Virus record (IMG/VR): IMGVR_UViG_3300025168_000089
Span: 1-61,151 of that record
Length of the DNA stretch: 61,151 nucleotides
Reading direction: 5' to 3' (one strand)
DNA from: a virus
The notes beneath the pieces are model-generated. The model had not been told where the DNA came from, did not search any database, and saw only the letters and a list, made by a program, of their open reading frames with translations. The position numbers and the translations under genes are program-made. Positions 1-61,151 of the stretch are shown here, piece after piece. Each line of letters begins with the position of its first letter. Within the stretch, counting starts at the first letter, position 1.

Positions 1-24
1 AAAACAGGACCGGGAAGTAGATAA
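1..24 (+). CDS. 3' tail of a gene entering from the left edge
   Basis: Frame 1 reads seven codons (KTGPGSR) and then TAA at 22-24, whose last base is the A of the next gene's ATG. Such tight stop-start coupling is normal in this operon. By gene order it could be the last residues of the terminase large subunit, which starts at 60037 and leaves the window at the right edge. It is too short to identify from sequence. Confidence 0.35.
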   Translation, partial: KTGPGSR

Positions 25-200
25 TGCCAGTTGATAAAATGGATAGACGATATGGTAAACCAGTTCAAATAGGACTTGCAGGAGAGGGTGCTTTTGGAAC
101 TATGATATCTAACGGAATTAATAATGGAAGAATTACTGCAAAAGAAGGACGAGCATTATTACGATATAGAAAAATGTTAAGTAATAAAAAGAAAAAATAA
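24..200 (+). CDS. small basic protein between terminase and portal
   Basis: This 58-residue protein starts MPVDKMDRRYGKP and ends in a lysine run (SNKKKK). Its ATG overlaps the preceding stop by one base and its TAA shares its last A with the next ATG, so it is translationally coupled on both sides. Small basic proteins between TerL and portal are common in podovirus-like marine phages, but the function is unknown. The Gly-rich middle (GLAGEGAFG) has no motif I recognise. Confidence 0.6.
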   Translation: MPVDKMDRRYGKPVQIGLAGEGAFGTMISNGINNGRITAKEGRALLRYRKMLSNKKKK

Positions 201-385
201 TGGCTTATAGATTATCAAGTAATAGACAACCTGGCATTAAAAAAGCTAATAAAGGAAAATCTAAAAAAAGCTCAAGAAAATGGCCTGCTACATGGCCTGA
301 ATTATGGAAAGCTTATAATAATAAAGTAGGAAAATTTGCAGATAAAATGGATAAAGTAATGAAAAAAGCTAAAAAGAAAAAATAA
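200..385 (+). CDS. small lysine-rich protein upstream of portal
   Basis: This 61-residue protein is very basic, with Lys-rich stretches at both ends around a Trp-rich centre (KWPATWPELWKAY). The charge suggests nucleic acid or acidic-protein binding, perhaps in head assembly or packaging, but no family is recognised. Start and stop codons overlap the neighbours by single bases, placing it in the head operon between the 58-residue gene and the portal gene. Confidence 0.6.
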   Translation: MAYRLSSNRQPGIKKANKGKSKKSSRKWPATWPELWKAYNNKVGKFADKMDKVMKKAKKKK

Positions 386-2715
386 TGGTAGAAGAAGTAA
401 TAAGTTTAGAGGAAGTACAAGTTGAACTTCCCGAAGAAGATATATTAGAAACGGGTGTTGAAATAAATCTTGAAGAAGAAGAATTTATAAATCCATTAGA
501 TACAGATCATTATTCTAATCTTGCAGAAAATATAGATAAACAAAAATTAGGTCGTATTGCTGCAGATTTATTTGATAAATATGAAAGTGATAGATCCAGT
601 CGAAAAGATTGGGCAGATCAATATTCAAAAGGTTTACGCATGCTCGGTGTTATTACTGAAGATAGGTCAGACCCATTTCCAGGTGCATCGGGTGTTCATC
701 ATCCTTTAATGGCAGAAGCTGCTACGCAGTTTCAAGCAAGAGCCATTGCTGAGATGTTTCCTCCTGGCGGACCTGTAAAGACACAGATCATAGGAAAAGT
801 AACTGACGAAAAACTAAAACAGGCAACAAGAGTCCAAGACTTTATGAATTATCAATTAACTCAAGAAATGCCCGAATACTTTAGTGAATTAGATCAGTTA
901 TTATTTTACCTTGCAGTGTCAGGGTCCGCTTTTAAAAAAGTTTATTATGATACTACTTTAGAAAGAGTGCGTTCATCTTTTATACCCGCAGAGGATTTTG
1001 TTATATCTTATGGAAGTAATGATTTAGAAACTTCTGAACGGTATACACAAGTCATGAAAATGACATCAAATGATTTACGAAAATATATAGCATCGGGTTT
1101 TTATAAAGAAATAAAAATTAATAGTGATACTAATGATGACGAAATTAATACAGTCGCTTCTACTATTCATAGATTAGAGGGAGTGTCTGATACATTAGCA
1201 CAAAATACGCATACTGTTTTAGAAATACATTGTGATTATAATATAGAAGATGTAGATAATGAAAATGCAATAGCACTTCCTTATATTATTACTTTAGATA
1301 GTGCATCACAACAAGTATTAGCAATTAGAAGAAACTGGAAAGAAGATGATGAACGTAAGAAAAAAAGAATTTATTATGTACATTATAAATACTTACCAGG
1401 TTTAGGATTTTATGGCTTTGGTTTAATTCACATGATTGGCGGATTACAGCACGCTGCGACAGGAGCACTACGAGCTTTACTTGATTCAGCAGCATTCGCT
1501 AATTTAAATGGCGGATTTAAGGCAAAAGGAGCAAGAATAGAAGGGGGAGATATGACAGTTTCTCCAGGAGCATGGTTAGAAGTTGAAGCGTATGGAGATG
1601 ACTTAAAAAAATCATTTATGCAACTTCCATTTAAAGAACCTTCTCCTACACTAATGCAACTTTTAGGAATTTTAACAGAAGCTGGAAGACGTTTTTCAAG
1701 TATAGCTGATGCTATGGTAGGTGACGCTGCAGGAACTTCACCAGTTGGAACGACTATAGCTCAAATAGAACAAGGAAGTAAGATATTTTCTGCTATCCAT
1801 AAAAGAGTACATCATGCTCAAGGACATGAATTAAAATTAATAGGTGAATTAGACGGTGAATATCTTCCTAATGACTATCCATATGAAGTAATTGGCGATG
1901 AACTGTCTGTAAGAAGATCAGATTTTGATAATAGAATAGATATTATCCCTGTTTCTGACCCTAATATTTTTTCTCAAGCACAGAGAATAGCATTAGCACA
2001 AACTACACTTCAAATGGCTCAACAAGCACCTCAAATTATAGATATAAAAGAAGCATATAAAAGATTAATGTTAGCTTTAGCTTTACCTGATCCAGATTCT
2101 TTAATAATTGATGATGATGATATTATGAGACGTGATCCAGTATCAGAAAATATGGCATTATTAAATGGAAAACCAATAAAAGCTTTCTCAGATCAAAATC
2201 ATGCTGCTCATATGGCAGTACACGAACAATTTATTTCTGATCCTCGTTATGGTGGAAGACCCGAGGCTAAAGAAGCTTTATTAGGACCAATGCTTGCACA
2301 TATAGGAGAACATTTAGCTTTTCAATATCGTCAACAAATGCAAGCTGCAGTTGATCAAGTTTCAGGACAACCTATTCAATTACCAATGCCAGATTTTGAT
2401 GATGATAATAAAAATGAAAATGAACAAGAAATGCCAATCGAAATGGAAAATCAATTAGCTCAATTTGAAGCACAATCAGTTCAACTTCTTGCTGAATCTC
2501 AACCACCAGATCCAGATCAAGTTAAAGAGCAACGTATGGCGGCAAGTGATGAAGCTAATATTGCAATAAAACAAGAAGAAATGAGCATTAGAAAAGAACG
2601 ATTTGTTGCAGGTGAAAAAAATAATGAAAGAACTCAATCTCGAAAAGATAAAGAACTTCAATTAAAAGCTTTGGACATGATGGATAAACAGAAAAATAAA
2701 AAAAGTGGAAAATAA
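385..2715 (+). CDS. portal protein (P22 gp1-like)
   Basis: The 776-residue product forms the ring at the head vertex through which DNA is packaged and ejected and to which the tail attaches. An acidic N-terminal stretch (about 1-35) is followed by a portal core containing DPFPGASGVHHPL at 96-108, typical of P22-type portals in marine podoviruses. The last ~90 residues are rich in Gln, Glu and Lys and probably helical, like the barrel of long portals. Length is close to P22 gp1 (725). Position just after terminase and before scaffold and capsid genes supports the call. Confidence 0.88.
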   Translation: MVEEVISLEEVQVELPEEDILETGVEINLEEEEFINPLDTDHYSNLAENIDKQKLGRIAADLFDKYESDRSSRKDWADQYSKGLRMLGVITEDRSDPFPGASGVHHPLMAEAATQFQARAIAEMFPPGGPVKTQIIGKVTDEKLKQATRVQDFMNYQLTQEMPEYFSELDQLLFYLAVSGSAFKKVYYDTTLERVRSSFIPAEDFVISYGSNDLETSERYTQVMKMTSNDLRKYIASGFYKEIKINSDTNDDEINTVASTIHRLEGVSDTLAQNTHTVLEIHCDYNIEDVDNENAIALPYIITLDSASQQVLAIRRNWKEDDERKKKRIYYVHYKYLPGLGFYGFGLIHMIGGLQHAATGALRALLDSAAFANLNGGFKAKGARIEGGDMTVSPGAWLEVEAYGDDLKKSFMQLPFKEPSPTLMQLLGILTEAGRRFSSIADAMVGDAAGTSPVGTTIAQIEQGSKIFSAIHKRVHHAQGHELKLIGELDGEYLPNDYPYEVIGDELSVRRSDFDNRIDIIPVSDPNIFSQAQRIALAQTTLQMAQQAPQIIDIKEAYKRLMLALALPDPDSLIIDDDDIMRRDPVSENMALLNGKPIKAFSDQNHAAHMAVHEQFISDPRYGGRPEAKEALLGPMLAHIGEHLAFQYRQQMQAAVDQVSGQPIQLPMPDFDDDNKNENEQEMPIEMENQLAQFEAQSVQLLAESQPPDPDQVKEQRMAASDEANIAIKQEEMSIRKERFVAGEKNNERTQSRKDKELQLKALDMMDKQKNKKSGK

Positions 2716-2962
2716 AACTAGGCCTACTGGAGAAGAAATAAGAAAAGCTAAAAAATTTCTTCAAAATAAAAAAGTACCTTTAACTTTATTTAAACCCAAT
2801 ACTTTTGCGGCAGCTAGTAAAGAAATAAAACAAAATTTTGATAAAACGTTTAATACTTTATTAAATGTTTATAAATCAGGAAACCCATATTATAAACGGA
2901 GAATAAAAAATGGCACAAATTCCGCCGATACAAGCGATACTACAAGAAATAAAGAAGTATAA
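2705..2962 (+). CDS. hypothetical protein after portal
   Basis: This 85-residue protein begins with GTG at 2705 inside the end of the portal gene (11-base overlap) and has no internal Met to offer a later start. It is basic (EEIRKAKKFLQNKK) and ends inside the next gene. No family is recognised. The nested overlaps on both sides are the main support for expression. Confidence 0.5.
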   Translation: MENKTRPTGEEIRKAKKFLQNKKVPLTLFKPNTFAAASKEIKQNFDKTFNTLLNVYKSGNPYYKRRIKNGTNSADTSDTTRNKEV

Positions 2963-3116
2963 AACAGAATTAGCTAGTAAATCACTAGCTCCGGGTTTTG
3001 ATACATTTGAGGTGTATCAGAAAGCAAAAGGAATAGCTGAGGGTTTAGATAAAGCTTCAGATATTTGTATAGAAATTGAGAAACGTTATATTCAAGGAGA
3101 TGATACGGATGATTAG
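2910..3116 (+). CDS. hypothetical helical protein
   Basis: This 68-residue, mostly helical acidic protein begins MAQIPPIQAILQEIK. Its ATG is preceded by GGAG at 2898-2901 at good spacing and lies within the end of the upstream gene. It ends in Asp residues (GDDTDD) that overlap the start of the co-chaperonin gene. Role unknown; probably a head assembly accessory from its position. Confidence 0.55.
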   Translation: MAQIPPIQAILQEIKKYKTELASKSLAPGFDTFEVYQKAKGIAEGLDKASDICIEIEKRYIQGDDTDD

Positions 3117-3483
3117 AAATGAAGATTGGTTTACTGACGAAGATATAAAAGATCCAAATGAAAAAGATTTACCTATTCCCTGTGGTTGGAGAATTTTAGT
3201 TAGACCAGCTGGTTCAATTAGAAAAACTAAAGGCGGAATTATATTAACTGAAAAAAATCTTTCAGAACAACAATATTTAAATTCAAAAGGTAGAGTTATA
3301 GCTATGGGAAGTGAGTGTTACAGCAATAGAAACACAAATTGGTGTACATCAGGAGACCATATTGTATATAGTAGATACGCAGGGTCAAAAATTGACATTA
3401 AAGGTGTTAAGTTGATTTTGTTAAATGATGACGAAGTATTGGCTGTATTACCAAATCCAGATGCGATAACTCAGAATCTTTAA
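3109..3483 (+). CDS. GroES-like co-chaperonin
   Basis: This 124-residue protein resembles the GroES/Cpn10 fold: an N-terminal beta strand (PIPCGWRILVRP), a mobile-loop region around GGIILTEKNLSEQQ, then GRVIAMG and a C-terminal stretch (KLILLNDDEVLAVL). Phage versions such as T4 gp31 replace host GroES on GroEL to fold the capsid protein. I chose ATG 3109 because AAGGAG at 3094-3099 is 9 bases upstream; a longer TTG start at 3076 has no such site. Location just before scaffold and capsid genes fits capsid folding. Confidence 0.82.
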   Translation: MIRNEDWFTDEDIKDPNEKDLPIPCGWRILVRPAGSIRKTKGGIILTEKNLSEQQYLNSKGRVIAMGSECYSNRNTNWCTSGDHIVYSRYAGSKIDIKGVKLILLNDDEVLAVLPNPDAITQNL

Positions 3484-3522
3484 TACGCACTTGTTGCGAC
3501 AATACATAGGGAGAAAAAAACT

Positions 3523-4434
3523 ATGACAGACGATATAAAAGATATTACCCCTGATAATGAAATCGAGGTAAAAATACTTGAAGATGACGTTGATAAATTA
3601 AAAGAGGATAATCCTCTTGAAATTAATCAAGAAGAAAAACCTCAACAATCCGCCGAACCAGAAGATTTAAGTAAAACAGTTGAATCTTTAAAAGGTGAAT
3701 TAGAGGAAATAAAAAAAGAACCTTATAGTGCTCGTGTAAAAACTCGAATTGCTAAAGAAGTTTCAAAACGAAAAGCAGAAGAAGATAAAACACGATTACT
3801 TGAAGAAAGGTTAGCTAAATTAGAAAGTGCTGCTCAAACTCAAGATAAAAATACTCTTGAAAATCAATATCAAACAGTTTCAAAAGATTTAAAAGAAGCT
3901 ATTGAAGGTGGAGATACTGAAAAGCAAGTAAAACTAATGGATGAAATGGCTGATGTGAGAAATAAAATTCAAACAGTTAAACAAACTCCTCCAGAAGTTA
4001 AACCTCAAACTCCAGTCGTTCCAGAAATGGCAAAAGAGTGGATTCAAAATAATTCTCATTGGTGGAATAAACCAGGGAATAGAGCAGCAACTCAAACAGC
4101 GTTTGGAATTGATGCAGATTTAACAGAAGAAGGATATGATGTTGCTGAACCTGAATATTATACAGAAATGGATAAAAGAATGAGCAAATTATACCCAGAA
4201 CTGGTTAAACCACCAGAAAGTTCTGTTCAAAGTGAACAAAAAGATGTAGAAAATAAACCAAGAGTGCAATCACCTGTAGCCGGTGTTTCTCGATCAAATC
4301 AAGGAACCGCTAAAAGTGTAAGATTGACAAGTGATGATTTACAGAACGCTGTTACGTTCGGTATTGATATTAATGATCCATCCGCACTAAAGAGATACGC
4401 AAAAGAACTTGCAAATCTCAACACGGGAACATAG
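3523..4434 (+). CDS. probable head scaffolding protein
   Basis: The 303-residue protein is very acidic at the N terminus and has a long Lys/Glu/Gln helical region (about 45-165) likely to be a coiled coil. A compact part follows containing WIQNNSHWWNKPGN. Charge, helicity and position between portal and capsid genes match scaffolding proteins, which guide capsid assembly and then leave. Assignment rests on composition and gene order. GGGAG lies just upstream of ATG 3523. Confidence 0.7.
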   Translation: MTDDIKDITPDNEIEVKILEDDVDKLKEDNPLEINQEEKPQQSAEPEDLSKTVESLKGELEEIKKEPYSARVKTRIAKEVSKRKAEEDKTRLLEERLAKLESAAQTQDKNTLENQYQTVSKDLKEAIEGGDTEKQVKLMDEMADVRNKIQTVKQTPPEVKPQTPVVPEMAKEWIQNNSHWWNKPGNRAATQTAFGIDADLTEEGYDVAEPEYYTEMDKRMSKLYPELVKPPESSVQSEQKDVENKPRVQSPVAGVSRSNQGTAKSVRLTSDDLQNAVTFGIDINDPSALKRYAKELANLNTGT

Positions 4435-4444
4435 GAGCCTGATT

Positions 4445-4912
4445 ATGACAAAAGAAAAAAGCACTTCTCTAAAAATAGAGAGAGAAACACGTGATGAGAG
4501 TACACGAATCAAAGAGTGGAAACCACCCTCTTTACTAGAAGCACCACCAGCTCGGCCTGGCTACAAGCAGAGATGGATTGCAACTAAAATACTTGGAGTA
4601 GATAACCCTACGAACTGGGCTAAGCGCCGACGTGAAGGTTGGGAACCAAGAAAACCTGAGACTATTACTGATACAGGATTTCATGCACCAACAATAGAAC
4701 ATGGGCAATATAGCGGGTTTATAGGAATCGAAGGTATGGTACTGTGCGAAATGCCAGAAGAAATGGTTAACCAGCGAAATGCTTACTATCAGAGCAAAAC
4801 AGATGCTCAGATGGAAAGTGTTAAAAGTGACTTACATAGAGCTGAGTCCCCTGGAAATCCAATTCACCGAGACCATAAAACCAGTGTTACTAGAGGTGGA
4901 ATCAAAGAATAA
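4445..4912 (+). CDS. hypothetical head-region protein
   Basis: This 155-residue protein is rich in charged residues, Pro and Trp (RIKEWKPPSLLEAPPARPGY; KRRREGWEPRKPE). I chose ATG 4445 because AGGAG at 4433-4437 is 7 bases upstream; the frame opens earlier at TTG 4409 without a site. No enzyme motif is visible. Position between scaffold and decoration protein suggests a minor capsid or assembly role. Confidence 0.6.
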   Translation: MTKEKSTSLKIERETRDESTRIKEWKPPSLLEAPPARPGYKQRWIATKILGVDNPTNWAKRRREGWEPRKPETITDTGFHAPTIEHGQYSGFIGIEGMVLCEMPEEMVNQRNAYYQSKTDAQMESVKSDLHRAESPGNPIHRDHKTSVTRGGIKE

Positions 4913-4938
4913 CGTGGCATAGCTAAAAAGGAAATATT

Positions 4939-5508
4939 ATGGCTAATACAGACGCACCTAGTGGTTTTACACCACTAAGACACCTTACGGGTGGCGTTAT
5001 ACGTGCCAACGAATATGAAATTGCCAACTCGCAGGCAGATATTTTTTCTTATGGTGACATAGTCACTATGGATGGATCTGGCCAACTTGATGGTTTTGCC
5101 AATAACGTAAATGCTATTGGAATTTTTTATGGCGTTGAATATATCGATGACGCAACAGGTAATGTTGAGTTCGTTAAACGTTGGAAGAGTGGTACTACAG
5201 TGAAAGCTGGAACTACACCTAAAGCATATGTTTATGACGATCCAAACATTACTTTTTCAGTACAAGCAGGCAATGGGGCCTTTACACAAGCAAATGTGGG
5301 AGAACTTTGCAATGTGTTATTAACAGCATCAACAACTCCTTACTTCCATTCAAGACATGAAGCAGACATGGCTACTTTAGCCACTACTGCAAAAGTGTTA
5401 AGAATTTTAAGAGTTGAGAATATACCTGGGAACGAAACAGCGGCAGACGCTAAAATAGAGGTTGTAATTAACAACCACTTGTTCGGTACTCAGAATGCGG
5501 GAATATAG
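4939..5508 (+). CDS. probable capsid decoration / head structural protein
   Basis: The 189-residue protein begins MANTDAPSGFTPLRHLTGG, a style frequent in decoration or head-stabilising proteins encoded directly before the major capsid gene in marine phages. It is predicted mostly beta, with many Thr, Gly, Asn and Val residues and few Lys. It ends 9 bases before the capsid gene, so both are probably made together in large amounts. The exact role is inferred. Confidence 0.62.
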   Translation: MANTDAPSGFTPLRHLTGGVIRANEYEIANSQADIFSYGDIVTMDGSGQLDGFANNVNAIGIFYGVEYIDDATGNVEFVKRWKSGTTVKAGTTPKAYVYDDPNITFSVQAGNGAFTQANVGELCNVLLTASTTPYFHSRHEADMATLATTAKVLRILRVENIPGNETAADAKIEVVINNHLFGTQNAGI

Positions 5509-5517
5509 GGGAATAGT

Positions 5518-6435
5518 ATGGCATTAAATAGATCATTATTTACAAAGCAGCTAAACCTCGGTCTAAACACTATTTTTGGTATGGAGTACGATATGTACCC
5601 AGAACAGTGGAGACAAGTATTTAGCACAGAAACATCCAAAAAAGCATTTGAAGAAGATGTTCAAATGTATGGATTCGGAGCAGCTCCGGTTAAAGCTGAA
5701 GGCGCAGCTATCTCTTATGATAGTGGTGCTGAAGGTATCGTTGCAAGATACGTTCATGAAACTATCGCACTTGCTTTTGCAATTACTGAAGAAGCAGAGG
5801 AAGATGGGCTTTATGGATCATTAGGGGCAAAATATGCGAAAGCACTTGCTCGTTCTATGCAACATACTAAAGAAATAAAAGGTATGAACGTTCTTAATAA
5901 CGGTTTCTCAACCTCAACAACACCAGTATTTGGTGGAGATGGAAAAACGTTAATAGCAACTGATCACCCTCTTGGTGGCGGTGGTACAGGTTCAAACCAA
6001 TTAGCAACTAATGCAGACTTAACAGAAACTTCTCTTGAAGCAATGTTAATTCTCATTTCTGAGATGAAAGATGATAGGGGAATTCCTATTGCAGCTCAGG
6101 GCATGAAGCTAGTGGTTCCACCTGAAATAATGTTCGTAGCTGAAAGAATTGTTGCAAGTAACCTAAGACCAGGTACTGCTGACAATGACGTCAACGCAAT
6201 GAAAAATATGGGAATGATCCCACAAGGTGTTGCAGTTAATCAAAGATTGACTGACCCTGATGCGTACTTCATGATTACTGATGTACCTGATGGACTAAAA
6301 CATTTTGTAAGACGTGCTATCAAAAAATCTGTTGAAGGAGATTTTGAATCAGGCAACTTGCGTTATAAAGTTTCTGAACGATATTCATTCGGTTTCACCG
6401 ATTGGAGAGGTTGTTTCGGAACTCCGGGCGCATAA
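5518..6435 (+). CDS. major capsid protein
   Basis: The 305-residue protein resembles the Mu gpT-like/HK97-fold capsid group: an N-terminal helical part (NRSLFTKQLNLGLNTIFG), the segment AFAITEEAEEDGLYGSLG near 90-107 and a C-terminal beta part (GNLRYKVSERYSFGFTDWRG). It follows scaffold and decoration genes and is followed at once by a strong intrinsic terminator, as expected for the most abundant virion protein. The family is given from sequence style, not from a search. Confidence 0.85.
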   Translation: MALNRSLFTKQLNLGLNTIFGMEYDMYPEQWRQVFSTETSKKAFEEDVQMYGFGAAPVKAEGAAISYDSGAEGIVARYVHETIALAFAITEEAEEDGLYGSLGAKYAKALARSMQHTKEIKGMNVLNNGFSTSTTPVFGGDGKTLIATDHPLGGGGTGSNQLATNADLTETSLEAMLILISEMKDDRGIPIAAQGMKLVVPPEIMFVAERIVASNLRPGTADNDVNAMKNMGMIPQGVAVNQRLTDPDAYFMITDVPDGLKHFVRRAIKKSVEGDFESGNLRYKVSERYSFGFTDWRGCFGTPGA

Positions 6436-6447
6436 GAAAATTAATTA

Positions 6448-6477
6448 AAAAAGGGCGGAATAGTTTCGCCCTTTTTA
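6448..6477 (+). terminator. Rho-independent terminator after the capsid gene
   Basis: The stem pairs AAAAAGGGCG (6448-6457) with CGCCCTTTTT (6467-6476), ten continuous base pairs, and the 9-base loop can close further to a TAG triloop. The A-tract/T-tract arms make a classic terminator, possibly working in both directions. It lies 12 bases after the capsid stop codon and would shape high capsid expression relative to downstream genes. Confidence 0.88.
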
Positions 6478-6516
6478 TCCCAAAGACTTAAACGACTACT
6501 AATAAGGAGGTAGACA

Positions 6517-6993
6517 ATGGGAACAACTACTTTTTCTGGTCCTATAAAGGCTGGAACAATTAAAAATACTACAGGTACTACACTTGGTACTGACGTTAAA
6601 AATACTGGTCAAGTTGTAATGGCACAGACATTTTCAACAGGTACTTCTCTTGCGAGTGGTGCTTCTGCTGCAAATGCAACTACTGTTGTAATACCAGCTA
6701 ATTCACAAATCATTGATATAGTTCTTGATAAACCTACTGTAATGGCGGGTGCTACATGTGTTTTTAGCATTGGTGATACAGTTGGAGGTAACGCTACTTT
6801 TATCAACGCATATTCAGTTACAATCGCTTCTGGCGTTGGACGAGCATATCCAACAACTGAAGCTGGCGGTGCTTTAGCATGGGCTGATACAGGAACTGCG
6901 GATAAAAAATTAACATGGACTAGTGCCGGTGCTACAAGTGCTGGTGAAATTAGAGCTACTATTTTGTATCAACAAAATAATAACTTAGCATAG
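6517..6993 (+). CDS. structural protein, Ala/Thr/Gly-rich
   Basis: The 158-residue protein is beta-rich and low in charge (GTTTFSGPIKAGTIKNTTG), like head-fibre or surface proteins of marine podoviruses. A full ribosome binding site AAGGAGG at 6504-6510 precedes ATG 6517, so it is probably translated strongly. It sits between two intrinsic terminators, giving it a separate transcript end. Virion location is inferred from composition and context. Confidence 0.6.
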   Translation: MGTTTFSGPIKAGTIKNTTGTTLGTDVKNTGQVVMAQTFSTGTSLASGASAANATTVVIPANSQIIDIVLDKPTVMAGATCVFSIGDTVGGNATFINAYSVTIASGVGRAYPTTEAGGALAWADTGTADKKLTWTSAGATSAGEIRATILYQQNNNLA

Positions 6994-7001
6994 AATAAAG
7001 G

Positions 7002-7027
7002 AAGTGGCTCTTCGGAGCCACTTTAAT
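7002..7027 (+). terminator. cUUCGg-capped hairpin, probable terminator
   Basis: A perfect 9-bp stem pairs 7002-7010 (AAGTGGCTC) with 7015-7023 (GAGCCACTT) around a TTCG loop closed by C-G, the very stable UUCG tetraloop. It is followed by TTAATATT, so the T tract is weak. It begins 8 bases after the stop of the preceding gene and ends 7 bases before ATG 7031, so it may also limit ribosome access to the next gene. Confidence 0.72.
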
Positions 7028-7030
7028 ATT

Positions 7031-7447
7031 ATGGCAGAACAACAAAGATTTTCAAAAATTTCAACTTTAATGAATGCTATTTTTGGTAATAGTACTCCTG
7101 ATCAATCTATACCCGGACATGAAATGTCAGAAAATGATATGATAGCTCAAAAAGCAAACGATAAAAAACTTCGTAAAGATACTTTTAAAAAAATGTTAGC
7201 TGCTTCTCAAAAAGCTACAGAAGAACAAGGAAATGAAATGATTAAAGGAGTTAAACTTCAACTAGGTGGAAATCCATATGATTTAAGTTCAGTTAAAATA
7301 AGACCTATGGAAAGTAGAAACAGTCCTTTATTTGCAAGCTTAAATGATATACAATCAGGTAATATGAAAAATATGGGAGAGAATCAAGGAAGTTTAATGA
7401 AAGCTTTGTATGGCGATAATCTTCCACAAACAGTAAATAGGAGATAA
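7031..7447 (+). CDS. hypothetical head-region protein
   Basis: The 138-residue protein is Lys, Met and Gln-rich (MAEQQRFSKISTLMNAIFGN). I chose ATG 7031; the frame can be extended to GTG 7004, but that codon lies inside the terminator stem and gives an unnatural N terminus. No clear ribosome binding site precedes 7031 because the hairpin occupies the space. Function unknown. Confidence 0.55.
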   Translation: MAEQQRFSKISTLMNAIFGNSTPDQSIPGHEMSENDMIAQKANDKKLRKDTFKKMLAASQKATEEQGNEMIKGVKLQLGGNPYDLSSVKIRPMESRNSPLFASLNDIQSGNMKNMGENQGSLMKALYGDNLPQTVNRR

Positions 7448-7449
7448 GT

Positions 7450-7761
7450 ATGATTTCAGACGTTAAACAGGCAACTTTAGTTGCAGATGGACGTTTTCAA
7501 AATAACCATGCTGGCGCAGGAACATATATTGGTCGTTCACGTTTGAAAGGCGTAACTGGAAGATGTGATTCAGCGGCAACTGCACAAATAAAATTATATG
7601 ACGGTACTGACGCAACGGGTACTTTAAAATATCATTTATATTGGGGAGCAGCTGCTGGAGATATGTATCAAGAATATATTTCTGATGACGGCATATTATT
7701 TGAAAATGGCATTTTTGCAGATTTAATTAACTGTAACGCAGCGTCAATTATTTGGGGCTAA
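7450..7761 (+). CDS. small beta-rich structural protein
   Basis: This 103-residue protein begins MISDVKQATLVADGRFQNNH and contains KLYDGTDATGTLKYHLYWGA, a beta-sandwich-like pattern seen in small phage structural or decoration proteins that respond to 'component per particle' style repeats. It ends one base before the next ATG. The role is inferred from context. Confidence 0.55.
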   Translation: MISDVKQATLVADGRFQNNHAGAGTYIGRSRLKGVTGRCDSAATAQIKLYDGTDATGTLKYHLYWGAAAGDMYQEYISDDGILFENGIFADLINCNAASIIWG

Positions 7762-8448
7762 ATGGCTGTTTCAGGGACAACTGCATTTAGCTTAACAGTT
7801 AATGATTGCATAATTGAAGCTTTAGATAGAATTGGCGGATCACCAGTTCTTGGGTATGATGTAAAATCAGCTCGAAGAAGTTTAAATTTAATGTTTACTG
7901 ATTGGGCTAATAGAGGTCTTAATCAATGGACGTTAGATAAACAAACTGTAACAATGATTACAGGGGACGTAACATATTCATTAGGATCAAGTACTATTGG
8001 ATTAGTTGACGTCTATATTACACGAGATTCCACAGATTATGGAATGAATGAAATTTCTCTTACAGACTATAACGTTTATCCTAATAAAGTAGAACAAGGT
8101 AGACCTAGTCAATATTATTTACAAAAAGATTTAGACCCTATTTTATATATTTATCCAGCTCCAGAAAATAACACTGATGTTATTACTTATTGGAGATTAA
8201 AAAAAATAGATGATATTACAGCTTCTACAGTGAGTGGAACTGAACAAACTTTTGAAGTACCATCAAGATTTTATGAAGCTATGACTTCGGGCTTAGCTTA
8301 TTATATGAGTTTAAAACGTGCAGGAGTTGATCCTAATAGGTCAATGTTTTTAAAACAAATGTATGATGAATCTTTTATTAGAGCTAGAGATTCTGATTTA
8401 AATTCGTCAGTTAATATAGTTCCAAATTATGGCGTCAATTTCTACTAA
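7762..8448 (+). CDS. probable head-tail connector (P22 gp4-like)
   Basis: The 228-residue protein has an N-terminal helical part (NDCIIEALDRIGG; SARRSLNLMFTDWANRG) followed by a beta domain with YPAPENNTDVITYWRLKK and a helical C terminus. This helix-beta-helix order is typical of adaptor proteins that extend the portal, such as P22 gp4 and T7 gp11. It begins directly after the previous stop and overlaps the next gene by 20 bases. Family assignment is moderate. Confidence 0.6.
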   Translation: MAVSGTTAFSLTVNDCIIEALDRIGGSPVLGYDVKSARRSLNLMFTDWANRGLNQWTLDKQTVTMITGDVTYSLGSSTIGLVDVYITRDSTDYGMNEISLTDYNVYPNKVEQGRPSQYYLQKDLDPILYIYPAPENNTDVITYWRLKKIDDITASTVSGTEQTFEVPSRFYEAMTSGLAYYMSLKRAGVDPNRSMFLKQMYDESFIRARDSDLNSSVNIVPNYGVNFY

Positions 8449-8821
8449 AAAAGGAGGTAAAGCTCCAACACAAAAATATGCTAATGGGAAATGGGCGTAT
8501 GCTATATCTGATAGAAGTGGTTTACAATTTCCTTACAATGAAATGGTTAAAGAATGGACAGGGGCATTAGTTCATTCATCAGAGTGGGAAGAAAAACAAC
8601 CTCAACTTGATCCAATTGTATATACTGATGCGACAGCTTTAAAAAATCCTCGACCACCAGTAAATATGTTTACAGGTAATATTCCTGAACCCACAGGAGT
8701 ACCTAATCAAATTACGAATGTATTTCCTGGCACATTTGGTGCTACAGGACTTTCATTCCCAATGTCTACAGGAGAACAAATAAATGCCAGCATCGGAAAC
8801 GTCACAGTTATCATTAGTTGA
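8429..8821 (+). CDS. small structural protein with a degenerate zinc-ribbon-like N terminus
   Basis: The 130-residue protein contains AISDRSGLQFPYNEMVKEW then a Trp/Glu segment and KQPQLDP. Related phage proteins often carry CDRCG and a second Cys pair here; this one has Ser in place of Cys (SDRSG; SSEW), so metal binding is probably lost. The remainder is Pro-rich. It overlaps the genes on both sides (20 and 38 bases). Its role in the connector region is unknown. Confidence 0.6.
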   Translation: MASISTKKGGKAPTQKYANGKWAYAISDRSGLQFPYNEMVKEWTGALVHSSEWEEKQPQLDPIVYTDATALKNPRPPVNMFTGNIPEPTGVPNQITNVFPGTFGATGLSFPMSTGEQINASIGNVTVIIS

Positions 8822-9620
8822 TAAAGTTTATGATTTTAAAAAAGTAGTACTAATGGTAGGAACACCATGTTATGGTGGTTTATTACATGAAGCTTATATG
8901 CATTCTTTTTTAAGAACTCAAAAAGAAGCTGAAACTAAAGGATACAGACTTCATTTAAATTCAATGGGAAATGAAAGTTTAATAACTAGAGCTAGAAATA
9001 CCATAGTTTCTCAGTTTTTAAATCAAGAAAACTTAACTCATTTATTATTTATAGATGCTGATATAGCCTGGCAAGCTGAAACTGTTACTCGTATGTTATC
9101 AGTAGATGAAGAAGTAGTAGCAGCTATATATCCAAGGAAAGGTTTAGAGTGGCAACATGTAGAAAAGTATGTTAAATCTGCTCCAAATGATTTAAAAAAT
9201 TTAGAACAAAAACTATTAGGTTATAATTTAAATTTTAAAGATCCACACAATATACCAATGTATCAAGGTGGATTTGTAGAGGTATTAGATGCAGCTACTG
9301 GTTTTATGATGATAAAAAGAGAAGCAATTTTAAAGATGATAGAAGCGTATCCAGAATTAAAATATACATCAGATCAGATGTTAAATGGTGGTTTATATAC
9401 AAGTGATAATTGTTATGCTTTTTTTGATACTATGATTGATCCAGTAAGTAATAGATATTTAAGTGAAGATTATGCTTTTTGCCGTTTATGGCAAAAAATA
9501 GGGGGAAAAATATATGCAGATGTGGCGAGTTCATTAACTCATTACGGAACATATTCTTTTAAAGGAAATGTCTCGCATAAATTTGCAGAACAAGATAAGA
9601 TAGAAGATAATGGCAACTAA
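8784..9620 (+). CDS. GT-A type glycosyltransferase in the structural operon
   Basis: The 278-residue protein has a GT-A fold pattern: a first strand (KVVLMVGTPCYGG), RARNTIVSQFL, the metal-binding DxD as FIDADI (Asp91 and Asp93), and a later SEDYAFCRLWQKIGG, typical of family 2-like transferases where an acidic residue acts as base. It would move a sugar from a nucleotide sugar to an acceptor. Its place between connector genes suggests glycosylation of a virion protein, though DNA or host surface targets are possible. The UDP-sugar enzyme at 39297 could supply a donor. Confidence 0.72.
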   Translation: MPASETSQLSLVDKVYDFKKVVLMVGTPCYGGLLHEAYMHSFLRTQKEAETKGYRLHLNSMGNESLITRARNTIVSQFLNQENLTHLLFIDADIAWQAETVTRMLSVDEEVVAAIYPRKGLEWQHVEKYVKSAPNDLKNLEQKLLGYNLNFKDPHNIPMYQGGFVEVLDAATGFMMIKREAILKMIEAYPELKYTSDQMLNGGLYTSDNCYAFFDTMIDPVSNRYLSEDYAFCRLWQKIGGKIYADVASSLTHYGTYSFKGNVSHKFAEQDKIEDNGN

Positions 9621-10266
9621 TTATACAACATTAAAAAGTGATATACAAACTTGGTCTCAGAATACTGGAACTGATTTTACAGCACAATTAGATACTTTTA
9701 TTACTAATGCTCAACAAGAATTAATACGATTAATTGATCCTGAGCAATTAACATTTCATGCATTTAGCACATTTAATACAGGGACTCAATTTTTAACTAC
9801 TCCTGCAAATACTTTAATAGTTAAAAGTTTACAGTACACTAATGCTAGTAGCGAAAGAGTTATGATGGAGATTCAAACTGATGAATTTATAAGAGAATAT
9901 TGGCCTAATCCTACTCTTACAGGACAACCTAAATATTTTGCTAATTATAATGATGGTAATGTTTTAATAGCACCTACACCAGTTTCAAATTATACTGTAT
10001 ATATGGAATATGTACAAAATATTGCTGATTTATCAGCGAGCAATACTACTAATTACTTAACTGATAACGTATCAGATTTGTTATTGTATTCTTGTTTAGC
10101 AGAAGCAGCAGTTTTTACTAAAAGTTTAGAGGATTATAGTATATATAAATCTAAAGTTACGGAGTCAGTCGCTACTCTCAATAATGAGGCTAGGAGACGA
10201 AGAAGAACTGATTATAAATTCCCTGCCAGTCCTGCTGGTGCGGATACATTAACAGGCGGCCAATAA
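9610..10266 (+). CDS. probable tail tube / head-tail adaptor protein
   Basis: The 218-residue protein starts MATNYTTLKSDIQTWSQNTG, then FTAQLDTFITNAQQELIRLI, an N-terminal helical pattern of adaptors related to T7 gp11. A beta-rich centre (YWPNPTLTGQPKYFANY) and C-terminal helices with RRRRTDYK follow. It overlaps the glycosyltransferase by 11 bases and precedes the fibre array. Role inferred from architecture and order. Confidence 0.6.
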   Translation: MATNYTTLKSDIQTWSQNTGTDFTAQLDTFITNAQQELIRLIDPEQLTFHAFSTFNTGTQFLTTPANTLIVKSLQYTNASSERVMMEIQTDEFIREYWPNPTLTGQPKYFANYNDGNVLIAPTPVSNYTVYMEYVQNIADLSASNTTNYLTDNVSDLLLYSCLAEAAVFTKSLEDYSIYKSKVTESVATLNNEARRRRRTDYKFPASPAGADTLTGGQ

Positions 10267-10282
10267 AGGAGGGCTAAATATT

Positions 10283-10705
10283 ATGGCAATAAGTCAAGCA
10301 ATATGTACTGTCTTTAAAGCTGATTTAATGAATACTGCATCTAATTTAGAAGCAAATACTCTTAAAATGGCTTTATATACATCAAGTGCAACACTATCTC
10401 AAACTACGACAGCATATTCTGCTACTAATGAAGTACCTAATTCAGGAACTTATACAGCGGGCGGAAAAACTTTAACTACTGTAGGAATTTCAGTTGTGGG
10501 TAATACTGCAATTTTTGATTGTGATAACGTTACTTTTACAAGTGCAACTATTTCTGCACAAGCAGCAGTTATTTATAATAACTCTTTAGCTAACGCAGCA
10601 ATATGTGTATTAGATTTTAACTCAGTTAAATCATCATCTAGTGGAACATTTGAAGTTCAAATACCAACTCCAGATGCAACTGATGGGTTAATTAGAATAC
10701 AATAA
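10283..10705 (+). CDS. tail-associated structural protein
   Basis: The 140-residue protein begins MAISQAICTVFKADLMNTAS and is rich in Thr, Ala, Ser and Asn, with ALYTSSATLSQTTTAYSATN. The family is common in marine phages next to tail fibre genes. A strong AAGGAGGG precedes ATG 10283. Its stop is directly followed by the next ATG. No catalytic motif is seen. Confidence 0.6.
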   Translation: MAISQAICTVFKADLMNTASNLEANTLKMALYTSSATLSQTTTAYSATNEVPNSGTYTAGGKTLTTVGISVVGNTAIFDCDNVTFTSATISAQAAVIYNNSLANAAICVLDFNSVKSSSSGTFEVQIPTPDATDGLIRIQ

Positions 10706-11500
10706 ATGTCATTTATTTTAAATGATAGAGTAAAAGAAATTACTACAACTAGTGGTAATGGAGTTATTACATTAGGTGGAGTTGTAACAGGTTTTGAAAG
10801 TTTTGGTACAGGAATAGGTAATAGTAATTCTACTTATTATGCTATTATTCATCAAACAGCTAATGAATGGGAAGTGGGTATAGGAGACCTTAATGGCTCT
10901 AGTACTACTCTTACACGTACTACTGTTATAACGAGTTCTAATAGTGACGCAGCAGTTAGTTTTAGTACGGGAACAAAAGATGTATTTTGTACTTTACCTG
11001 CAAGTAAAACTACAGATATGGTTTTAACTACATCTGGGGATACATTATATGCGTCTTCAGATAATACACCAGCAAGATTAGCAAAAGGAAGTTCTCTTCA
11101 AGTTTTACAAACTAATTCAGGAGCAACAGCTCCAGAATGGGCAGCATCTCCTCAATCTGTTATGACAGCAGCAGGAGATATTTTATATGCTTCTGGAGCT
11201 AACACACTGGCGAAATTAGCAAAAGGAAGTGATACTGAAGTATTAACATTAGCTTCAGGAATTCCTTCATGGGCTGCACCCACAACAGGAGATATTACAG
11301 GGGTTACAGCAGGAACAGGATTAAGTGGAGGCGGAACATCGGGAGATGTAACTTTAAATATAGCAGCTACAGCAGTCTCAGCTGGATCATACACAAATTC
11401 AAGCATCACAGTTGATGCACAAGGAAGATTAACAGCAGCATCATCAGGAACTGCTGGTGCAACAAATGGTTTTGCAATAGCCATGGCGATTGCGTTATAG
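10706..11500 (+). CDS. tail fibre-like protein with tandem repeats
   Basis: The 264-residue protein is Gly, Thr and Ser-rich and beta-type. Its middle contains two copies of a ~45-residue unit: GDTLYASSDNTPARLAKGSS and GDILYASGANTLAKLAKGSD, each leading to a Trp-Ala segment. A Gly/Thr-rich shaft (TAGTGLSGGGTSGDVTLNI) follows. Such repeats are typical of trimeric fibre shafts. It opens the fibre array that runs to 21 kb. Confidence 0.68.
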   Translation: MSFILNDRVKEITTTSGNGVITLGGVVTGFESFGTGIGNSNSTYYAIIHQTANEWEVGIGDLNGSSTTLTRTTVITSSNSDAAVSFSTGTKDVFCTLPASKTTDMVLTTSGDTLYASSDNTPARLAKGSSLQVLQTNSGATAPEWAASPQSVMTAAGDILYASGANTLAKLAKGSDTEVLTLASGIPSWAAPTTGDITGVTAGTGLSGGGTSGDVTLNIAATAVSAGSYTNSSITVDAQGRLTAASSGTAGATNGFAIAMAIAL

Positions 11501-11514
11501 TATAAGGATAATAT

Positions 11515-11841
11515 ATGGCTCAAAATTTTAGAAGATATACATCAAATGCAGTAGGCACAAGTCCAGCAACACTACATACAGCGAATTCTTACGACACGAT
11601 TGTAGGTATTTCGGTATCAAATATTTTAGGATCTACGATTCTCGTAGATGTTTATATTAATGATGGAAGTAATGACATCTATCTCGTAAAAACAGCGCCC
11701 ATCCCTAGTGGTGGAGCGTTACAGGTTTTGGCAGGAGGTGCTAAATTCGTAATGCAAAATTTAGATATTATTAAAGTTGTATCAGATACGGCGAGTTCTG
11801 CAGATGTGTGGGTTTCGGCGGTAGATGCAATAAGCACATAA
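11515..11841 (+). CDS. small tail/fibre-associated protein
   Basis: This 108-residue beta-rich protein begins MAQNFRRYTSNAVGTSPATL and includes DTIVGISVSNILGSTILVDV. The pattern recurs in small virion proteins of marine phages beside fibres. AAGGA lies upstream of ATG 11515. Function unknown; fibre capping or attachment is possible. Confidence 0.55.
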   Translation: MAQNFRRYTSNAVGTSPATLHTANSYDTIVGISVSNILGSTILVDVYINDGSNDIYLVKTAPIPSGGALQVLAGGAKFVMQNLDIIKVVSDTASSADVWVSAVDAIST

Positions 11842-11850
11842 GGAGTTTGA

Positions 11851-12993
11851 ATGCCCTATATAGGTAATCCTCCAGCAGAAAAGTACGCATCTTTCGAAGT
11901 TCAACACTTCACAACAAGTGCAACAACTTCTTATACATTAACACATGCAGTAGCTAATGAACTAGACATCCGTCTCGTTATTAATAATGTTATTCAACAA
12001 CCCGGCGGTTCGTATTCTTACACAGCGGCAGGAACAACTTTAACTCTTTCAGTAGCAACAACGGGTACAGACACAATGTACGCAGTGTATATTGGAAAAG
12101 CAGTTCAAACTGTAACACCACCTGATGGATCAGTAAGTGAGTCAAAATTACAAGTATCAAATTCACCAACTAATGGTTACGTACTCAGTGCCCAGTCAGC
12201 AGCTTCAGGCGGTCTTACATGGGCGGCAGATGCAGCAGGCACAATTACAGCATTCACTAACGGTGTAGACAATAGAGTAGTCACAGCGACCTCTGCTACG
12301 GCGTTAAATGGTGAAGCTAACCTTACTTTTGATGGAACAACATTTCAAGTTTCTAATTCTTCGGCTAGTTCTGATATGGCAAATATTCAAACTACAGCAG
12401 ATGGAATAGTTGCTTTAGGTTTAGAGAAATCCGATTATAAAGTGCAATTAGGATTAGACCATAATAATGATGGCTCTAAAAACTTTTTTATAAGAGAAAG
12501 AACTAAAGACGGAGTCACTACAAATTCTCTTAGACTAATAATTGACGAAGCTGGAGAAGTAACCAAACCACTACAACCAGCTTTTAAAATAACACAAACA
12601 GGTGCTTTAAGTGTAGCAGATGGACACACTTTATTTTCAACTAATACAACCGAAGTACAAGATATTGGCTCAAATTGGGCGAGTGGAACATTCACAGCGC
12701 CAGTAGATGGTTGGTATTATTTTTCAGCATCTATTACATACGAAAGCATAGGTAGTGGAGATACAGATACCGTACAAGATAATTTCATGATAAGTAATCA
12801 ATATGAAATTCTAGCTAGATATGGAAAATTAGATAATGCTTTTTCATCAGGTGGTTATGCTATATCGCACGATGCAACCATAACTTATATGGATGCAAAC
12901 GATACTTGTTATTGTAATCATACTGATGGAGGTACTTTAGCAGTACACGCCAATGCACATGCTTCACATTTTGAAGGATATTTACTAGGATAA
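11851..12993 (+). CDS. tail fibre / adhesin protein
   Basis: The 380-residue protein has an N-terminal domain (MPYIGNPP, then SYTLTHAVANELDIRLVINN) shared with the gene at 14211, a linker with WAADAAGTITAFTNGVDNRV shared with the gene at 13339, and a C-terminal beta domain (GWYYFSASITYESIGSGD) of C1q/TNF-like jelly-roll appearance that probably binds the host surface. The strong AGGAG before ATG 11851 supports the start. The shared modules show recombination among fibre genes. Confidence 0.72.
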   Translation: MPYIGNPPAEKYASFEVQHFTTSATTSYTLTHAVANELDIRLVINNVIQQPGGSYSYTAAGTTLTLSVATTGTDTMYAVYIGKAVQTVTPPDGSVSESKLQVSNSPTNGYVLSAQSAASGGLTWAADAAGTITAFTNGVDNRVVTATSATALNGEANLTFDGTTFQVSNSSASSDMANIQTTADGIVALGLEKSDYKVQLGLDHNNDGSKNFFIRERTKDGVTTNSLRLIIDEAGEVTKPLQPAFKITQTGALSVADGHTLFSTNTTEVQDIGSNWASGTFTAPVDGWYYFSASITYESIGSGDTDTVQDNFMISNQYEILARYGKLDNAFSSGGYAISHDATITYMDANDTCYCNHTDGGTLAVHANAHASHFEGYLLG

Positions 12994-13029
12994 GCCAAAT
13001 GAAACAATTTAACATAAAGGAGTTATAAA

Positions 13030-13335
13030 ATGGCAAAGACAATTACAATCAATATATCTGATATTGATGAAAAAATATTATACGATAATTTATTATCAAC
13101 TGTTACCAAAGATGGAGTTGATAATGAAGGAATTAAAGATTGGCACGAACAAGCAAGTGCTGGAAAATTAAATAATTGTTGGAAACGCTTTAGACAAGAG
13201 TGGACAACAAAACTAATGGATGATGCTTCATTCACAGATTCTATTCCAAGTAACAAAGAAGCTTTTGTTAATCTTGTTCTAGCTCGTGATGATTATAAAG
13301 ACAGAGCAACAAGAGATGCAGAGGCACAAGGATAA
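13030..13335 (+). CDS. probable tail fibre chaperone
   Basis: The 101-residue, charged helical protein (ITINISDIDEKILYDNLL; WHEQASAGKLNNCWKRFRQEW) sits between two fibre genes. Small charged proteins alternate with fibres through this region, which fits assembly chaperones that act on the preceding fibre. AAAGGAG precedes ATG 13030. No database family is recognised with certainty. Confidence 0.55.
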   Translation: MAKTITINISDIDEKILYDNLLSTVTKDGVDNEGIKDWHEQASAGKLNNCWKRFRQEWTTKLMDDASFTDSIPSNKEAFVNLVLARDDYKDRATRDAEAQG

Positions 13336-13338
13336 TAA

Positions 13339-14211
13339 ATGGCAACAAGTAAAATACCTTTAGTACCAGGAACAAAGACTCTCGCAAGAGGATCTGTAGT
13401 TATAGGAAATGCAAGTGGCGAACCGTCAGCTTTAGCTATTGGTTCTAATACTTATGTATTAAAATCTGATGGCACGGATATTTCTTGGGGTGCGGATGCA
13501 GCAGGAACAGTTACAGGATATACAAACGGAGTAGACGACAGGGTTATAACATCAAGTGGTGCTACGACATTAAATGGTGAAGCTACTTTTACATATAGTG
13601 GAAGTCAGTTACTTGTAGATACTGGCGATAGTGCATCAAATGACGCAGTAAAAATAATTCATAGAGGTGGTTATAGAGGAGTAATGATTCAATCAGATTC
13701 TACTAATGATGGCACATCTAGTTTATATGTTAATGCAATAGGAACAGGCGATAGTGTAATAGGATTATTAAATGACACATCTACACAATGGATAATAAAA
13801 AATGATATAAGTGATTCACAAAGATTTTATATAACAGATGGTGATGGCGATGGTGTTTATATGAATCAAAATGCCACCTCTTGGACAGGAACATCAGACG
13901 AAAGAGTAAAAACTGATTGGAATAATATTATAAATGCAGTTGATAAAATAGACACATTAACTAAAATTGGAAAATTTAAAAGAAAAAAATATGATAAAGA
14001 AAACAACACAATTTCAACATATATTGATGAAGATAAAAAAAATAAAATACATTTAGGAGTATCAGCACAAGAAATTGAAGCAATATTACCAGAAGCAGTA
14101 ACAGAAGATGCTAATGGTATTAAGGGTTTATCATATACTAATTTAGTTCCTTTATTATTAAAAGCAGTACAAGAATTATCAGCTAAAGTAACAGCATTGG
14201 AGAATAAATAA
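13339..14211 (+). CDS. tail fibre with C-terminal S74 self-cleaving chaperone domain
   Basis: The 290-residue protein carries the WGADAAGTVTGYTNGVDDRV linker, then a beta region, then a peptidase S74 intramolecular chaperone starting at TSDERVK (Ser186, Lys191) and ending in the helical VPLLLKAVQELSAKVTALE. S74 domains trimerise the fibre and then cut themselves off at the conserved Ser. The segment GVSAQEIEAILPEAV is diagnostic of the family. The cleaved fibre would be only about 185 residues. It follows a small chaperone gene by 3 bases. Confidence 0.85.
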   Translation: MATSKIPLVPGTKTLARGSVVIGNASGEPSALAIGSNTYVLKSDGTDISWGADAAGTVTGYTNGVDDRVITSSGATTLNGEATFTYSGSQLLVDTGDSASNDAVKIIHRGGYRGVMIQSDSTNDGTSSLYVNAIGTGDSVIGLLNDTSTQWIIKNDISDSQRFYITDGDGDGVYMNQNATSWTGTSDERVKTDWNNIINAVDKIDTLTKIGKFKRKKYDKENNTISTYIDEDKKNKIHLGVSAQEIEAILPEAVTEDANGIKGLSYTNLVPLLLKAVQELSAKVTALENK

Positions 14212-14660
14212 TGCCATACGTAGGAAGAGATTTAAGTATAGGGGATCGTAAGATTCTTTCGGTGAGCGGATCAACACCCGCAACGACCTATACACTTCAA
14301 AATGCTTCGGTGGATTATTATCCTTCCGCAGCGCAAAATATAATCGTATCGGTTGGAGGAGTAATCCAAGCGCCAATAACATCATACACAATTACAGGAG
14401 CCACGATTGATTTCTTAGGAGTCTCGGTTGCCGCAGCGAATATCGATTTCATTGTAGCGATGGGCGAGAATGTTGATGTGGGAACACCAAGTGATGGAAC
14501 CATATCAGCGGCAAAATTATCCTCGACTTTTTACACAGAAAACCCTATAACTTATAGTGATATAACAGTTTCTGCTAGCTCTAATGCGATGGCGGCAGGT
14601 CCTGTGACTATTACGGGAACATTAACAATTCCTTCGGGATCAACTTTTGTGGTAGTATAA
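14211..14660 (+). CDS. fibre N-terminal-type protein
   Basis: The 149-residue protein aligns by eye with the N terminus of the gene at 11851 (MPYVGRDL; ATTYTLQNASVDYY; VSVGGVIQAP; then DVGTPSDGTISAAKL). It lacks the distal adhesin part, so it is either a short virion-attachment protein or a fibre that lost its tip. ATG 14211 shares a base with the preceding TAA. Confidence 0.62.
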   Translation: MPYVGRDLSIGDRKILSVSGSTPATTYTLQNASVDYYPSAAQNIIVSVGGVIQAPITSYTITGATIDFLGVSVAAANIDFIVAMGENVDVGTPSDGTISAAKLSSTFYTENPITYSDITVSASSNAMAAGPVTITGTLTIPSGSTFVVV

Positions 14661-15329
14661 ATGAGTAAAGTAAATGTAAATACAATAGAGCCTAGCACGG
14701 GTACAACAGTTACCCTCGGTGCTTCAGGTGATACCATAAGCATACCTTCAGGGGTAACGCTTTCAGGTGCAGGAACAATCACACCATCAGCGGCTAATTT
14801 AGCGGCTTCAGGTGCGGGAGGCGTGACAGGAAATCTTCCAGTAGCAAATCTTAATTCAGGGACATCGGCTAGTTCGAGTACGTTCTGGAGAGGTGATGGA
14901 ACTTGGGCTGCGGCAGGTGGAACTAATAGTGGAAAATTTATGGTTTATGATGCTGCTGTTACTGTGACAAACGCAACTGCTACAATCCTAACTGGATGGT
15001 CTGAAACTTATGATGTAGATAATTATTTTGCTAGTGATAAATATACTCCAACTGTTGCAGGATATTATTATCTTGCCGCAACTGCTCGTGCAGATAATCC
15101 AGGAGTAACTGCAAGATTTAATATAGGTACTCGTAAAAATGGTGCGGCTTTACCTTTAGGTGGCTATGATGCTGAAACAAATATAGTATCCGCTAGTTAT
15201 CCAACTGTTAACTGTAGTGCCATAGTTTATGCAAACGGAACAGATTATTTTGAGGTATCAATTTATCAAAATACAGGTGGCTCACATGTCTTTTTTGATG
15301 TTGGTTTTTTTGGATTTAAATTAATATGA
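14661..15329 (+). CDS. tail fibre / adhesin protein
   Basis: The 222-residue protein begins [20 protein letters not shown] and continues [19 protein letters not shown], an N-terminal motif shared with the gene at 15694 that probably docks to the tail. A C-terminal beta domain ([20 protein letters not shown]) resembles the C1q-like tip of the fibre at 11851. A small probable chaperone gene follows. Confidence 0.7.
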
Positions 15330-15353
15330 TAACAATTTTAAAAGGAGGTCTAT

Positions 15354-15683
15354 ATGGCACAATTATCAACTAAGGTAAAAGCGTATGTGGAAGCAGCAGG
15401 TAAGACTGTTGACTTTCAAAAAGACGTTCTCCTTCAGGATGACTCGCAAGGGGCAGGACCGTACATTAAGGAATGGAATATCGCAGGGCTAGCACAGCCT
15501 AGTGATGCCGATCTTGCCGTGCACGATGCCTCTGGAGATACAACTGAAGCGAACAACGTTGTGAGAAAAACACGCAAAACAGCTTATGGTGATATTGGCG
15601 ATCAGCTAGACGAGATTTACAAGGACATTGATTCTTGGAAGGCTCGTATCAAAGCGATCAAAGATGCAAACCCTAAGAGTTAA
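15354..15683 (+). CDS. probable tail fibre chaperone
   Basis: The 109-residue protein is hydrophilic and ends GDQLDEIYKDIDSWKARIKA then IKDANPKS. The Trp-Lys-x-x-(I/V)-x-A-I-K ending recurs in the protein at 17755, which also follows a fibre gene. This family accompanies phage fibres and is likely an assembly chaperone. AAAGGAGG at 15341-15348 precedes ATG 15354. The codon use is less AT-rich than the flanking fibres, hinting at separate acquisition. Confidence 0.6.
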   Translation: MAQLSTKVKAYVEAAGKTVDFQKDVLLQDDSQGAGPYIKEWNIAGLAQPSDADLAVHDASGDTTEANNVVRKTRKTAYGDIGDQLDEIYKDIDSWKARIKAIKDANPKS

Positions 15684-15693
15684 GGAGTAAAAA

Positions 15694-16890
15694 GTGAGTA
15701 AAATATTTGTCGATCAGGTAGATCCAAAAACAGCAACCACGCTAACGCTTGGAACATCGGGTGATACGGTAAGCATACCTTCGGGTGTGACGATTGCCAA
15801 TAGTGGATCAGCAACTGGTTTTGGAGATGCTACTAATTTTAGACCTAATGTAAATCCATTAATTATCAATGGTAATATGGAATTATCACAAAGAGGAACT
15901 TCTTTTACTTCAAATGGTTATACTCTTGATAGATGGACTATGGATGAAAGTACAGACGGTGCAGTGACAGTTACACAAGATACTGATGTTCCAAGTGGTT
16001 ATGGTTTTGCCAACTCTTTGAAGATTGATTGTACAACAGCAGATGCTTCAATAGGAGCTGCTCAATATGCGGCTATGGTAATGTTTTTTGAAGGTCAAGA
16101 TTTACAATTATTAAAATACGGAACATCCTCTGCTGAAAATTTAACTTTATCTTTTTGGGTTAAAGCAGTTAAAACAGGAACTTATTGTATTCGTTTTGTT
16201 AAACACGCAGGAAGTGGAACACGATATGAAACGCCAATAGAATACACAATTTCATCAGGCAGTACATGGGAGAAAAAAGTTATAAATTTATCTCCAACAG
16301 CGGGAAGCACTTCTTTAATAACAGGTGAAGCAGGAGCTATTGCTAATAACAATTCTTCTGGTTTTAGAATTGGTTTTACTTTAGCAGCAGGAAGTGATTT
16401 TCATGCAACCAATGATACTTGGGTAGCTGGAAGTAATAAAATGTCAACTTCAAATCAAGTTAATGGGTTAGATAGCACATCAAATAATTTTTGGCTGACT
16501 GGCGTTCAACTAGAAGTAAGCGAATACACATCAGCAACTCTACCACCTTTTCAACATGAAAGTTATGGAGATAATTTATTTAGGTGTCAAAGATATTATC
16601 AATTAGTACAAAATTGGAATGGTGGCGTAGTTAATGCTTCAACAGCTTATATTAATGCACAATTTTGGTGTACAATGAGAACAACGCCATCAGTTACAAC
16701 AACTGGTGCATTAAATGGAAATGATATAGATGGTAACCGAGATCAAAGTAGTGGTCAAGTAACCTTACATGGTGCAAATGAAAATGGTTTTTGGGGTGGT
16801 GTAGGAAACTGGAGTAGCTTAACTACAAACAATCCTTTTAATAGTAGATTTCAAAACACTAACAAACTAGCCTTTAGTTCGGAGTTATAA
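15694..16890 (+). CDS. tail fibre with carbohydrate-binding-like domain
   Basis: The 398-residue protein starts at GTG 15694 after AAGGAG, with MSKIFVDQVDPKTATTLTLG like the gene at 14661. The segment NPLIINGNMELSQRGTSFTS then YTLDRWTMDES is a common phage fibre module in which a Trp-rich jelly roll binds glycans; NVWLTGVQLEVSEYTSATLP-like sequence follows (here NFWLTGVQLEVSEYTSATLP). It is the longest adhesin of the array and a good host receptor candidate. Confidence 0.74.
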   Translation: MSKIFVDQVDPKTATTLTLGTSGDTVSIPSGVTIANSGSATGFGDATNFRPNVNPLIINGNMELSQRGTSFTSNGYTLDRWTMDESTDGAVTVTQDTDVPSGYGFANSLKIDCTTADASIGAAQYAAMVMFFEGQDLQLLKYGTSSAENLTLSFWVKAVKTGTYCIRFVKHAGSGTRYETPIEYTISSGSTWEKKVINLSPTAGSTSLITGEAGAIANNNSSGFRIGFTLAAGSDFHATNDTWVAGSNKMSTSNQVNGLDSTSNNFWLTGVQLEVSEYTSATLPPFQHESYGDNLFRCQRYYQLVQNWNGGVVNASTAYINAQFWCTMRTTPSVTTTGALNGNDIDGNRDQSSGQVTLHGANENGFWGGVGNWSSLTTNNPFNSRFQNTNKLAFSSEL

Positions 16891-17057
16891 TGATACAGAC
16901 AGTAAAAAAATGTTTATTTAAAAATGAATTATGTTCATATGAAATTACTACAACTGATAATAAAAAACTATCCGTTCCTTTAGTAGAAGAAAACACAGAC
17001 TATCAAGAAATTCAAGAATGGGTAGCAGATGGTAACACGATTGAGGAGGCAGATTAA
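16890..17057 (+). CDS. small protein paired with the fibre at 15694
   Basis: This 55-residue acidic protein (MIQTVKKCLFKNELCSYEIT, ending EWVADGNTIEEAD) overlaps the fibre stop by one base and ends with a stop that shares a base with the next ATG. Small acidic proteins with a WVADGN-like ending are often found beside marine phage fibres; a chaperone or cap role is possible. Confidence 0.58.
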   Translation: MIQTVKKCLFKNELCSYEITTTDNKKLSVPLVEENTDYQEIQEWVADGNTIEEAD

Positions 17058-17752
17058 TGGCTAGCACGATACAAGTAGATAAGATACAGGATCAAGGTGG
17101 TAACACCATAGTAGAATCTAATGGAAGTGGCGTAGCTACAACCATAATTCCTACAACCTATTTAGGATCAGGAACTGCAAGCTCAAGTACATTCTTGAGG
17201 GGTGACCAAACGTATGCTGCAGTTGCAGCAGGTGGTTATGCTTTTATTTCTAAATCAACTATTGGTGCAGATACTGCAACACTAGAAATTACAGGTTTAG
17301 GTACAACTTATGAATCATATAGATTTATAATTAATGGTTTATATACAGATAGTGGTAGTAATCCAAGATTACTATTTCAAACTGGAGATTCAGGAGGTTA
17401 TGAAACAGGAAGTAATTATCATTCTGGTCATGTTTATCTAACAACAGAAAGTAGTGCAGGTGGAGGATATGAACAATTAACTGATACAGGATTTAGATTA
17501 TGTGACGCAATAGGAACTAACACAAATGGAGAACTAAGTGGTTGGTTTGATATTTATAATCATTCTACATCTGGAAAGAAAAAAAGAATAAACTTTCATT
17601 TTCAACACAGAAGAAGTGCTGGTGGAGTATATGATAAAATTGGTGGTGGTACAATTGCTGTAGAAACTGCTGAAGATAGAATAAAATTTTATTTAGATAC
17701 TGGCGAAATGGAAGGGGGCACAGTGTATGCCTACGGAATGGTACAGGCTTAA
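17057..17752 (+). CDS. tail fibre / adhesin protein
   Basis: The 231-residue protein has an N-terminal docking style (MASTIQVDKIQDQGGNTIVE) and a C-terminal beta domain with GLGTTYESYRFIINGLYTDS and NHSTSGKKKRINFHFQHRRS. The tip differs from the other fibres, as expected if each fibre recognises another surface sugar. It starts on the last base of the preceding stop. Confidence 0.68.
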   Translation: MASTIQVDKIQDQGGNTIVESNGSGVATTIIPTTYLGSGTASSSTFLRGDQTYAAVAAGGYAFISKSTIGADTATLEITGLGTTYESYRFIINGLYTDSGSNPRLLFQTGDSGGYETGSNYHSGHVYLTTESSAGGGYEQLTDTGFRLCDAIGTNTNGELSGWFDIYNHSTSGKKKRINFHFQHRRSAGGVYDKIGGGTIAVETAEDRIKFYLDTGEMEGGTVYAYGMVQA

Positions 17753-17754
17753 TT

Positions 17755-18021
17755 ATGGTAAAAAAATATAAACAAATAGTTACCCCTGAAGGATCTACAA
17801 GAGTAGAAATTACAGGAGCAGAGTTGCAGGAAATTGAAAATAGAATAGCATCTAACAATAGTGCAGAAGCAACAACTTTAAAAAACAATGAACTCGTTGT
17901 TTTTAATAGACAAAAAGAATATGGCACTGTTGAGAAGCAAATAGAATTTATAACAGAAAAAGGTTTGGAAGCATGGAAAACAAATGTTCAAGCAATTAAA
18001 ACAAAGTATCCAAAGGAATAA
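17755..18021 (+). CDS. probable tail fibre chaperone
   Basis: The 88-residue helical protein (TGAELQEIENRIASNNSAEA) ends EKGLEAWKTNVQAIKTKYPK, matching the ending of the protein at 15354. The shared ending and the same position after a fibre gene indicate a related chaperone for the fibre at 17057. It begins 2 bases after that fibre. Confidence 0.6.
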   Translation: MVKKYKQIVTPEGSTRVEITGAELQEIENRIASNNSAEATTLKNNELVVFNRQKEYGTVEKQIEFITEKGLEAWKTNVQAIKTKYPKE

Positions 18022-18024
18022 GAC

Positions 18025-18576
18025 ATGACACTAACAACAATTAACCTCGCAGCTTTAGGCGATACAGTAAATTTAACAACAGAGGTGACTGGTACCTTGC
18101 CTACGGGTAATGGTGGAACGGCAGCTACTACTCTGGCGGGTGCAGGACTGTCAAATACTCCAGCTTTTAATGTTTATAATAATGCAGCTCAATCATTAGC
18201 AAGTGCAACAGCTACAGAATTAGTTTGGAATATTGAAAATATAGATTCAGATGGAAAATTTGCAAGTAATAGGTTCACTCCTACAATAGCAGGAAATTAT
18301 GTAATTCACGCACAAATTGTAGTTGGAAATTTAGATAGTGGAGAACAAGTACGTATTTCACTTAGAAAAAATGGAAGTCAAATAACAAGTCCTTATCCTC
18401 AAACAGAAATGTTTACTTATGGAACTAATCAAGTTATTTATTCAATGGTAACACAAATTGTTACTTTAAACACTACAGATTATGTTTCAGCATTTGGTTA
18501 TCAAAATGAAGGATCAGCACAGGATTCAATAGCATCTGTAAATATGTTTTGGGGTTACAAACTAATAGGAGTATAA
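18025..18576 (+). CDS. tail fibre / adhesin protein
   Basis: The 183-residue protein begins MTLTTINLAALGDTVNLTTE, followed by a Gly/Thr linker and a C-terminal C1q-like beta domain (NRFTPTIAGNYVIHAQIVVG). The tip is similar in style to those at 11851 and 14661, giving at least three related jelly-roll adhesins. Confidence 0.66.
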   Translation: MTLTTINLAALGDTVNLTTEVTGTLPTGNGGTAATTLAGAGLSNTPAFNVYNNAAQSLASATATELVWNIENIDSDGKFASNRFTPTIAGNYVIHAQIVVGNLDSGEQVRISLRKNGSQITSPYPQTEMFTYGTNQVIYSMVTQIVTLNTTDYVSAFGYQNEGSAQDSIASVNMFWGYKLIGV

Positions 18577-18579
18577 TAA

Positions 18580-18636
18580 ATGGCTTTTGGTGCAGGAGAA
18601 ATTAATAAAATAACTTTCTTATATAAGGACGCTTAA
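18580..18636 (+). CDS. possible 18-residue peptide
   Basis: ATG 18580 reads MAFGAGEINKITFLYKDA and stops at 18634-18636, overlapping the next ATG by one base. The coupling suggests translation. The sequence resembles the beginning of longer fibre-associated proteins, so it could also be a remnant of a truncated gene. No ribosome binding site stands out beyond AGGAG at 18567-18571. Confidence 0.35.
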   Translation: MAFGAGEINKITFLYKDA

Positions 18637-19370
18637 TGTTTTTTGGCGCAACTCCTTTTTCTGAAGTTGCATTCAGTGAAGATCCATTTCATAATGCGAT
18701 TGTAGCTGTTTCAGGGCAACAAGCTACTATTACTATTGGAAATGTTACAGTAGGGGCTGGAATAGTAGTTATACCTAGTGCTCAATTATTAAATGCCACT
18801 CTTAATAGTGTAGCAGGAGTTACGGGAACTGCTTTATTTACTGCACCAGATCAACAATTAAATATAGGACAAGGAGACCCTAATATTGTTATAGATGGTC
18901 CTGTTTCAGCACAAGGTCAGCAATTAAATATAGCAGCATCCTCTACTTTTTCTGTTAATACAGGGCAAACAATAATTGCTTCAGGACAACAACTTTCAAC
19001 TGCAACTGGAAATGTATTAATTCATATTCCTACAAGTGTATTACTTAATGGACAACAATTAAATACTGGAGTTGGAAATGTAACAGTAGCAGGGGGAGTA
19101 TTATTAACTGCTATTGGAACACAAGCAACTATACGTGCAGGAAATGTTACTCAAGCTACTAATCAATTCATTACAGCAGGAAGTCAAAATTTAAGTGCAT
19201 TAACAGGAAATGTTACTATTAATCACGATCAAATACTGTCAATTTCTGGAATTTCTGCTAATATAAGAGTTGGTTCAGCAATTTTCTGGGATCCAGTTAT
19301 ACCGGGCGTGAGTAACTTATGGACGAATGTAAATGCGACAACCACTAATACGTGGACGAAAATAAATTAA
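18636..19370 (+). CDS. repetitive beta structural protein
   Basis: The 244-residue protein starts MFFGATPFSEVAFSEDPF and then repeats a ~25-residue unit of the form Gly-Gln-Gln-(L/A)-x-(T/I)-x-x-G-N-V-T, for example GQQATITIGNVTVGAG and GQQLNTGVGNVTVAGG. Such repeats should build a beta-solenoid shaft. This family is frequent in marine phage tail regions. It ends in a Trp/Thr segment (LWTNVNATTTNTWTKIN). Confidence 0.66.
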   Translation: MFFGATPFSEVAFSEDPFHNAIVAVSGQQATITIGNVTVGAGIVVIPSAQLLNATLNSVAGVTGTALFTAPDQQLNIGQGDPNIVIDGPVSAQGQQLNIAASSTFSVNTGQTIIASGQQLSTATGNVLIHIPTSVLLNGQQLNTGVGNVTVAGGVLLTAIGTQATIRAGNVTQATNQFITAGSQNLSALTGNVTINHDQILSISGISANIRVGSAIFWDPVIPGVSNLWTNVNATTTNTWTKIN

Positions 19371-19382
19371 GGATAAATAACA

Positions 19383-20168
19383 ATGGCATCAACATATACT
19401 GCAAGACTAAAAATGGAAGTTATGGAAGCCGGTGCCAATTCTGGTACTTGGGGAAATAACACAAACGATAATTTAAAAGTAATAGACGCATCAGTCGGAG
19501 GATATTTAAGTAAATCAGTATCTGGAAGTGCTAATGTTACTTTAACTTCAGCGAATAGAGACCCTGATGTAGAAACAACGAATGAAGCTGGAAATGCAAT
19601 CATTGATTTTAATGGAACATTATCAGGTAATATTTATGTTTTTTTACCAGCGATTGAAAGAGAATATATACTTTATAATAATACTTCAGGAGCTTACACA
19701 TTACAAGTAGCACCGACTGGACATGCTGCAAATAATATAACTTTAACTCAAGGAGCGCATACTATTTCTTATATTCAAAATGGAAATAGTGTAAAAGATT
19801 TATTTGCTTCTTCTTTAGGCAATCTTTCAGTTTTAGGAACTGCTTCTGTAGGAGGAATTTCTACTTTAACGGGAAATGTCGCAATGTCAGCTAATGCAAC
19901 TGTTGGAGCTAAATTAACAGTAACAGGAGATATAATAGCTTCAGCGAATGCTAACGTAACGACTAATGTAAATGTTACTGGAAATATATCAGCACATACT
20001 ACTACTTCAAATGTTAATGTATCAAGTAAAACTTTAACTTTAGATGATGATCAAATAGCTTATGTTAAAGTAAATAATGCAGGTAAAAATGCATTAGGAG
20101 CAAGGACATTAAGTACTTCTGCACCAAGTGGTGGAGCTAGTGGTGATATTTGGTATAAATATTCTTAA
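19383..20168 (+). CDS. tail fibre protein, beta-repeat
   Basis: The 261-residue protein begins MASTYTARLKMEVMEAGANS and GTWGNNTNDNLKVIDASVGG, a motif widely seen at the start of marine phage tail fibres. The second half repeats Asn/Val/Thr-rich strands (GNVAMSANATVGAKLTVTGD; NVTTNVNVTGNISAH), suggesting a trimeric shaft. It lies 5 bases before the next fibre gene. Confidence 0.7.
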   Translation: MASTYTARLKMEVMEAGANSGTWGNNTNDNLKVIDASVGGYLSKSVSGSANVTLTSANRDPDVETTNEAGNAIIDFNGTLSGNIYVFLPAIEREYILYNNTSGAYTLQVAPTGHAANNITLTQGAHTISYIQNGNSVKDLFASSLGNLSVLGTASVGGISTLTGNVAMSANATVGAKLTVTGDIIASANANVTTNVNVTGNISAHTTTSNVNVSSKTLTLDDDQIAYVKVNNAGKNALGARTLSTSAPSGGASGDIWYKYS

Positions 20169-20173
20169 ATTAT

Positions 20174-21046
20174 ATGGCAACATATGTTAATGATAGCGGT
20201 ACATGGAGAGAAATAAGTAATTTATATGTGCATGACGGAACGTCATTTACTAATAAAACTATCGACAATGCTTATTTAAATGATTCTGGGACTTGGAGAG
20301 AAGTCTTTACTCTTTTTACTACAACGGGTTATTCTACATCTGTGGGAAGTATAACAGTTCCTAGTGGAGCTAATGCTATTCATGTTCAATACGCTGTAGG
20401 TGGTGGCGGTGGTGGATTTACGGGAGCTGATTATGATAAAGCTGGTGGTGAATCAGCCGGGTCTAGTGGAGCTGGAGGAGCCTATATTTCTGATAAAGTA
20501 TTTAGTATTATAGGAGGAGAAACATTAACTATTGCAGCTGGAGCAGCTGGAGCAGCTGATACAAGTGGTGATAGATATTCAGGTTCATCTAGTCCTGGAG
20601 CAACAACTTCTGTTGTAGGAGGAATTACAGGGAGTTTATTTACTTTGGGAGGTGGTGGCGGTGCTTCTGCTTCTGGAGGAGGTGTTCAAGGCCCACTTCG
20701 TAGTAATACTGCTGGAACTGGAGGAAGTGCTACTATTTCTACTTCTTTATCTTCTGGAACGACTACTGATGGAATAAATATAACGACTTTAAATGGAGGA
20801 CCTACAGGAACATTTAATCAAGGTGGTGCCGGTGGTGATGGTATTACAAATGGAAACTGTGGCGGAGATAACTGTAGTATTACAGGAAGTACAGGAGGTA
20901 CTTCATATAATGGAAATGTAGCTGGTGGCGGTGCTTCAACTGTTGGAACTCGTGGCTCTGGTGGAGGGGGTGGAAGTCATCCATTGTCTCTTGGTGCTGC
21001 TGGTGGTGCTGGTGAAATTAATTATAGATTTATGAGAATTATTTAA
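20174..21046 (+). CDS. glycine-rich tail tip protein
   Basis: The 290-residue protein has two copies of an N-terminal SGTWREISNLYVHDGTSF-like unit (second copy DSGTWREVFTLF) and then long polyglycine-rich runs (AVGGGGGGF, GGGGGASASGGG, GGGGGSHPL). Gly-rich loops like these form the sandwich domains of phage adhesins such as the T-even gp38 type and receptor tips. It is the last fibre gene before the tail tube protein. Confidence 0.68.
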   Translation: MATYVNDSGTWREISNLYVHDGTSFTNKTIDNAYLNDSGTWREVFTLFTTTGYSTSVGSITVPSGANAIHVQYAVGGGGGGFTGADYDKAGGESAGSSGAGGAYISDKVFSIIGGETLTIAAGAAGAADTSGDRYSGSSSPGATTSVVGGITGSLFTLGGGGGASASGGGVQGPLRSNTAGTGGSATISTSLSSGTTTDGINITTLNGGPTGTFNQGGAGGDGITNGNCGGDNCSITGSTGGTSYNGNVAGGGASTVGTRGSGGGGGSHPLSLGAAGGAGEINYRFMRII

Positions 21047-22902
21047 TGGCATATACTAACGTAAAATTTGTTGGTGGTATAAATAAAGAAACGACAGAGT
21101 ATGGAGCTGAAGGCCAATGGGTTGACGGTGATAAAATTCGTTTTCGATATGGACTTCCTCAAAAAATAGGGGGTTGGGTCAAAGCTTCCGTCTATGCATT
21201 AGTAGGAGTAACGAGAGGTTTATTTAGTTGGTTTGATTTAGGCGGTACTCGTTACGCTGCGATAGGAACTAATAGAAAAGTTTATTTATTTGAAGGTGAT
21301 AATTTTTATGATATTACACCTACGAGAGCTACATTTACTTCTCAAAATAACTGTTTCACGACTACTAATGGATCATCTATTTTTACAGCTACTGTAGTAA
21401 ATCATGGATGTATAGCAGGTGAATTTGTAATTATTAGTGGTACTACGAGTTTAGCTGCTACTACGAGTTTTACTGCAGCTAATTTTAATCAACAATTTGA
21501 AGTACAAACTGTTATTGACGCAGATAACTTTACTTTAACGATGGCGACTAGTAATACAGAAACAGCGGCAGGAATAACTACTAATGGAACAGCTAGTTTT
21601 GTTTTTCAATTAGAAGGTGAGCCAGCAACTCAGACATATGGATATGGCTGGGGAACAAATACATGGAATACAGATGCGTGGGGAACTGCAAGAACTATAT
21701 CTAACGTTACTCTTGATGCAGGAATTTGGCATTTTGATAATGGTGGCGAAGATTTATTTGCCTGGTTAAAAAATGGAGGTTTATACCAATGGGATGTAAC
21801 GAGTGGTGTGACTACTCCTTTAACAATATTAACGAATGCACCAACTAAATCAGTGACGGGATTAGTTTCTACTCCTGATAGACATCTTATATGTTTTGGA
21901 ACAACTTTAATTGGAACTACTAATCAAGATAAAATGTTTATTCGCTGGTCAAGTCAAGAAGCTTTTACTACATGGACACCGGGAGTAGCTAATACATCAG
22001 GCTCTCAACGATTAGGAGAGGGAAGTAGAATTATAGCAGCTCAATCTACACGTGGTGAGATATTAGTATGGACTGATACTGCCTTACATTCAATGCAATT
22101 TATTGGTCCACCATACACTTTTGGATTTAGATTATTAGGAACAGATTGTGGACTCGTTGCTTTAAATGCAGCAGTAGTAGTAAATGATAAAGCTTATTGG
22201 ATGGCCGATGGTAGATTCATGATGTATGCGGGAGCGATACAAGAAATACCATGTAGTGTAAAACAGTATGTATTTAATGATATTAATAGAACGCAATACT
22301 CTCAAGTATATGCGGGAGAGAATAATCAATTCAATGAAGTTATTTGGTATTACTGTTCTGCTAGTAGTAGTGATATAGATAGATATGTTATTTTTAATTA
22401 TGTAGATAATGTGTGGTATATAGGTACGTTAAATAGAACTGCATGGATAGATAACGCAGTCTTTCAACAGCCTATGGCGTTAAATTATAGTTCTACGTCA
22501 ACTGCAGCAACACAAGATACTATTTATGGAGTAACTGCAGGTCGTTCATATTTATATGATCATGAATCAGGGACATCAGATGATGGTGCTATTTTAGAAT
22601 CAACTTTAACGAGTGGAGATGCTGATATTGCTGATGGAGATACTTTTACTTTTATTCGAGGGATAATTCCTGACTTTAAAAATTTAGCCGGGACTGTAAA
22701 AATGGTTGTTCAATCTCGTGACTTTCCTGCAGATTCTCAAACAACTACAAATAATTTAGAAGTTACTACATCTACAAAATTATTGAATATGAGAGCACGT
22801 GGACGACAAGTTTCGCTTAAAATATTTAATGATACTTCAACTAGTGATAATTGGAGATTTGGTACTTTACGAATGGATACAAAACAAGATGGGAAAAGAT
22901 GA
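21046..22902 (+). CDS. tail needle-base / DNA-stabilising protein (P22 gp10-like)
   Basis: The 618-residue protein begins MAYTNVKFVGGINKETTEYG then KIRFRYGLPQKIGGWVKA, typical of the large marine podovirus tail protein usually linked to P22 gp10. Repeated beta strands with Trp and Asp suggest a propeller-like tail nozzle that closes the head-tail channel after packaging. Size and position, between fibres and ejection proteins, agree. T7 gp12-like nozzle is the other reading. Confidence 0.72.
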   Translation: MAYTNVKFVGGINKETTEYGAEGQWVDGDKIRFRYGLPQKIGGWVKASVYALVGVTRGLFSWFDLGGTRYAAIGTNRKVYLFEGDNFYDITPTRATFTSQNNCFTTTNGSSIFTATVVNHGCIAGEFVIISGTTSLAATTSFTAANFNQQFEVQTVIDADNFTLTMATSNTETAAGITTNGTASFVFQLEGEPATQTYGYGWGTNTWNTDAWGTARTISNVTLDAGIWHFDNGGEDLFAWLKNGGLYQWDVTSGVTTPLTILTNAPTKSVTGLVSTPDRHLICFGTTLIGTTNQDKMFIRWSSQEAFTTWTPGVANTSGSQRLGEGSRIIAAQSTRGEILVWTDTALHSMQFIGPPYTFGFRLLGTDCGLVALNAAVVVNDKAYWMADGRFMMYAGAIQEIPCSVKQYVFNDINRTQYSQVYAGENNQFNEVIWYYCSASSSDIDRYVIFNYVDNVWYIGTLNRTAWIDNAVFQQPMALNYSSTSTAATQDTIYGVTAGRSYLYDHESGTSDDGAILESTLTSGDADIADGDTFTFIRGIIPDFKNLAGTVKMVVQSRDFPADSQTTTNNLEVTTSTKLLNMRARGRQVSLKIFNDTSTSDNWRFGTLRMDTKQDGKR

Positions 22903-23153
22903 GTTTTAAACCACCTCCGAGTTTACCTATCGCAATAAAAGGTCAAGATTTAATAACTACATTAAATGTTACTAATAGCACGTTAGAGAGATATTTAACT
23001 GAGATAAATCAAGCGGCAGCTATAGGATATTCAACTTCAAATATTACTGAAACAAAGACATTAAATGGCTCTACAGCAGTTTTAGCTGACGTTATTAATG
23101 TACTTGGAACTCTAATCGATGTATTAAAAACTAAAGGATTATTAGATGATTAA
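22899..23153 (+). CDS. small structural-region protein
   Basis: The 84-residue protein (MSFKPPPSLPIAIKGQDLIT) starts at ATG 22899, overlapping the upstream TGA as ATGA. The frame extends further to TTG 22851, rejected because the coupled ATG is more likely. The Pro-rich N terminus and helical end (VLADVINVLGTLIDVLKTKG) suggest a tail accessory. Function unknown. Confidence 0.58.
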   Translation: MSFKPPPSLPIAIKGQDLITTLNVTNSTLERYLTEINQAAAIGYSTSNITETKTLNGSTAVLADVINVLGTLIDVLKTKGLLDD

Positions 23154-23589
23154 ATTAAGAGTAGCTAAAGATACTGATACCTATCAAATAAGAGAACTTT
23201 TAAAAAAATGGTTAATTGAGACAAAACTTAACTTTGGGCAAACAAACAATAGTAAAGCAAGTGAAAATATATTAGAATACATACGTCAACACTTTGTTAT
23301 AATAGCAGAGGAAGATGATAAGATTATTGGAAGTATAGCAATGGCAAATTGCGATACATGGTATACTGATAAAGCTTTTTATAGAACGTTATGGTTTTTT
23401 GTAGATGAAACGAAAAGAAATCCTAATATCGCTAAAAGCTTATTGGATTTTGCAAGAGAGTATGCAAAAGGAAAAAATATACCCATGATTTTAGAGATTA
23501 TGCAAGGTAAAGATATGGAGAGAAAACATCAATGGGCTACACGACAAAATCTTAATTATCTTGGTGGAACTTACTCGGAGGGAATATGA
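23146..23589 (+). CDS. GNAT-family acetyltransferase
   Basis: The 147-residue protein has the GNAT layout: an N-terminal strand-helix (KLRVAKDTDTYQIRELLKKW), the central FVIIAEEDDKIIGSIAMAN and LWFFVDETKRNPNIAKSLLD as the strand 4 and acetyl-CoA-binding loop region, then YAKGKNIPMILEIMQ. It would transfer an acetyl group from acetyl-CoA to an amine. The genomic place, among tail genes, suggests modification of a virion protein or a host target. The pyrophosphate loop Q/RxxGxG/A is degenerate (KRNPNIA). Confidence 0.72.
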   Translation: MIKLRVAKDTDTYQIRELLKKWLIETKLNFGQTNNSKASENILEYIRQHFVIIAEEDDKIIGSIAMANCDTWYTDKAFYRTLWFFVDETKRNPNIAKSLLDFAREYAKGKNIPMILEIMQGKDMERKHQWATRQNLNYLGGTYSEGI

Positions 23590-24170
23590 TGGGAAGTATA
23601 TTTAAACCACAATCGTCAACAGCGCCAGTTGGATTTTCAGGTGCAACTCAATATAATATACCAGAATATTTTCAAAAAGTGCAAGAAGAATTACCTCAAC
23701 ATCAATTTAATACTTTTCAAACAACAAATAATGTTGCGCCAAATTATACAGAAAATCCCGCTCCTACAGTTTTAGAACAAGCAACTAATGTTGAATCTCC
23801 AAATATTAATTCTATACCTTCTTCAGTTACTCCAGAAAAGGGAGTAGAATCTCTACCACAAACACAATCGAGTGGATTTAATTTTGATCCAAATGGAGGA
23901 AGTTTATTTGATCAGATGTCAACATCTTATGGACAACCTGCTACATGGCAACAACAATACCAACAACAAAATCCTAATGCTAATAATATATTAAGAGGAG
24001 GCAGTAATTTCACTCAAGGATTTCAAGATTATATAGGACAACAAGGATATCATGTTCAAGATAATTCATCTTTTGATGGAGGTATGAATATCGTAGAAAA
24101 ATTAAAACAAGATATTATTAAAAAAGGTGATCCTTCGAATCTTTTCACTCAACAACAAAGAAGGATATAA
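23589..24170 (+). CDS. probable ejection-complex protein, paralogue of the next gene
   Basis: The 193-residue protein starts MGSIFKPQSSTAPVGFSGAT, closely matching the next gene's MGSLFKPQSS. ATG 23589 is preferred to ATG 23586 because GGAGGG at 23577-23582 is 6 bases upstream and the paralogue starts the same way. After ~35 shared residues it diverges into a Gln/Asn/Pro-rich, low-complexity chain. It may be an internal virion protein or regulator of the ejection set. Confidence 0.55.
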   Translation: MGSIFKPQSSTAPVGFSGATQYNIPEYFQKVQEELPQHQFNTFQTTNNVAPNYTENPAPTVLEQATNVESPNINSIPSSVTPEKGVESLPQTQSSGFNFDPNGGSLFDQMSTSYGQPATWQQQYQQQNPNANNILRGGSNFTQGFQDYIGQQGYHVQDNSSFDGGMNIVEKLKQDIIKKGDPSNLFTQQQRRI

Positions 24171-25069
24171 TGGGAAGTTTATTTAAACCACAATCATCGG
24201 TCGTACCAGCTTCATCTTCAGGAGAAACTAAATACGAAATTCCTGAATATTTTAAAAAAGCACAAGAAGAATTATTTAATAGAGCTAGTGCTGAATCTAA
24301 AAGACCATATCAATCATATGGTGGAAAAAGAATAGCTGACTTTACACAAGGACAACAAGATGCAATGAAAGTAGCTTATGGAAATTTAGGCGCTTTTGAA
24401 AAATCAGGAGTTACTAAAGAATCGAGAGGTTTATATGACCAAGCATCAAATATTGCAGGAGAAAGATTCGAAGGATCAACTGTAGATCAATACATGAATC
24501 CCTATATTAAAAATGTAGTTGATAGGTCAATGTCAAGTTTAGGAGAAATAGCGGGACAACAAAGAGGACAACGAGCAGCGGGTCAAGTATCAGGAGGAGC
24601 TTTTGGTGGATCACGAGCAGCGATAGAGAACGCTTTAGCTCAAGAAAGAGAAATGAAAGCTGGTGGAGATTTAACAGCTCAATTATATGGACAAGGTTTT
24701 GAACAAGGAAGAGGAGCATTCTTAAATAATAAAGCTATGCGTTATAACGATATGGTTAATAAAGCAGGAGTACTTCCTCAACTTCAAATGCAATTACAAG
24801 GAAATAATATGCAAGAAGCACAACAAGCAATGCAATATGGAGGGCAAGAACAGGCCCTTAATCAAGCGAATTTAAATGAATTATATAAAGACTTTATGGA
24901 AAAGCAAGGATATGGAAGAGGTCAATTAGGTTTCTTATCTCAAATAATGGGAGCGGCACCTATACGAAGTTATGGACAATCATCTACTGGTATGCAAGAA
25001 AATGTTATTGGAGGAACTTCACCATTTGCTCAAATAGCTGGAGCTGCAATGACCGGAATGAATTTATAA
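24170..25069 (+). CDS. probable DNA-ejection (internal virion) protein
   Basis: The 299-residue protein is rich in Ala, Gln and Gly, with RGQRAAGQVSGGAFGGSRAA near the centre and helical Gln-rich stretches. This composition is typical of small ejection proteins (P22 gp7-like) in marine podoviruses. Its N-terminal 35 residues duplicate those of the gene before, and its ATG shares the last A of that gene's TAA. Two much larger ejection candidates follow. Confidence 0.62.
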   Translation: MGSLFKPQSSVVPASSSGETKYEIPEYFKKAQEELFNRASAESKRPYQSYGGKRIADFTQGQQDAMKVAYGNLGAFEKSGVTKESRGLYDQASNIAGERFEGSTVDQYMNPYIKNVVDRSMSSLGEIAGQQRGQRAAGQVSGGAFGGSRAAIENALAQEREMKAGGDLTAQLYGQGFEQGRGAFLNNKAMRYNDMVNKAGVLPQLQMQLQGNNMQEAQQAMQYGGQEQALNQANLNELYKDFMEKQGYGRGQLGFLSQIMGAAPIRSYGQSSTGMQENVIGGTSPFAQIAGAAMTGMNL

Positions 25070-25081
25070 ATTTAAATTTAT

Positions 25082-27442
25082 ATGGCATTAGCTAATTTTT
25101 TTAACCCTAATGGAACTGCTACAGACGATATAACTCAATTAAAAATGTTATCAGATGATAATAATGGAGAGTTAGAAACAGTCGTTAATGAACAACTTAT
25201 TAGTAAGTATGGAAGTTTAGATAAACTTTACGACCAGTATCAGTCTGAGCAATCAGCGGGTGCTGGAGCTGGAGTAGGAACTTTACCAGAAAGTGATGTA
25301 GCTTATAATGAAAAAATAGCTGGATTAATTGCAGAAAGTGGAGCAAATTCAAATAACGATATGATGGCTGATTTCTATAATAATCAACCCGATGCTATTG
25401 GTCAAATGCAATCTCTTGTAAATCAATCAGGAACTGGAGGAGAAGTTATACAAGCTTCTGATGAAGTTGAGGATCCACCTAATCCAGAAGAAAAATTAAC
25501 TTTTGGTAAAGTAGTTTCAGAAATAGCAGGGATACCTTTTAAAGCAGTTGAAGGGATGTATAATAAAGCAGGGAGTATATATGAAACTGTAACTGATCCC
25601 GATAAATTTTCTTCATGGCTACAGTCTCCTCAAACACAAGCTGGATTACGAATGATACAACAAGGTGGAACACCAAGTTTCGCTTCACCTTTCGCTAAAA
25701 TGTCAAAAGCTTTAATAGACACGTCCACTTATTTATCAGCAGCAGAACAAGCAAAAAACACTGGCACAGGAACTACTAAATCAACTGACTTATTATATAT
25801 ACCAGGGCAAAATCCTGTTGTAGATTCTTTATTAAAAATACAAATGCATAGTGAAAGTAAAGGATCAATGTATGATTTCTTAGTTGATGAATCTATGAAA
25901 AATAATTATTTTAAGATTGGAATGCTTACTAATAATGGTCAGCTTGTAGGAGTTGATGGAGTATTAAAACCAAATGATACGAAATATACTGATGAAACAT
26001 TTGAAAATTATGTTGTAGGAGATAATCCAGAAATAGATAAGTTAATTGAAAAGGCTGGACTTACTAAGAAAATTACTAACAGTAAAACTAATAAAATAAA
26101 TATTACTATGGGTCCACAAGATAAAATGTTTGCTATTGAAAATATAGAAACTGATGGAGTAGAATATAAAGCAGGGGAATTTTATGAAACATATGACCCA
26201 AATACAGAGTTAGGTAAAAAAATAGAAGAACGTTATCCAGGTCAATTCAAAAAAGGTGATGAAATAAAAGTTGAATCATTTACAGGAGAGATTGCAGGAG
26301 AAGTTCAATGGGGAGATTTAATCTCTGTAGTAGACGCAGCTAATCCTAAAACTCAAAGTTCACTAGAAGCATTAAAAGATATGCCGCGTTCTGTAGATGC
26401 TAGTGAAAAAGTTAGTTCATTTAAAGATGCGTTACAATCTAGTAGAGCACAAGCTGTTTCATTAAATAATGCAACTGGTGCATTAATGACATTAGATAAC
26501 CCTCAAGAAACTTTAGGTGCATTACAAAATTTCTTTACTCCTTTCGCCAATGTTATTGATAGATTAATGGGTGGAACTGCAACTGGAGATTATATTTTAA
26601 ATGCATTAGTGGGATCAAAAGATGCATTTCAAGCACGAGAAGAAGCTTCTGCATATTTAAATAGAACTGTTATTCCTAAATTAAAAGATTTATATCCGGT
26701 TTCAGATAAAGACGTTGAATTTCTTAAATTAACGATGGCTAATCTAGGAACAAAATCTTACTTTAAACTCGCTTCTTTTTATAATGGTATGTATGCATTC
26801 GATGAAAGAATGAATGACGGACTTCAAGTATTTTATCAAGGCTTAAAAGAACAAGGTATTACGGGATATGATTTTAGCCCTGAGGGAATAAAATTAGATG
26901 GAAAAAATTATCAAGAAGCAATGAGATTTGCTCGTGCATGGGCTAATAAAAGTATTGAAGATGAATGGAAAGAACTTATTAAAGATGAAAAAATTATTAA
27001 TGCCGCTAAAGAGATGAGAGGTGTTAAAAAAGGTGATTTATTAAGTGGTGATATTGGGAATACAACTAAACTCGCTATTATTAATTATGCAAATTCAAAA
27101 GATAAAATGGAAGTAGATTCTGAAAAAATTAGAGCAAATAATAAATCTGAACTTCAACAAATATTTATGGGGTCAGGGAATGCAGACAGAGCAACTGAAT
27201 TAGCTAATAATATAATGAATAGAAGATTTGCTATCTATGCATTAATAGACACTTATAGAAAAGCCGGAAAGCTTAATAAAGAGAATCAATGGGCGCTAGA
27301 TCAAGTTGTACAGCAAATAGAGTCTTTTGAAGATACTTATGGATTAGATTATGGAGTTCATGGAAAAGAAGCTTGGATAGGTGTAGGCAAAACTCCAGAT
27401 AGTTTCTTTAATTATGTATTTAATGAGTTAAAGGCATCATGA
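25082..27442 (+). CDS. large internal virion / ejection protein
   Basis: The 786-residue protein has no membrane segment in its first part and long helical stretches later. Its size, Ser/Ala/Gln-rich N terminus and position between gp7-like and 1082-residue proteins suggest an internal virion protein that leaves the head with the DNA. A regular fold cannot be named from sequence. It overlaps the next gene by 4 bases (ATGA). Confidence 0.6.
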   Translation: MALANFFNPNGTATDDITQLKMLSDDNNGELETVVNEQLISKYGSLDKLYDQYQSEQSAGAGAGVGTLPESDVAYNEKIAGLIAESGANSNNDMMADFYNNQPDAIGQMQSLVNQSGTGGEVIQASDEVEDPPNPEEKLTFGKVVSEIAGIPFKAVEGMYNKAGSIYETVTDPDKFSSWLQSPQTQAGLRMIQQGGTPSFASPFAKMSKALIDTSTYLSAAEQAKNTGTGTTKSTDLLYIPGQNPVVDSLLKIQMHSESKGSMYDFLVDESMKNNYFKIGMLTNNGQLVGVDGVLKPNDTKYTDETFENYVVGDNPEIDKLIEKAGLTKKITNSKTNKINITMGPQDKMFAIENIETDGVEYKAGEFYETYDPNTELGKKIEERYPGQFKKGDEIKVESFTGEIAGEVQWGDLISVVDAANPKTQSSLEALKDMPRSVDASEKVSSFKDALQSSRAQAVSLNNATGALMTLDNPQETLGALQNFFTPFANVIDRLMGGTATGDYILNALVGSKDAFQAREEASAYLNRTVIPKLKDLYPVSDKDVEFLKLTMANLGTKSYFKLASFYNGMYAFDERMNDGLQVFYQGLKEQGITGYDFSPEGIKLDGKNYQEAMRFARAWANKSIEDEWKELIKDEKIINAAKEMRGVKKGDLLSGDIGNTTKLAIINYANSKDKMEVDSEKIRANNKSELQQIFMGSGNADRATELANNIMNRRFAIYALIDTYRKAGKLNKENQWALDQVVQQIESFEDTYGLDYGVHGKEAWIGVGKTPDSFFNYVFNELKAS

Positions 27443-30400
27443 ACGAAATTTTAGATAGTTTAGATAAATCTCTTTTAGATGAAGATACGTTAAAGTTATT
27501 AGGATTAGATGTAGATTCTATTGAACAACAAAAAGTTGTACCTGGAAATAATATTACTCAAGAAGATATTATAGAAAATGATACTGCGTATGTAAAAAGT
27601 GAATTAGGAATTGATATGAATGCAATTCAAAGCGGTCTTGAGTTACGAAGTACAAGAGAAGCGGAAGGATTAGATGAATACTATAACGATGTATATACAA
27701 ATATAATTCAGAAAAATCCCAATTGGAGTAAAGTAATTTATCAAAATGGATTAGAATTAATGAAAGAAAAACATGGAGAAGGAGCAACTCCAGGGTATGT
27801 TGATGAAGCAACTTTATTTGAAGCAGCAAAACCATTTATCGATAATCTGTATGACTTTAATCCAGATGTTCAATCATCTTTTTTAAATTATAAAACAATG
27901 ATTGAAGATACTACTTCTGGAAAAGAAGCAATGCTTTTAAGTGGAATTAGTGATGAGGTATCTATGGATGTTTTACCTAGACTTATAGTTGAAACATTAG
28001 GGCCTAATGCCGATATAAAGTTAAAAAAATCTTTACTTACTACTGTACTTCAAAAGAATAATCCAGATTCTTCAGTAGAAGTAGGAACATTTAAAGAATT
28101 AAGTCAAGGTATATATAAAGGAGATACTCCTGATGCATTAGCTTATCGAATTGATGGAGAAAATATAATTCCAGTAAATATTCCCGGGTTAGATACTAAA
28201 GATTTATCACTTTTTTTAAGAGAGTTACCAAATATAACAGCAAGTGTTGCAGCGGGAGCTACTATGATTGCTTCAGGGTATGGAATACCAGCGACAGCAG
28301 CAGCGTCAGCGTCAGCAGTAGCAATAACAGAGTTAGCTACTAATGCATTTGGATTTGCTTATGAAAAAATGCATACTACAGGGGAAGTTACTGAAGAACA
28401 AATAATTGATTTTTTAAAAGATGCTTCTAAAGATGTTGCTTTTGCTGCAGCATTAGAAGGTTCTTTTGGAGTAATCATTCCAGGGTTAGCGACAGTAATA
28501 AAAAGAACAATAAAGAAAGGAGCAATTGCTCCTCGTAAATTAAGAATCGCATATGAAGATGGTTTAAAAGCAGGAGATAAAGGCGGTGAACAAGCTACAA
28601 AAGATTTAGCTAAAATAAATGAAATAATGACGAAAAGATTAGGAAAAAATCCTAATAGTAAAGACGGTACTTGGATAGATTTAAATATTCTTCAAACATT
28701 TAAAGGATCAATACCAGCAACTCAAAAAGCTTCTCAAGTTTTAAGTAATAAAGGATTAACAGTTACTGATATAGCAGCTACGAATATAGTAAAACAAACT
28801 TCTGAAGCATTTCAACAAGTATTCGCAAAAAATATTGATGACGGTATGATTACTCCAGGAATGCTACCTGATTTTACTGCAAGTCCTACTATTTTATTTG
28901 GAGATGCTTTTCAAAAAATAGCTGGTCAAATAGGAGAGGCAAATCTTAAAGAAGTTGAAGCTTTATTTACTAAACCACTAGATGAATTAACTGCTATTTT
29001 AAATGTTCTTAATAAAAGTGACGTACTAGAAAACCCAAATGCAGTGTTTGATAAAAGTATGATTAGCGGTAGTGGTCAAGAAATTTTAGAAAAACTTATT
29101 CAAAATGGAAATACTAATATAGCTTCTGTATTTGAAGTAGCTGGAGTTAAATTAACTGACAAAATTATTAGACCAGTTAATTTAAGAACTTCTGCGTATC
29201 AGTTTTTAAAAAGTATTGATGATGGTCTTTTAAAAAATTTAGATGAACCTCAACAAAAAACTTTAAAAGAAATAATTAAAAAACTTTCTGTTTATACAAA
29301 AAGTACACCGGGACCAGGTAAATTAAAAGATTTATCTTATAATCAAATAGATATTTTTTTAAATCAATTAAATGAAATGATAGATAATCCTGCACTTTAT
29401 GGAGGACTAGGAAAAAATAATAAAACTTTAGTAATGGCAGGAGCTTTACGAGAAGATTTAGAAAAAGGATTAAGAAAAGCTTTAGGCGATGATAACTGGC
29501 TAAAAGTAAAAGGGCAACGTTCTGAATTAAAATCAGTAAATGATTTAAGAAAAGGAGAGTTGTTTAAAAAAATACTTAAATCAGATGAATTTTTTACTGA
29601 TCAAAATGGAGGAGCTTTTTTTAAAAGTGTTAAAACTAATTCTAAAGTTTTATCACAAATGAATTCTGTCTTTAATAGAATGCCCTCTTTATCGGATCAA
29701 AAAAGATTATTTAAAATGGGAATTATTGAAGATTTAACTGGTGCTATTAATGGTCCAACGGGAGACGCATTAGAAATGGCGATTAAAAATAAAGATTTTA
29801 AATTCGTTAATGCAGCATATAAAACTTGGATGAAAACCAATAGAAAAAATATATCTCAATTTTTTACTAAAGAAGAAATGAAGTTATTAGATACTAACGG
29901 AATTAAAGCAACTAATTTATTAGAAACTCTTACGAAAAAAAGAGGTGCTGAAATGGATCACGTTAAGCAATTCACTGGAACATTACAAGCGATGGATGCT
30001 CAACAACTTATGAGTCATTTTAAGAAAAATCCAGAGCAATTTAAAAAATTTTATGAAGAAGGTATAAAAAAAGGAATTTTTGATAAAGAAGCTATGACTA
30101 ATTTTAAAAAATATACCGCAATGACTTTTAATAATAAAACTATGGCGACTCAAGGAAATGGTTTATTTTTATATGACCCCGGTAAAATGGCTGACGAAAT
30201 TTTAGATGCTCCTGATTTTTATAGAAATGTATTTGGAGAACAATGGTTAGATGACGCATTAGGAATGGCTAATTTTTTAAAACAATATTATCAACCTATA
30301 AAAAGTTTAATTAGTAGTGGAGATAATCAAGCTGCAAGGGCTGCTTTGCAAAATGTTTTTATGGGGCAACTTGATAGAAAAAGAACTTTTATAAGAGGTA

Positions 30401-30687
30401 CTTTAAATTTACTTGGTATGTTTGATGCTAGGGATTTTGCTAAGTTTGTAAGTTGGAAAGATTTTAAAAAAGGATATGATAATGCTTATTTATCTAAAAC
30501 TGCTAAAACAATACTTGAACCAATTAATGCTATTACCGCAGCAGATGAAAGAAAATTTGAACCTGAGAAAGGTGAAGCTTTATTAGATAGATGGGGAACA
30601 GCGGGAACACAAGCTGTAGGATTAGGAATAGGAGCAATAGATAAAGCAGCTGGTGTTGCAGGAGATATTTTAGGGATAGGTGAATAA
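27439..30687 (+). CDS. very large internal virion / ejection protein
   Basis: At 1082 residues this is the largest protein of the window. Residues near 270-310 form an Ala/Gly-rich hydrophobic stretch (NITASVAAGATMIASGYG; AASASAVAITELATNAF) that could insert in the host membrane, as expected for an ejection channel protein such as T7 gp16 or P22 gp16. The remainder is helical and Lys-rich. No transglycosylase motif is evident. Confidence 0.62.
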   Translation: MNEILDSLDKSLLDEDTLKLLGLDVDSIEQQKVVPGNNITQEDIIENDTAYVKSELGIDMNAIQSGLELRSTREAEGLDEYYNDVYTNIIQKNPNWSKVIYQNGLELMKEKHGEGATPGYVDEATLFEAAKPFIDNLYDFNPDVQSSFLNYKTMIEDTTSGKEAMLLSGISDEVSMDVLPRLIVETLGPNADIKLKKSLLTTVLQKNNPDSSVEVGTFKELSQGIYKGDTPDALAYRIDGENIIPVNIPGLDTKDLSLFLRELPNITASVAAGATMIASGYGIPATAAASASAVAITELATNAFGFAYEKMHTTGEVTEEQIIDFLKDASKDVAFAAALEGSFGVIIPGLATVIKRTIKKGAIAPRKLRIAYEDGLKAGDKGGEQATKDLAKINEIMTKRLGKNPNSKDGTWIDLNILQTFKGSIPATQKASQVLSNKGLTVTDIAATNIVKQTSEAFQQVFAKNIDDGMITPGMLPDFTASPTILFGDAFQKIAGQIGEANLKEVEALFTKPLDELTAILNVLNKSDVLENPNAVFDKSMISGSGQEILEKLIQNGNTNIASVFEVAGVKLTDKIIRPVNLRTSAYQFLKSIDDGLLKNLDEPQQKTLKEIIKKLSVYTKSTPGPGKLKDLSYNQIDIFLNQLNEMIDNPALYGGLGKNNKTLVMAGALREDLEKGLRKALGDDNWLKVKGQRSELKSVNDLRKGELFKKILKSDEFFTDQNGGAFFKSVKTNSKVLSQMNSVFNRMPSLSDQKRLFKMGIIEDLTGAINGPTGDALEMAIKNKDFKFVNAAYKTWMKTNRKNISQFFTKEEMKLLDTNGIKATNLLETLTKKRGAEMDHVKQFTGTLQAMDAQQLMSHFKKNPEQFKKFYEEGIKKGIFDKEAMTNFKKYTAMTFNNKTMATQGNGLFLYDPGKMADEILDAPDFYRNVFGEQWLDDALGMANFLKQYYQPIKSLISSGDNQAARAALQNVFMGQLDRKRTFIRGTLNLLGMFDARDFAKFVSWKDFKKGYDNAYLSKTAKTILEPINAITAADERKFEPEKGEALLDRWGTAGTQAVGLGIGAIDKAAGVAGDILGIGE

Positions 30688-30911
30688 TGGAAAATAATTT
30701 AGCGATACATGAGGCGAAAGAGGACGAAAAATGGAAGCGCCAGAACGAAATTAACGATAGACTAGAGGAATTAGTCGAAAAGAATACCGCAGCTATTAAC
30801 GCATTAAATGTAACGATAGCTAATAGTAAAGGCACATTAAAAGCTTTAGGTATAATCAGTTTGATAGTGGGTATATTAATATCTGTATCAAACATGTCAT
30901 GGCTAAGATAA
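30687..30911 (+). CDS. tail-anchored coiled-coil membrane protein
   Basis: The 74-residue protein has a charged coiled coil (EKWKRQNEINDRLEELVEKN) and one C-terminal membrane segment (ALGIISLIVGILISVS, about 52-67). This topology occurs in small phage lysis or superinfection-exclusion proteins. It starts on the last base of the ejection gene and overlaps the nuclease gene by 13 bases. Function unknown; lysis accessory is the best guess. Confidence 0.6.
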   Translation: MENNLAIHEAKEDEKWKRQNEINDRLEELVEKNTAAINALNVTIANSKGTLKALGIISLIVGILISVSNMSWLR

Positions 30912-31213
30912 GTAAAAGTAGATTAGGGACTGTTGGAGAATATTACGCCATTCAATGGTTATTGAATCAAGGACATCAAGTTTTTTATAATGTTCATTAT
31001 ACGGGACCTATAGATATAGTTATACTTAAAGGAGATAAATTTATTCCTATAGATGTTAAAGTAGAAAGTCATAGAACTAATAAAAAATTAAGAAAAAGTC
31101 AAACAAGAGTGTATAGAGTAGCAACTAAATTGCAAAAAAAATTAGGAGTTCGTATATTAAATGTCGATTTACAAGGGAAATGTTACTTTAACAATTCTGT
31201 TAAAGAACAATGA
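30899..31213 (+). CDS. small PD-(D/E)xK nuclease, resolvase-like
   Basis: The 104-residue protein shows GTVGEYYAIQWLLNQGHQVF, then GPIDIVI and FIPIDVKVES, the pattern of a PD-(D/E)xK core: a helix with Glu, an Asp, then Asp-x-Lys. Similar small proteins are Holliday junction resolvase-like or endonuclease-like. In this place before the lysis genes it may trim packaged or branched DNA, or degrade host DNA. Active-site residues are inferred from the pattern. Confidence 0.66.
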   Translation: MAKISKSRLGTVGEYYAIQWLLNQGHQVFYNVHYTGPIDIVILKGDKFIPIDVKVESHRTNKKLRKSQTRVYRVATKLQKKLGVRILNVDLQGKCYFNNSVKEQ

Positions 31214-31249
31214 TATATGGTATAAAGACAACAACAAAAGGAGGTTTCA

Positions 31250-31375
31250 ATGAAACTTTTAAAAGATGTATGGGCTCACTTAAAAGAGTGGAGTGACTGG
31301 GGAATGAAAGATTGGATTAAAGCTGGAATAGTAACTATTATTGTTTTAGTCGTATTATCTAAAGTTGTAATATAA
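31250..31375 (+). CDS. 41-residue single-span membrane peptide
   Basis: ATG 31250 follows an excellent AAAGGAGG (31237-31244). The peptide MKLLKDVWAHLKEWSDWGMK has an amphipathic, Trp-rich N-terminal helix and then one membrane span (AGIVTIIVLVVLSKVVI). It is directly before the holin gene, so it may tune holin timing. No known family is named. Confidence 0.6.
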   Translation: MKLLKDVWAHLKEWSDWGMKDWIKAGIVTIIVLVVLSKVVI

Positions 31376-31377
31376 TT

Positions 31378-31770
31378 ATGTTAGGGCTACTTCTTAAACC
31401 TTTACTTGGTGTTGCAGGAGATATTGTAAAAGGTGTCGTTGATACAAAAAAAGCAAAAGCTGTACAGAAAATAACAAAAATTAAAGCAGAGACTGAGTTA
31501 TTAAATAAACAGATAGCAGGAGAAGTATCGTGGGAAGCATCAGCAGTGAATCAAATGAAAGGATCATGGAAAGATGAGGTAGCCCTTATTGTTTTGTTAG
31601 TCCCGGCAGTTTTGGTGTTCATTCCTGGAATGACTGAACATGTAGAAAAGGGGTTTATTGCATTACAGAAATTACCAACTTTTTATCAACACTTATTATA
31701 TATAGCGATTAGTGCTTCATTTGGTATAAAAGGTGTTGGCGGAGCAATGAAATTATTTAAGAAAAAATGA
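31378..31770 (+). CDS. holin of the 3TM (GTA-holin-like) type
   Basis: The 130-residue protein has an N-terminal amphipathic helix (MLGLLLKPLLGVAGDIVKGV), a charged middle (QMKGSWKDE) and two strong spans (ALIVLLVPAVLVFIPGM and LLYIAISASFGIKGVGG). This matches the 3TM holin family related to gene transfer agent holins, which permeabilises the inner membrane for lysozyme. It is followed by another small membrane protein and lysozyme. Confidence 0.74.
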   Translation: MLGLLLKPLLGVAGDIVKGVVDTKKAKAVQKITKIKAETELLNKQIAGEVSWEASAVNQMKGSWKDEVALIVLLVPAVLVFIPGMTEHVEKGFIALQKLPTFYQHLLYIAISASFGIKGVGGAMKLFKKK

Positions 31771-31994
31771 CTCCAGAGAAATTATCAGCGTGGAGAATAT
31801 TTCCCCGTTTACTAATTACTTTATATGGCGTAGCTTTTTTTCGTACAACAGAGTGGTTTATGCAATTACCCGACCCTACGAATGCACAATCAGCTTTTGT
31901 ATCAGTAGTCGTTGGCGCAGGAGCAGCATGGTTTGGACTCTATGTAGGAGGAACTAAACATGCGAGTATTAAAATAGAAAATAAAGAAAAATGA
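31767..31994 (+). CDS. two-span membrane protein, holin partner or second holin
   Basis: The 75-residue protein has RIFPRLLITLYGVAFFRTTE and WFMQLPDPTNAQSAFVSVVV, then GAGAAWFGLYVGGTKH. Two membrane spans with a short polar loop suggest an antiholin or pinholin-like partner. This family is widespread in marine phages beside holin and lysozyme. It overlaps both neighbours by 4 bases (ATGA), so the lysis genes are translationally coupled. Confidence 0.68.
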   Translation: MTPEKLSAWRIFPRLLITLYGVAFFRTTEWFMQLPDPTNAQSAFVSVVVGAGAAWFGLYVGGTKHASIKIENKEK

Positions 31995-32416
31995 ACTTAG
32001 AGGAAAGAATCAAGCATCATGAAGGGTATGTTAATACTGTATACAAAGATACTTTAGGTAAAAGAACAGTTGGTTGGGGACATCTTTGCCGAGATACTGA
32101 AACCTGGGAAGATGGTATTGAATATCCTAAAGATGTTCTTCAACACTATTTTGACATTGATTTTGATACTGCCATTTATGGAGCTGACAGTCTTTGTGGC
32201 AATATGGGTTTGCCTGAACGAGCTGAAGAAATTATTATTGAAATGTGTTTCCAATTAGGAACTACGGGAGTGTCTAAATTTAAAAATATGTTAAAAGGAT
32301 TAAAAGAAAAAGATTATAATAAAGCTGCGGATGAAATGTTAGATTCTAAATGGGCTAAACAAACACCAAATAGAGCTAAAGAATTAAGCGATATGATGCG
32401 TACTCATGAAAAATGA
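31991..32416 (+). CDS. endolysin, T4-type lysozyme (GH24)
   Basis: The 141-residue muramidase carries HHEGYVNTVYKDTLGKRTVG with catalytic Glu11, Asp20 and Thr26 at exactly the T4 lysozyme positions, followed by WGHL. It hydrolyses the MurNAc-GlcNAc bond in peptidoglycan at lysis. There is no signal peptide, so it depends on the holin. It is slightly shorter than T4 lysozyme (164). Confidence 0.92.
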   Translation: MNLEERIKHHEGYVNTVYKDTLGKRTVGWGHLCRDTETWEDGIEYPKDVLQHYFDIDFDTAIYGADSLCGNMGLPERAEEIIIEMCFQLGTTGVSKFKNMLKGLKEKDYNKAADEMLDSKWAKQTPNRAKELSDMMRTHEK

Positions 32417-32622
32417 AAAAAATAATGTTTAGCGTAGCACTAATTTCTGCTTTAAATATGTATGGATGTGGAATATATGATAATATGTCCATGAAACCCC
32501 ATAAAACTAGTGTCACAACAGTTTATGGACAGGATGAAGTGGATAAGGCAAATGATAATAAGGATCAAACAAAAGATTCAATGCAACTAACTATTAAGCA
32601 GGAGTTTTTATGGAAAGAATGA
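32413..32622 (+). CDS. small lipoprotein, possible outer spanin
   Basis: The 69-residue protein has a lysine start and hydrophobic stretch (MKKIMFSVALISALNMYGCG) with a lipobox-like NMYGC, so Cys19 may be lipidated. The mature part is hydrophilic (KANDNKDQTKDSMQ). Position right after lysozyme suggests the outer-membrane spanin subunit (Rz1-like), though the typical Pro-rich core is missing. Confidence 0.55.
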   Translation: MKKIMFSVALISALNMYGCGIYDNMSMKPHKTSVTTVYGQDEVDKANDNKDQTKDSMQLTIKQEFLWKE

Positions 32623-32804
32623 TAATTGGAATTATAGCCTCCGCCCTTATTGGGCTTGGTGCATGGAATTTAAATCAGACTTTTAATCTCTCTATTGAAA
32701 TAGAAAATGTTAAAGGCAAGATTGATGTCTTGGAAAATAGCATTAAACAGATAAGCAAGAAGAAACATAAAAAAGGTTCATCAATAATGCAACAAAGTAA
32801 TTAA
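32610..32804 (+). CDS. N-terminally anchored coiled-coil protein, possible inner spanin
   Basis: The 64-residue protein has one N-terminal span (MIIGIIASALIGLGAW) and a short coiled coil (SIEIENVKGKIDVLENSIKQ) facing the periplasm, then a basic tail. It overlaps the lipoprotein gene by 13 bases, a nested layout known for spanin pairs. The coiled coil is shorter than in lambda Rz, so the call is tentative. Confidence 0.52.
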   Translation: MERMIIGIIASALIGLGAWNLNQTFNLSIEIENVKGKIDVLENSIKQISKKKHKKGSSIMQQSN

Positions 32805-32968
32805 TGTCTATTGATTTCTATGATAAAATGAAAGAGGAAAAGGAGTTACTTGATATGTCAATGAAAGAATCCATTAGACAGAAAAAAGAAAGAACTCCAT
32901 CTGAAGAGATGCAGGATAAGTTAGAACCTATTCCTTGCCCAATGCATGAAGATTATGACGGTGAATAA
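32804..32968 (+). CDS. small charged protein
   Basis: ATG 32804 overlaps the preceding TAA by a base and gives 54 residues (MSIDFYDKMKEEKELLDMSM, ending PCPMHEDYDGE). It is highly charged and helical, and its stop shares a base with the next ATG. The Cys-Pro-Met-His near the end is a lone potential metal ligand set. Function unknown. Confidence 0.55.
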   Translation: MSIDFYDKMKEEKELLDMSMKESIRQKKERTPSEEMQDKLEPIPCPMHEDYDGE

Positions 32969-33375
32969 TGACTGAAAAATTGGATGTATCATCTAACACT
33001 AGTGTTAGTATGCCTATGCGTAATCTTATATCGATTCTCGCTGCCGTCGGAATCGGCGTCTACGCCTTTTTCGGAATACAAGAAAGGCTTAACAATGTTG
33101 AGACGAGAAACACACTTATGGAAGCCGACCTCGTCAAGAATACTGAATTTAGAATCAAATGGCCTCGTGGAGAGTTAGGACAATTGCCTGCCGATAGTGA
33201 GCAATATATGTTATTAGAATTTATGGCATCACAATTAGAAAGTATACAAACAGAAATGGAATCCATGATGTCAAATACTGTCAACATAAATTTTTTAAAA
33301 AAACAAGTTGAAAAATTACAAGAGGACGTGGAAAAAATAAAAGATAAAGTCAGAAACAATGGAGGAGATCACTAA
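32968..33375 (+). CDS. membrane-anchored coiled-coil protein
   Basis: The 135-residue protein has a short polar N terminus, one span (NLISILAAVGIGVYAFFG, about 19-36), then a long helical region ending in a clear coiled coil (LKKQVEKLQEDVEKIKDKV). This topology is that of an inner-membrane spanin (Rz-like), of a more normal length than the protein at 32610. It is also a common unassigned marine phage protein. Its better codon balance differs from flanking AT-rich genes in the first third. Confidence 0.58.
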   Translation: MTEKLDVSSNTSVSMPMRNLISILAAVGIGVYAFFGIQERLNNVETRNTLMEADLVKNTEFRIKWPRGELGQLPADSEQYMLLEFMASQLESIQTEMESMMSNTVNINFLKKQVEKLQEDVEKIKDKVRNNGGDH

Positions 33376-33620
33376 TGGTTATAATGAAAGTAATAGCTCT
33401 CTGTATGTTTGTCAACGGATCGTTGGACGGGCATATGCTCGTTGAGGGAAACAACATATCAGAATGCTTAAAAATTAAGAGGGAGGCTGAGAGGAATTTA
33501 GCAGATAACCGTACTAATAGAATTAGATACGCATGTGGATTTGTAACAGCAGAATTAAAAGAGGATTTTGAAGGCAATCTTAAAATATATAAGATAGTTA
33601 AAGATAAGTATGAGGATTAA
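33375..33620 (+). CDS. small exported-type protein
   Basis: The 81-residue protein begins MVIMKVIALCMFVNGSLDGH, a weak signal-like start, and carries two later Cys (ISECLK and RYACGF) that could form a disulfide. GGAGGA at 33361-33366 precedes ATG 33375. A similar hydrophobic-Cys-Cys layout is seen in the protein at 59810. It is the last gene of the late operon; its stop overlaps the stop of the opposing helicase gene. Confidence 0.52.
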   Translation: MVIMKVIALCMFVNGSLDGHMLVEGNNISECLKIKREAERNLADNRTNRIRYACGFVTAELKEDFEGNLKIYKIVKDKYED

Positions 33621-35086
33621 ATCCATTCTTTCCAATTATCTCCTGTAATTGTATTAGCTAAAGATTTTTTGTTTTTAAGACTACTAAATATTTTTTCATC
33701 TATAGTATTAGGAGTTACAAAATCAATATAAGTAACATTATTTTTTTGCCCAATTCTATGTGGTCTATCTTCTGATTGTAATCTTGCTTCTAAGTCATAA
33801 GTATTAGCATAATAAATTACAGTTTTAGCTGCAGTTAAAGTTATTCCATAACCTCCCATACGGGGATTAGCTATAATATATTTATAATAACCACTTTGAA
33901 AATCTTTTATAATTTGTTGTCTATCTTCAGATTTAGTTTCTCCAAAATAAGTAGCTACAGGGATTTTAAAATGTTCTTTTAATTTATTTTGAATTTCTTT
34001 TACTGACCTTTTATAATTAGCCCAAATGATTACTTGACCATCTGTTTCCTCTAAAACTTGAACTAATTCAGTCAATCTAGGATTACCTCCAGAAATTGTT
34101 TCTTCAGTACCGTCATCATGTTTAACAAATCCGCATAAGACTTGATGAAGTCTTAATAATCGAGTAATAACTAAAGGAGCTGTTATCGATTTTTCTTTAG
34201 CTAATTCAACGTAAGCTTTTTTACGCAAAGTTTCATATATTCTTTTTTGTTCTGGAGAAAAATCTATTTCTCTTTTTTGGTATAATTTATCAGGTAAATC
34301 AAGACAGTCATCTTTTGTTACTCTAAACATGTGTTCTTTAATTGAATCTTTAAGTTCATCTAAATTTTGATAATCAACTACTTCATGAAAAGTTTTCATA
34401 TTAATAGTTCTTCTACGCAAAACACAATATCTATTTCTAAATCCATAAAAACTACAATTTAAAACGTATTCAGATAAAAATGACATTTGAGTATAAATAT
34501 CAATAGGACTTTGAGTAATAGGAGTTCCTGTTAATACTCTCCTAAATTTAGACTGTTTAGATAACTTTAAAATATTTTTAGTTCTTCTCGCAGTGCGATG
34601 TTTAATGGTACTTGACTCATCAACAACTACTAAAGACTTATGTACATTAAGAAAACGTTGAGTATAATTCAGTCCTTTTGTTGTACTAAAAGCCTCTACA
34701 TTAATAATAAATATTTTTAATTTATGTGTATCTTCCCTTAAAAAATCTTTTAATCTTTTAATATTAGATTTAGTTTCAACGGGTTTCCAAAGTTCTAAAT
34801 GAGAGTATTCCATAACATCATCGGGCATATGAATTGGAATCTCAGCTTGTTCCCAATTTCTATAAACACCTTTAGGCGCTATAATAACTGCAGAATTAAT
34901 TTCGCCCTTTCTATATAGATAAGCTATATTATCTACTATAACTTTAGATTTACCAGTACCCTGTTCCATAAATAAAGCATAGTATTCTTTATCCCTACTT
35001 ATATTAAAAGCATCAAGTTGATGTTTAAATGGTTCAGTTTTAAACTTAAAGTCCTTAACTTTATCGTCACTAAATATGATTTTCAT
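33617..35086 (-). CDS. SNF2-family helicase / DNA translocase
   Basis: The 489-residue protein shows SF2 motifs in order: Walker A MEQGTGKS (Gly43-Ser47 region), motif II VVVDESST (Asp156, Glu157), motif III LTGTPI, and C-terminal motif VI QSEDRPHRIGQ. These are SNF2/SWI2 hallmarks; the enzyme uses ATP to move on duplex DNA and remodel bound proteins or branched DNA. Phage relatives may act in fork remodelling or in displacing host proteins. It is the only - strand gene here, read divergently from the replication operon at 35164. Confidence 0.86.
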   Translation of the reverse strand: MKIIFSDDKVKDFKFKTEPFKHQLDAFNISRDKEYYALFMEQGTGKSKVIVDNIAYLYRKGEINSAVIIAPKGVYRNWEQAEIPIHMPDDVMEYSHLELWKPVETKSNIKRLKDFLREDTHKLKIFIINVEAFSTTKGLNYTQRFLNVHKSLVVVDESSTIKHRTARRTKNILKLSKQSKFRRVLTGTPITQSPIDIYTQMSFLSEYVLNCSFYGFRNRYCVLRRRTINMKTFHEVVDYQNLDELKDSIKEHMFRVTKDDCLDLPDKLYQKREIDFSPEQKRIYETLRKKAYVELAKEKSITAPLVITRLLRLHQVLCGFVKHDDGTEETISGGNPRLTELVQVLEETDGQVIIWANYKRSVKEIQNKLKEHFKIPVATYFGETKSEDRQQIIKDFQSGYYKYIIANPRMGGYGITLTAAKTVIYYANTYDLEARLQSEDRPHRIGQKNNVTYIDFVTPNTIDEKIFSSLKNKKSLANTITGDNWKEWI

Positions 35087-35163
35087 TTTTTACTTTCTTT
35101 AAAAATTTAATTATATATAAAGAATTATTATTATAAAGTAAAATTTTAATAGAAAGGAAAGAA
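35087..35163. promoter_or_regulatory. divergent promoter region
   Basis: This 77-base gap separates the start of the - strand helicase from the + strand replication operon. It is almost pure A/T with repeated TATATA and TTATTATTATAAAG elements, for example TATTAT near 35127-35133, suitable as -10 boxes in either direction. AGAAAGGAAA just before ATG 35164 is the leader used by many early genes further right. Exact promoters cannot be fixed by eye. Confidence 0.5.
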
Positions 35164-35505
35164 ATGAAAAAAGGTAAAGTATATGTTGTTCAAGAGAATC
35201 CTAAGTTTAGTGTTCTTACTGCTGGGCAATATGGAGAATTAAGTGTTCTACTTCCTTTTGGATCTCAAGTAGTTTTAAGCGTAGCTCCTACATTACATCT
35301 AATTAGAAAAAAGTTAAGAGATTTTTCTGATGACGATTATATCGTTGCTATCGGCGACCCTACTGCAATAGCTATTGCATGTATGGTAGCAGGAGAAGTA
35401 AATAGAGGTGTAGTTAATATGCTTAAATGGGATAAAAGAGAAAAGATGTATTATCCCGTACAAATAGATTTGACTGGAAGAAAGGAGAGAGAGAAAAATG
35501 GCTGA
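35164..35505 (+). CDS. hypothetical protein, first gene of replication operon
   Basis: The 113-residue protein (KKGKVYVVQENPKFSVLTAG) is alpha/beta in appearance, with QVVLSVAPTLHLIRKKLRDF and a hydrophobic AIAIACMVAGEVNRGVVNML helix. It has no enzyme motif I recognise. Leading the replication operon with a strong ribosome binding site, it may be an early replication or regulatory factor. It overlaps the next gene by 8 bases. Confidence 0.58.
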   Translation: MKKGKVYVVQENPKFSVLTAGQYGELSVLLPFGSQVVLSVAPTLHLIRKKLRDFSDDDYIVAIGDPTAIAIACMVAGEVNRGVVNMLKWDKREKMYYPVQIDLTGRKEREKNG

Positions 35506-36079
35506 TGTAGATATTTTTCAATCGCTAGAACAAGATGCGAAACGTCAAAAGGAAATTCCTAATGACGAAAAGTTTAAACAACTCAATACACTTGCAAAAC
35601 GTTTTATTGATACTAAAGACGATATTTCTGTAGCAGAAGAAAACGTAAGTAAGTTAAAAGAGAGTTTAAAACAAATCAAGGAGAATGACCTCCCTGATAT
35701 GATGAGTTCTTTAAATATGGATCAATTTAAGTTGACAGATGGTACAGTTATCTCTATAAAAGATGACGTATTCGCTTCAATTAAATCTGATAAAAATGTC
35801 GAAGCATTACAATGGCTTGACGATAATGGATTAGGAGATATTATTAAGCATAAAATCTCTGTATCTTTTAATCGTGGAGAACACGAAGATGCTGAGAAGT
35901 TTAAAGAATTTTTTGGCAAATCATTTAAACAAGAGTTAGATGAGAAGTCAACAGTCCATCCTCAAACATTAAAAGCGACAGCTAAAGAAATGGTGCATAG
36001 TGGCCAGAATTTACCTGATACACTTTTCAATGTATATGAGGCTAAGATTGCTAACGTGAAAATACCGAAAGGAGAATAA
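35498..36079 (+). CDS. hypothetical coiled-coil protein before SSB
   Basis: The 193-residue protein has a coiled-coil segment (about 35-65; AEENVSKLKESLKQIKEN) and a C-terminal alpha/beta part (YEAKIANVKIPKGE). Proteins of this kind frequently precede the SSB-like gene in marine podoviruses. A recombination or replication accessory role is inferred from the operon. Ribosome binding site AAAGGAGAG lies just upstream. Confidence 0.58.
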   Translation: MADVDIFQSLEQDAKRQKEIPNDEKFKQLNTLAKRFIDTKDDISVAEENVSKLKESLKQIKENDLPDMMSSLNMDQFKLTDGTVISIKDDVFASIKSDKNVEALQWLDDNGLGDIIKHKISVSFNRGEHEDAEKFKEFFGKSFKQELDEKSTVHPQTLKATAKEMVHSGQNLPDTLFNVYEAKIANVKIPKGE

Positions 36080-36080
36080 A

Positions 36081-36839
36081 ATGGCTGATACACAAGTAGC
36101 GAAGAAAGAAAACTCAGCACTGAGTATTCCTGCAGAGGATTTACTCGCTGATGTTGGAAGAGGACTTGAAAAAGTTTCTTCTGACGATATGACGATACCG
36201 AGGTTAGCTATCATACAAAGTGGTAGTCCTCAACGAAAAAAGAAAGACGATAAATATATAGAGAACGCAGATGAGGGAATGGTATTCAATACTGTTTCTA
36301 ATGCTCTATACAAAGATACTTTCTATGTAGTACCGTGCGAATTTGAGAAATTATTTATCGAATGGATACCACGAGAGAGTGGAGGTGGTTTAGTGACGAT
36401 GTACAACACCTCTAATAAACCGCAGGCAAAAAAAGAAGAAAATGGCAGACGTTTTTTATTGGAAAATGGTAATCAATTAGTTGATACTGCTCAACATTAC
36501 GTTATGGTAATTGGTAAAGATGGTTCATATGAACCAGCAGTTATGTCAATGTCATCTTCTTTATTAACAGTGTCTCGTAATTGGGTAACTCGTATGAAGT
36601 TACAACGAGAAAATGTTAATGGAAAGTTAATCGAGCCACCTACTTTTTATTACAAGTGGCCAATAACTACAATTGAGAAAACAAACTCAGATGGCTCGTG
36701 GTTTATTTATAAAATAGGAAACCCTGAACCTGTAGGAGATGCTGATTTATATCAAGCAGCGAGAAGTTTATCCGATTCTGTAAGAAAAGGAGTAGCTACT
36801 GCTGATGTGAATACTGATAACGATAATATACAATTTTAA
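36081..36839 (+). CDS. probable single-stranded DNA-binding protein
   Basis: The 252-residue protein is beta-rich in the middle with aromatic and basic residues (FYVVPCEFEKLFIEWIPRES; PTFYYKWPITTIEKTNSDGS) and ends in an acidic tail finishing DNDNIQF. A disordered acidic tail with terminal Phe is the hallmark of SSB proteins (compare bacterial DDDIPF and T7 gp2.5), through which replication partners are recruited. It lies directly before the primase. The OB fold itself is inferred. Confidence 0.66.
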   Translation: MADTQVAKKENSALSIPAEDLLADVGRGLEKVSSDDMTIPRLAIIQSGSPQRKKKDDKYIENADEGMVFNTVSNALYKDTFYVVPCEFEKLFIEWIPRESGGGLVTMYNTSNKPQAKKEENGRRFLLENGNQLVDTAQHYVMVIGKDGSYEPAVMSMSSSLLTVSRNWVTRMKLQRENVNGKLIEPPTFYYKWPITTIEKTNSDGSWFIYKIGNPEPVGDADLYQAARSLSDSVRKGVATADVNTDNDNIQF

Positions 36840-38339
36840 ATGTTATCTCAAGAGTTCTTTGACTTATTTAAAGGTCTTGAGCGTGCTCATGGCCGTTACG
36901 ATTTAGCTACAGAAAATCAAGGCGGCCAAAAGCAAGGGGGAACTGCACGTACAGTTCAAGAAACACTTACTTTACATGAATGGGAATTACATTTAAAAGG
37001 TGAAAGAGGTCTTGGTGTTATACCTATTCGTGATGATAATAAAGTTTATTGGGGAGCAATAGACATTGATGTATACGACTTAAATTTAGAAGAATTTAGC
37101 AAGAGCCTCAGCTCATCACCAATTATACCATGTAGGACTAAGAGTGGAGGATTACATTTATACGTTTTTTTTAAAGAATCAATATTAGCTAAAAGTGTAG
37201 TTCCTAAATTAAGAGAAATAGCTACATTATTAGGATATGCGAGTGCAGAGATATTTCCTAAACAAATTAAAATAATATCTGAAAGAGGAGATGTTGGTAA
37301 TTGGATAAATATGCCATATTTTGGAGGAGAATTTTCTACTCGATATGCTTTTTATAATGGTAAAAGATTAACTTTAAAAGAATTTATAAAGACTGCTCAA
37401 AGTAATAAATTAAGTAATATAAATGAAATTAAGATTCCTAATTTTAAAAAAGAAAATAATGAATTATTACCCGATGGTCCTCCGTGTTTACAATATTTAG
37501 TTAAAACAGGAATACCTGCAGGATCAAGAAACAACGCCTTATATAATTTAGGCGTATATGCAAAAAAAGCTTATGCAAATGATTGGGAAGAAAAATTAGA
37601 TGATTATAACTTAAACTTTTTAAATCCTCCATTAAAATCGAGAGAAGTTCAAACTGTTATAAGTTCTTTAAATAAAAGGTCTTATAATTATATGTGTAGT
37701 GAACCTCCTATTCAACCCTTTTGTAATAGGTCGTTATGTGTATCTCGTAAGTTTGGAATATCAGAGAATGGTACTATGCCGAGAATAAGTGGAATAACTA
37801 AAATAGTAACAGAACCTCCTACTTACTTTTTAACTGTAGATGATTTAAGAATTGGACCATTAGAATCAATAGATATTCTTAATCAAAAAAACTTTCAACG
37901 TGTGGTATTTGAGCATATAGATAAAGCTATTCCTTTAGTTTCTCCTCATCTATGGATTGAAATAATGAACGATTTAATTGCTAAAGTAGAGATAGTTGAA
38001 GCAACTGACGATTCATCTAATAAAGGAAGATTATGGGAATTATGCGAAAGATTCTGCACTGGATCAAGTTCGTCCGATGCTATGGAAGATATATTAAGAG
38101 GTCAATCCGTTACTATTAAAGGTGAAACCATGTTTAGAATTAATGATTTTATGGAATTTCTTGAGAAACATAGATTCAAAGAATTTAAATTACATGAAAT
38201 TACTGCTCATCTTAAAGAAAGAGGTGCTAAACATAGCCCTAAAAAAGTAAAAGGAAAGCATGTTAATATTTGGGTTATTCCAGAATTTGAAAAACAAAAA
38301 GAAGATTTTACGGAGCCAAACATCGAGGAGGTATTTTAA
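36840..38339 (+). CDS. archaeo-eukaryotic-type primase (AEP / PrimPol-like)
   Basis: The 499-residue protein has the AEP signatures: WGAIDIDVYD with Asp75 and Asp77 as metal ligands, KSGGLHLYVFF with His106, and AEIFPKQIKI. A later Cys-containing stretch (PFCNRSLCVSRKFG) and helices resemble the PriCT-type C-terminal part that supports primase action. It would make primers for the family A polymerase and may extend them with dNTPs. No DnaB-type helicase is fused or adjacent. Confidence 0.82.
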   Translation: MLSQEFFDLFKGLERAHGRYDLATENQGGQKQGGTARTVQETLTLHEWELHLKGERGLGVIPIRDDNKVYWGAIDIDVYDLNLEEFSKSLSSSPIIPCRTKSGGLHLYVFFKESILAKSVVPKLREIATLLGYASAEIFPKQIKIISERGDVGNWINMPYFGGEFSTRYAFYNGKRLTLKEFIKTAQSNKLSNINEIKIPNFKKENNELLPDGPPCLQYLVKTGIPAGSRNNALYNLGVYAKKAYANDWEEKLDDYNLNFLNPPLKSREVQTVISSLNKRSYNYMCSEPPIQPFCNRSLCVSRKFGISENGTMPRISGITKIVTEPPTYFLTVDDLRIGPLESIDILNQKNFQRVVFEHIDKAIPLVSPHLWIEIMNDLIAKVEIVEATDDSSNKGRLWELCERFCTGSSSSDAMEDILRGQSVTIKGETMFRINDFMEFLEKHRFKEFKLHEITAHLKERGAKHSPKKVKGKHVNIWVIPEFEKQKEDFTEPNIEEVF

Positions 38340-38515
38340 TGAGCGATGATAAAAAAGTAGTAGATGTAGTAGTGAAAATCAAAGGAATTTCATTATTCGG
38401 AGAAAATAATCCTAAAGATAATTTTCAAAAATATTATAAAGAATTTTTAGATAAAGGATTAACACCAGCTGAAGCTGAAAGATTAACTAAACAAAAATTG
38501 GAGAATAAACAATGA
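38339..38515 (+). CDS. small protein between primase and exonuclease
   Basis: The 58-residue protein MSDDKKVVDVVVKIKGISLF continues to a helix (EFLDKGLTPAEAERLTKQKL). ATG overlaps the primase TAA by one base after a GGAGG, and its TGA overlaps the exonuclease ATG (ATGA). The beta-then-helix look is compact, but no family is recognised. Confidence 0.58.
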   Translation: MSDDKKVVDVVVKIKGISLFGENNPKDNFQKYYKEFLDKGLTPAEAERLTKQKLENKQ

Positions 38516-39300
38516 AATATTTATTTTTTGACGTAGAAACAACTGGGTTATGGAAAAGAGATTTAGAAGCAACTGATCCTAAACAACCTAAAATAGTTCA
38601 AATTGCTGCTCAATTAACTGACAAAGATGAGAAAGTTTACGCACAATTAGCTTGTATAGTACAACCAGATAAATGGTCTATACCTAAAGAAGCTGAAGAT
38701 ATTCATAAAATAAGTGATAATATAGCTTTGCAATATGGTGTTCCTCTGATAAATGTATTAGGAATGTTTAATTCTCTAGCAGCACAAGCTGACGTATTAG
38801 TGGCTCACAATACATCATTTGATTTACAGATGGTATTAAGAGAATTTAATGCGATAGGAAAAAGTTTTAGGATTCCTAAAGAGCAACATTGTACGATGAT
38901 GACTGCTAAAGATATTTTAAAATTAGAAAGTAATTTTAATGACTATAAATTTCCTAAACTAGAAGAAACATATAAACATTTTTTAGGAGCAGGAGGATAT
39001 CATAATTGGCACGATGCTCTTACTGATATTATTATATGCCGAATAATCTACTTCCACATGAAAGCGAAAGGAATAAAAATGGAAAAACCACGTGCAATGC
39101 CTAAAGCATTAATTAAAAATTTGGACGAAAAAATATACAAAGAGTTTTTAAATCTTATAAAATTTATTAAAGAAGATACTTTAAATGATTGGGAAAAAGG
39201 TTTTCTTAAAGACCAAAAAGAAAGACATGAGAAATATAAAGAAAAAATACTTATGAGCGATAAACAAATGAATATATTAAGAAAGTTTAAAGATAAATGA
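38512..39300 (+). CDS. DnaQ-like 3'-5' exonuclease (DEDDh)
   Basis: The 262-residue protein has Exo I FFDVETTGLW (Asp7, Glu9), Exo II VAHNTSFDLQMVLREF and Exo III HNWHDALTDIIICRI, with His and Asp five residues apart as in the DEDDh class. It removes 3' nucleotides, giving proofreading or DNA processing. The polymerase at 46712 already contains its own exonuclease domain, so this may work with recombination or in degrading nucleic acid. It overlaps the epimerase gene by 4 bases. Confidence 0.84.
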   Translation: MKYLFFDVETTGLWKRDLEATDPKQPKIVQIAAQLTDKDEKVYAQLACIVQPDKWSIPKEAEDIHKISDNIALQYGVPLINVLGMFNSLAAQADVLVAHNTSFDLQMVLREFNAIGKSFRIPKEQHCTMMTAKDILKLESNFNDYKFPKLEETYKHFLGAGGYHNWHDALTDIIICRIIYFHMKAKGIKMEKPRAMPKALIKNLDEKIYKEFLNLIKFIKEDTLNDWEKGFLKDQKERHEKYKEKILMSDKQMNILRKFKDK

Positions 39301-40259
39301 GAGTATTAGTAACAGGTTGCGCTGGTTTTGTAGGATCACATCTTACAGAACATTTAGTTAATAGAGGAGATACTGTTTACGGTATAGATAATTTATTAAC
39401 AGGGCAAGAAAAAAATATAGGAAATTTGCATAGTTTTATAGAAGCAGATATTAGTAAAACTAATGATATGAAAGATATTATAAAACAAATTATAAATGAA
39501 GGACCTATTGATTTAATTTATAATTTAGCATGTCCTGCAAGTCCTGATCACTATATAAAACATTCTCTTAAAACTTTAGATACTTGTTATTTAGGAACTA
39601 AAAATATTTTAGATGCTGCGTTTTTAACAAATTCTATGGTCATACACACATCTACTTCAGAAGTATATGGAAACCCAGATCATAGCCCTCAAGAAGAAGA
39701 TTATTACGGAAGTGTAAATTCTTTTGGACCACGAGCATGTTATGATGAGGGTAAAAGAGTAGCAGAAGCACTTATCTATGAATATATTCGTTTATATAGA
39801 TTAGATATTAAAATAGCAAGATTATTTAATACTTATGGACCTCGTATGGCTGTTAATGATGGTAGAGTTATATCTAATTTTATTTGCGCTGCTTTAGAAA
39901 ATAAAGAATTATTATTATATGGCAATGGGCTTCAATCTCGTTCTTTTTGTTATGTATCAGATACAATACACGCTTTATTAGGGCTTGCAGAAACTACAAA
40001 ATTAAATAAACCAGTTAATATTGGCAACCCAGATGAAAAAACAATTTATAATATTGCTGAATTAATAATTGCAATGACTGATTCTAAATCAGGAATCATG
40101 ACAGTTGCACATAAAAAAGACGACCCTTTACAAAGATGTCCTAATATAGAAAGAATTAATATGTTATTAAATTGGAAACCAGAAATAACTTTAACAGAAG
40201 GACTAAAGAAAACCATAGAGTATTTTAGAAAATGTTTAATAAAGAAAACACCAACGTAA
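39297..40259 (+). CDS. UDP-glucuronate decarboxylase (UDP-xylose synthase)
   Basis: The 320-residue short-chain dehydrogenase-type enzyme binds NAD with VTGCAGFVGSHL (Gly7, Gly10, Gly13), has TSEVYG (near 120-125), ACYDEGKR with catalytic Tyr149 and Lys153, and NTYGPRMAVNDGRVISNF, which is specific for UDP-glucuronate decarboxylases rather than generic epimerases. It converts UDP-glucuronate to UDP-xylose. In this setting it could supply a pentose for DNA or virion glycosylation. The gene overlaps the helicase by 28 bases. Confidence 0.85.
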   Translation: MRVLVTGCAGFVGSHLTEHLVNRGDTVYGIDNLLTGQEKNIGNLHSFIEADISKTNDMKDIIKQIINEGPIDLIYNLACPASPDHYIKHSLKTLDTCYLGTKNILDAAFLTNSMVIHTSTSEVYGNPDHSPQEEDYYGSVNSFGPRACYDEGKRVAEALIYEYIRLYRLDIKIARLFNTYGPRMAVNDGRVISNFICAALENKELLLYGNGLQSRSFCYVSDTIHALLGLAETTKLNKPVNIGNPDEKTIYNIAELIIAMTDSKSGIMTVAHKKDDPLQRCPNIERINMLLNWKPEITLTEGLKKTIEYFRKCLIKKTPT

Positions 40260-41764
40260 TATTAGGTCCTCCTGGGACTGGTAAAACTACTTCATTACTT
40301 AATAAGCTTGAAGCAGAAATAGAGGCAGGAGTTAAACCTCGCACTATTGGATTTGTGAGTTTTACTCGCAGAGCCATTAAAGAATCACGAGAAAGAACTA
40401 TTTCTCGTTTTGATATTAATGAAGAAACAGATTTAGATTATTTTAGAACACTTCATAGTATTTGTTTTCGTTCTTTAGGATTAAATGGAAAACAAATATT
40501 TAAAGGAAGTCACGTTACTGAATTTAAAAAACTTTTAAAAATAGATATGTCAGGTGGAGTAGAAGAAGATGAAATAGTCACATCGGGAATAAAGATTGGC
40601 GATAAAATGTTATTTTGTGACCAATTAGCTAGAGCAATGATGAAACCTTTAAGAGATACTTGGAGAAGTTTAGATTGTGAATATTCATGGAAAGAACAAG
40701 AATTATTTTCTAATACATTTAGAAAGTTTAAAGAAAAAAGAGGACTATCTGATTTCACTGATATGCTTATAACTTTCTTAAAAGAAGGTGTAGCACCTCC
40801 ATTAAAAGTTTTATTTGTTGATGAGGCACAAGATTTAACGATACTTCAATGGAAAGTAGTGAGTAAATTAGTTGAGAATTGCGATAGATTATATATCGCA
40901 GGAGATGATGATCAAACTATTTATAAATGGGCGGGTGCTGATATTGATACATTTCTAAATCTTAAAGGTAATATAGAAGTGCTTCCTTATAGTTATAGAT
41001 TACCTTCTAAAGTTTATGATTTAGCAATCGAGATTAGCTCACGTATAAAAAACAGATTTGCAAAAGAATGGAAAAGCAGAAAAGAAGAAGGTACTGTTAA
41101 TTATGTATCTGCTATAGAATATATAGACATGAAAGAAGGACCATGGCTCATCCTCTCTCGATATAATTATCAACTTTATTCAATTCAAAAATTTTTAAAA
41201 ACTCAAGGATTTGTGTTTGAAAACAAGTACGGAGGGTTTAAAGCTAATAAGCATGTTCAAGGAATTAGAGCATGGAAAAAACTTATGAATAAAGAAAAAA
41301 TTGTATATGAAGAAATAAAAAAACTATATTCTTGTTTACGAACAGGAAGTGGTATAGAAAGAGGATTTAAGAATTTAAAAACTATTGACGGAGATATAAT
41401 TAATTATCATAAAGAAGAATTTGATTTAGAAAGTTTAAGAATGCACCATGGGCTAAAAGCTAAAGGTAAATGGCAAGAAGCATTAGAGATGATTCCAGAA
41501 GAAGATAAATATTATTATGAAGCTTTAGAAAAAACTGGAGATATAAATGAAGATAGTCCACGAATACGATTAAGTACGATACATGGAAGTAAAGGAGCAG
41601 AAGCTGATAACGTAGTATTACTCACTGATGTTTCTTATAAAACTTGGAAGAATTTAGTTAAAGATGACGATGATGAGCATCGTGTTTTTTATGTAGGAAT
41701 TACACGAGTAAAAAATAATTTATTTATTGTAAATCCTCAAACTGAATATAGTTATAGGATATAA
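40232..41764 (+). CDS. UvrD/Rep-like SF1 helicase
   Basis: The 510-residue protein has motif I ILGPPGTGKTTSLL, motif II LFVDEAQDL, motif III GDDDQTIYKWAGAD, motif IV LPYSYRLP, and motifs V-VI STIHGSKGAEADNVVLL and YVGITRVKNNLFIV. This is a full SF1A set. It is shorter than UvrD (about 720), like compact phage helicases such as T4 Dda, and probably unwinds DNA at the replication fork or in recombination. It begins inside the preceding gene. Confidence 0.86.
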   Translation: MFNKENTNVILGPPGTGKTTSLLNKLEAEIEAGVKPRTIGFVSFTRRAIKESRERTISRFDINEETDLDYFRTLHSICFRSLGLNGKQIFKGSHVTEFKKLLKIDMSGGVEEDEIVTSGIKIGDKMLFCDQLARAMMKPLRDTWRSLDCEYSWKEQELFSNTFRKFKEKRGLSDFTDMLITFLKEGVAPPLKVLFVDEAQDLTILQWKVVSKLVENCDRLYIAGDDDQTIYKWAGADIDTFLNLKGNIEVLPYSYRLPSKVYDLAIEISSRIKNRFAKEWKSRKEEGTVNYVSAIEYIDMKEGPWLILSRYNYQLYSIQKFLKTQGFVFENKYGGFKANKHVQGIRAWKKLMNKEKIVYEEIKKLYSCLRTGSGIERGFKNLKTIDGDIINYHKEEFDLESLRMHHGLKAKGKWQEALEMIPEEDKYYYEALEKTGDINEDSPRIRLSTIHGSKGAEADNVVLLTDVSYKTWKNLVKDDDDEHRVFYVGITRVKNNLFIVNPQTEYSYRI

Positions 41765-41765
41765 T

Positions 41766-42440
41766 ATGAGTAACGATAAAAGAATAGATTACTTGAATAG
41801 TTTTCAAAATAAAATAGATAGCGATATTTATAGCGAACCTAAATCTCAATTACACTATAGTGTAATAAAGCCTCAAGCACAAAACTTTTTAAATCAATTC
41901 GGAATTAAAGAAGATAAATCAGTTATAGATATAGGTTGTGGAGATGGTTATTTTTTATCTTTGTTAAAAGAAAATGGATTTAAAGATTTAGCTGGAGTTA
42001 CTAAAGGCAAAGAAGATATTACTAATTGTGTTGATAAAGGAATAAAAAAAATATATGATACTGATATGACATTTACTCATATTAAAGAACAATACGATGT
42101 TTTATGGTGCCGGCATTGTCTTGAGCATAGTCCATATCCTTATTTAACTTTGCATGAATTTAATCGTTTAGTTAAAATGAATGGCTATGCTTATATAGAA
42201 GTTCCCGAAGCTGAAGGATATGTTAAACATGAGAATAATGCAAATCATTACTCTATGTTAACGAAAAGAAATTGGGTATCTTTAATTTTACGTTGTGGAT
42301 TCGATATAAATAGAATACAAGATATTGATTTAAGTATTAGAAATAAAGATTTTCAAGATGGACACCCCTATCCCGAGCAATGGTGGGCTTTTTATTTAAC
42401 TAAAACAATTGATTTAAAATTTATGGAAGGAAAAATATGA
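41766..42440 (+). CDS. class I SAM-dependent methyltransferase
   Basis: The 224-residue protein has motif I VIDIGCGDGYFLSLL (binding S-adenosylmethionine), then an acidic end of the second strand (LAGVTKGKED) and CRHCLEHSPYPYLTLHEFNR as motif IV region, typical of Methyltransf_11/23 enzymes. Such proteins are often sugar, small-molecule or surface methyltransferases; no DNA-specific NPPY motif is present. It might finish a sugar modification from the neighbouring cassette, which is inference. Confidence 0.75.
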   Translation: MSNDKRIDYLNSFQNKIDSDIYSEPKSQLHYSVIKPQAQNFLNQFGIKEDKSVIDIGCGDGYFLSLLKENGFKDLAGVTKGKEDITNCVDKGIKKIYDTDMTFTHIKEQYDVLWCRHCLEHSPYPYLTLHEFNRLVKMNGYAYIEVPEAEGYVKHENNANHYSMLTKRNWVSLILRCGFDINRIQDIDLSIRNKDFQDGHPYPEQWWAFYLTKTIDLKFMEGKI

Positions 42441-43498
42441 AAGCAATAGGAAGTTATATATTCGCTGGAGGGTTTACTATTGGCGTTAAAAAACATTTTG
42501 ATATTGAGGCACATTTAGAAGGTGATGGAGCGTACGGAGCAGACACATTTTCTTTAAATTATCCAAATATACCTATATTTGAAGGACCAGATAATTGGCC
42601 TATAGAAAAATATAAAGATAAAATAGATTTTGTGTATGGTAATCCCCCTTGCGCTCCCTGGAGTACGTTAGGTTCAGGAAGTAAAGGAGCAGATGGTTGG
42701 AAAACTGATCCTCGTATTAGTTGTTGGAACGATGTATTTTCTTTACTTTATAAAATAAGGCCTAAAGTTTTAGCTATTGAATCAGTTCCCCGTGTTTTTT
42801 CAGAGACAGGAGGTAGACCAATGATAATGGATTTTACTAAAAAAGCTAATGAAGAAGGTTACGCCGTTACACATTTATTAGTAGATGGACAATATACGGG
42901 ACTTCCTCATTCAAGAAAACGATTTTTCTTTTTAGCACATAAAGGAAATTTTAATCCTCCTGCTCCTAACTGGAATCCTGCACCAAATGTAGGAGAAGTA
43001 TTAGATGAATTAAAAGCAGATGGAATTGAAGCAGGTCATACTGCAACTTTAAGTGAAAATGAAATGAAATTAACTAGAATGGCTAAACCTGGAGAATCAT
43101 TGAGAAATATATGGGAAAGTTTAAATCCCCCTGAAACTTGGAAAAGGTCACTTAAAGGACGTAAAGGAGTTATAGGTAGACCTCAATTTATGAAATGGAG
43201 ATTAACTCGAAAACAAATAATGGGAGTTATTGCAGGAAGTTTTTCTATTCACCCTGAAGAAGATAGACTTTTAGGAATACAAGAACTCTGCGCTTTTTGT
43301 GGATACCCAACAGATTATAAATTTTCAGGAGCAAAATCAGGGTGGCCTAGTTTATTAGCTAGAGGAGTAATGCCTCCAGTAGGTGAATGGTTAGCTAGAA
43401 ATGTAAAAGCAATGATAGAATCTAATTCGGGATTTGAAGTTAATCATAAAGTTATAGATTACCGTAAACCAACAACAGGAGATTTATTTAATGCTTAA
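42437..43498 (+). CDS. C5-cytosine DNA methyltransferase
   Basis: The 353-residue enzyme shows motif I FAGGFTIGV (9-17), motif IV GNPPCAPWSTLG with catalytic Cys72, motif VI as ESV (115-117) in place of the usual ENV, motif VIII QYTGLPHSRKRFFF (152-165) and a C-terminal GVMPPVGEWLARN like motifs IX-X. It transfers a methyl group to C5 of cytosine. It may protect phage DNA from restriction or prepare cytosine for more changes. The target recognition region (about 190-290) is compact. It overlaps both neighbours. Confidence 0.82.
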   Translation: MKAIGSYIFAGGFTIGVKKHFDIEAHLEGDGAYGADTFSLNYPNIPIFEGPDNWPIEKYKDKIDFVYGNPPCAPWSTLGSGSKGADGWKTDPRISCWNDVFSLLYKIRPKVLAIESVPRVFSETGGRPMIMDFTKKANEEGYAVTHLLVDGQYTGLPHSRKRFFFLAHKGNFNPPAPNWNPAPNVGEVLDELKADGIEAGHTATLSENEMKLTRMAKPGESLRNIWESLNPPETWKRSLKGRKGVIGRPQFMKWRLTRKQIMGVIAGSFSIHPEEDRLLGIQELCAFCGYPTDYKFSGAKSGWPSLLARGVMPPVGEWLARNVKAMIESNSGFEVNHKVIDYRKPTTGDLFNA

Positions 43499-43871
43499 AG
43501 ATATAGAAGAATTTCATAAAAAATTTGGATTTGAAAAAAGAGTGGGTATCAAAAATAATAAAAATTTGGTAGACTTTCGGATTAAATTCTTAGAAGAAGA
43601 ATTAAGAGAATTTAAAGAAGCAATTAAAGAAGAAAATGATGCAAAAGCATTAGATGCTTTAGTTGATTTAACATATGTAGCTATAGGAACAGCTTATCTT
43701 TTTGATTATCCGTTTTGGGCTGCTTGGACAGAAGTACAGAAAGCTAATATGGCAAAAGTAAGAAAAGAAAGTGAACGTTCAAAATTTGATGTAATAAAAC
43801 CTAAGGGTTGGAAAGCACCTAATATTGAACAAATAATAAATATATTTAAAAATTGGAAGGCATGGTCATGA
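43491..43871 (+). CDS. MazG-like nucleotide pyrophosphohydrolase
   Basis: The 126-residue helical protein has FLEEELREFKEAIKEEND then ALDALVDLTYVAIGTAYL, the EExxE...ExxD pattern of all-alpha NTP pyrophosphohydrolases (MazG, dUTPase/dCTPase relatives). These split dNTPs to dNMP plus pyrophosphate. Placed among dCMP enzymes, it is a candidate dCTP pyrophosphatase like T4 gp56, which keeps normal cytosine out of phage DNA. Substrate is inferred. Confidence 0.76.
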   Translation: MLKDIEEFHKKFGFEKRVGIKNNKNLVDFRIKFLEEELREFKEAIKEENDAKALDALVDLTYVAIGTAYLFDYPFWAAWTEVQKANMAKVRKESERSKFDVIKPKGWKAPNIEQIINIFKNWKAWS

Positions 43872-44911
43872 AAGTATTAGTAACAGGATTTACTGCTAAA
43901 GGTATAGGCAGTGGTAAAAATGTATTAGAGATTGCAACAGCAGCTAATTGTTTACCAAGAGCATTAAGAGAATGCGGAATAGAAGTGGATCATAAGTCAG
44001 TTACTCCGGGAGATGATATATCAGAATATGATAAAGTAGTAGTATTTGCTTTTGCTCCTAATTCTTTACCGTCATCTTATTTATATGGAGGTCTTTATAC
44101 TTTATTGAAAAGACCAGACGCATATATAGCATTAGATGATTGGCAAACTAAAGATATAAAACAAGGATGTGGTACTTTTGCACGTGACGGACATTGGAGA
44201 TTATGGAAAAGAGTAAGTAAAGCAGGTAACTCTGTGGGTAAAAAATTCTTTCATGAAGCACAAGCTTATAAAAAAGAAATGGAAGATTTAATTACTCAAT
44301 TAGCTTTTGAAAAATGGCCATATAAAGTACTAGCACCAGTTTATAAAGGTGGAGATGTATCTCAATTAGGGATAGATTCCAAAGAAATAATACCATGGGA
44401 TCCAACTCCTGTTACTGATAGTTATAAAGCAGGAAGTAAATATAATCAATCTTTATTTTCAAGTATAAATAGTATTCCTGAAGTTAAAGAAAAAGAATGG
44501 ATCATGGCTTCTTTAATTCAAAAACAAAGTTGGTTTAAACGACAAAAATTCGAATGGCCTGTAACTTGTTATGGTAATCCAAATCTTAATCAACGAAGAT
44601 TAACTGAGCCCGATTTATATAATGAATATTTAAGAGTGAGGGGAATATTAATACCTCCTCATTATCATACGATAAAAGGAAGTGGTTGGTGGAGAGTTCG
44701 TTACGGAATGATAGCAGACGCAGGTTGCATAGCTTATGGAGAAACTGAAGAAACTAAATTATTTGGAGATTCTTATCAAGTATCTTTATCTGATATAGAA
44801 AAAATGAATGATAGTGAATTAAATGATTTAGCTGAAATTCAAAAAAAAGATTTTAATTCTACAGTATGGAATAAAAATAGATTAAATACTTTTATAAGCG
44901 ATTATTTTTAA
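43868..44911 (+). CDS. possible GT-B-type glycosyltransferase of the modification cassette
   Basis: The 347-residue protein has a Rossmann-like N terminus (KVLVTGFTAKGIGSGKNVLE; DKVVVFAFAPNSLPSSYLYG), a linker and a second half ending HYHTIKGSGWWRVRYGMIAD then GCIAYGETEE, which resembles the donor-binding C-terminal domain of GT-B glycosyltransferases. ATG 43868 is preferred because GGAAGG lies at 43855-43860 and it forms ATGA with the MazG stop; TTG 43853 is less likely. It may glycosylate hydroxymethylcytosine, but I do not recognise the family for certain. Confidence 0.45.
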   Translation: MKVLVTGFTAKGIGSGKNVLEIATAANCLPRALRECGIEVDHKSVTPGDDISEYDKVVVFAFAPNSLPSSYLYGGLYTLLKRPDAYIALDDWQTKDIKQGCGTFARDGHWRLWKRVSKAGNSVGKKFFHEAQAYKKEMEDLITQLAFEKWPYKVLAPVYKGGDVSQLGIDSKEIIPWDPTPVTDSYKAGSKYNQSLFSSINSIPEVKEKEWIMASLIQKQSWFKRQKFEWPVTCYGNPNLNQRRLTEPDLYNEYLRVRGILIPPHYHTIKGSGWWRVRYGMIADAGCIAYGETEETKLFGDSYQVSLSDIEKMNDSELNDLAEIQKKDFNSTVWNKNRLNTFISDYF

Positions 44912-45516
44912 TGAGAGATACATCAAATACAGTGAAAGGAATTATTATAGTAGAAGGTGCAGACTGTACGGGTAAAACTACTTTAACAGATTTATTTCGT
45001 AAAAAATTTAAAGCGAGATATATGCACTTACGAATTCATAAAAAAATGGAAGTATGGCATACTGCTACTGTTCGTAGAGCAATTAGATTAGCTAAAAATG
45101 AATTAGTTGTAATCGATAGACATTGGCCATCAGAAGAAGTTTATTCTTATGAAAGAGCAGATGGACCTGAATATAATCCTTTAAAACTTTATAAAAAATT
45201 AAAAAAAGCAAATACATTATATGTATGGTGTGCTCCTGAAGATAGTGCTAAAGTTATACGAACACATAGAAAAAAGAAAGAAGAACGGCATGAAGAATAT
45301 AGTGATATTACTCGAATTGTTGATAGATACAAACGTTCATGGTATGGTTTAAACTATGAGCATAATAACTTTCTTAAATCTCTAGGGGAATTAAGATGGC
45401 GAAAAAACTTCATACGATATGACGTTTTTAAAGAAGGTCATAAGATTGATAATAAATCTTATGATATAATTAATCGACTACGATATTTGAGAGGAGAAGC
45501 AGTATGGACGGTTTAG
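44911..45516 (+). CDS. deoxynucleoside monophosphate kinase, thymidylate kinase-like
   Basis: The 201-residue P-loop kinase has IIIVEGADCTGKTTLTDLF (Walker A 16-24) and VVIDRHWPSEEVYSYERADG with the DR(H/Y) motif of thymidylate kinases (Asp69, Arg70), and a basic lid (RTHRKKKEERHEEYSD). It phosphorylates a dNMP. Next to the thymidylate-synthase-like gene it would be suited to raise a modified dCMP to the diphosphate, as T4 gp1 does. It shares one base with the previous gene and overlaps the next by 13. Confidence 0.78.
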   Translation: MRDTSNTVKGIIIVEGADCTGKTTLTDLFRKKFKARYMHLRIHKKMEVWHTATVRRAIRLAKNELVVIDRHWPSEEVYSYERADGPEYNPLKLYKKLKKANTLYVWCAPEDSAKVIRTHRKKKEERHEEYSDITRIVDRYKRSWYGLNYEHNNFLKSLGELRWRKNFIRYDVFKEGHKIDNKSYDIINRLRYLRGEAVWTV

Positions 45517-46304
45517 CAGCAGATAATGTTTGGAATGATGCTATTTTAGATATTCAAGGAGGATTAAAATCATCGCCTCGTGGTATGAAAACACGAGAAA
45601 AAATAAATCATACTACTATGTGTGATATGCGATATCCTATCGTTACTAATAAAAAAAGATTATTAGGCTATAATTTTATGGTACAAGAAGCTATTTGGAT
45701 ATTAAGGGGTGATAATAGATTGAGCACGATAAAACATTATTCTAAAATAATTAGTAAATTTAGTGATGATAAATATTTCTTTAGAGGAGCTTATGGTCCT
45801 AAAGTTATAGACCAACTTCAGTATGTGTGTCACGCACTAAAAGAAGATAGAAACACGAGACAAGCAGTTATAAATATTTGGAGAGAAAGTCCATATGCGA
45901 CTAACGATATACCTTGTACTATATCATTTCAATTTTTAATTCGTGAAGATAAATTACATATTATAGCTAACATGAGGTCTAATGATTTATGGTTAGGCTG
46001 GCCTTACGATAATTTTAATTTTTCTATGCTCGGCGCATACGTTGCTTTATTATTAAAAGACATATATAATATAGAAGTGGGACTAGGAATAACGACTATT
46101 AATGCAGGGTCACGTCACTTATATGAACCTAACTTTGAGTCAGCAGATATGTGTACACATTCTAATTATGAAGATTATGTTAACTATAAACCATTGAATT
46201 TAAAGGATTATACTAGTGCAGAAAATTTCTTAGACCATTTAGAATTTGTATCTTTACCTAACTCTAAAGGATTTGCACATGAATTTTTTAATGAGACCAA
46301 ATAA
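45504..46304 (+). CDS. thymidylate-synthase-family enzyme, probable dCMP hydroxymethylase
   Basis: The 266-residue ThyA-fold enzyme keeps Glu62 (QEAIWILRGD), catalytic Cys138 (DIPCTISFQF), the phosphate motif MRSNDLWLGWPYDN (Arg158, Ser159, Asp161) and SRHLYEPN (His205, Tyr207). The residue matching E. coli TS Asn177, which selects dUMP, is Asp169 here. In T4 dCMP hydroxymethylase the same place is Asp, and Asn-to-Asp changes turn TS toward dCMP. I therefore predict hydroxymethylation (or methylation) of dCMP with methylene-tetrahydrofolate. Confidence 0.8.
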   Translation: MDGLAADNVWNDAILDIQGGLKSSPRGMKTREKINHTTMCDMRYPIVTNKKRLLGYNFMVQEAIWILRGDNRLSTIKHYSKIISKFSDDKYFFRGAYGPKVIDQLQYVCHALKEDRNTRQAVINIWRESPYATNDIPCTISFQFLIREDKLHIIANMRSNDLWLGWPYDNFNFSMLGAYVALLLKDIYNIEVGLGITTINAGSRHLYEPNFESADMCTHSNYEDYVNYKPLNLKDYTSAENFLDHLEFVSLPNSKGFAHEFFNETK

Positions 46305-46740
46305 GAACGAAACTTTTTTAGACATTGCCCAGACAGTATCGGAACAAGCAACATGCATCCGGCGTAATGTTGGGTGTGTGTTAGTTAATTCAAAAAATCA
46401 TATTCTTGCGACAGGGTATAACGGAGTTCCTGCAGGAGCAGTGCACTGTTTAGATTTACCTTGCGCTGGAGCAGAACTTCCATCAGGAGAAGGATTAGAT
46501 TCTTGCGAAGCGATTCACGCAGAGCAAAATGCATTACTTCAATGCAAAGATATTTATGATATTGAAAAATGTTATTGCACAGTAAGTCCGTGTATGACGT
46601 GTGTTAAATTATTATTAAACACTTCTTGTAGTATTTTAATTTTTCCTACTTTATATACTGATACAGAACCATTAGAACTTTGGAAAAAAGCAGAAAGAGA
46701 GTATATTATTTATGAACGACTTATTCAAACCCGTCAGTAA
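46279..46740 (+). CDS. deoxycytidylate (dCMP) deaminase
   Basis: The 153-residue zinc enzyme has CEAIHAEQNALLQC (His and catalytic Glu) and VSPCMTCVKLLLNTSC (two Cys ligands), and the family-specific RRNVGCVLV and TGYNGVPAG. It converts dCMP to dUMP for dTMP synthesis and shapes the dCMP/dTMP balance. ATG 46279 is chosen, with AAAGGA 8 bases upstream; the frame also opens at TTG 46246. It overlaps the preceding gene by 26 bases and the polymerase gene by 29. Confidence 0.9.
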   Translation: MNFLMRPNKNETFLDIAQTVSEQATCIRRNVGCVLVNSKNHILATGYNGVPAGAVHCLDLPCAGAELPSGEGLDSCEAIHAEQNALLQCKDIYDIEKCYCTVSPCMTCVKLLLNTSCSILIFPTLYTDTEPLELWKKAEREYIIYERLIQTRQ

Positions 46741-48583
46741 TTGGAGACCTCCCGAGGTTTTAATTAATTACAGCGACTCAAAATGTTTAGCTATTGATAC
46801 TGAAACGTATGACCCTAATTTAAAAAAGAATGGACCTGGAGGATTTCGTAACGATGGATTTGTCGTTGGTATTTCTCTATGCGATGAAGCAAGAAGAAAA
46901 TGTTATTTACCTATAGCACATCAAGAGGGCGGTAATCTTCCTAAAGAGTTAATCATCTCTTATTTAAAAAACGCACTGGAGACGACTAAAACGAAGATTT
47001 TCGCTAATGCATTATATGATTTAGAGTGGCTATCTACTTTAGGAATAAATACTCAAGGAAAAGTATATGATATTCAAGTAGCAGAAACTTTACTTAATGA
47101 GAATCGTAGGTCGTTTTCTTTAGATAATATATCAGCGGATTATTTAGGTGAAAAGAAAGATGAATCACTTTTAGAAGAAGCTGTGAGAACTCATTTTTCT
47201 GGAAAAGCTAATGTAAAAGGAAGTTTATGGAAACTTCATTCATCATATGTTGGTCCATATGCTGAGAAAGATGCTGAGTTGACGATGCAAGTTTTTAAAA
47301 AACAATATCCTTTATTACGGCAAGAAGATTTATTACCTGTACTTGATATGGAACAACGTATGATTCCTCTTTTGTTATCGATGAGAAAGAAAGGTGTTCG
47401 AGTTGACATTGAGAAAGCATCGAAGCTAAAGGATACGATTTACTTAAAACAAAATGAAACGCAAAAACAGTTAAACCATATTATAGGTGGAGAAGTAAAT
47501 GTATGGGCTAATGAAAGTATAGCGAGAGCATATGATTCACAGAATATTAAATACACATACACGGCCAAAGGATCACCATCATTTACTCAAGACTGGTTAA
47601 ACACTGCAGGAGATAATATTAGTCCTTTAATTTTACGAGTGCGAAAACTCTATAAATTAAAAAGCACATTCATTGAAAACATGATTATTAATAAATCAGT
47701 TAATGGAAGATTACATTGTCAATTACATTCGACAGGAACAGTAACAGGACGATTTAGTTCATCACATCCTAATCTTCAACAAGTACCTGCGCACGATCCC
47801 GAGTTAGCGCCATTAGTAAGAGGTTTATTTATTCCTGAAGAAGAACACGATTGGGTATGTGTAGATTATGCACAGCAAGAGCCACGATTACTCGTTCACT
47901 TCGCAAGTAAAACAAATAATCGTTCAGCAAAATTGGCACAGAATTTATACAAAAACGATACACAAACTGACTTTCATACGATGGTTGCAGAGATGGCTGG
48001 AATCAAGAGAAAACAAGCAAAAACTATTAATCTTGGCTTAACTTATGGCATGGGAAAAAAGAAATTAGCAGCGGAATTAGGACTAAGTTTTGATGACGCA
48101 GAATCTCTCTTTGAGAAGTATCATCGCAATGTTCCTTTCGTTCAAGCATTGAACAATCAAGCTATCGCATTCGCTTCGACTAAAGGTTATATTAAAACTT
48201 TATTAGGAAGGCGCAGGCATTTTAATTTATATGAACCAACTGGTTGGGATAACTTTGGTAAGCCTGCGTATCCGATTGAGAAAGCGAAAGAAGTGTATAA
48301 AGGAATGATATTGAAAAGAGCACAAACACATAAAGCTTTAAACTGCTTGATCCAAGGATCAGCCGCTGATGTTACAAAAGCAGCTATGTTAAAAGTATGG
48401 GATAGTAAGATTATGGATATAGGATTAACGATACATGATGAGTTAGACTTCTCAGTACCTCGCACGAAAGAGGGTGAAGAAAAACTTAATGAAGTAGTTA
48501 ATATTATGAAGAACGCAGTTACATTAAATGTTCCATTAGAGGTAGACGTTGAGAGAGGAGCAAGTTGGGGAGAGATTAAGTGA
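46712..48583 (+). CDS. polA: family A DNA polymerase with 3'-5' exonuclease
   Basis: The 623-residue replicative polymerase has an N-terminal exonuclease (CLAIDTETYDP, Asp29 and Glu31; further SxxxADxE-like motif AEKDAELTMQVF), motif A CVDYAQQEPRLL (Asp385), motif B RKQAKTINLGLTYGMG (Lys437, Tyr445) and motif C IHDELDF (His575, Asp576). The residue matching E. coli Phe762 is Leu441, the state connected in marine viral surveys with lower speed, higher fidelity and temperate or slower life styles. It lacks the 5' nuclease domain of E. coli Pol I. Confidence 0.93.
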   Translation: MNDLFKPVSNWRPPEVLINYSDSKCLAIDTETYDPNLKKNGPGGFRNDGFVVGISLCDEARRKCYLPIAHQEGGNLPKELIISYLKNALETTKTKIFANALYDLEWLSTLGINTQGKVYDIQVAETLLNENRRSFSLDNISADYLGEKKDESLLEEAVRTHFSGKANVKGSLWKLHSSYVGPYAEKDAELTMQVFKKQYPLLRQEDLLPVLDMEQRMIPLLLSMRKKGVRVDIEKASKLKDTIYLKQNETQKQLNHIIGGEVNVWANESIARAYDSQNIKYTYTAKGSPSFTQDWLNTAGDNISPLILRVRKLYKLKSTFIENMIINKSVNGRLHCQLHSTGTVTGRFSSSHPNLQQVPAHDPELAPLVRGLFIPEEEHDWVCVDYAQQEPRLLVHFASKTNNRSAKLAQNLYKNDTQTDFHTMVAEMAGIKRKQAKTINLGLTYGMGKKKLAAELGLSFDDAESLFEKYHRNVPFVQALNNQAIAFASTKGYIKTLLGRRRHFNLYEPTGWDNFGKPAYPIEKAKEVYKGMILKRAQTHKALNCLIQGSAADVTKAAMLKVWDSKIMDIGLTIHDELDFSVPRTKEGEEKLNEVVNIMKNAVTLNVPLEVDVERGASWGEIK

Positions 48584-48978
48584 GTGAAAAAAATCTTTGG
48601 AATGCATGTAGAAAAAAATGGCCTGATATTTTTCTTCAAAGAATTGAAACTGCAGTTGAAAGAGGAATCCCCGATTTATTTTATTGCCATGACGGAGTCA
48701 TGGGTTGGGTCGAAGGAAAGTACATCGATAAGCCCGTTCATAAAACAAGTAAATGTAGGACGAAAGTATCAGTAGAACAGATAGCTTGGCACCGGTCTTT
48801 TAAACGAAATAAAGGTGCGGTATTTCTACTAGTAAAAGTATCGAGAGAAGTTTATTTATTCGACACAGGCGAAGCAGAGAAGCTAAATTCCGGCGTTGTT
48901 TATACGAAATTAAGCGAATTAGCTTTAGCTGAAGGGTGGGACGAAATTAAAGAATATTTGATAAAAAAGAAGAATTAA
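48580..48978 (+). CDS. VRR-NUC-type nuclease
   Basis: The 132-residue protein starts with GTG 48580 overlapping the polymerase stop, after GGGGAGAG. It carries ERGIPDLFYCHDGVMGWVEG and KYID, the Gly-x-Pro-Asp...(Glu-x-Lys) arrangement of the VRR-NUC branch of PD-(D/E)xK nucleases, then VEQIAWHRSF which is also typical (Q...W). It may resolve branched replication intermediates. It closes the replication operon. Confidence 0.78.
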   Translation: MSEKNLWNACRKKWPDIFLQRIETAVERGIPDLFYCHDGVMGWVEGKYIDKPVHKTSKCRTKVSVEQIAWHRSFKRNKGAVFLLVKVSREVYLFDTGEAEKLNSGVVYTKLSELALAEGWDEIKEYLIKKKN

Positions 48979-48979
48979 C

Positions 48980-49009
48980 TGTTTTATTGTTTTTAAAAAT
49001 AATTATTAT
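48980..49009 (+). promoter_or_regulatory. early promoter, A-tract spacer family
   Basis: TGTTTT (48980-48985) and TATTAT (49004-49009) are separated by 18 bases including TTTTTAAAAATAA. The layout is repeated in front of at least seven other gene units (51303, 53976, 55443, 56163, 57007, 58366, 59042). The transcript would begin about 49016 and carry the AGAAAGGAAA leader before ATG 49036. Confidence 0.55.
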
Positions 49010-49035
49010 AGTAAAGTAACAGAAAGGAAAAATTT

Positions 49036-49794
49036 ATGGATAATAAAGAATCTATAAAAGGCAAAATACAGAAGTTGTTAGCTTTATCTCGTGACGAAGG
49101 TGCGAGTGAAGCAGAAGCTGCTTTTGCATTTAAGAAAGCGCACGAACTCCTCTCAACTTATAATTTAGATTTATCGGATATTAAAGAAGTTAATGCCGAT
49201 GAAATTCTACATGAAAAGATGATAGAAGTTATGCGAGAAGAATGGATCAAGACACTATATACATCTACTGCTAAATTATATTTTTGTAAATATTATTATA
49301 CTACAAAAAGAGTAATAGATAATATGTATAAAGAAACAAATAAAGTAGAACATAATATAGTAGGACGAGATCATAATATTGAGATTACGAAAAGTATGGT
49401 AACTTATTTTGTTGAAACTATTAAACGTATGGGAGAAACGCACGTAGCTCCTATACCTGGAGATGGTAGACAAATTAATAAAATCAGACGTAATTATGAA
49501 TTAGGTATCTCTCATCGATTAGGTGAAAGAGTAAGAGAACTTTATGCAGCGAGTGTTCGTCATGATCCCTCTGATAAGATAGAAAATCAAAATAAAAATC
49601 TTCCTGCTCTTTATAAAACAGAATTACAGCTCTGTGGAGATAAATTAGAGAGTGAAGGTATACGATTAACTTCAAAACGAAGTAGTGCGAGTATTACTGC
49701 TGGCGCTGCATATCGAAATGGTAAACGAGATGGTAATAATATTAATTTAAGTGGACAGATAACTGGGAGGGCATCACGTCATCTTTTAGGTTAG
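49036..49794 (+). CDS. DUF2786-like protein
   Basis: The 252-residue protein begins DNKESIKGKIQKLLALSRDE then SEAEAAFAFKKAHELLSTYN, the conserved start of DUF2786 proteins, followed by a C-terminal helical domain with HRLGERVRELYAASVR and SASITAGAAYRNGKRDG. These are common in phages and plasmids; the function is unknown, with DNA association suspected. It leads a unit with its own promoter. Confidence 0.75.
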   Translation: MDNKESIKGKIQKLLALSRDEGASEAEAAFAFKKAHELLSTYNLDLSDIKEVNADEILHEKMIEVMREEWIKTLYTSTAKLYFCKYYYTTKRVIDNMYKETNKVEHNIVGRDHNIEITKSMVTYFVETIKRMGETHVAPIPGDGRQINKIRRNYELGISHRLGERVRELYAASVRHDPSDKIENQNKNLPALYKTELQLCGDKLESEGIRLTSKRSSASITAGAAYRNGKRDGNNINLSGQITGRASRHLLG

Positions 49795-49811
49795 ATATAG
49801 ATAAAACACCG

Positions 49812-50075
49812 ATGGTTCGTATCACGTGGTTAGATGCCCGTGATACGGAAACTGGTTGGCTCGATATAAAAGATGTTATCGATGCGCCATTAGCGTTATG
49901 TCAAGAAGTCGGCTGGATGGTTACCAGTAATGAAGATAAAGTAGTTATCATGCGTTCTTATAGTAAAGATAAAGATGAAGTATCGGGCGGTGGAGCTATT
50001 GCTATACCTAAAGGTTGGGTTAAAAAAATAGAATATTTAGAGGTATCATATGGAGAAAGAAGCGATAATAGGTAA
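49812..50075 (+). CDS. small conserved-type phage protein
   Basis: The 87-residue protein (MVRITWLDARDTETGWLDIK) is beta-rich, with CQEVGWMVTSNEDKVVIMRS and IAIPKGWVKKIEYL. The Trp-Asp-rich start and IPKGWV end are familiar from small phage proteins of unknown role. It overlaps the oxygenase gene by 26 bases. No strong ribosome binding site precedes ATG 49812. Confidence 0.6.
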   Translation: MVRITWLDARDTETGWLDIKDVIDAPLALCQEVGWMVTSNEDKVVIMRSYSKDKDEVSGGGAIAIPKGWVKKIEYLEVSYGERSDNR

Positions 50076-50754
50076 TGTCTTTGGCAAAACGATTTATAAA
50101 TCGTCAATCAAGGGTCATCAATATTTAAATAGTAAAGTCAAACCTCTCATTGAGAAGTTTGTAAAAGAAAAACCAGGAACTGTAGCGGCGACTACAGATG
50201 TTAAAGGTAATCTTAAAGCAACGATATTAGAAAATGCTATTGATGATTTACATTTACAAGATGACTATAAAGAATTGTTCGATGCATTAGCTTTTGATAT
50301 AAAAGGATTTATGGCGGCGAAGTCTTATGACGATAGTAAATTTGATATAAATATTACGAAAGCATGGGCTACGTTTACATCGAAAGGTCAAAATATCCCA
50401 TCACATAAACATACGGCATCACATTATAGTTGTGTTTATTATGTGCATAATGAAGGTATGGGAGATATTAAATTTGAGCAAGAACTTTATTCACACGATG
50501 GATTTTTTATTCCACCAACAGATGCTTATATTAAAGAATGGAATCAATTTAATTTTGCGAGTTATAAATTTGAAGTAAAGTCAGGAGATTTTATTATATT
50601 TCCTAGTGGCTTACTTCATCAAACTGAAACGAATACGAAAGACACTCCACGCATAAGTATTTCGGCGGATATTCTTTTGACTATGAGAGAGGGGGTTAGC
50701 ACAGAACATTGTATTCCAAGTCCAAAAAGTTGGAAAACAATATATACTTCATAA
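50050..50754 (+). CDS. 2-oxoglutarate/Fe(II)-dependent oxygenase
   Basis: The 234-residue protein matches the 2OG-Fe(II) oxygenase class common in marine phages: TKAWATFTSKGQNIPSHKHT with His119/His121 as metal-ligand region, SHYSCVYYVHNEG, then SGDFIIFPSGLLHQTETN with His190, and PRISISADI with Arg201 binding 2-oxoglutarate. It hydroxylates a protein, nucleic acid or small molecule. The first ligand motif differs from the plain HxD of TET/JBP enzymes, so DNA oxidation is possible but unsupported. Confidence 0.78.
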   Translation: MEKEAIIGNVFGKTIYKSSIKGHQYLNSKVKPLIEKFVKEKPGTVAATTDVKGNLKATILENAIDDLHLQDDYKELFDALAFDIKGFMAAKSYDDSKFDINITKAWATFTSKGQNIPSHKHTASHYSCVYYVHNEGMGDIKFEQELYSHDGFFIPPTDAYIKEWNQFNFASYKFEVKSGDFIIFPSGLLHQTETNTKDTPRISISADILLTMREGVSTEHCIPSPKSWKTIYTS

Positions 50755-50776
50755 GAAGATTATACTATAGTGACTA

Positions 50777-51013
50777 ATGTCGTTTTTAGTTGCTCATAAA
50801 GTGAAAGTTACTTATACAGATTTTAGAGATAAAATAAAAACATATAGTTTTGAAGAGTATGATAGTCCTTTATTATACCCTCGCATTTCATATATAGTAA
50901 ATCTTATTTCTGACGTAAAGTACATCATGGATATTAATATCATCCCTGATATTAATAAGAAAGTAAGGGATCATCCTTTCGATCAGCTTGAGGGTAATCA
51001 CACAATACATTAG
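50777..51013 (+). CDS. hypothetical protein
   Basis: The 78-residue protein (MSFLVAHKVKVTYTDFRDKI) is beta-alpha with several Tyr/Asp residues and ends QLEGNHTIH. No motif is recognised and its ribosome binding site is weak. It stands between the oxygenase and another small gene in one unit. Confidence 0.5.
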   Translation: MSFLVAHKVKVTYTDFRDKIKTYSFEEYDSPLLYPRISYIVNLISDVKYIMDINIIPDINKKVRDHPFDQLEGNHTIH

Positions 51014-51021
51014 GAGAATAT

Positions 51022-51300
51022 ATGAGCAATATTTTATTTGCAGATAAGAAACTTTTACAAAGTTATAATATATACAATCGAAATAACTTTGATCACGGCT
51101 ATGACGATAAGGAATTTGAAGATTTAGATGAGACTGTCTTATATCCTGTATCGAAAGTTGATAAAAGTCGAAAAGATACTAATCATCGAGTATATCAGTT
51201 TTTATTGAACGATAAGGGTAAATTTTGCATTTTCTACTTAGATGAAGATAATTCAGCGAAACTTCAGTCTATGAAAATACCGAACAATTTAATTAATTAA
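51022..51300 (+). CDS. hypothetical acidic protein
   Basis: The 92-residue protein is rich in Asp, Lys, Tyr and Asn (RNNFDHGYDDKEFEDLDETV) and contains HRVYQFLLNDKGKFCIFYLD, which looks like paired beta strands. AGGAGA at 51012-51017 precedes ATG 51022. No known family is recognised. Confidence 0.55.
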   Translation: MSNILFADKKLLQSYNIYNRNNFDHGYDDKEFEDLDETVLYPVSKVDKSRKDTNHRVYQFLLNDKGKFCIFYLDEDNSAKLQSMKIPNNLIN

Positions 51301-51302
51301 TA

Positions 51303-51332
51303 GGTTTATAAGGTTTTAAAAAAGTTTAATAT
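51303..51332 (+). promoter_or_regulatory. early promoter, A-tract spacer family
   Basis: GGTTTA (51303-51308) and TAATAT (51327-51332) are 18 bases apart with AAGGTTTTAAAAAAGTT between them. The next gene is led by AAAGAAAGGAAAAACC. The arrangement repeats that at 48980, 55443 and others. Confidence 0.55.
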
Positions 51333-51363
51333 AAGAAATAACCATAAAGAAAGGAAAAACCAT

Positions 51364-51711
51364 ATGGAAGAAGAAAAGATGAGAAGATACCTTATTATCC
51401 ACGAATCTGGAGGGGTTACGCACGAAGCCGTTCCCTTTAAAAAGAAGTGGGATTTAGATAAACTTCAAAAAAGTGTTCAAGGTGAAACTCCTAAGGGATA
51501 CATCGAAAGTGTAAAACTTAAAATCCAAGGTAAAAAGTATCAAGGGTGGGCTCACGAAGAAGCTTTACGTTATCGTATGAAACCTAATCTTAAAGCAAGT
51601 AAATACTATCACGCTTATCATTATGGTGAAGAAAAAATCGCTGAAGGTACGTTAGGTATTTGTGGTCCTGTTGTTGTAGAAAACTTTAAGGGAGACAACT
51701 TAACGGTATGA
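51364..51711 (+). CDS. DUF3846-like small protein
   Basis: The 115-residue protein begins EEEKMRRYLIIHESGGVTHE and continues KSVQGETPKGYIESVKLKIQ, YQGWAHEEALRYRMKPNLKA and GTLGICGPVVVENFKG. The order 'IExV - small insert - NE/HEEA - N..A - G..VVV' resembles DUF3846, found in many mobile elements. Function unknown. ATG lies 4 bases before the in-frame second Met option at 51379. Confidence 0.6.
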   Translation: MEEEKMRRYLIIHESGGVTHEAVPFKKKWDLDKLQKSVQGETPKGYIESVKLKIQGKKYQGWAHEEALRYRMKPNLKASKYYHAYHYGEEKIAEGTLGICGPVVVENFKGDNLTV

Positions 51712-51905
51712 CGGGTGAAGAAAGAAAATTAACCAAGAAAGTCGAGCTGTTAGAAGGTCGACTTTCTATTCGAGACCATGAGATTAAAGGATTAAATCAT
51801 ATATTAAATGAGAAAGTATATGATTTAATTAAACTCAGGAGAGAATTATTTAAACTTAAAGGAGAGCAAAATGATACTAATATTACTAGGATTAATAATA
51901 TTTGA
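51708..51905 (+). CDS. small coiled-coil protein
   Basis: The 65-residue protein has a clear heptad pattern (KKVELLEGRLSIRDHEIKGL; LRRELFKLKGEQ) and no other domain. ATG overlaps the preceding TGA (ATGA). It may dimerise and bind DNA or another small protein. The next micro-gene starts inside its end. Confidence 0.55.
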   Translation: MTGEERKLTKKVELLEGRLSIRDHEIKGLNHILNEKVYDLIKLRRELFKLKGEQNDTNITRINNI

Positions 51906-51963
51906 ACTCGGTGCTATAATTTTTATGTTGTGGGGTATCGGAGAAAAGGTGTATAAAAAATGA
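51871..51963 (+). CDS. 30-residue membrane micropeptide
   Basis: ATG 51871 follows AAAGGAGAG and reads MILILLGLIIFELGAIIFML then WGIGEKVYKK. It is one membrane span with a basic end, probably cytoplasmic. Its TGA at 51961-51963 overlaps the next gene's ATG. The good ribosome binding site and coupling support real expression. Confidence 0.6.
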   Translation: MILILLGLIIFELGAIIFMLWGIGEKVYKK

Positions 51964-52373
51964 TTCACTTCTGCGAGAACTGTAAAGATTTATATACAAT
52001 AAAAGTCGCATTCGAAGGTGAAGAAAGTGAGATAGACTGTAATAAATGTACTTATGACCGTCTATCTCGCCGATTAGAATGTGGAACTCTCACTAAATTA
52101 TCAGATATACACGAAGGACAACGCATCCAGTTTCTTGATCATTGGCATGCTATTGAAAACGATGAATTAGATTACTCATTTAAAAAAGGTATCGTGAAAG
52201 ACTATCAACGTAATTATAAAAACGGGCATATCATAGGATATTCGATAGAGGTTCAACTTCTCGATTATCACAAAGAATTAGATGAGTGGGATAATAAATT
52301 ATTATTCACTGAGGCTGATGCGAATTGGCATGACAAGCTTTATGAGTTTATGAAAGTTATCGTCTATGAGTGA
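51960..52373 (+). CDS. zinc-ribbon-containing protein
   Basis: The 137-residue protein begins MIHFCENCKDLYTIKVAFEG with a CxxC pair and EIDCNKCTYDRL with a second, 19 residues later, forming a probable four-Cys zinc ribbon. The C-terminal part is beta-rich (GIVKDYQRNYKNGHIIGYSI) and acidic. Nucleic acid or protein binding is likely; the exact role is unknown. Confidence 0.6.
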   Translation: MIHFCENCKDLYTIKVAFEGEESEIDCNKCTYDRLSRRLECGTLTKLSDIHEGQRIQFLDHWHAIENDELDYSFKKGIVKDYQRNYKNGHIIGYSIEVQLLDYHKELDEWDNKLLFTEADANWHDKLYEFMKVIVYE

Positions 52374-52824
52374 CTTATTAGTTATTCCCGAGTTTTTGCG
52401 TAAGTTAAGTGAAGATGAAGATAAACCTAAAAAAGAATGGATCTCCCCTGTCGAGGAAGAAAGTCGAGTTGAAAAACCTGACGGCACGACTTTAATCATG
52501 AAACGAGTCATTAAAGAAGGGTATTGGCTTATTGATGGTAAACGTGAAGAAAAGAAAAAGTCTCCCGCATTTCACGTCACGAGAAGTCGAAGTAATGGCA
52601 AGCAACGAGAGCAGTGGCTCATGGGCATCATTTCTCAAAACCCTAACTTAAATCGTGTGGAATTATATAATTATATTAAAGAGAATAACTTGGAGCCTCA
52701 TACGGGGTTCAAGGATCATAAAAACTATCAAGCACATTTACGAAGTATTTTGATACGATTAAAAAGAAATGGTATCTTAAGGTTAGAAAATAATAGATAC
52801 TTAATTAGAAGCAGAAAAAAGTAG
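52366..52824 (+). CDS. protein with C-terminal winged-helix-like region
   Basis: The 152-residue protein is charged at first, then very basic (EEKKKSPAFHVTRSRSNGKQ) and ends with a helix-helix-wing pattern: EQWLMGIISQNPNLNRVELY, HLRSILIRLKRNGILRL and NNRYLIRSRKK. This suggests a winged-helix DNA-binding domain and a regulatory job. It overlaps the zinc-ribbon gene by 8 bases and is followed by a structured non-coding stretch. Confidence 0.55.
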   Translation: MSDLLVIPEFLRKLSEDEDKPKKEWISPVEEESRVEKPDGTTLIMKRVIKEGYWLIDGKREEKKKSPAFHVTRSRSNGKQREQWLMGIISQNPNLNRVELYNYIKENNLEPHTGFKDHKNYQAHLRSILIRLKRNGILRLENNRYLIRSRKK

Positions 52825-53095
52825 TATTTGACTAGTTGTTACCGGTAGCTGTTTCAGTAAGAGATTATTAAACATTGATCATGTTAATATGTATTCTCTT
52901 GCGCAGCTCGTAGTAAGCGGCACTGAGGGCCTTTCTATAAACGAGGATAAATAACTAAGCAAAGCGAAGAACCTTACTTGAGTATCTATGAGACAGTACT
53001 CAAGTACCTAAGAGGCTAGAGATTAACCTTAATGAAAGGATCACCTGTTATTATGTGTACTCTAGCCTTGAAGGTTAAAAATAGAAAGGAAAAAT
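52825..53095 (+). ncRNA. structured non-coding leader with nested hairpins and pseudoknot
   Basis: These 271 bases hold no credible gene but several strong pairings. A long interrupted hairpin has AGCTG 52847-51/CAGCT 52904-08, AAGAGA 52859-64/TCTCTT 52895-900 and TTAAACAT 52868-75/ATGTTAA 52881-87. ACTTGAGTA 52976-84 pairs with TACTCAAGT 52997-53005. Then GGCTAGAG 53014-21 pairs with CTCTAGCC 53060-67 while TTAACCTT 53023-30 pairs with AAGGTTAA 53071-78, giving a crossed (pseudoknot) or switching layout. The ribosome binding site of the next gene follows at 53083. Confidence 0.6.
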
Positions 53096-53293
53096 ATGAC
53101 AGATTCACATCAGATAATTGATCAACTTGAAGAGAAGATAGATGGATTAGAAAAAGATAATAAAGCTTATCGCAATTTACTTGTTTTTATCCTTCAGGGA
53201 TTAGATAAGCACTATAATGTAGAAGTTAATCACACGGAGAGTATTTTAGGTAGAATAAGGTATAAATTAGATTATATTTTAAATAAACAATAG
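53096..53293 (+). CDS. small coiled-coil protein downstream of the RNA structure
   Basis: The 65-residue protein is helical (DQLEEKIDGLEKDNKAYRNL) with a coiled-coil beginning. AGAAAGGAAA precedes ATG 53096. Its leader contains the strong pseudoknot-like pairing, so its translation may be controlled by RNA folding. Function unknown. Confidence 0.58.
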   Translation: MTDSHQIIDQLEEKIDGLEKDNKAYRNLLVFILQGLDKHYNVEVNHTESILGRIRYKLDYILNKQ

Positions 53294-53304
53294 AAAGGAA
53301 AATT

Positions 53305-53481
53305 ATGTTAAAAACAGTTGCTATATTTAGTGTTACTATTACAGTTGCACTATCTACTTATATATTTAGTTATGATATATTTAATGCAAACGCCGTAGCA
53401 TGGATTCATTATATTATACCCTTTAGTGTCGGTATGATATTCGCAGGAAGTACCGTTATGCTGTATTTAGATAACTCGTGA
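53305..53481 (+). CDS. 58-residue two-span membrane protein
   Basis: ATG 53305 follows AGAAAGGAAAA and reads MLKTVAIFSVTITVALSTYI, then WIHYIIPFSVGMIFAGSTVM and a short acidic end (LDNS). Two hydrophobic spans are separated by about 15 polar residues. Its TGA overlaps the next gene's GTG. It may act on the host membrane; no family is named. Confidence 0.62.
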   Translation: MLKTVAIFSVTITVALSTYIFSYDIFNANAVAWIHYIIPFSVGMIFAGSTVMLYLDNS

Positions 53482-53972
53482 ATATCTTTTATTTACATCA
53501 TCACCCGTTAGTCGCAGCTCAATATCATTGCGATAAGCATGTGCCTAAGATGATATTAGAATCAGCTCAGATGTTAAGTATAGTCGCACGTTCTAATGGC
53601 TTTGACGTTGGCTATAATATGAAAGTTAATGGAGCTTTCTCCAAGCATCCCTGCACTTTATGGACAGGGCAATCACGTAGGCATTACGATTTCTTATGTG
53701 AATTAGGTGATTATCTTTGCGATGAATTTTATTTACGATTTGGCTCTAAAGAGCATAAGACGAGAGCTACAATTACAGAACTTACTGCAGATGATATACG
53801 CCAAAAAATACCAGATACTGGTTGGCATGATCCACCTCAATGTATGCCTCCAGAATATAAAGGAATAGATACTATAGAAGCATATAGAAAATATTATCAA
53901 GTAGAAAAAGCTTATTTTGCTAAATATGTTAAAGGTCGTAATGCTCCATACTGGTTTAAAGTAGAAGAATAA
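53478..53972 (+). CDS. conserved phage protein with His/Cys-rich N terminus
   Basis: The 164-residue protein begins at GTG 53478 (MNIFYLHHHPLVAAQYHCDK then HVPKMILESAQMLS). This N terminus with DP/HP-x-x-x-A-x-x-H-x-D-K-H-V is a recognisable family found in many cyanophages and other marine phages, of unknown function. GAFSKHPCTLWTGQSRRHYD follows and the end is PYWFKVEE. The conserved His, Asp and Cys suggest metal binding or catalysis. Confidence 0.7.
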   Translation: MNIFYLHHHPLVAAQYHCDKHVPKMILESAQMLSIVARSNGFDVGYNMKVNGAFSKHPCTLWTGQSRRHYDFLCELGDYLCDEFYLRFGSKEHKTRATITELTADDIRQKIPDTGWHDPPQCMPPEYKGIDTIEAYRKYYQVEKAYFAKYVKGRNAPYWFKVEE

Positions 53973-53975
53973 TTA

Positions 53976-54006
53976 GGTTTTTAATGCTTTAAAAAAATAG
54001 TATAAT
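53976..54006 (+). promoter_or_regulatory. early promoter, A-tract spacer family
   Basis: GGTTTT (53976-53981) and a consensus TATAAT (54001-54006) are 19 bases apart, with TTTAAAAAAATAG as spacer end. It starts right after the stop codon at 53972 and leads to AGAAAGGAAA before ATG 54030. This copy has the best -10 of the family. Confidence 0.62.
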
Positions 54007-54029
54007 TAATTTTAACAGAAAGGAAAAAT

Positions 54030-54359
54030 ATGGACGAAGTTAAGAAGTTATCATTTAAGCAGTTATTGGAGTTGAATGCTAAAGCTTTACATAATAATAA
54101 AAACAGAAGTATTGATTTAGATTGGATTAAAGATAACGAAAATAAAATGTTTCCTATTGGTAAAGTAGATGGAACTATGTCTTATACGAGGTTTAGGGAT
54201 TTAACATTTCTAATACCTTGGAAATTTTGTCATAATGAAGAAGAATGGCGATGCCAAATTATGTATACGCCCGATAAATCTATTTGGTTAGATATGGATT
54301 TTAACGAATACAATAAATTAGAATCAGCAATTAAAGGAGAAAAAGATGCTACCCATTGA
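54030..54359 (+). CDS. hypothetical protein
   Basis: The 109-residue protein (MDEVKKLSFKQLLELNAKAL) has a helical start and a middle with MSYTRFRDLTFLIPWKFCHN and WRCQIMYTPDKSIWLDMDFN. No motif of known function is seen. The promoter at 53976 and a strong ribosome binding site suggest good early expression. Confidence 0.6.
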   Translation: MDEVKKLSFKQLLELNAKALHNNKNRSIDLDWIKDNENKMFPIGKVDGTMSYTRFRDLTFLIPWKFCHNEEEWRCQIMYTPDKSIWLDMDFNEYNKLESAIKGEKDATH

Positions 54360-54498
54360 TAAATTCTGGAATCATGTATCTCATATACAACAAGCAATAA
54401 TCCAATCAGATAGTCAACAAATGAAGAACTGGTGGACTTTAAGGATACTTAATCTTATGTTAAAGTTAGAATGTTATGAATCTAAGGCGTTAAATTAA
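54346..54498 (+). CDS. 50-residue hypothetical protein
   Basis: ATG 54346 lies inside the end of the previous gene, after AAAGGAG at 54333-54339. The peptide MLPIDKFWNHVSHIQQAIIQ continues QMKNWWTLRILNLMLKLECY. It is helical and amphipathic. The good ribosome binding site is the main support; function unknown. Confidence 0.5.
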   Translation: MLPIDKFWNHVSHIQQAIIQSDSQQMKNWWTLRILNLMLKLECYESKALN

Positions 54499-54713
54499 CC
54501 TGTATATATAGAGGGCGAAATGATTTTACTGATTTTTCATTTTACTAAATGGCAATCCCTAATCCCAATCGTTAATTCTATATATCCACTACTAAAAAAT
54601 AGGGATTACTAGTGATATTTACAAGTAATCCCTCTAATCTTACGAGGCTAGACGCAATCCTGAGTCACTAACTCTTAGTTGTGAATTGGTCTCTATATAA
54701 TAAAGGAAAAACA
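54499..54713 (+). ncRNA. structured non-coding stretch with alternative pairing
   Basis: No gene is seen in these 215 bases. AGGGATTACT 54601-10 pairs perfectly with AGTAATCCCT 54624-33, but the same AGGGATT can instead pair with AATCCCT 54554-60. ATATATAGA 54504-12 pairs with TCTATATAT 54577-85 and AAATGA 54518-23 with TCATTT 54537-42. The rival pairings suggest a switching leader before the micropeptide at 54714, or a separate small RNA. It shares GAGGCTAGA with the stretch at 53012. Confidence 0.5.
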
Positions 54714-54776
54714 ATGGATTTTTACACTATAATAACTATCGTCATATGCGGTACTATAATATTAATGTTAACGTAA
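54714..54776 (+). CDS. 20-residue membrane micropeptide
   Basis: TAAAGGAAAAAC precedes ATG 54714, which encodes MDFYTIITIVICGTIILMLT, a single hydrophobic span. Similar micropeptides with equally strong ribosome binding sites occur at 51871 and 59092. It might be a membrane peptide or a leader whose translation controls downstream expression. Confidence 0.52.
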   Translation: MDFYTIITIVICGTIILMLT

Positions 54777-54784
54777 TAAAAAAA

Positions 54785-54817
54785 TTGTCGTATATGCGTA
54801 AAAAATATATATATTAT
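54785..54817 (+). promoter_or_regulatory. possible early promoter
   Basis: TTGTCG (54785-54790) and TATTAT (54812-54817) are 21 bases apart with GCGTAAAAAATATA between them. The spacing is long for a sigma70 promoter, but the A-tract spacer and following AGAAAGGAGAAAC leader match the other early units. Confidence 0.35.
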
Positions 54818-54843
54818 AAGTATAAGCAGAAAGGAGAAACAAT

Positions 54844-55215
54844 ATGCAAATACAACCTGCTATAACTGGCTCAGGACAAAAACCCGCAGCTAGAAAGACT
54901 ACTCCAGAGGCTAAGAAAGCCAATGGAAAACAAAAAGTAATTAATACTCCAAGCGAAAAGACTGGGGTATTAAAATATGATGGTGATGCTAGAATACAAC
55001 TAGCAGCGCCTAAAAACCCTAAACGAGTAGGGTGCTCTGGCTGGAAAAGATTTAATTTTTATAAAAATGGTATGAAGATTAAAGATTTCATAAAAGCTGG
55101 AGGTAAAACAATAGACTTAGACTGGGACAGAGAACGAGGCTTTATCGCTACTGAAGATAGAGACAAAGTAGGGTCACAGAGTAAGTCGCCAAAAGCAACT
55201 TTCAATTTGAAATAG
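54844..55215 (+). CDS. hypothetical basic protein
   Basis: The 123-residue protein has a disordered, Lys/Pro/Ala-rich start (QKPAARKTTPEAKKANGKQK) and a compact part with GVLKYDGDARIQLAAPKNPK and GCSGWKRFNFYKNGMKIKDF. It is basic and could bind nucleic acid. The same compact part occurs in other marine phages as unknown small proteins. AGAAAGGAG lies before ATG 54844. Confidence 0.6.
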   Translation: MQIQPAITGSGQKPAARKTTPEAKKANGKQKVINTPSEKTGVLKYDGDARIQLAAPKNPKRVGCSGWKRFNFYKNGMKIKDFIKAGGKTIDLDWDRERGFIATEDRDKVGSQSKSPKATFNLK

Positions 55216-55442
55216 TTGTGTACATGGCGTCAAAACATATTAATCTTGTTTTGTTAAAGATATGTTATTATATCTTTTTCCTCCGTAGAGTAGGGGGCTT
55301 CATGGTGGAGCCCTCTACAATTAGAGATTCAGGTCATGGGCAGCAGACGTGCTGTTAGCTGAAAAATGGAGGATAGTCCATTTGACCATTAGGCAAGTTG
55401 AAACGATACATACTACCTATAAAAGTCCCTAGATTTAATTTT
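55216..55442 (+). ncRNA. structured non-coding stretch with four hairpins
   Basis: No gene is seen. AAAGATAT 55256-63/ATATCTTT 55270-77 plus TT may be a weak terminator of the previous gene. GTAGGGGGCT 55290-99 pairs with AGCCCTCTAC 55309-18 (one G-T pair, 9-base loop). CAGCA 55341-45 pairs with TGCTG 55350-54 and AAATGGA 55364-70 with TCCATTT 55377-83. Four hairpins in line with G+C-rich arms in AT-rich DNA indicate a small structured RNA or a 5' leader for the gene at 55500. Confidence 0.5.
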
Positions 55443-55472
55443 GGTTTAACTTGTTATTAAAAAGTTTATTAT
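55443..55472 (+). promoter_or_regulatory. early promoter, A-tract spacer family
   Basis: GGTTTA (55443-55448) and TATTAT (55467-55472) are separated by 18 bases ending TTAAAAAGTT, followed by TAATAATAAC. The copy is nearly identical to that at 57007. The following leader is AGAAAGGAAAAC. Confidence 0.6.
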
Positions 55473-55499
55473 TAATAATAACAATAGAAAGGAAAACAT

Positions 55500-55781
55500 A
55501 TGGTTTTATTAGTGTTTAAAAAGATTTCAAGAGTTACTATTTATGAGCAACATAAATTACCTCGTCATGTCTACAATATAGAATATTATGATGGAACTCA
55601 TGGTAAAGTTACTGAAGAAGATTTTGATAGACTTAAAGGTGAGCATGCTAAGCAATTAGCTAATGATAAGAAAAAGGCCGATAAGATTTATCAAGAAGAT
55701 ATGGAGAAAAGTGAAAGATCAATGCAAGCAGGCATGGAATCAGGTATTGATGCCTATAACGATATGAATGGAGATAGCTAA
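55500..55781 (+). CDS. hypothetical protein
   Basis: The 93-residue protein has an N-terminal beta part (LLVFKKISRVTIYEQHKLPR; YNIEYYDGTHGKVTEEDFDR) and a charged helical end (KKKADKIYQEDMEKSERSMQ). AGAAAGGAAA precedes ATG 55500. It forms one unit with the next gene. Function unknown. Confidence 0.58.
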   Translation: MVLLVFKKISRVTIYEQHKLPRHVYNIEYYDGTHGKVTEEDFDRLKGEHAKQLANDKKKADKIYQEDMEKSERSMQAGMESGIDAYNDMNGDS

Positions 55782-55782
55782 A

Positions 55783-56160
55783 ATGGGATACACTAATTAC
55801 TTTAATCAAAGAAGAAATTTTAATGACGATGAGTGGAAACTTTTACAGGATGAAGTTACTTATTTAAATGAATGTGGAAGAATTATATTGAGAACAGATA
55901 CTCCACATGAAGTTATAGCTTTTGATGGTAAGGGAGAAGATACTTGTGAGACATTTGTTCTCGCAAAGGATTTATCTTTTCATTGGTTAAAAAATGACGA
56001 GATAACTGAAAAACGGATTTATGATAATTATGTGAAAAGAGGGCACTATTTTGGATTTTGTAAAACTCGTATGTATCCTTACGATATAGATGTATGGCAT
56101 TTACTTACTTATTGCCGTGTAATTTCTCCTGAAAATTTTAGTTGTGGGAGAGATAGATAA
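55783..56160 (+). CDS. MGYTxY-family protein
   Basis: The 125-residue protein starts MGYTNYFNQRRNFNDDEWKL, the recognisable start of a widespread phage and bacterial family (MGYTHYW...), with the later GKGEDTCETFVLAKDL segment where relatives have HETF. ATG 55783 is preferred over ATG 55768 because the family begins at MGYT and GGAG is 9 bases upstream. The function of the family is unknown. Confidence 0.72.
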   Translation: MGYTNYFNQRRNFNDDEWKLLQDEVTYLNECGRIILRTDTPHEVIAFDGKGEDTCETFVLAKDLSFHWLKNDEITEKRIYDNYVKRGHYFGFCKTRMYPYDIDVWHLLTYCRVISPENFSCGRDR

Positions 56161-56162
56161 TT

Positions 56163-56193
56163 TTGTTTAATATTGTTCTTATTAATTTATTAT
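56163..56193 (+). promoter_or_regulatory. early promoter, A-tract spacer family (variant)
   Basis: TTGTTT (56163-56168) and TATTAT (56188-56193) are 19 bases apart. The spacer is less A-tract-rich than in other copies (ATTGTTCTTATTAATT). TTATAACAAAAAGAAAG follows, leading to ATG 56224. Confidence 0.52.
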
Positions 56194-56223
56194 TAGTTAT
56201 AACAAAAAGAAAGAGAGAATATT

Positions 56224-56451
56224 ATGATTACTAATGAACAAATGATTACTCAAATTTTGCGAAATATTCGTAATTTAAATAATCAAATAAATGGTAATAT
56301 AGAAATTTTATCAACATTAGATAGAATGTCTGATAATTCTATGAACTTACATGATCAAGTTGCTCATATAAGGCAAGGTCACGAAACATTAACTAACGGA
56401 ACAAGAAATGCTTTAAGTATTCATGGATTTAATGTAATTGAGGATGATTAA
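56224..56451 (+). CDS. hypothetical helical protein
   Basis: The 75-residue protein (MITNEQMITQILRNIRNLNN) is Asn/Ile-rich and helical, with DNSMNLHDQVAHIRQGHETL later. The leader is AAAGAAAGAGAG. No family is recognised. Confidence 0.55.
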   Translation: MITNEQMITQILRNIRNLNNQINGNIEILSTLDRMSDNSMNLHDQVAHIRQGHETLTNGTRNALSIHGFNVIEDD

Positions 56452-56477
56452 AAAATAACAAAGAAAGAGAGAACAAA

Positions 56478-56714
56478 ATGACTTTTAGAACTTTTAGATG
56501 GACTTCTAAAGAATCATATAGCGAAGAAAAAGGTCAAGAATACCACTTCGATACTCATTGTCCTATGTGTAAGTCAAAAGATACTATCACAGTTAAAGGA
56601 CCAGACTTATTTAATTACAATATGGGAAAGTCTATTCAAGATGCTTTCCCATATCTTGATAGCAATAAAAGAGAAAAATTAATGACAGGCATCTGTTGTA
56701 TGGAAGAAGATTAA
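56478..56714 (+). CDS. zinc-finger-like small phage protein
   Basis: The 78-residue protein carries FDTHCPMCKSKDTITVKGPD with a CxxC pair and ends RREKLMTGICCMEED-like sequence (here KREKLMTGICCMEED), the Gly-Ile-Cys pattern giving the second Cys set. The motif 'CxxC - dL..y..G...Q.aFp.l....RE.L.tGiC' is a common phage family; one of the final Cys ligands seems replaced. Binding to nucleic acid is likely but unproven. Confidence 0.68.
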   Translation: MTFRTFRWTSKESYSEEKGQEYHFDTHCPMCKSKDTITVKGPDLFNYNMGKSIQDAFPYLDSNKREKLMTGICCMEED

Positions 56715-56742
56715 AATGTTAATTTATGGTATAATAATTAAA

Positions 56743-57003
56743 ATGACACCAGAACAAATACATAATTTAGTCATAGCTTCTGATTTCCCTGTTCCAGAGG
56801 ATTTAGATAAAAGTAAGAGTGAGGGAAGATTTAAATACACAAATGATGGAATAGAAGATGATGTTGAAATATATAATTACACAGGCAATACATATTTAGA
56901 TATAAGTCAATATATTGGAGGAACTAATATTTTAATAGCAGGAAAACATTCATTAAAAGATTTAAAACAATATTACTCCTGGACTTATTCAACCTTTAAA
57001 TAG
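56743..57003 (+). CDS. hypothetical protein
   Basis: The 86-residue protein begins MTPEQIHNLVIASDFPVPED. The frame opens earlier at ATG 56716, but the N terminus of the gene at 57322 (MKAEEIQKLVVVDV) matches the 56743 start, so I prefer it. Neither start has a good ribosome binding site. Beta-rich part: ISQYIGGTNILIAGKHSLKD. Function unknown. Confidence 0.52.
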   Translation: MTPEQIHNLVIASDFPVPEDLDKSKSEGRFKYTNDGIEDDVEIYNYTGNTYLDISQYIGGTNILIAGKHSLKDLKQYYSWTYSTFK

Positions 57004-57006
57004 AAA

Positions 57007-57037
57007 TTGTTTAATTATGTTTTAAAAAGTTTACTAT
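57007..57037 (+). promoter_or_regulatory. early promoter, A-tract spacer family
   Basis: TTGTTT (57007-57012) and TACTAT (57032-57037) are 19 bases apart, with TTTTAAAAAGTT in the spacer, and TAATAATAACAAAAAGAAAG follows. The copy is nearly the same as at 55443, showing duplication of a promoter cassette. Confidence 0.58.
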
Positions 57038-57067
57038 TAATAATAACAAAAAGAAAGCGAGAATGAT

Positions 57068-57325
57068 ATGAAAGAAGGACGATTAAAATATGCCGAACTT
57101 TCTAATTATGACGAAGAAGCTGGACCTTTACTTTTTGAGGGACAAGTCGTTGGAGATTGGAGAGAAGAACACGATAGTGCTTTAGGGACATATAAATATA
57201 TTAGCCTTAACGCCAAATTACCTATTAAAACAGAAGATAATATACAATATCAATTTCACGATCATTACTTTACTGAGCAAGATATTATTGATAACATCTT
57301 AAAAATAAGAGGGAAAACAAAATGA
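57068..57325 (+). CDS. hypothetical protein
   Basis: The 85-residue protein (MKEGRLKYAELSNYDEEAGP) contains YKYISLNAKLPIKTEDNIQY and is acidic. The leader AAAGAAAGCGAG precedes ATG 57068. It overlaps the next gene by 4 bases. No family is recognised. Confidence 0.55.
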   Translation: MKEGRLKYAELSNYDEEAGPLLFEGQVVGDWREEHDSALGTYKYISLNAKLPIKTEDNIQYQFHDHYFTEQDIIDNILKIRGKTK

Positions 57326-57639
57326 AAGCAGAAGAAATACAAAAATTAGTTGTCGTAGATGTAAAAGATGACAGATTTACTGTTACTAAGAAAATAGGGA
57401 TGTGCAGAGAACTCGAACATTTTGCTACTGTGTATCATCTTTTAAATCCACCCCTTGGAAAAACCACTGAAAGAAATTTAACAAAAGTAGAATTATACGA
57501 TGGTTGGGAGGACACGATAGTTTATATGAAAGGTCATTTAACTCTCGATAACATCTCCACTTACCTTACTTACTTAACAAACTGTGTAGAAGATGATACA
57601 GAATTCCAGTTTAAATCTCCCGATTTATTTAAGATGTGA
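57322..57639 (+). CDS. hypothetical protein related at its start to the gene at 56743
   Basis: The 105-residue protein starts MKAEEIQKLVVVDVKDDRFT, similar to MTPEQIHNLVIASDFPVPED of the gene at 56743, and continues HFATVYHLLNPPLGKTTERN. The resemblance may mean a short shared helix or divergence after duplication. It is the last gene of the early region before the terminase hairpin. Confidence 0.55.
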   Translation: MKAEEIQKLVVVDVKDDRFTVTKKIGMCRELEHFATVYHLLNPPLGKTTERNLTKVELYDGWEDTIVYMKGHLTLDNISTYLTYLTNCVEDDTEFQFKSPDLFKM

Positions 57640-57655
57640 ATAAAAATCTATACAT

Positions 57656-57690
57656 TTAACCTCTAATAAGATAAATTAGAGGTTAATTTT
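57656..57690 (+). promoter_or_regulatory. RBS-masking hairpin / terminator before the terminase small subunit
   Basis: A perfect 12-bp stem pairs 57656-57667 (TTAACCTCTAAT) with 57675-57686 (ATTAGAGGTTAA) around a 7-base loop, followed by TTTT and then ATG 57691. The GAGG at 57679-57682 inside the 3' arm is the only good ribosome binding site for the next gene, so the folded RNA would hide it. The short T run may also end early transcripts. Confidence 0.66.
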
Positions 57691-58128
57691 ATGGATAACA
57701 TTATAGAATTTTCTGAGGTCGAGAATAAGATTTTATCTGACAAAGAAAAAAAATTCGTTAATAACATTATCTCTGGTTTACCTAAGAGAAAAGCGGCTTT
57801 AGAGGCGGGTTACGCCGAATCTTCTGCTCACGTACAAGCCACTCGCTTACTAAAGAAGGATAAAATCCTGAGGGCGGTGAGCCGAGGGCGTGCGGTCCAT
57901 CAGCAGCAGTCTATTCACACCTTAGACAAGGAGGTTGAGAAACTTGACGTGTTGTATGAGGCGGCCGTAGCGAAAAAACAACTGGGAGCCGCCGTCCAAG
58001 CTGCGAGGTTGAAGGCCCAACTCTTGGGGTACTTGGTTGAGAAGAAAGAAGTTAAACACTCCGTCCTTGACACGATGAGCGATGATGAATTGATCACCTA
58101 CCTTGACAAACTATCCTCAGCAGGTTGA
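57691..58128 (+). CDS. terS: terminase small subunit
   Basis: The 145-residue protein resembles the Terminase_2 family: a DNA-binding helix-turn-helix near the N terminus (EKKFVNNIISGLPKRKAALE, then AGYAESSAHVQATRLLKKDK) and a long central helix (LDVLYEAAVAKKQLGAAVQA) for ring assembly. It picks the packaging start and brings in the large subunit. The base composition turns from AT-rich to G+C-rich inside the gene at about 57865. It is 1.9 kb before terL, with the repeat island between. Confidence 0.8.
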   Translation: MDNIIEFSEVENKILSDKEKKFVNNIISGLPKRKAALEAGYAESSAHVQATRLLKKDKILRAVSRGRAVHQQQSIHTLDKEVEKLDVLYEAAVAKKQLGAAVQAARLKAQLLGYLVEKKEVKHSVLDTMSDDELITYLDKLSSAG

Positions 58129-58210
58129 CTGTTGATGCGTGATTCACACACACAGGGACATCCACAACCTTCAGCAATCTCCGCCCTTGGCGGTTGAGTG
58201 TTGATGCGGG
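58123..58210 (+). repeat. 19-bp direct repeat pair
   Basis: GGTTGACTGTTGATGCGTG (58123-58141) is repeated as GGTTGAGTGTTGATGCGGG (58192-58210), 17 of 19 bases the same. The first copy overlaps the end of the terminase small subunit gene. Between them lies the hairpin CCGCC 58181-85/GGCGG 58189-93. Such iteron-like repeats next to terS could bind the small terminase or a replication initiator. Confidence 0.6.
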
Positions 58211-58330
58211 AGGCTTGAGCATTGAGCCGTCCTCCACCGTCCGCCCGCCTTGCGGCGGTATGAGGTGGCGGGAGGATGCGGTGGGAGGAGGAGTGAGGCG
58301 GAGCCAACCTATATATAAATATCAACATTT
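58129..58330. other. G+C-rich non-coding island with nested inverted repeats
   Basis: This gap of over 200 bases is strikingly rich in G and C for the genome and has no gene. Long-range complementary pairs are nested: CTCCGCC 58179-85 with GGCGGAG 58297-303, CCACCG 58234-39 with CGGTGG 58279-84, and CCGCC 58241-45 with GGCGG 58254-58. TTGAGCATTGAG occurs at 58215-26. To its right the DNA turns very AT-rich. A packaging (pac/cos) site or an origin is a fair inference. Confidence 0.55.
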
Positions 58331-58360
58331 ATCAACAAAAAGTTATTAACATTTATTATT
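58321..58360. other. AT-rich stretch with DnaA-box-like words
   Basis: ATCAACATTTATCAACA (58321-58337) holds TTATCAACA at 58329-58337 and TTATTAACA follows at 58343-58351; each is near the DnaA box TTATNCACA. The stretch is directly beside the G+C-rich repeats. Together they look like an origin layout, but the words are short and expected by chance in AT-rich DNA. Confidence 0.3.
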
Positions 58361-58365
58361 TTAAA

Positions 58366-58397
58366 TTGTTTCTTTTTGTCTAAAAAAATCGTATAAT
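58366..58397 (+). promoter_or_regulatory. promoter for the first paralogue
   Basis: TTGTTT (58366-58371) and a consensus TATAAT (58392-58397) are 20 bases apart with TCTAAAAAAATCG between them, like the copy at 53976. It leads to AGAAAGGAGAAC before ATG 58438. Confidence 0.58.
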
Positions 58398-58437
58398 AAT
58401 CCATAGCAATAAAGCTATATAGAAAGGAGAACATAAT

Positions 58438-58824
58438 ATGTCTCAGAATAAAAAATTTCCTACTAGCCTTAAGGTGTTAGAAGGACGCGCAATAATGTTT
58501 CTTTTTGTTAACCAAAAGAAACCATCAGGAAAAGCTTACGCAAGATACGAGCACTATAAAACAGCGCACAGTATCGCAGAAGCGGTGGACCGAGGCTTTA
58601 CAGCTTTAGACATGCAATACGAAACGAAATCTAATGGGAGATTTAAAAAATTTGTTACCATGTGTTTTATCGAAGGCGTCAATATAACGAAAGACACCAA
58701 AGATATTTTAACCGTGGTTATCAAAAAGAATAGAGAAGTACTCAAAGAGTTACCGAAAGCTATTCAAGCCAAAGCACAGGCAAACATCGAGAAATTCGAG
58801 AAATTAGCCGCAGCTATAAAATAA
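58438..58824 (+). CDS. unknown protein, paralogue A
   Basis: The 128-residue basic protein begins MSQNKKFPTSLKVLEGRAIM, then FLFVNQKKPSGKAY, YETKSNGRFKKFVTMCF in the middle and a long C-terminal helix (AIQAKAQANIEKFEKLAAAI). It is related to the protein at 59193 (KKFPSSLKVL; YDTKENNRFSTI). No known family is recognised. It has its own promoter, strong ribosome binding site and terminator, so it is a stand-alone unit, and its codons are G+C-richer than those of its paralogue. Confidence 0.68.
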   Translation: MSQNKKFPTSLKVLEGRAIMFLFVNQKKPSGKAYARYEHYKTAHSIAEAVDRGFTALDMQYETKSNGRFKKFVTMCFIEGVNITKDTKDILTVVIKKNREVLKELPKAIQAKAQANIEKFEKLAAAIK

Positions 58825-58831
58825 CATTACT

Positions 58832-58863
58832 CGGGGGCGTCACACAGGCGCCCTCGTTTTTTT
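58832..58863 (+). terminator. Rho-independent terminator after paralogue A
   Basis: CGGGGGCG (58832-58839) pairs with CGCCCTCG (58849-58856) with one G-T pair and a 9-base loop, followed by seven T residues. It is a strong terminator 8 bases after the stop codon of the gene at 58438. Confidence 0.9.
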
Positions 58864-58951
58864 GTGCTTGAGCATTGAGCCACCGCACTCCGCCGCCTTG
58901 CGGTTGAGCATTAAGATTAAGTCATTGAGCATTGAGCATCAACCCTCCGCC

Positions 58952-58973
58952 TTAGACTTACGTGTAAGTCTAA
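58952..58973. repeat. perfect 22-bp palindrome
   Basis: TTAGACTTAC (58952-58961) and GTAAGTCTAA (58964-58973) are exact inverted repeats around the centre GT. There is no T-run after it, so it is more likely a protein operator or a structured site than a terminator. It marks the change from the G+C-rich repeats to AT-rich DNA. Confidence 0.55.
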
Positions 58974-59041
58974 TAATAAATAAATACAAATAATAAAATA
59001 TAAAATACTAAACCAAACTAAAATTTTAACGATTTTATATC

Positions 59042-59072
59042 TGTTTAAAACTAAAAATAAATAATTTATTAT
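59042..59072 (+). promoter_or_regulatory. promoter before the micropeptide and paralogue B
   Basis: TGTTTA (59042-59047) and TATTAT (59067-59072) are 19 bases apart with AAACTAAAAATAAATAA as spacer. AGAAAGGAAAATT and ATG 59092 follow. It would transcribe both the micropeptide and paralogue B. Confidence 0.55.
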
Positions 59073-59091
59073 AAATATAGAAAGGAAAATT

Positions 59092-59148
59092 ATGACGATT
59101 TTAATTATAATAATCGCTTATTTTTTAATAATAAGCTTTACTTTTTAA
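59092..59148 (+). CDS. 18-residue hydrophobic micropeptide
   Basis: ATG 59092 has the early leader AGAAAGGAAAA at ideal spacing and encodes MTILIIIIAYFLIISFTF, an entirely hydrophobic span. It lies just upstream of paralogue B. It may be a membrane peptide, part of a toxin-like unit, or a translated leader. Support is the ribosome binding site and promoter; length gives no statistics. Confidence 0.45.
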   Translation: MTILIIIIAYFLIISFTF

Positions 59149-59192
59149 TAAATAGTCTATAAAAATATAGATAGAAAGGAGAAAAATAGAAA

Positions 59193-59591
59193 ATGGAAAA
59201 TAATAGTAATAAAAATAAAAAATTTCCTTCTTCGTTAAAAGTATTAGCGTCTAAAAAAATTCTTTTTAGATTAGTTAATATTAAAAGAGAAAATACTCGT
59301 TCGTTCGATATTTTCGAAGAAGCGAAATTTTCGACTACTATTAAAGATTTATTTACTTTAACGAATTATCGTAAAGTAGATTATTCTTACGATACTAAAG
59401 AGAATAATCGCTTTTCTACTATACGTTTAATAGTAGAAAATAAAAACGATACTAAAGAAAATAAAGAAGAATTAAAAACTATTATCGAAGAAAATAAAAA
59501 TTTCTTAAACGATAAAGATAATAAAATTCTTAATAGAAAATCTATAGAAGAAAATATTAAATTCTTCGAAGAAAAAATTTCTAGTCTTTAA
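59193..59591 (+). CDS. unknown protein, paralogue B
   Basis: The 132-residue protein shares NKKFPSSLKVLASKKILFRL and VDYSYDTKENNRFSTIRLIV with the protein at 58438, including its charged C-terminal helix (EENIKFFEEKISSL). Overall identity by eye is low (perhaps 30%). It is encoded by extremely AT-rich DNA, unlike paralogue A, so the two have drifted apart or came from different sources. AAGGAG at 59177-59182 is ~10 bases upstream and a perfect terminator follows. Function unknown. Confidence 0.66.
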   Translation: MENNSNKNKKFPSSLKVLASKKILFRLVNIKRENTRSFDIFEEAKFSTTIKDLFTLTNYRKVDYSYDTKENNRFSTIRLIVENKNDTKENKEELKTIIEENKNFLNDKDNKILNRKSIEENIKFFEEKISSL

Positions 59592-59614
59592 TTACTAAAT
59601 ATATATTTAATAAT

Positions 59615-59649
59615 AAATCTCTCTAATTAATTTTAGAGAGATTTTTTTA
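59615..59649 (+). terminator. Rho-independent terminator after paralogue B
   Basis: AAATCTCTCTAA (59615-59626) pairs with TTAGAGAGATTT (59633-59644), 12 base pairs around a 6-base TTAATT loop, and the T run continues to 59648. This is a strong terminator 23 bases after the stop codon. Confidence 0.88.
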
Positions 59650-59809
59650 TTTTTAAAATTAGTAATCGAATAAGAAAAAATAAATCGTATTAAGTTTAAT
59701 CGAAAAAATTAGTATAAGTTTCTTTTTAGAATTTAGAAAAGTTGGTGGATTAAGCGTAAGCTTTATCACTATTGACTGTTATATGTATAAATAAAATATA
59801 TTATATATT
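59650..59809 (+). promoter_or_regulatory. upstream region of the late/packaging operon with sigma70-like promoter
   Basis: This 160-base AT-rich gap precedes the packaging genes. TTGACT (59772-59777), the best -35 box seen in the window, is followed by several possible -10 words: TATATT 59797-59802 at 19 bases and TATTAT 59799-59804 at 21. Imperfect inverted repeat GATTAAGC/GCTTTATC near 59747-59766 lies just before it and might bind a regulator. Likely the late promoter. Confidence 0.42.
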
Positions 59810-60040
59810 GTGATTAAAGTGTGGTTATTATATTTAGTTATCTCTATGCCTAATATGCCTTCTGTAAAAACAAATTCTTTTTTGTATATTTCAGAAGAAA
59901 AATGTATGGAAGTCCTTGTTTCTTTTATGAATGTATATGAATCTAAATCTGAAGAATATAAAAAAAATTTAAAAACAACAGGATATTGTTTACCCTTTGA
60001 ATCATTTCCTATAAAAGGTATACATAACTTTAATTTATGA
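59810..60040 (+). CDS. small exported-type protein before terL
   Basis: The 76-residue protein begins with GTG 59810 and reads MIKVWLLYLVISMPNMPSVK, a signal-like hydrophobic start, then two Cys (SEEKCMEVL and TTGYCLPFE) able to form a disulfide. The layout is like the protein at 33375. It overlaps terL as ATGA, so translation is coupled. Function unknown; no clear ribosome binding site is visible. Confidence 0.5.
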   Translation: MIKVWLLYLVISMPNMPSVKTNSFLYISEEKCMEVLVSFMNVYESKSEEYKKNLKTTGYCLPFESFPIKGIHNFNL

Positions 60041-61151
60041 AACAGGAATTAGTACAGAAAGCTAAAAATATTTTATTAGATCCGAAAGTTTCCAAAAATG
60101 TAAAAGAACAAGTTTTCGAAATATTAGAGAAACAAAGAACAAAGGCCACTAATAGTGCCGCAAAATCTGGAATTTTGGATTATTCTAAACATATGTACCC
60201 TGGATACAATACTCCTGCTCATATAAAACTTATTGGACAAAACCTAGAAAGTTTAGAGAAAGGTGAGATTGATAGATTAGCTATCTTTATGCCACCACGA
60301 CATGGTAAATCTATGTTATGCTCAGAATTTTTTCCTGCATGGTACCTAGGCCGTAATCCTAGAAATTTTGTTATTCAAGCAACTTATGCTCAAGAACTCG
60401 CTGATGATTTTGGACGCAAGGTGCGTAACCAATTAAAATCAGAAGATTATATGAGAGTCTTTGAGGGTGTAGGTCTAAGAGATGACTCTAGCTCAGCTAA
60501 GAGATTTCACACAGTTCACGGTGGAACGTATAGCGCAGTCGGTGCGGGTGGTGCTATTACAGGTAGAGGTGCACATTTATTAATTATCGATGATCCTATA
60601 AAAGGGCGTGAAGAAGCAGAATCCGCACTTCAGAGAAGAAACTTAATCGAATGGTATAAAGCAGTCGCTTACACGAGATTACAGCCAGGAGGTAAAGTTA
60701 TCTTAATTCAAACTCGATGGCACGAAGATGATTTAGCTGGATGGATATTAGAGAACTCAGGTGAAAACTGGAAAGTTTTAGACCTACCAGCGATAAACGC
60801 AAATGGTGATGCTTTGTGGCCAGAATCATATCCCTTGCCCAAATTAGAAAAAATTAAAGCTACAGTCGGCGATAGAGTATGGGAGTCATTATACCAGCAA
60901 CGCCCAACGGCAGAGCAAGGCGCTATACTCAAGAGAGATTGGTGGCGTAAATTGGATCACGAACCTCAATACGATTTTATCGTTCAAAGTTATGATACTG
61001 CTTTTAGTACGAGAGAGTCTGCTGACTTTTCAGCAAGAACGACATGGGGAGTATTCTCACGAGTTAATGAAGAAGGTCTCATAGAAGCATGTATACATTT
61101 AATCGAAGCGTGGAAAGACAGAGTAGAGTATCCTGATTTAAGACGTATAGC
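60037..61151 (+). CDS. terL: terminase large subunit (5' part, cut at right edge)
   Basis: The first 371 residues of the packaging motor are present. The ATPase has Walker A PPRHGKS (86-92), Walker B LLIIDDP (181-187) and a coupling motif region QTRWHEDDLAG; the nuclease begins with SYDTAFSTRESADFSA with Asp320 as first metal ligand. It pumps DNA through the portal and cuts concatemers. Family members have about 500 residues, so 130 or more are missing. The frame does not continue into base 1 of the window. Confidence 0.93.
   Translation, partial: MKQELVQKAKNILLDPKVSKNVKEQVFEILEKQRTKATNSAAKSGILDYSKHMYPGYNTPAHIKLIGQNLESLEKGEIDRLAIFMPPRHGKSMLCSEFFPAWYLGRNPRNFVIQATYAQELADDFGRKVRNQLKSEDYMRVFEGVGLRDDSSSAKRFHTVHGGTYSAVGAGGAITGRGAHLLIIDDPIKGREEAESALQRRNLIEWYKAVAYTRLQPGGKVILIQTRWHEDDLAGWILENSGENWKVLDLPAINANGDALWPESYPLPKLEKIKATVGDRVWESLYQQRPTAEQGAILKRDWWRKLDHEPQYDFIVQSYDTAFSTRESADFSARTTWGVFSRVNEEGLIEACIHLIEAWKDRVEYPDLRRI

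What the first reader, a model, noticed from the sequence alone, without database searches (positions are those of the whole stretch)
39297..46740. Candidate T4-like cytosine hypermodification cassette in a P22-like phage
Within 7.4 kb lie a UDP-xylose synthase, a SAM methyltransferase, a C5-cytosine methyltransferase, a MazG-like pyrophosphohydrolase, a possible glycosyltransferase, a dNMP kinase, a ThyA-family enzyme with the dCMP-type residue and a dCMP deaminase. T4 uses dCTPase (gp56), dCMP hydroxymethylase (gp42), dNMP kinase (gp1), dCMP deaminase and glucosyltransferases to replace cytosine with glucosylated hydroxymethylcytosine. The same set of roles seems assembled here from different families, with a pentose donor enzyme. 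The genes are seen; the pathway is inferred.
Basis: partly seen in the sequence, partly recalled or inferred. Interest (0 to 1): 0.86.

Follow-up and report, generated by a model that had tools for sequence, protein, structure and literature searches.

The report
Phage kit for sugar-capped cytosine DNA
An uncultivated phage carries one compact block of overlapping genes that most likely replaces the cytosine in its DNA with hydroxymethylcytosine and then caps it with a five-carbon sugar, a relative of phage T4's DNA disguise that uses a different sugar supply and an extra, unexplained DNA-methylase-like partner.

Summary
In detail: all eight named genes are present at 39,297-46,740, in one overlapping co-directional run with a UvrD-type helicase and PolA. 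The 'possible glycosyltransferase' is now well supported: a confident model (pLDDT 91.7) has T4 DNA beta-glucosyltransferase as its best match in the PDB. The ThyA-family enzyme carries the T4 gp42 active-site letters (C146/T147/D169/D177) and lies outside the RB69 5-hydroxy-dCMP type. The sugar gene is a UDP-xylose synthase.

In 114 IMG/VR contigs encoding relatives of the glycosyltransferase, a dCMP-type hydroxymethylase lies nearby in 101, and 97 of 97 fully readable copies carry the same four residues. Nucleotide-sugar genes change with glycosyltransferase clade: UDP-xylose synthase (this clade), UDP-glucose dehydrogenase, or UDP-galactopyranose mutase.

New here: a divergent cytosine-C5-methyltransferase homologue is an almost constant partner and is fused to the glycosyltransferase in two contigs. 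T4's scheme does not explain it.

Most likely: dCMP to hm-dCMP, incorporation by polymerase, then pentosylation on DNA by UDP-xylose or a derivative. Enzyme activities, the sugar and the modified base are inferred, not measured. Pentosylated cytosine phages are already known (RB69, Thanatos), so this is a new variant of a known kind.

The parts
39297..40259 (+). UDP-xylose synthase (UDP-glucuronate decarboxylase), donor-sugar gene
   Evidence: PDB phmmer 2.4e-87 to human UXS1, next unrelated enzyme 3.8e-33; YDEGK and SEVYG motifs invariant in relatives
40232..41764 (+). UvrD/Rep-type helicase inside the block (replication, not modification)
   Evidence: PF00580 9.3e-30; conserved position
41766..42440 (+). 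Class I SAM methyltransferase, role unknown; found only in UXS-carrying relatives and missing from some of them
   Evidence: PF13489 1.4e-17; distribution
42437..43498 (+). Divergent cytosine-C5-methyltransferase homologue; Pro-Pro-Cys kept, ENV to ESV and GNxV to ARxV
   Evidence: PF00145 5.4e-26; motifs; fused to the glycosyltransferase in L088 and L089
43491..43871 (+). MazG-like NTP pyrophosphohydrolase, probable dCTPase
   Evidence: PF01503 3.3e-10, phrog_671 1e-26; weak match to DR2231
43868..44911 (+). GT-B DNA glycosyltransferase, T4 beta-glucosyltransferase-like fold
   Evidence: AlphaFold2 pLDDT 91.7, pTM 0.89; Foldseek PDB rank 1 is 1qkj T4 BGT, 6.2e-6
44911..45516 (+). dNMP (TMP-kinase-like) kinase, probably for hm-dCMP
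   Evidence: TIGR00041 7.2e-9, PF02223 1.3e-5, phrog_761 2.5e-13, P-loop
45504..46304 (+). ThyA-family dCMP hydroxymethylase (C146, T147, D169, D177 in E. coli numbering)
   Evidence: profile's best PDB match is CMP 5-hydroxymethylase MilA, 9.1e-27, against 1.7e-14 for the best thymidylate synthase
46279..46740 (+). dCMP deaminase
   Evidence: PF00383 3.7e-18, phrog_174 1.1e-36; start ATG 46279 after AAAGGA
46712..48583 (+). Family A DNA polymerase, overlapping the deaminase; would insert the modified dCTP
   Evidence: identified by reading the ORF, not by a family search; same position in relatives

Best explanation
The block is a cytosine hypermodification operon. The MazG-like enzyme breaks dCTP down to dCMP. 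The ThyA-family enzyme hydroxymethylates dCMP with methylene-tetrahydrofolate. The dNMP kinase, then host nucleoside-diphosphate kinase, raise hm-dCMP to hm-dCTP, and PolA puts it into phage DNA. The deaminase sends surplus dCMP towards dTMP. The UDP-xylose synthase turns host UDP-glucuronate into UDP-xylose, and the BGT-like glycosyltransferase moves that pentose, or a derivative of it, onto the hydroxymethyl groups in DNA to protect it from nucleases. Shown: the genes, their active-site residues, the predicted glycosyltransferase fold, gene-set conservation, and donor-gene changes between glycosyltransferase clades. Inferred: every catalytic activity, the identity of the sugar, and the modified base.
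For: D177 with D169 and T147, as in T4 gp42, in 97 of 97 fully readable TS-family neighbours of this glycosyltransferase family. D177 sets dCMP preference and marks modified contigs (PMC8670742). Profile's best PDB match is MilA CMP 5-hydroxymethylase. Glycosyltransferase model's best PDB match is T4 BGT; D91/D92, at the strand end where BGT has its catalytic D100 by my reading, are invariant in 52 sequences. UXS is unambiguous and occurs in every relative of this clade whose contig reaches that far. Related glycosyltransferases sit with close relatives of T4 gp42 (to 1e-90) and UDP-galactopyranose mutase, or with UDP-glucose dehydrogenase and NAD synthase. Nearly no cellular homologues: 3 loci found in a scan of 84,980 genomes. 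Overlapping genes in one run.
Against: No biochemical or mass-spectrometric data; no cultivated phage with the full set was found. No UDP-glucose dehydrogenase in the window. A C5-methyltransferase homologue is hard to fit if every cytosine carries hydroxymethyl. 52 of 114 glycosyltransferase contigs show no recognised nucleotide-sugar gene nearby, so that family may also use a host donor such as UDP-glucose. Kinase and MazG assignments are weak by sequence. BGT similarity is structural only: no sequence-profile match, TM about 0.57-0.60.
Confidence: 0.62

Rival explanations
1. Same hmC pathway, but the sugar put on DNA does not come from UDP-xylose as such: UDP-xylose is epimerised to UDP-arabinose, or the glycosyltransferase uses host UDP-glucose and the UXS serves something else.
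For: RB69 and NP carry arabinose (PMC6024577, PMC13390438). About half of relatives show no nucleotide-sugar gene nearby.
Against: No recognised epimerase, RB69 arabinose-cluster homologue or mutase in the window. UXS is tied to exactly one glycosyltransferase clade.
Confidence: 0.2
2. 5-hydroxycytosine route as in RB69: the ThyA homologue makes 5-hydroxy-dCMP and the sugar is attached directly to the ring.
For: RB69-type enzymes are also ThyA homologues, and in Morganella phage Rgz1 a relative of this glycosyltransferase sits beside an RB69-type enzyme.
Against: RB69-type enzymes form their own clade with Asn at position 169; the window and 97 of 97 related enzymes have Asp169, as T4 gp42 does.
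Confidence: 0.08
3. DNA-level route: the C5-methyltransferase homologue makes 5mC at sites, an oxygenase hydroxylates it, and the glycosyltransferase caps it (TET-type systems); the ThyA enzyme only manages pools.
For: C5-methyltransferase-glycosyltransferase fusions; a 2OG-Fe(II) oxygenase lies at 50050-50754.
Against: The oxygenase is TIGR02466/PF13759, not TET/JBP, and is not kept in all relatives. The dCMP-type ThyA enzyme is near-universal.
Confidence: 0.06
4. Not a DNA-modification set: nucleotide-pool genes beside a UXS and glycosyltransferase that decorate surface sugars or virion proteins.
For: UXS genes of some phages lie in surface-polysaccharide clusters (Aphanizomenon phage).
Against: BGT-like fold; hydroxymethylase neighbours in 101 of 114 contigs; almost no cellular homologues.
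Confidence: 0.04

Closest known systems
Phage T4 glucosyl-hmC system (gp42, gp56, gp1, dCMP deaminase, beta-GT)
   Same: Same order of chemical steps; ThyA enzyme with the gp42 active-site letters; glycosyltransferase with BGT-like fold
   Different: Own UDP-xylose synthase instead of host UDP-glucose only; TMP-kinase-like dNMP kinase; MazG-like dCTPase candidate; added C5-methyltransferase homologue; smaller phage with PolA; single operon
RB69 / NP arabinosyl-cytosine (5-ara-dC) system (PMC6024577, PMC13390438)
   Same: ThyA homologue plus phage-encoded pentose-donor genes and a DNA glycosyltransferase
   Different: RB69 enzyme is a 5-hydroxy-dCMP synthase type (Asn169) and its donor genes are an arabinose-5-phosphate-type cluster, not UXS; RB69 p003 shows no profile similarity to this glycosyltransferase
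Shewanella phage Thanatos pentose-cytosine (PMC12838424)
   Same: Pentose on cytosine; hydroxymethylase-like enzyme, dCTPase, dCMP deaminase; UDP-xylose as a candidate donor
   Different: Uses a UDP-xylose pyrophosphorylase rather than a UDP-glucuronate decarboxylase; sugar reported as a deoxypentose linked without a hydroxymethyl
Maribacter phages Colly/Molly cluster
   Same: UDP-glucose dehydrogenase, nucleotide-sugar epimerase, beta-glucosyltransferase and ThyA-family gene side by side
   Different: ThyA-family enzyme has Asn177 (dUMP type), so a uracil/thymine modification is more likely

Membership tests
T4-type glycosylated-hmC system | ThyA-family dCMP hydroxymethylase with Cys146, Asp169, Asp177 | tested here: met
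T4-type glycosylated-hmC system | DNA glycosyltransferase of BGT/AGT fold | tested here: met
   best PDB structural match T4 BGT, 6.2e-6, TM 0.57 (1nzd 0.60); no sequence-level match
T4-type glycosylated-hmC system | dCTP pyrophosphohydrolase | tested here: inconclusive
   MazG-like fold family met; substrate not testable
T4-type glycosylated-hmC system | dNMP kinase accepting hm-dCMP | tested here: inconclusive
   weak TMP-kinase similarity, P-loop present
T4-type glycosylated-hmC system | glycosylated hmC in virion DNA | not testable with these tools
   needs nucleoside mass spectrometry
UDP-xylose synthase (UXS) | closest to UDP-glucuronate decarboxylases rather than other SDRs, with Tyr-x3-Lys and SEVYG | tested here: met
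RB69-type 5-hydroxycytosine arabinosylation | 5-hodCMP-synthase-type ThyA homologue (clade with Asn169) | tested here: not met
RB69-type 5-hydroxycytosine arabinosylation | arabinose-5-phosphate-type donor cluster | tested here: not met
   no homologue of RB69 p051-p053 or p055 in the window
Canonical DNA cytosine-C5 methyltransferase | motif IV Pro-Cys nucleophile | tested here: met
   PPC invariant in the window's family
Canonical DNA cytosine-C5 methyltransferase | motif VI ENV and motif X GN(S/A)V | tested here: not met
   ESV and AR(G/S)V instead
TET/C5-MTase/TAGT DNA-level hypermodification | TET/JBP dioxygenase | tested here: inconclusive
   the one 2OG oxygenase examined is PF13759/TIGR02466; not every small ORF of the window was scanned against Pfam

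The most novel reading that the evidence does not exclude
The C5-methyltransferase homologue is a working part of the modification machine: it acts on hydroxymethylcytosine in DNA through its Cys adduct (adding, exchanging or removing a group at chosen sites), or guides the fused glycosyltransferase to sites. Laboratory C5-methyltransferases are known to couple thiols to hmC (PMC7176277), but no natural enzyme doing such chemistry is known to me. Together with a xylosyl-hmC base it would be a new kind of DNA base edit.
Probability: 0.15. Interest if true: 0.88.

Novelty: new variant of a known kind. Interest (0 to 1): 0.64.

Why it matters
It extends T4-style cytosine replacement to a group of uncultivated phages, links one family of BGT-fold glycosyltransferases to several sugar-supply routes, and so gives a ready panel (xylose-, glucuronate- and furanose-type partners) for finding new DNA bases and new labelling enzymes. 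It also turns a vague question, what a cytosine-C5-methyltransferase homologue does in a phage that hydroxymethylates its cytosine, into one that a single enzyme assay can test.

Tried and rejected
Megablast of the region against 50,697 phage records: no match. Pfam, NCBIfam and a PDB sequence-profile search for the glycosyltransferase: nothing. Direct profile comparison of the glycosyltransferase with RB69 p003, RB69 p050 and T4 BGT: no significant match, so the BGT link rests on structure. The first structure model (15 sequences, pLDDT 74.8) gave mostly generic GT-B matches; the second, with 52 sequences, was used. RB69-type 5-hydroxycytosine chemistry rejected on clade and Asn169. The Maribacter Colly/Molly cluster looked like the same set but has Asn177. 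The SDR genes in some relatives (L057, L079, L084, L244) are not UXS by score. The 2OG oxygenase is not TET. The preprint on glycosylated 5-hydroxycytosine biosynthesis is not held. Relatives' counts are not independent events: many contigs are close kin, and clades, not contigs, are the real units. One call used a wrong ticket and gave nothing.

Full report
What is there. Gaps between neighbours are -28, +1, -4, -8, -7, -1, -13, -59 and -29 bases, so this looks like one transcription unit. The deaminase probably starts at ATG 46,279 and the glycosyltransferase at ATG 43,868.

The sugar gene. The first enzyme is a UDP-xylose synthase by a wide margin: 2.4e-87 to human UDP-glucuronate decarboxylase, 3.8e-33 to the next unrelated enzyme. 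No UDP-glucose dehydrogenase, UDP-galactopyranose mutase or RB69-type arabinose gene was found in the window, so UDP-glucuronate would come from the host.

The ThyA-family enzyme. Aligned with E. coli ThyA it has C146, T147, D169 and D177. D177 is the known switch from dUMP to dCMP, and positions 177 and 147 are the two that best mark modified contigs in the MetaGPA study (PMC8670742). Its profile matches the CMP 5-hydroxymethylase MilA (9.1e-27) better than any thymidylate synthase (1.7e-14). In RB69, whose relatives make 5-hydroxy-dCMP (PMC13390438), and in five other enzymes of that clade, position 169 is Asn. The window's enzyme lies outside that clade and has the T4 letters. I infer hydroxymethylation; the Asn169 marker is my own observation and has not been tested by experiment.

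The glycosyltransferase. Sequence libraries say nothing beyond phrog_14998, unknown function. With 52 diverse relatives the predicted model is confident (pLDDT 91.7, pTM 0.89), and the two best matches in the whole PDB are T4 DNA beta-glucosyltransferase (6.2e-6 and 1.2e-5; TM 0.57, and 0.60 for entry 1nzd). D91, D92, R277 and R279 are invariant. By position in the fold, D91/D92 may correspond to the catalytic D100 of T4 BGT; that is my reading, not a computed structural alignment. The family is nearly absent from cellular genomes (3 loci found in a scan of 84,980 species).

Conservation and partners. In the closest 14 or so contigs the order UXS, helicase, (SAM methyltransferase), C5-methyltransferase homologue, MazG, glycosyltransferase, kinase, ThyA family, deaminase, PolA is kept, to about 50% identity; the deaminase is not detected in some. 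Among 114 IMG/VR contigs with this glycosyltransferase family, a ThyA-family gene lies within reach in 101; most of the 13 without one are short or end near the gene. In 97 of 97 fully readable copies the residues are C/T/D/D. For scale, 2,169 of 50,697 phage records (4.3%) hold any ThyA-family match. The contigs are related, so these are not independent counts.

Donor genes follow the glycosyltransferase tree. The UXS clade is one branch (99/96), sister to a clade (100/99) in which UXS is missing and, in many of the contigs that reach past PolA, a UDP-glucose/GDP-mannose dehydrogenase with an NAD synthase follows PolA. More distant clades pair the glycosyltransferase with T4 gp42 relatives (1e-66 to 1e-90) and UDP-galactopyranose mutase, or with a UDP-glucuronate-4-epimerase-like SDR and a short dehydrogenase (those two names are from my reading of the sequences). 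This is the pattern expected if the acceptor stays the same (hmC) and the sugar changes.

The unexpected partner. The C5-methyltransferase homologue keeps the Pro-Pro-Cys motif but has ESV for ENV and AR(G/S)V for GN(A/S)V. Of 59 loci with this family, 49 also hold the glycosyltransferase and/or the ThyA enzyme; most of the other ten are cut off shortly downstream of it. No isolate phage has a relative at 1e-15. In L088 (884 codons) and L089 (808 codons, cut at the contig end) it is fused in frame to the glycosyltransferase. In L223-L236 a C5-methyltransferase homologue directly follows the glycosyltransferase in several contigs. Fusion and repeated adjacency point to a shared pathway. In the laboratory, C5-methyltransferases can put hydroxymethyl on cytosine from formaldehyde and couple thiols to hmC (PMC7176277), so an action on hmC is chemically possible. 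An ordinary methylase acting on leftover plain cytosine is not excluded and is the more conservative reading.

Comparison with what is known. It works like T4's system in its steps. It resembles RB69 and Thanatos in bringing a pentose (PMC6024577, PMC13390438, PMC12838424), but it differs from RB69 in the ThyA enzyme type and donor genes, and from Thanatos in making UDP-xylose by decarboxylation. Searches of the held papers found none that holds 'UDP-glucuronate decarboxylase', 'phage' and 'DNA modification' together, nor one joining UDP-galactopyranose mutase, phage and hydroxymethylcytosine; the library lacks many subscription papers and preprints, including the most relevant one, so this is weak evidence of novelty.

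Verdict. New variant of a known kind; interest 0.64, raised by the fusion and the donor-gene switching, held down by the absence of any measurement.

Noticed in passing
L088:6357-9008 and L089:2-2425: In-frame fusion of a C5-methyltransferase homologue with the BGT-like glycosyltransferase, with an extra small repeated domain (GSGxxIRxLLL...) in the linker or tail.
   Followed up: partly
L057:12719-14739 (and kin L056-L094): Phage-encoded UDP-glucose/GDP-mannose dehydrogenase followed by an NAD synthase, directly after PolA, in the sister clade that lacks UXS.
   Followed up: partly
L042 (Maribacter phage Colly_1), 7708-12467: UDP-glucose dehydrogenase, epimerase, beta-glucosyltransferase and Asn177 ThyA-family gene in a row: possible glycosylated hydroxymethyluracil.
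   Followed up: partly
window 8784-9620: A second, unrelated glycosyltransferase-like protein (phrog_1574/phrog_34859, weak Anp1) among the structural genes.
   Followed up: no
window 50050-50754: 2OG-Fe(II) oxygenase of the TIGR02466 family, not TET; present in some close relatives only.
   Followed up: no
RB69-type ThyA homologues (L040, L033, L248-L251): All six examined have Asn at E. coli position 169 where T4 gp42 and thymidylate synthases have Asp: a possible sequence marker for 5-hydroxy-dCMP synthases.
   Followed up: partly
L034 (Actinomycetia phage DSL-LC01), 11992-15137: Two paralogues of the glycosyltransferase flank a UDP-galactopyranose mutase: perhaps stepwise addition of two furanose sugars.
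   Followed up: no
window 41766-42440: SAM methyltransferase found only with UXS-carrying relatives: perhaps an O-methyl cap on the pentose.
   Followed up: no

Follow-up and report, generated by a model that had tools for sequence, protein, structure and literature searches.

In phage T4, dCMP is hydroxymethylated by gp42, in which Asp179 is the determinant of dCMP recognition and Asp145 the proposed water-activating residue; the D145N variant is inactive (PMC6400193). The pathway further comprises gp56, gp1, cd, and a beta-glucosyltransferase (BGT). Enzymes of the thymidylate synthase (TS) family with Asp at position 177 of the E. coli enzyme (EcTS) are a common class in phages, positions 177 and 147 were those that best tracked cytosine-modified contigs in MetaGPA, and Asn-to-Asp mutants of TS yield 5-methyl-dCMP (PMC8670742). 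A Ser or Thr at the position of T4 Ser94 has also been proposed as a dCH signature, reported to be conserved and not strictly defining. Other sugars are found in RB69, with its arabinosyl-5-hydroxymethylcytosine (arabinosyl-5hmC), and in the Shewanella phage Thanatos, the cytosine of which bears a pentose (PMC12838424). For pentosyl-5hmC, a Uxs route was put forward by the authors of the RB69 study (PMC6024577). Apart from that proposal, our literature searches found nothing tying a UDP-xylose synthase (UXS) to phage 5hmC, and nothing on UDP-galactopyranose mutase (UGM) with hydroxymethylcytosine in phages.

We analyzed a 61,151-nt stretch of an IMG/VR virus record (IMGVR_UViG_3300025168_000089), hereafter the window, for which megablast found no near phage records. 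Coordinates without a locus handle are those of the window, and all features given there with start and end positions lie on its + strand. The explanation that best fits the locus combines a dCMP hydroxymethylase encoded at 45504..46304, genes for dNTP supply, and glycosylated 5hmC in the phage DNA; taken whole, we assign it a probability of about 0.8. As an enzyme, the hydroxymethylase belongs to a recognized type; of more interest are a glycosyltransferase (GT) family and its varying sugar partners.

Residues of the thymidylate synthase family enzyme

The ORF at 45504..46304 encodes 266 aa from an ATG start. It matches PF00303 in a profile search (E 2e-20) and scores far below the ThyA equivalog cut-offs. 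Its nearest relative by sequence in the PDB is the CMP hydroxymethylase MilA (7e-19), which is also the top match of its AF2 model, with a Z of 13.5 that is level with TSs. Both enzymes have Asp at the cytosine position; however, MilA uses Ala176 and Lys133 for CMP (PMC5175136), whereas Ser159 and Arg119 of the window enzyme match dCMP-type enzymes.

The first-pass annotation of this DNA held that Asp169 stands at the position of EcTS Asn177 in an enzyme whose other catalytic residues remain, and this is confirmed by our comparisons. Asp169 (GAT codon, 46008..46010) lies opposite EcTS Asn177 and T4 gp42 Asp179 in an alignment with E. coli TS, T4 gp42, and SPO1 gp29, and hhalign against T4 gp42 (E 1.2e-9) gives the same register; no other residue occupies the Asn177 position in the alignment with E. 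coli TS and T4 gp42. A role of Asp169 in cytosine recognition is predicted from its counterparts (PMC6400193, PMC5175136, PMC8670742). Glu62, Cys138, Arg158, His205, and Tyr207 correspond to EcTS Glu58, Cys146, Arg166, His207, and Tyr209, respectively, and Tyr97 is likewise aligned with the catalytic residues of the family. With this set intact and Asp at 177, dCMP is the predicted substrate, as the annotation had proposed.

Two further residues, absent from that annotation, bear on whether a methyl or a hydroxymethyl group is formed. Asp135 (45906..45908) lies opposite EcTS Leu143 and T4 gp42 Asp145, and by analogy with the latter is proposed to activate water for the hydroxyl (PMC6400193). 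Thr139, encoded next to the catalytic Cys138 (both codons, 45915..45920), lies opposite EcTS His147 and T4 Thr149. The triad at EcTS positions 143/147/177 thus reads D-T-D, as in T4 gp42, versus L-H-N in TS. The C-terminus reads FNETK, versus PVAI in TS, and the TS-type tail is absent here as it is in gp42. The T4 enzyme is nevertheless distant in sequence, and its Ser94 appears not to be conserved, as Gly95 of the window enzyme stands opposite it in a loop of uncertain alignment. A ThyA assignment was rejected on the Asp, Thr, and Asp at 177, 147, and 143 and on the absent C-terminal tail.

Asp is found at position 177 in all 81 IMG/VR relatives, a sample skewed in part by the use of WLGWPYD and WPYDNFNF among the search patterns, and also in all of the nearest phage records, which were retrieved by pattern-free tblastn; together, these results argue that Asp169 is not a chance occurrence. 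Close homologs carry the annotation 'pyrimidine hmase'. The closest annotated relatives are AXL3 gp27-gp31 and the pelagiphage and Manatee Spring 'pyrimidine hmase' modules, which are D-T-D with 43-53% identity and mostly include a kinase and a dCMP deaminase; unlike in the window, neither the phrog_14998 GT described below nor UXS was found near the gene. In AXL3, the D-T-D relative (43.5% identity over 81%) has MazG, kinase, and dCMP deaminase genes alongside. Of 37 restriction enzymes, only 2, both recognizing sites composed of A/T alone, cut AXL3 DNA (PMC7504290), a pattern that fits modified cytosine (or guanine) throughout and does not distinguish 5mC from 5hmC.

Substrate and product of the enzyme

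Asp177 was discarded as proof, by itself, of hydroxymethylation, since AXL1, which is of the 5mC type, has it too. Asp169 points to dCMP as the substrate, and Asp135 and Thr139 point to a hydroxymethyl rather than a methyl product, so that the D-T-D triad makes the gene most likely a dCMP hydroxymethylase. A dCMP methylase, in which hydride transfer gives 5-methyl-dCMP and 5mC replaces C as in Xp12, would be compatible with Asp169 alone, because the Asn-to-Asp TS mutants make this very product (PMC8670742), and 5mC would give the same restriction pattern as that of AXL3 (AXL1, Xp12; PMC9206674). We consider such an enzyme highly improbable here. AXL1, a close relative used in our residue comparison as a stand-in for Xp12, encodes a candidate methylase (AXL1_63) that has an N-P-D triad and lies two genes from a DHFR gene, whereas the window enzyme is D-T-D and the record has no PF00186. 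The inactivity of T4 D145N (PMC6400193) also speaks against a methylase, as does the GT of the operon, which requires a hydroxyl. Hydroxymethylation is favored by Asp135, Thr139, the missing TS-type tail, the GT, and the lack of a DHFR gene, although the absence of DHFR (PF00186) and ThyX from the 61,151-nt window counts for little, as the window is perhaps incomplete.

An enzyme acting on dUMP, be it the hydroxymethylase of a 5hmU phage or an ordinary TS, seems to us likewise highly improbable. The Gln at EcTS 127 that is common to the family of this ORF and SPO1 gp29 would fit such an activity, as would the adjoining dCMP deaminase, which supplies dUMP, and a tree in which Asp177 and Asn177 rows do not split into two clean clades. 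In that tree, the Asp177 rows do not form one clean clade, and the branches of T4 gp42 and EcTS are very long. However, the dUMP-type enzymes of SPO1, S218, P26218, QdP_Psa3, and Montesquieu, with their D-N-N triad, all lack Asp177 and Thr147, and Leu143, His147, and the C-terminal tail of TS are all missing from the window ORF. The Montesquieu enzyme adjoins a thymine-hypermodification gene, and that of Molly1 has Asn177 with Thr147.

We predict with high confidence that the ORF at 45504..46304 encodes a dCMP hydroxymethylase. Such enzymes are already recognized in phages and metagenomes, and the change of substrate is not unusual. In the proposed mechanism, dCMP would be held through Asp169 and attacked at C6 by Cys138, methylene-tetrahydrofolate would supply the one-carbon unit, and water activated by Asp135 would be added in place of hydride transfer, giving 5-hydroxymethyl-dCMP.

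Nucleotide supply and methyltransferase genes

The gene order in the window clade is exonuclease, UXS, UvrD helicase, methyltransferase, C5-methyltransferase, MazG, GT, kinase, hydroxymethylase, dCMP deaminase, PolA, and VRR-NUC, and the operon of MazG, kinase, dCMP deaminase, and PolA is retained across relatives that are ~50-95% identical. In the window, these genes encode a MazG/PRA-PH-type nucleotide pyrophosphohydrolase, a possible dCTPase analog (43491..43871; PF01503, 3e-10; phrog_671, 1e-26), a P-loop (deoxy)nucleoside monophosphate kinase (44911..45516; PF13521/PF02223; phrog_761), a dCMP deaminase (46279..46740; PF00383, 3e-18; phrog_174, 2e-36), and a family A DNA polymerase (46712..48583; PF00476, 7e-70). 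In 75 of the 81 loci, the kinase is encoded in the vicinity of the hydroxymethylase, and in most relatives the two genes adjoin. T4 gp56, gp1, and cd have plausible counterparts in the pyrophosphatase, kinase, and deaminase, and a protein with a predicted BGT-like fold is likewise part of the operon. The kinase would phosphorylate 5-hydroxymethyl-dCMP on its way to the triphosphate, the pool of unmodified dCTP/dCMP would shrink through the MazG-family enzyme and the deaminase, and 5hmC would enter DNA via the phage PolA. PolA replication distinguishes the window from T4, as do its own UXS and C5-methyltransferase. In two close relatives (L006 and L007), there is no dCMP deaminase between the hydroxymethylase and PolA.

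Two methyltransferase genes precede MazG: a SAM-dependent methyltransferase of the Methyltransf_23 type (41766..42440; PF13489, 1e-17) and a C5-cytosine DNA methyltransferase (42437..43498; PF00145, 5e-26), the PPC motif of which is intact across the clade in the alignment. The latter, which accompanies the GT, is hard to reconcile with full replacement by 5hmC, where no C5-H is left; it may act earlier or on residual cytosine, assist in base flipping, or be left over from a Tet-type pathway. In a single contig (L037:2-2425), one ORF fuses a C5-cytosine methyltransferase (aa 10-276) to a phrog_14998 GT (aa 327-650), and a D-T-D hydroxymethylase is encoded close by; no second fusion of this kind was found. 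Another gene, encoding a 280-aa Methyltransf_23 protein (e.g., L099:6198-7037), is present in 34 of the 81 loci, in D-T-D modules without the GT, and never occurs with the GT within 7 kb. AXL3-type loci carry it instead of the GT, and it could represent an alternative 5hmC decoration or plain phylogeny.

The candidate phrog_14998 glycosyltransferase and its possible sugar partners

The GT candidate (43865..44911), predicted to be of GT-B fold, has no match in Pfam and was matched only by phrog_14998, an unannotated family of unknown function. GT-B enzymes came out on top when its AF2 model, of medium confidence (pLDDT 74), was searched with Foldseek. In VIA-align, the four best rows were all T4 BGT (Z 17.6 and rmsd 4.0 over 292 residues, at 14% identity), and the next fold followed at 14.6. 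Direct sequence homology to T4 BGT, which belongs to phrog_7922, was rejected, as neither hmmsearch nor hhalign was significant. The model suggests a fold shared with BGT, which does not imply membership of its family.

Genome context is a stronger argument than fold for a role in DNA glycosylation. Each of the 13 records checked that encode a phrog_14998 GT has a likely 5hmC source as well, a PF00303 protein in 12 of them and Tet_JBP in the other (C48C1); because several of these records are close relatives of the window, they do not count as independent of one another. The hydroxymethylase copies checked are D-T-D in phiAS4, FBB1, DSL-LC01, GodonK, L037, and L110, and E-T-D in Rgz1. No Tet_JBP was found in the window; its 2OG oxygenase, at 50050, belongs to PF13759 instead. 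Based on the fold model and this context, the phage DNA probably carries glycosylated 5hmC, and the GT would act on 5hmC within DNA. The Gordonia phage GodonK encodes a second, diverged phrog_14998 copy (gp116, L131:5230-6240; hhalign 1e-20), two genes from the first and adjoining two further annotated glycosyltransferases.

The candidate UDP-glucuronate decarboxylase, or UXS (39297..40259), matches human UXS in the PDB with 296 bits, the next SDR scoring 118 bits. It is present in 9/9 window-clade loci long enough to include the position and is confined to one clade. Different sugar genes accompany the GT in other phages: UGM adjoins it in phiAS4, FBB1, C48C1, and DSL-LC01, while in Rgz1 an arabinose-5-phosphate isomerase lies on one side of it and an NTP-transferase protein on the other. 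In C48C1 (L128:3586-7033), Tet_JBP oxygenase, GT, and UGM are consecutive, suggesting galactofuranosyl-5hmC made by the Tet route. The window resembles RB69 and Thanatos in pairing a dCMP hydroxymethylase candidate with a phage-encoded supply of a non-glucose sugar nucleotide (PMC6024577, PMC12838424); those phages use other sugar genes (ORF53_52c, TH1_063), and the Uxs route of the RB69 paper is a proposal only.

The UXS gene precedes the GT by five genes, one of those in between encoding a helicase, a spacing that would also suit a real hydroxymethylase accompanied by a UXS and a GT with other uses, such as surface sugars; the DNA would then contain plain 5hmC, or glucosyl-5hmC made from host UDP-glucose. 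Nucleotide-sugar epimerases do serve other ends in phages, and the 330 phage records matched by the UXS query include many other epimerases and dehydratases. Still, we find this account unlikely, as the GT sits directly inside the hydroxymethylase operon, members of its family co-occur with a likely 5hmC source in every one of the 13 records, and they often adjoin a sugar-nucleotide enzyme (UGM four times, the isomerase in Rgz1). For glycosylated 5hmC made with the phage's own sugar, UXS possibly provides xylose to the GT, although UDP-xylose as the donor is itself doubtful. Only tentatively do we propose the fuller scheme, in which 5hmC would bear xylose or another UXS-derived pentose through the phage UXS and the undescribed phrog_14998 GT, with kin attaching galactofuranose (UGM) or arabinose to 5hmC from a dCMP hydroxymethylase or Tet/JBP (C48C1).

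The window clade is not alone in combining a UXS with a pyrimidine hydroxymethylase, since Molly_1 and QdP_Psa3 both have a UDP-glucose dehydrogenase, a UXS-like protein, and a dUMP-type hydroxymethylase. In the Maribacter phage Molly_1 (L133:5969-10728), the dehydrogenase, the UXS-like epimerase, a beta-glucosyltransferase-like protein, and the Asn177 hydroxymethylase are consecutive, possibly a pathway to sugar-decorated 5hmU. Near the hydroxymethylase module of the Pseudomonas phage QdP_Psa3, a gene annotated as hypothetical (L132:12486-13514) matches the CBASS inhibitor Acb3 (PF25187, 1e-40).

An uncharacterized GT family is accompanied by either of two likely routes to 5hmC and by differing genes for sugar supply, from which we predict that phage DNA bears sugar decorations of new kinds. 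These decorations, if true, could alter which restriction and CRISPR defenses act on the phage.
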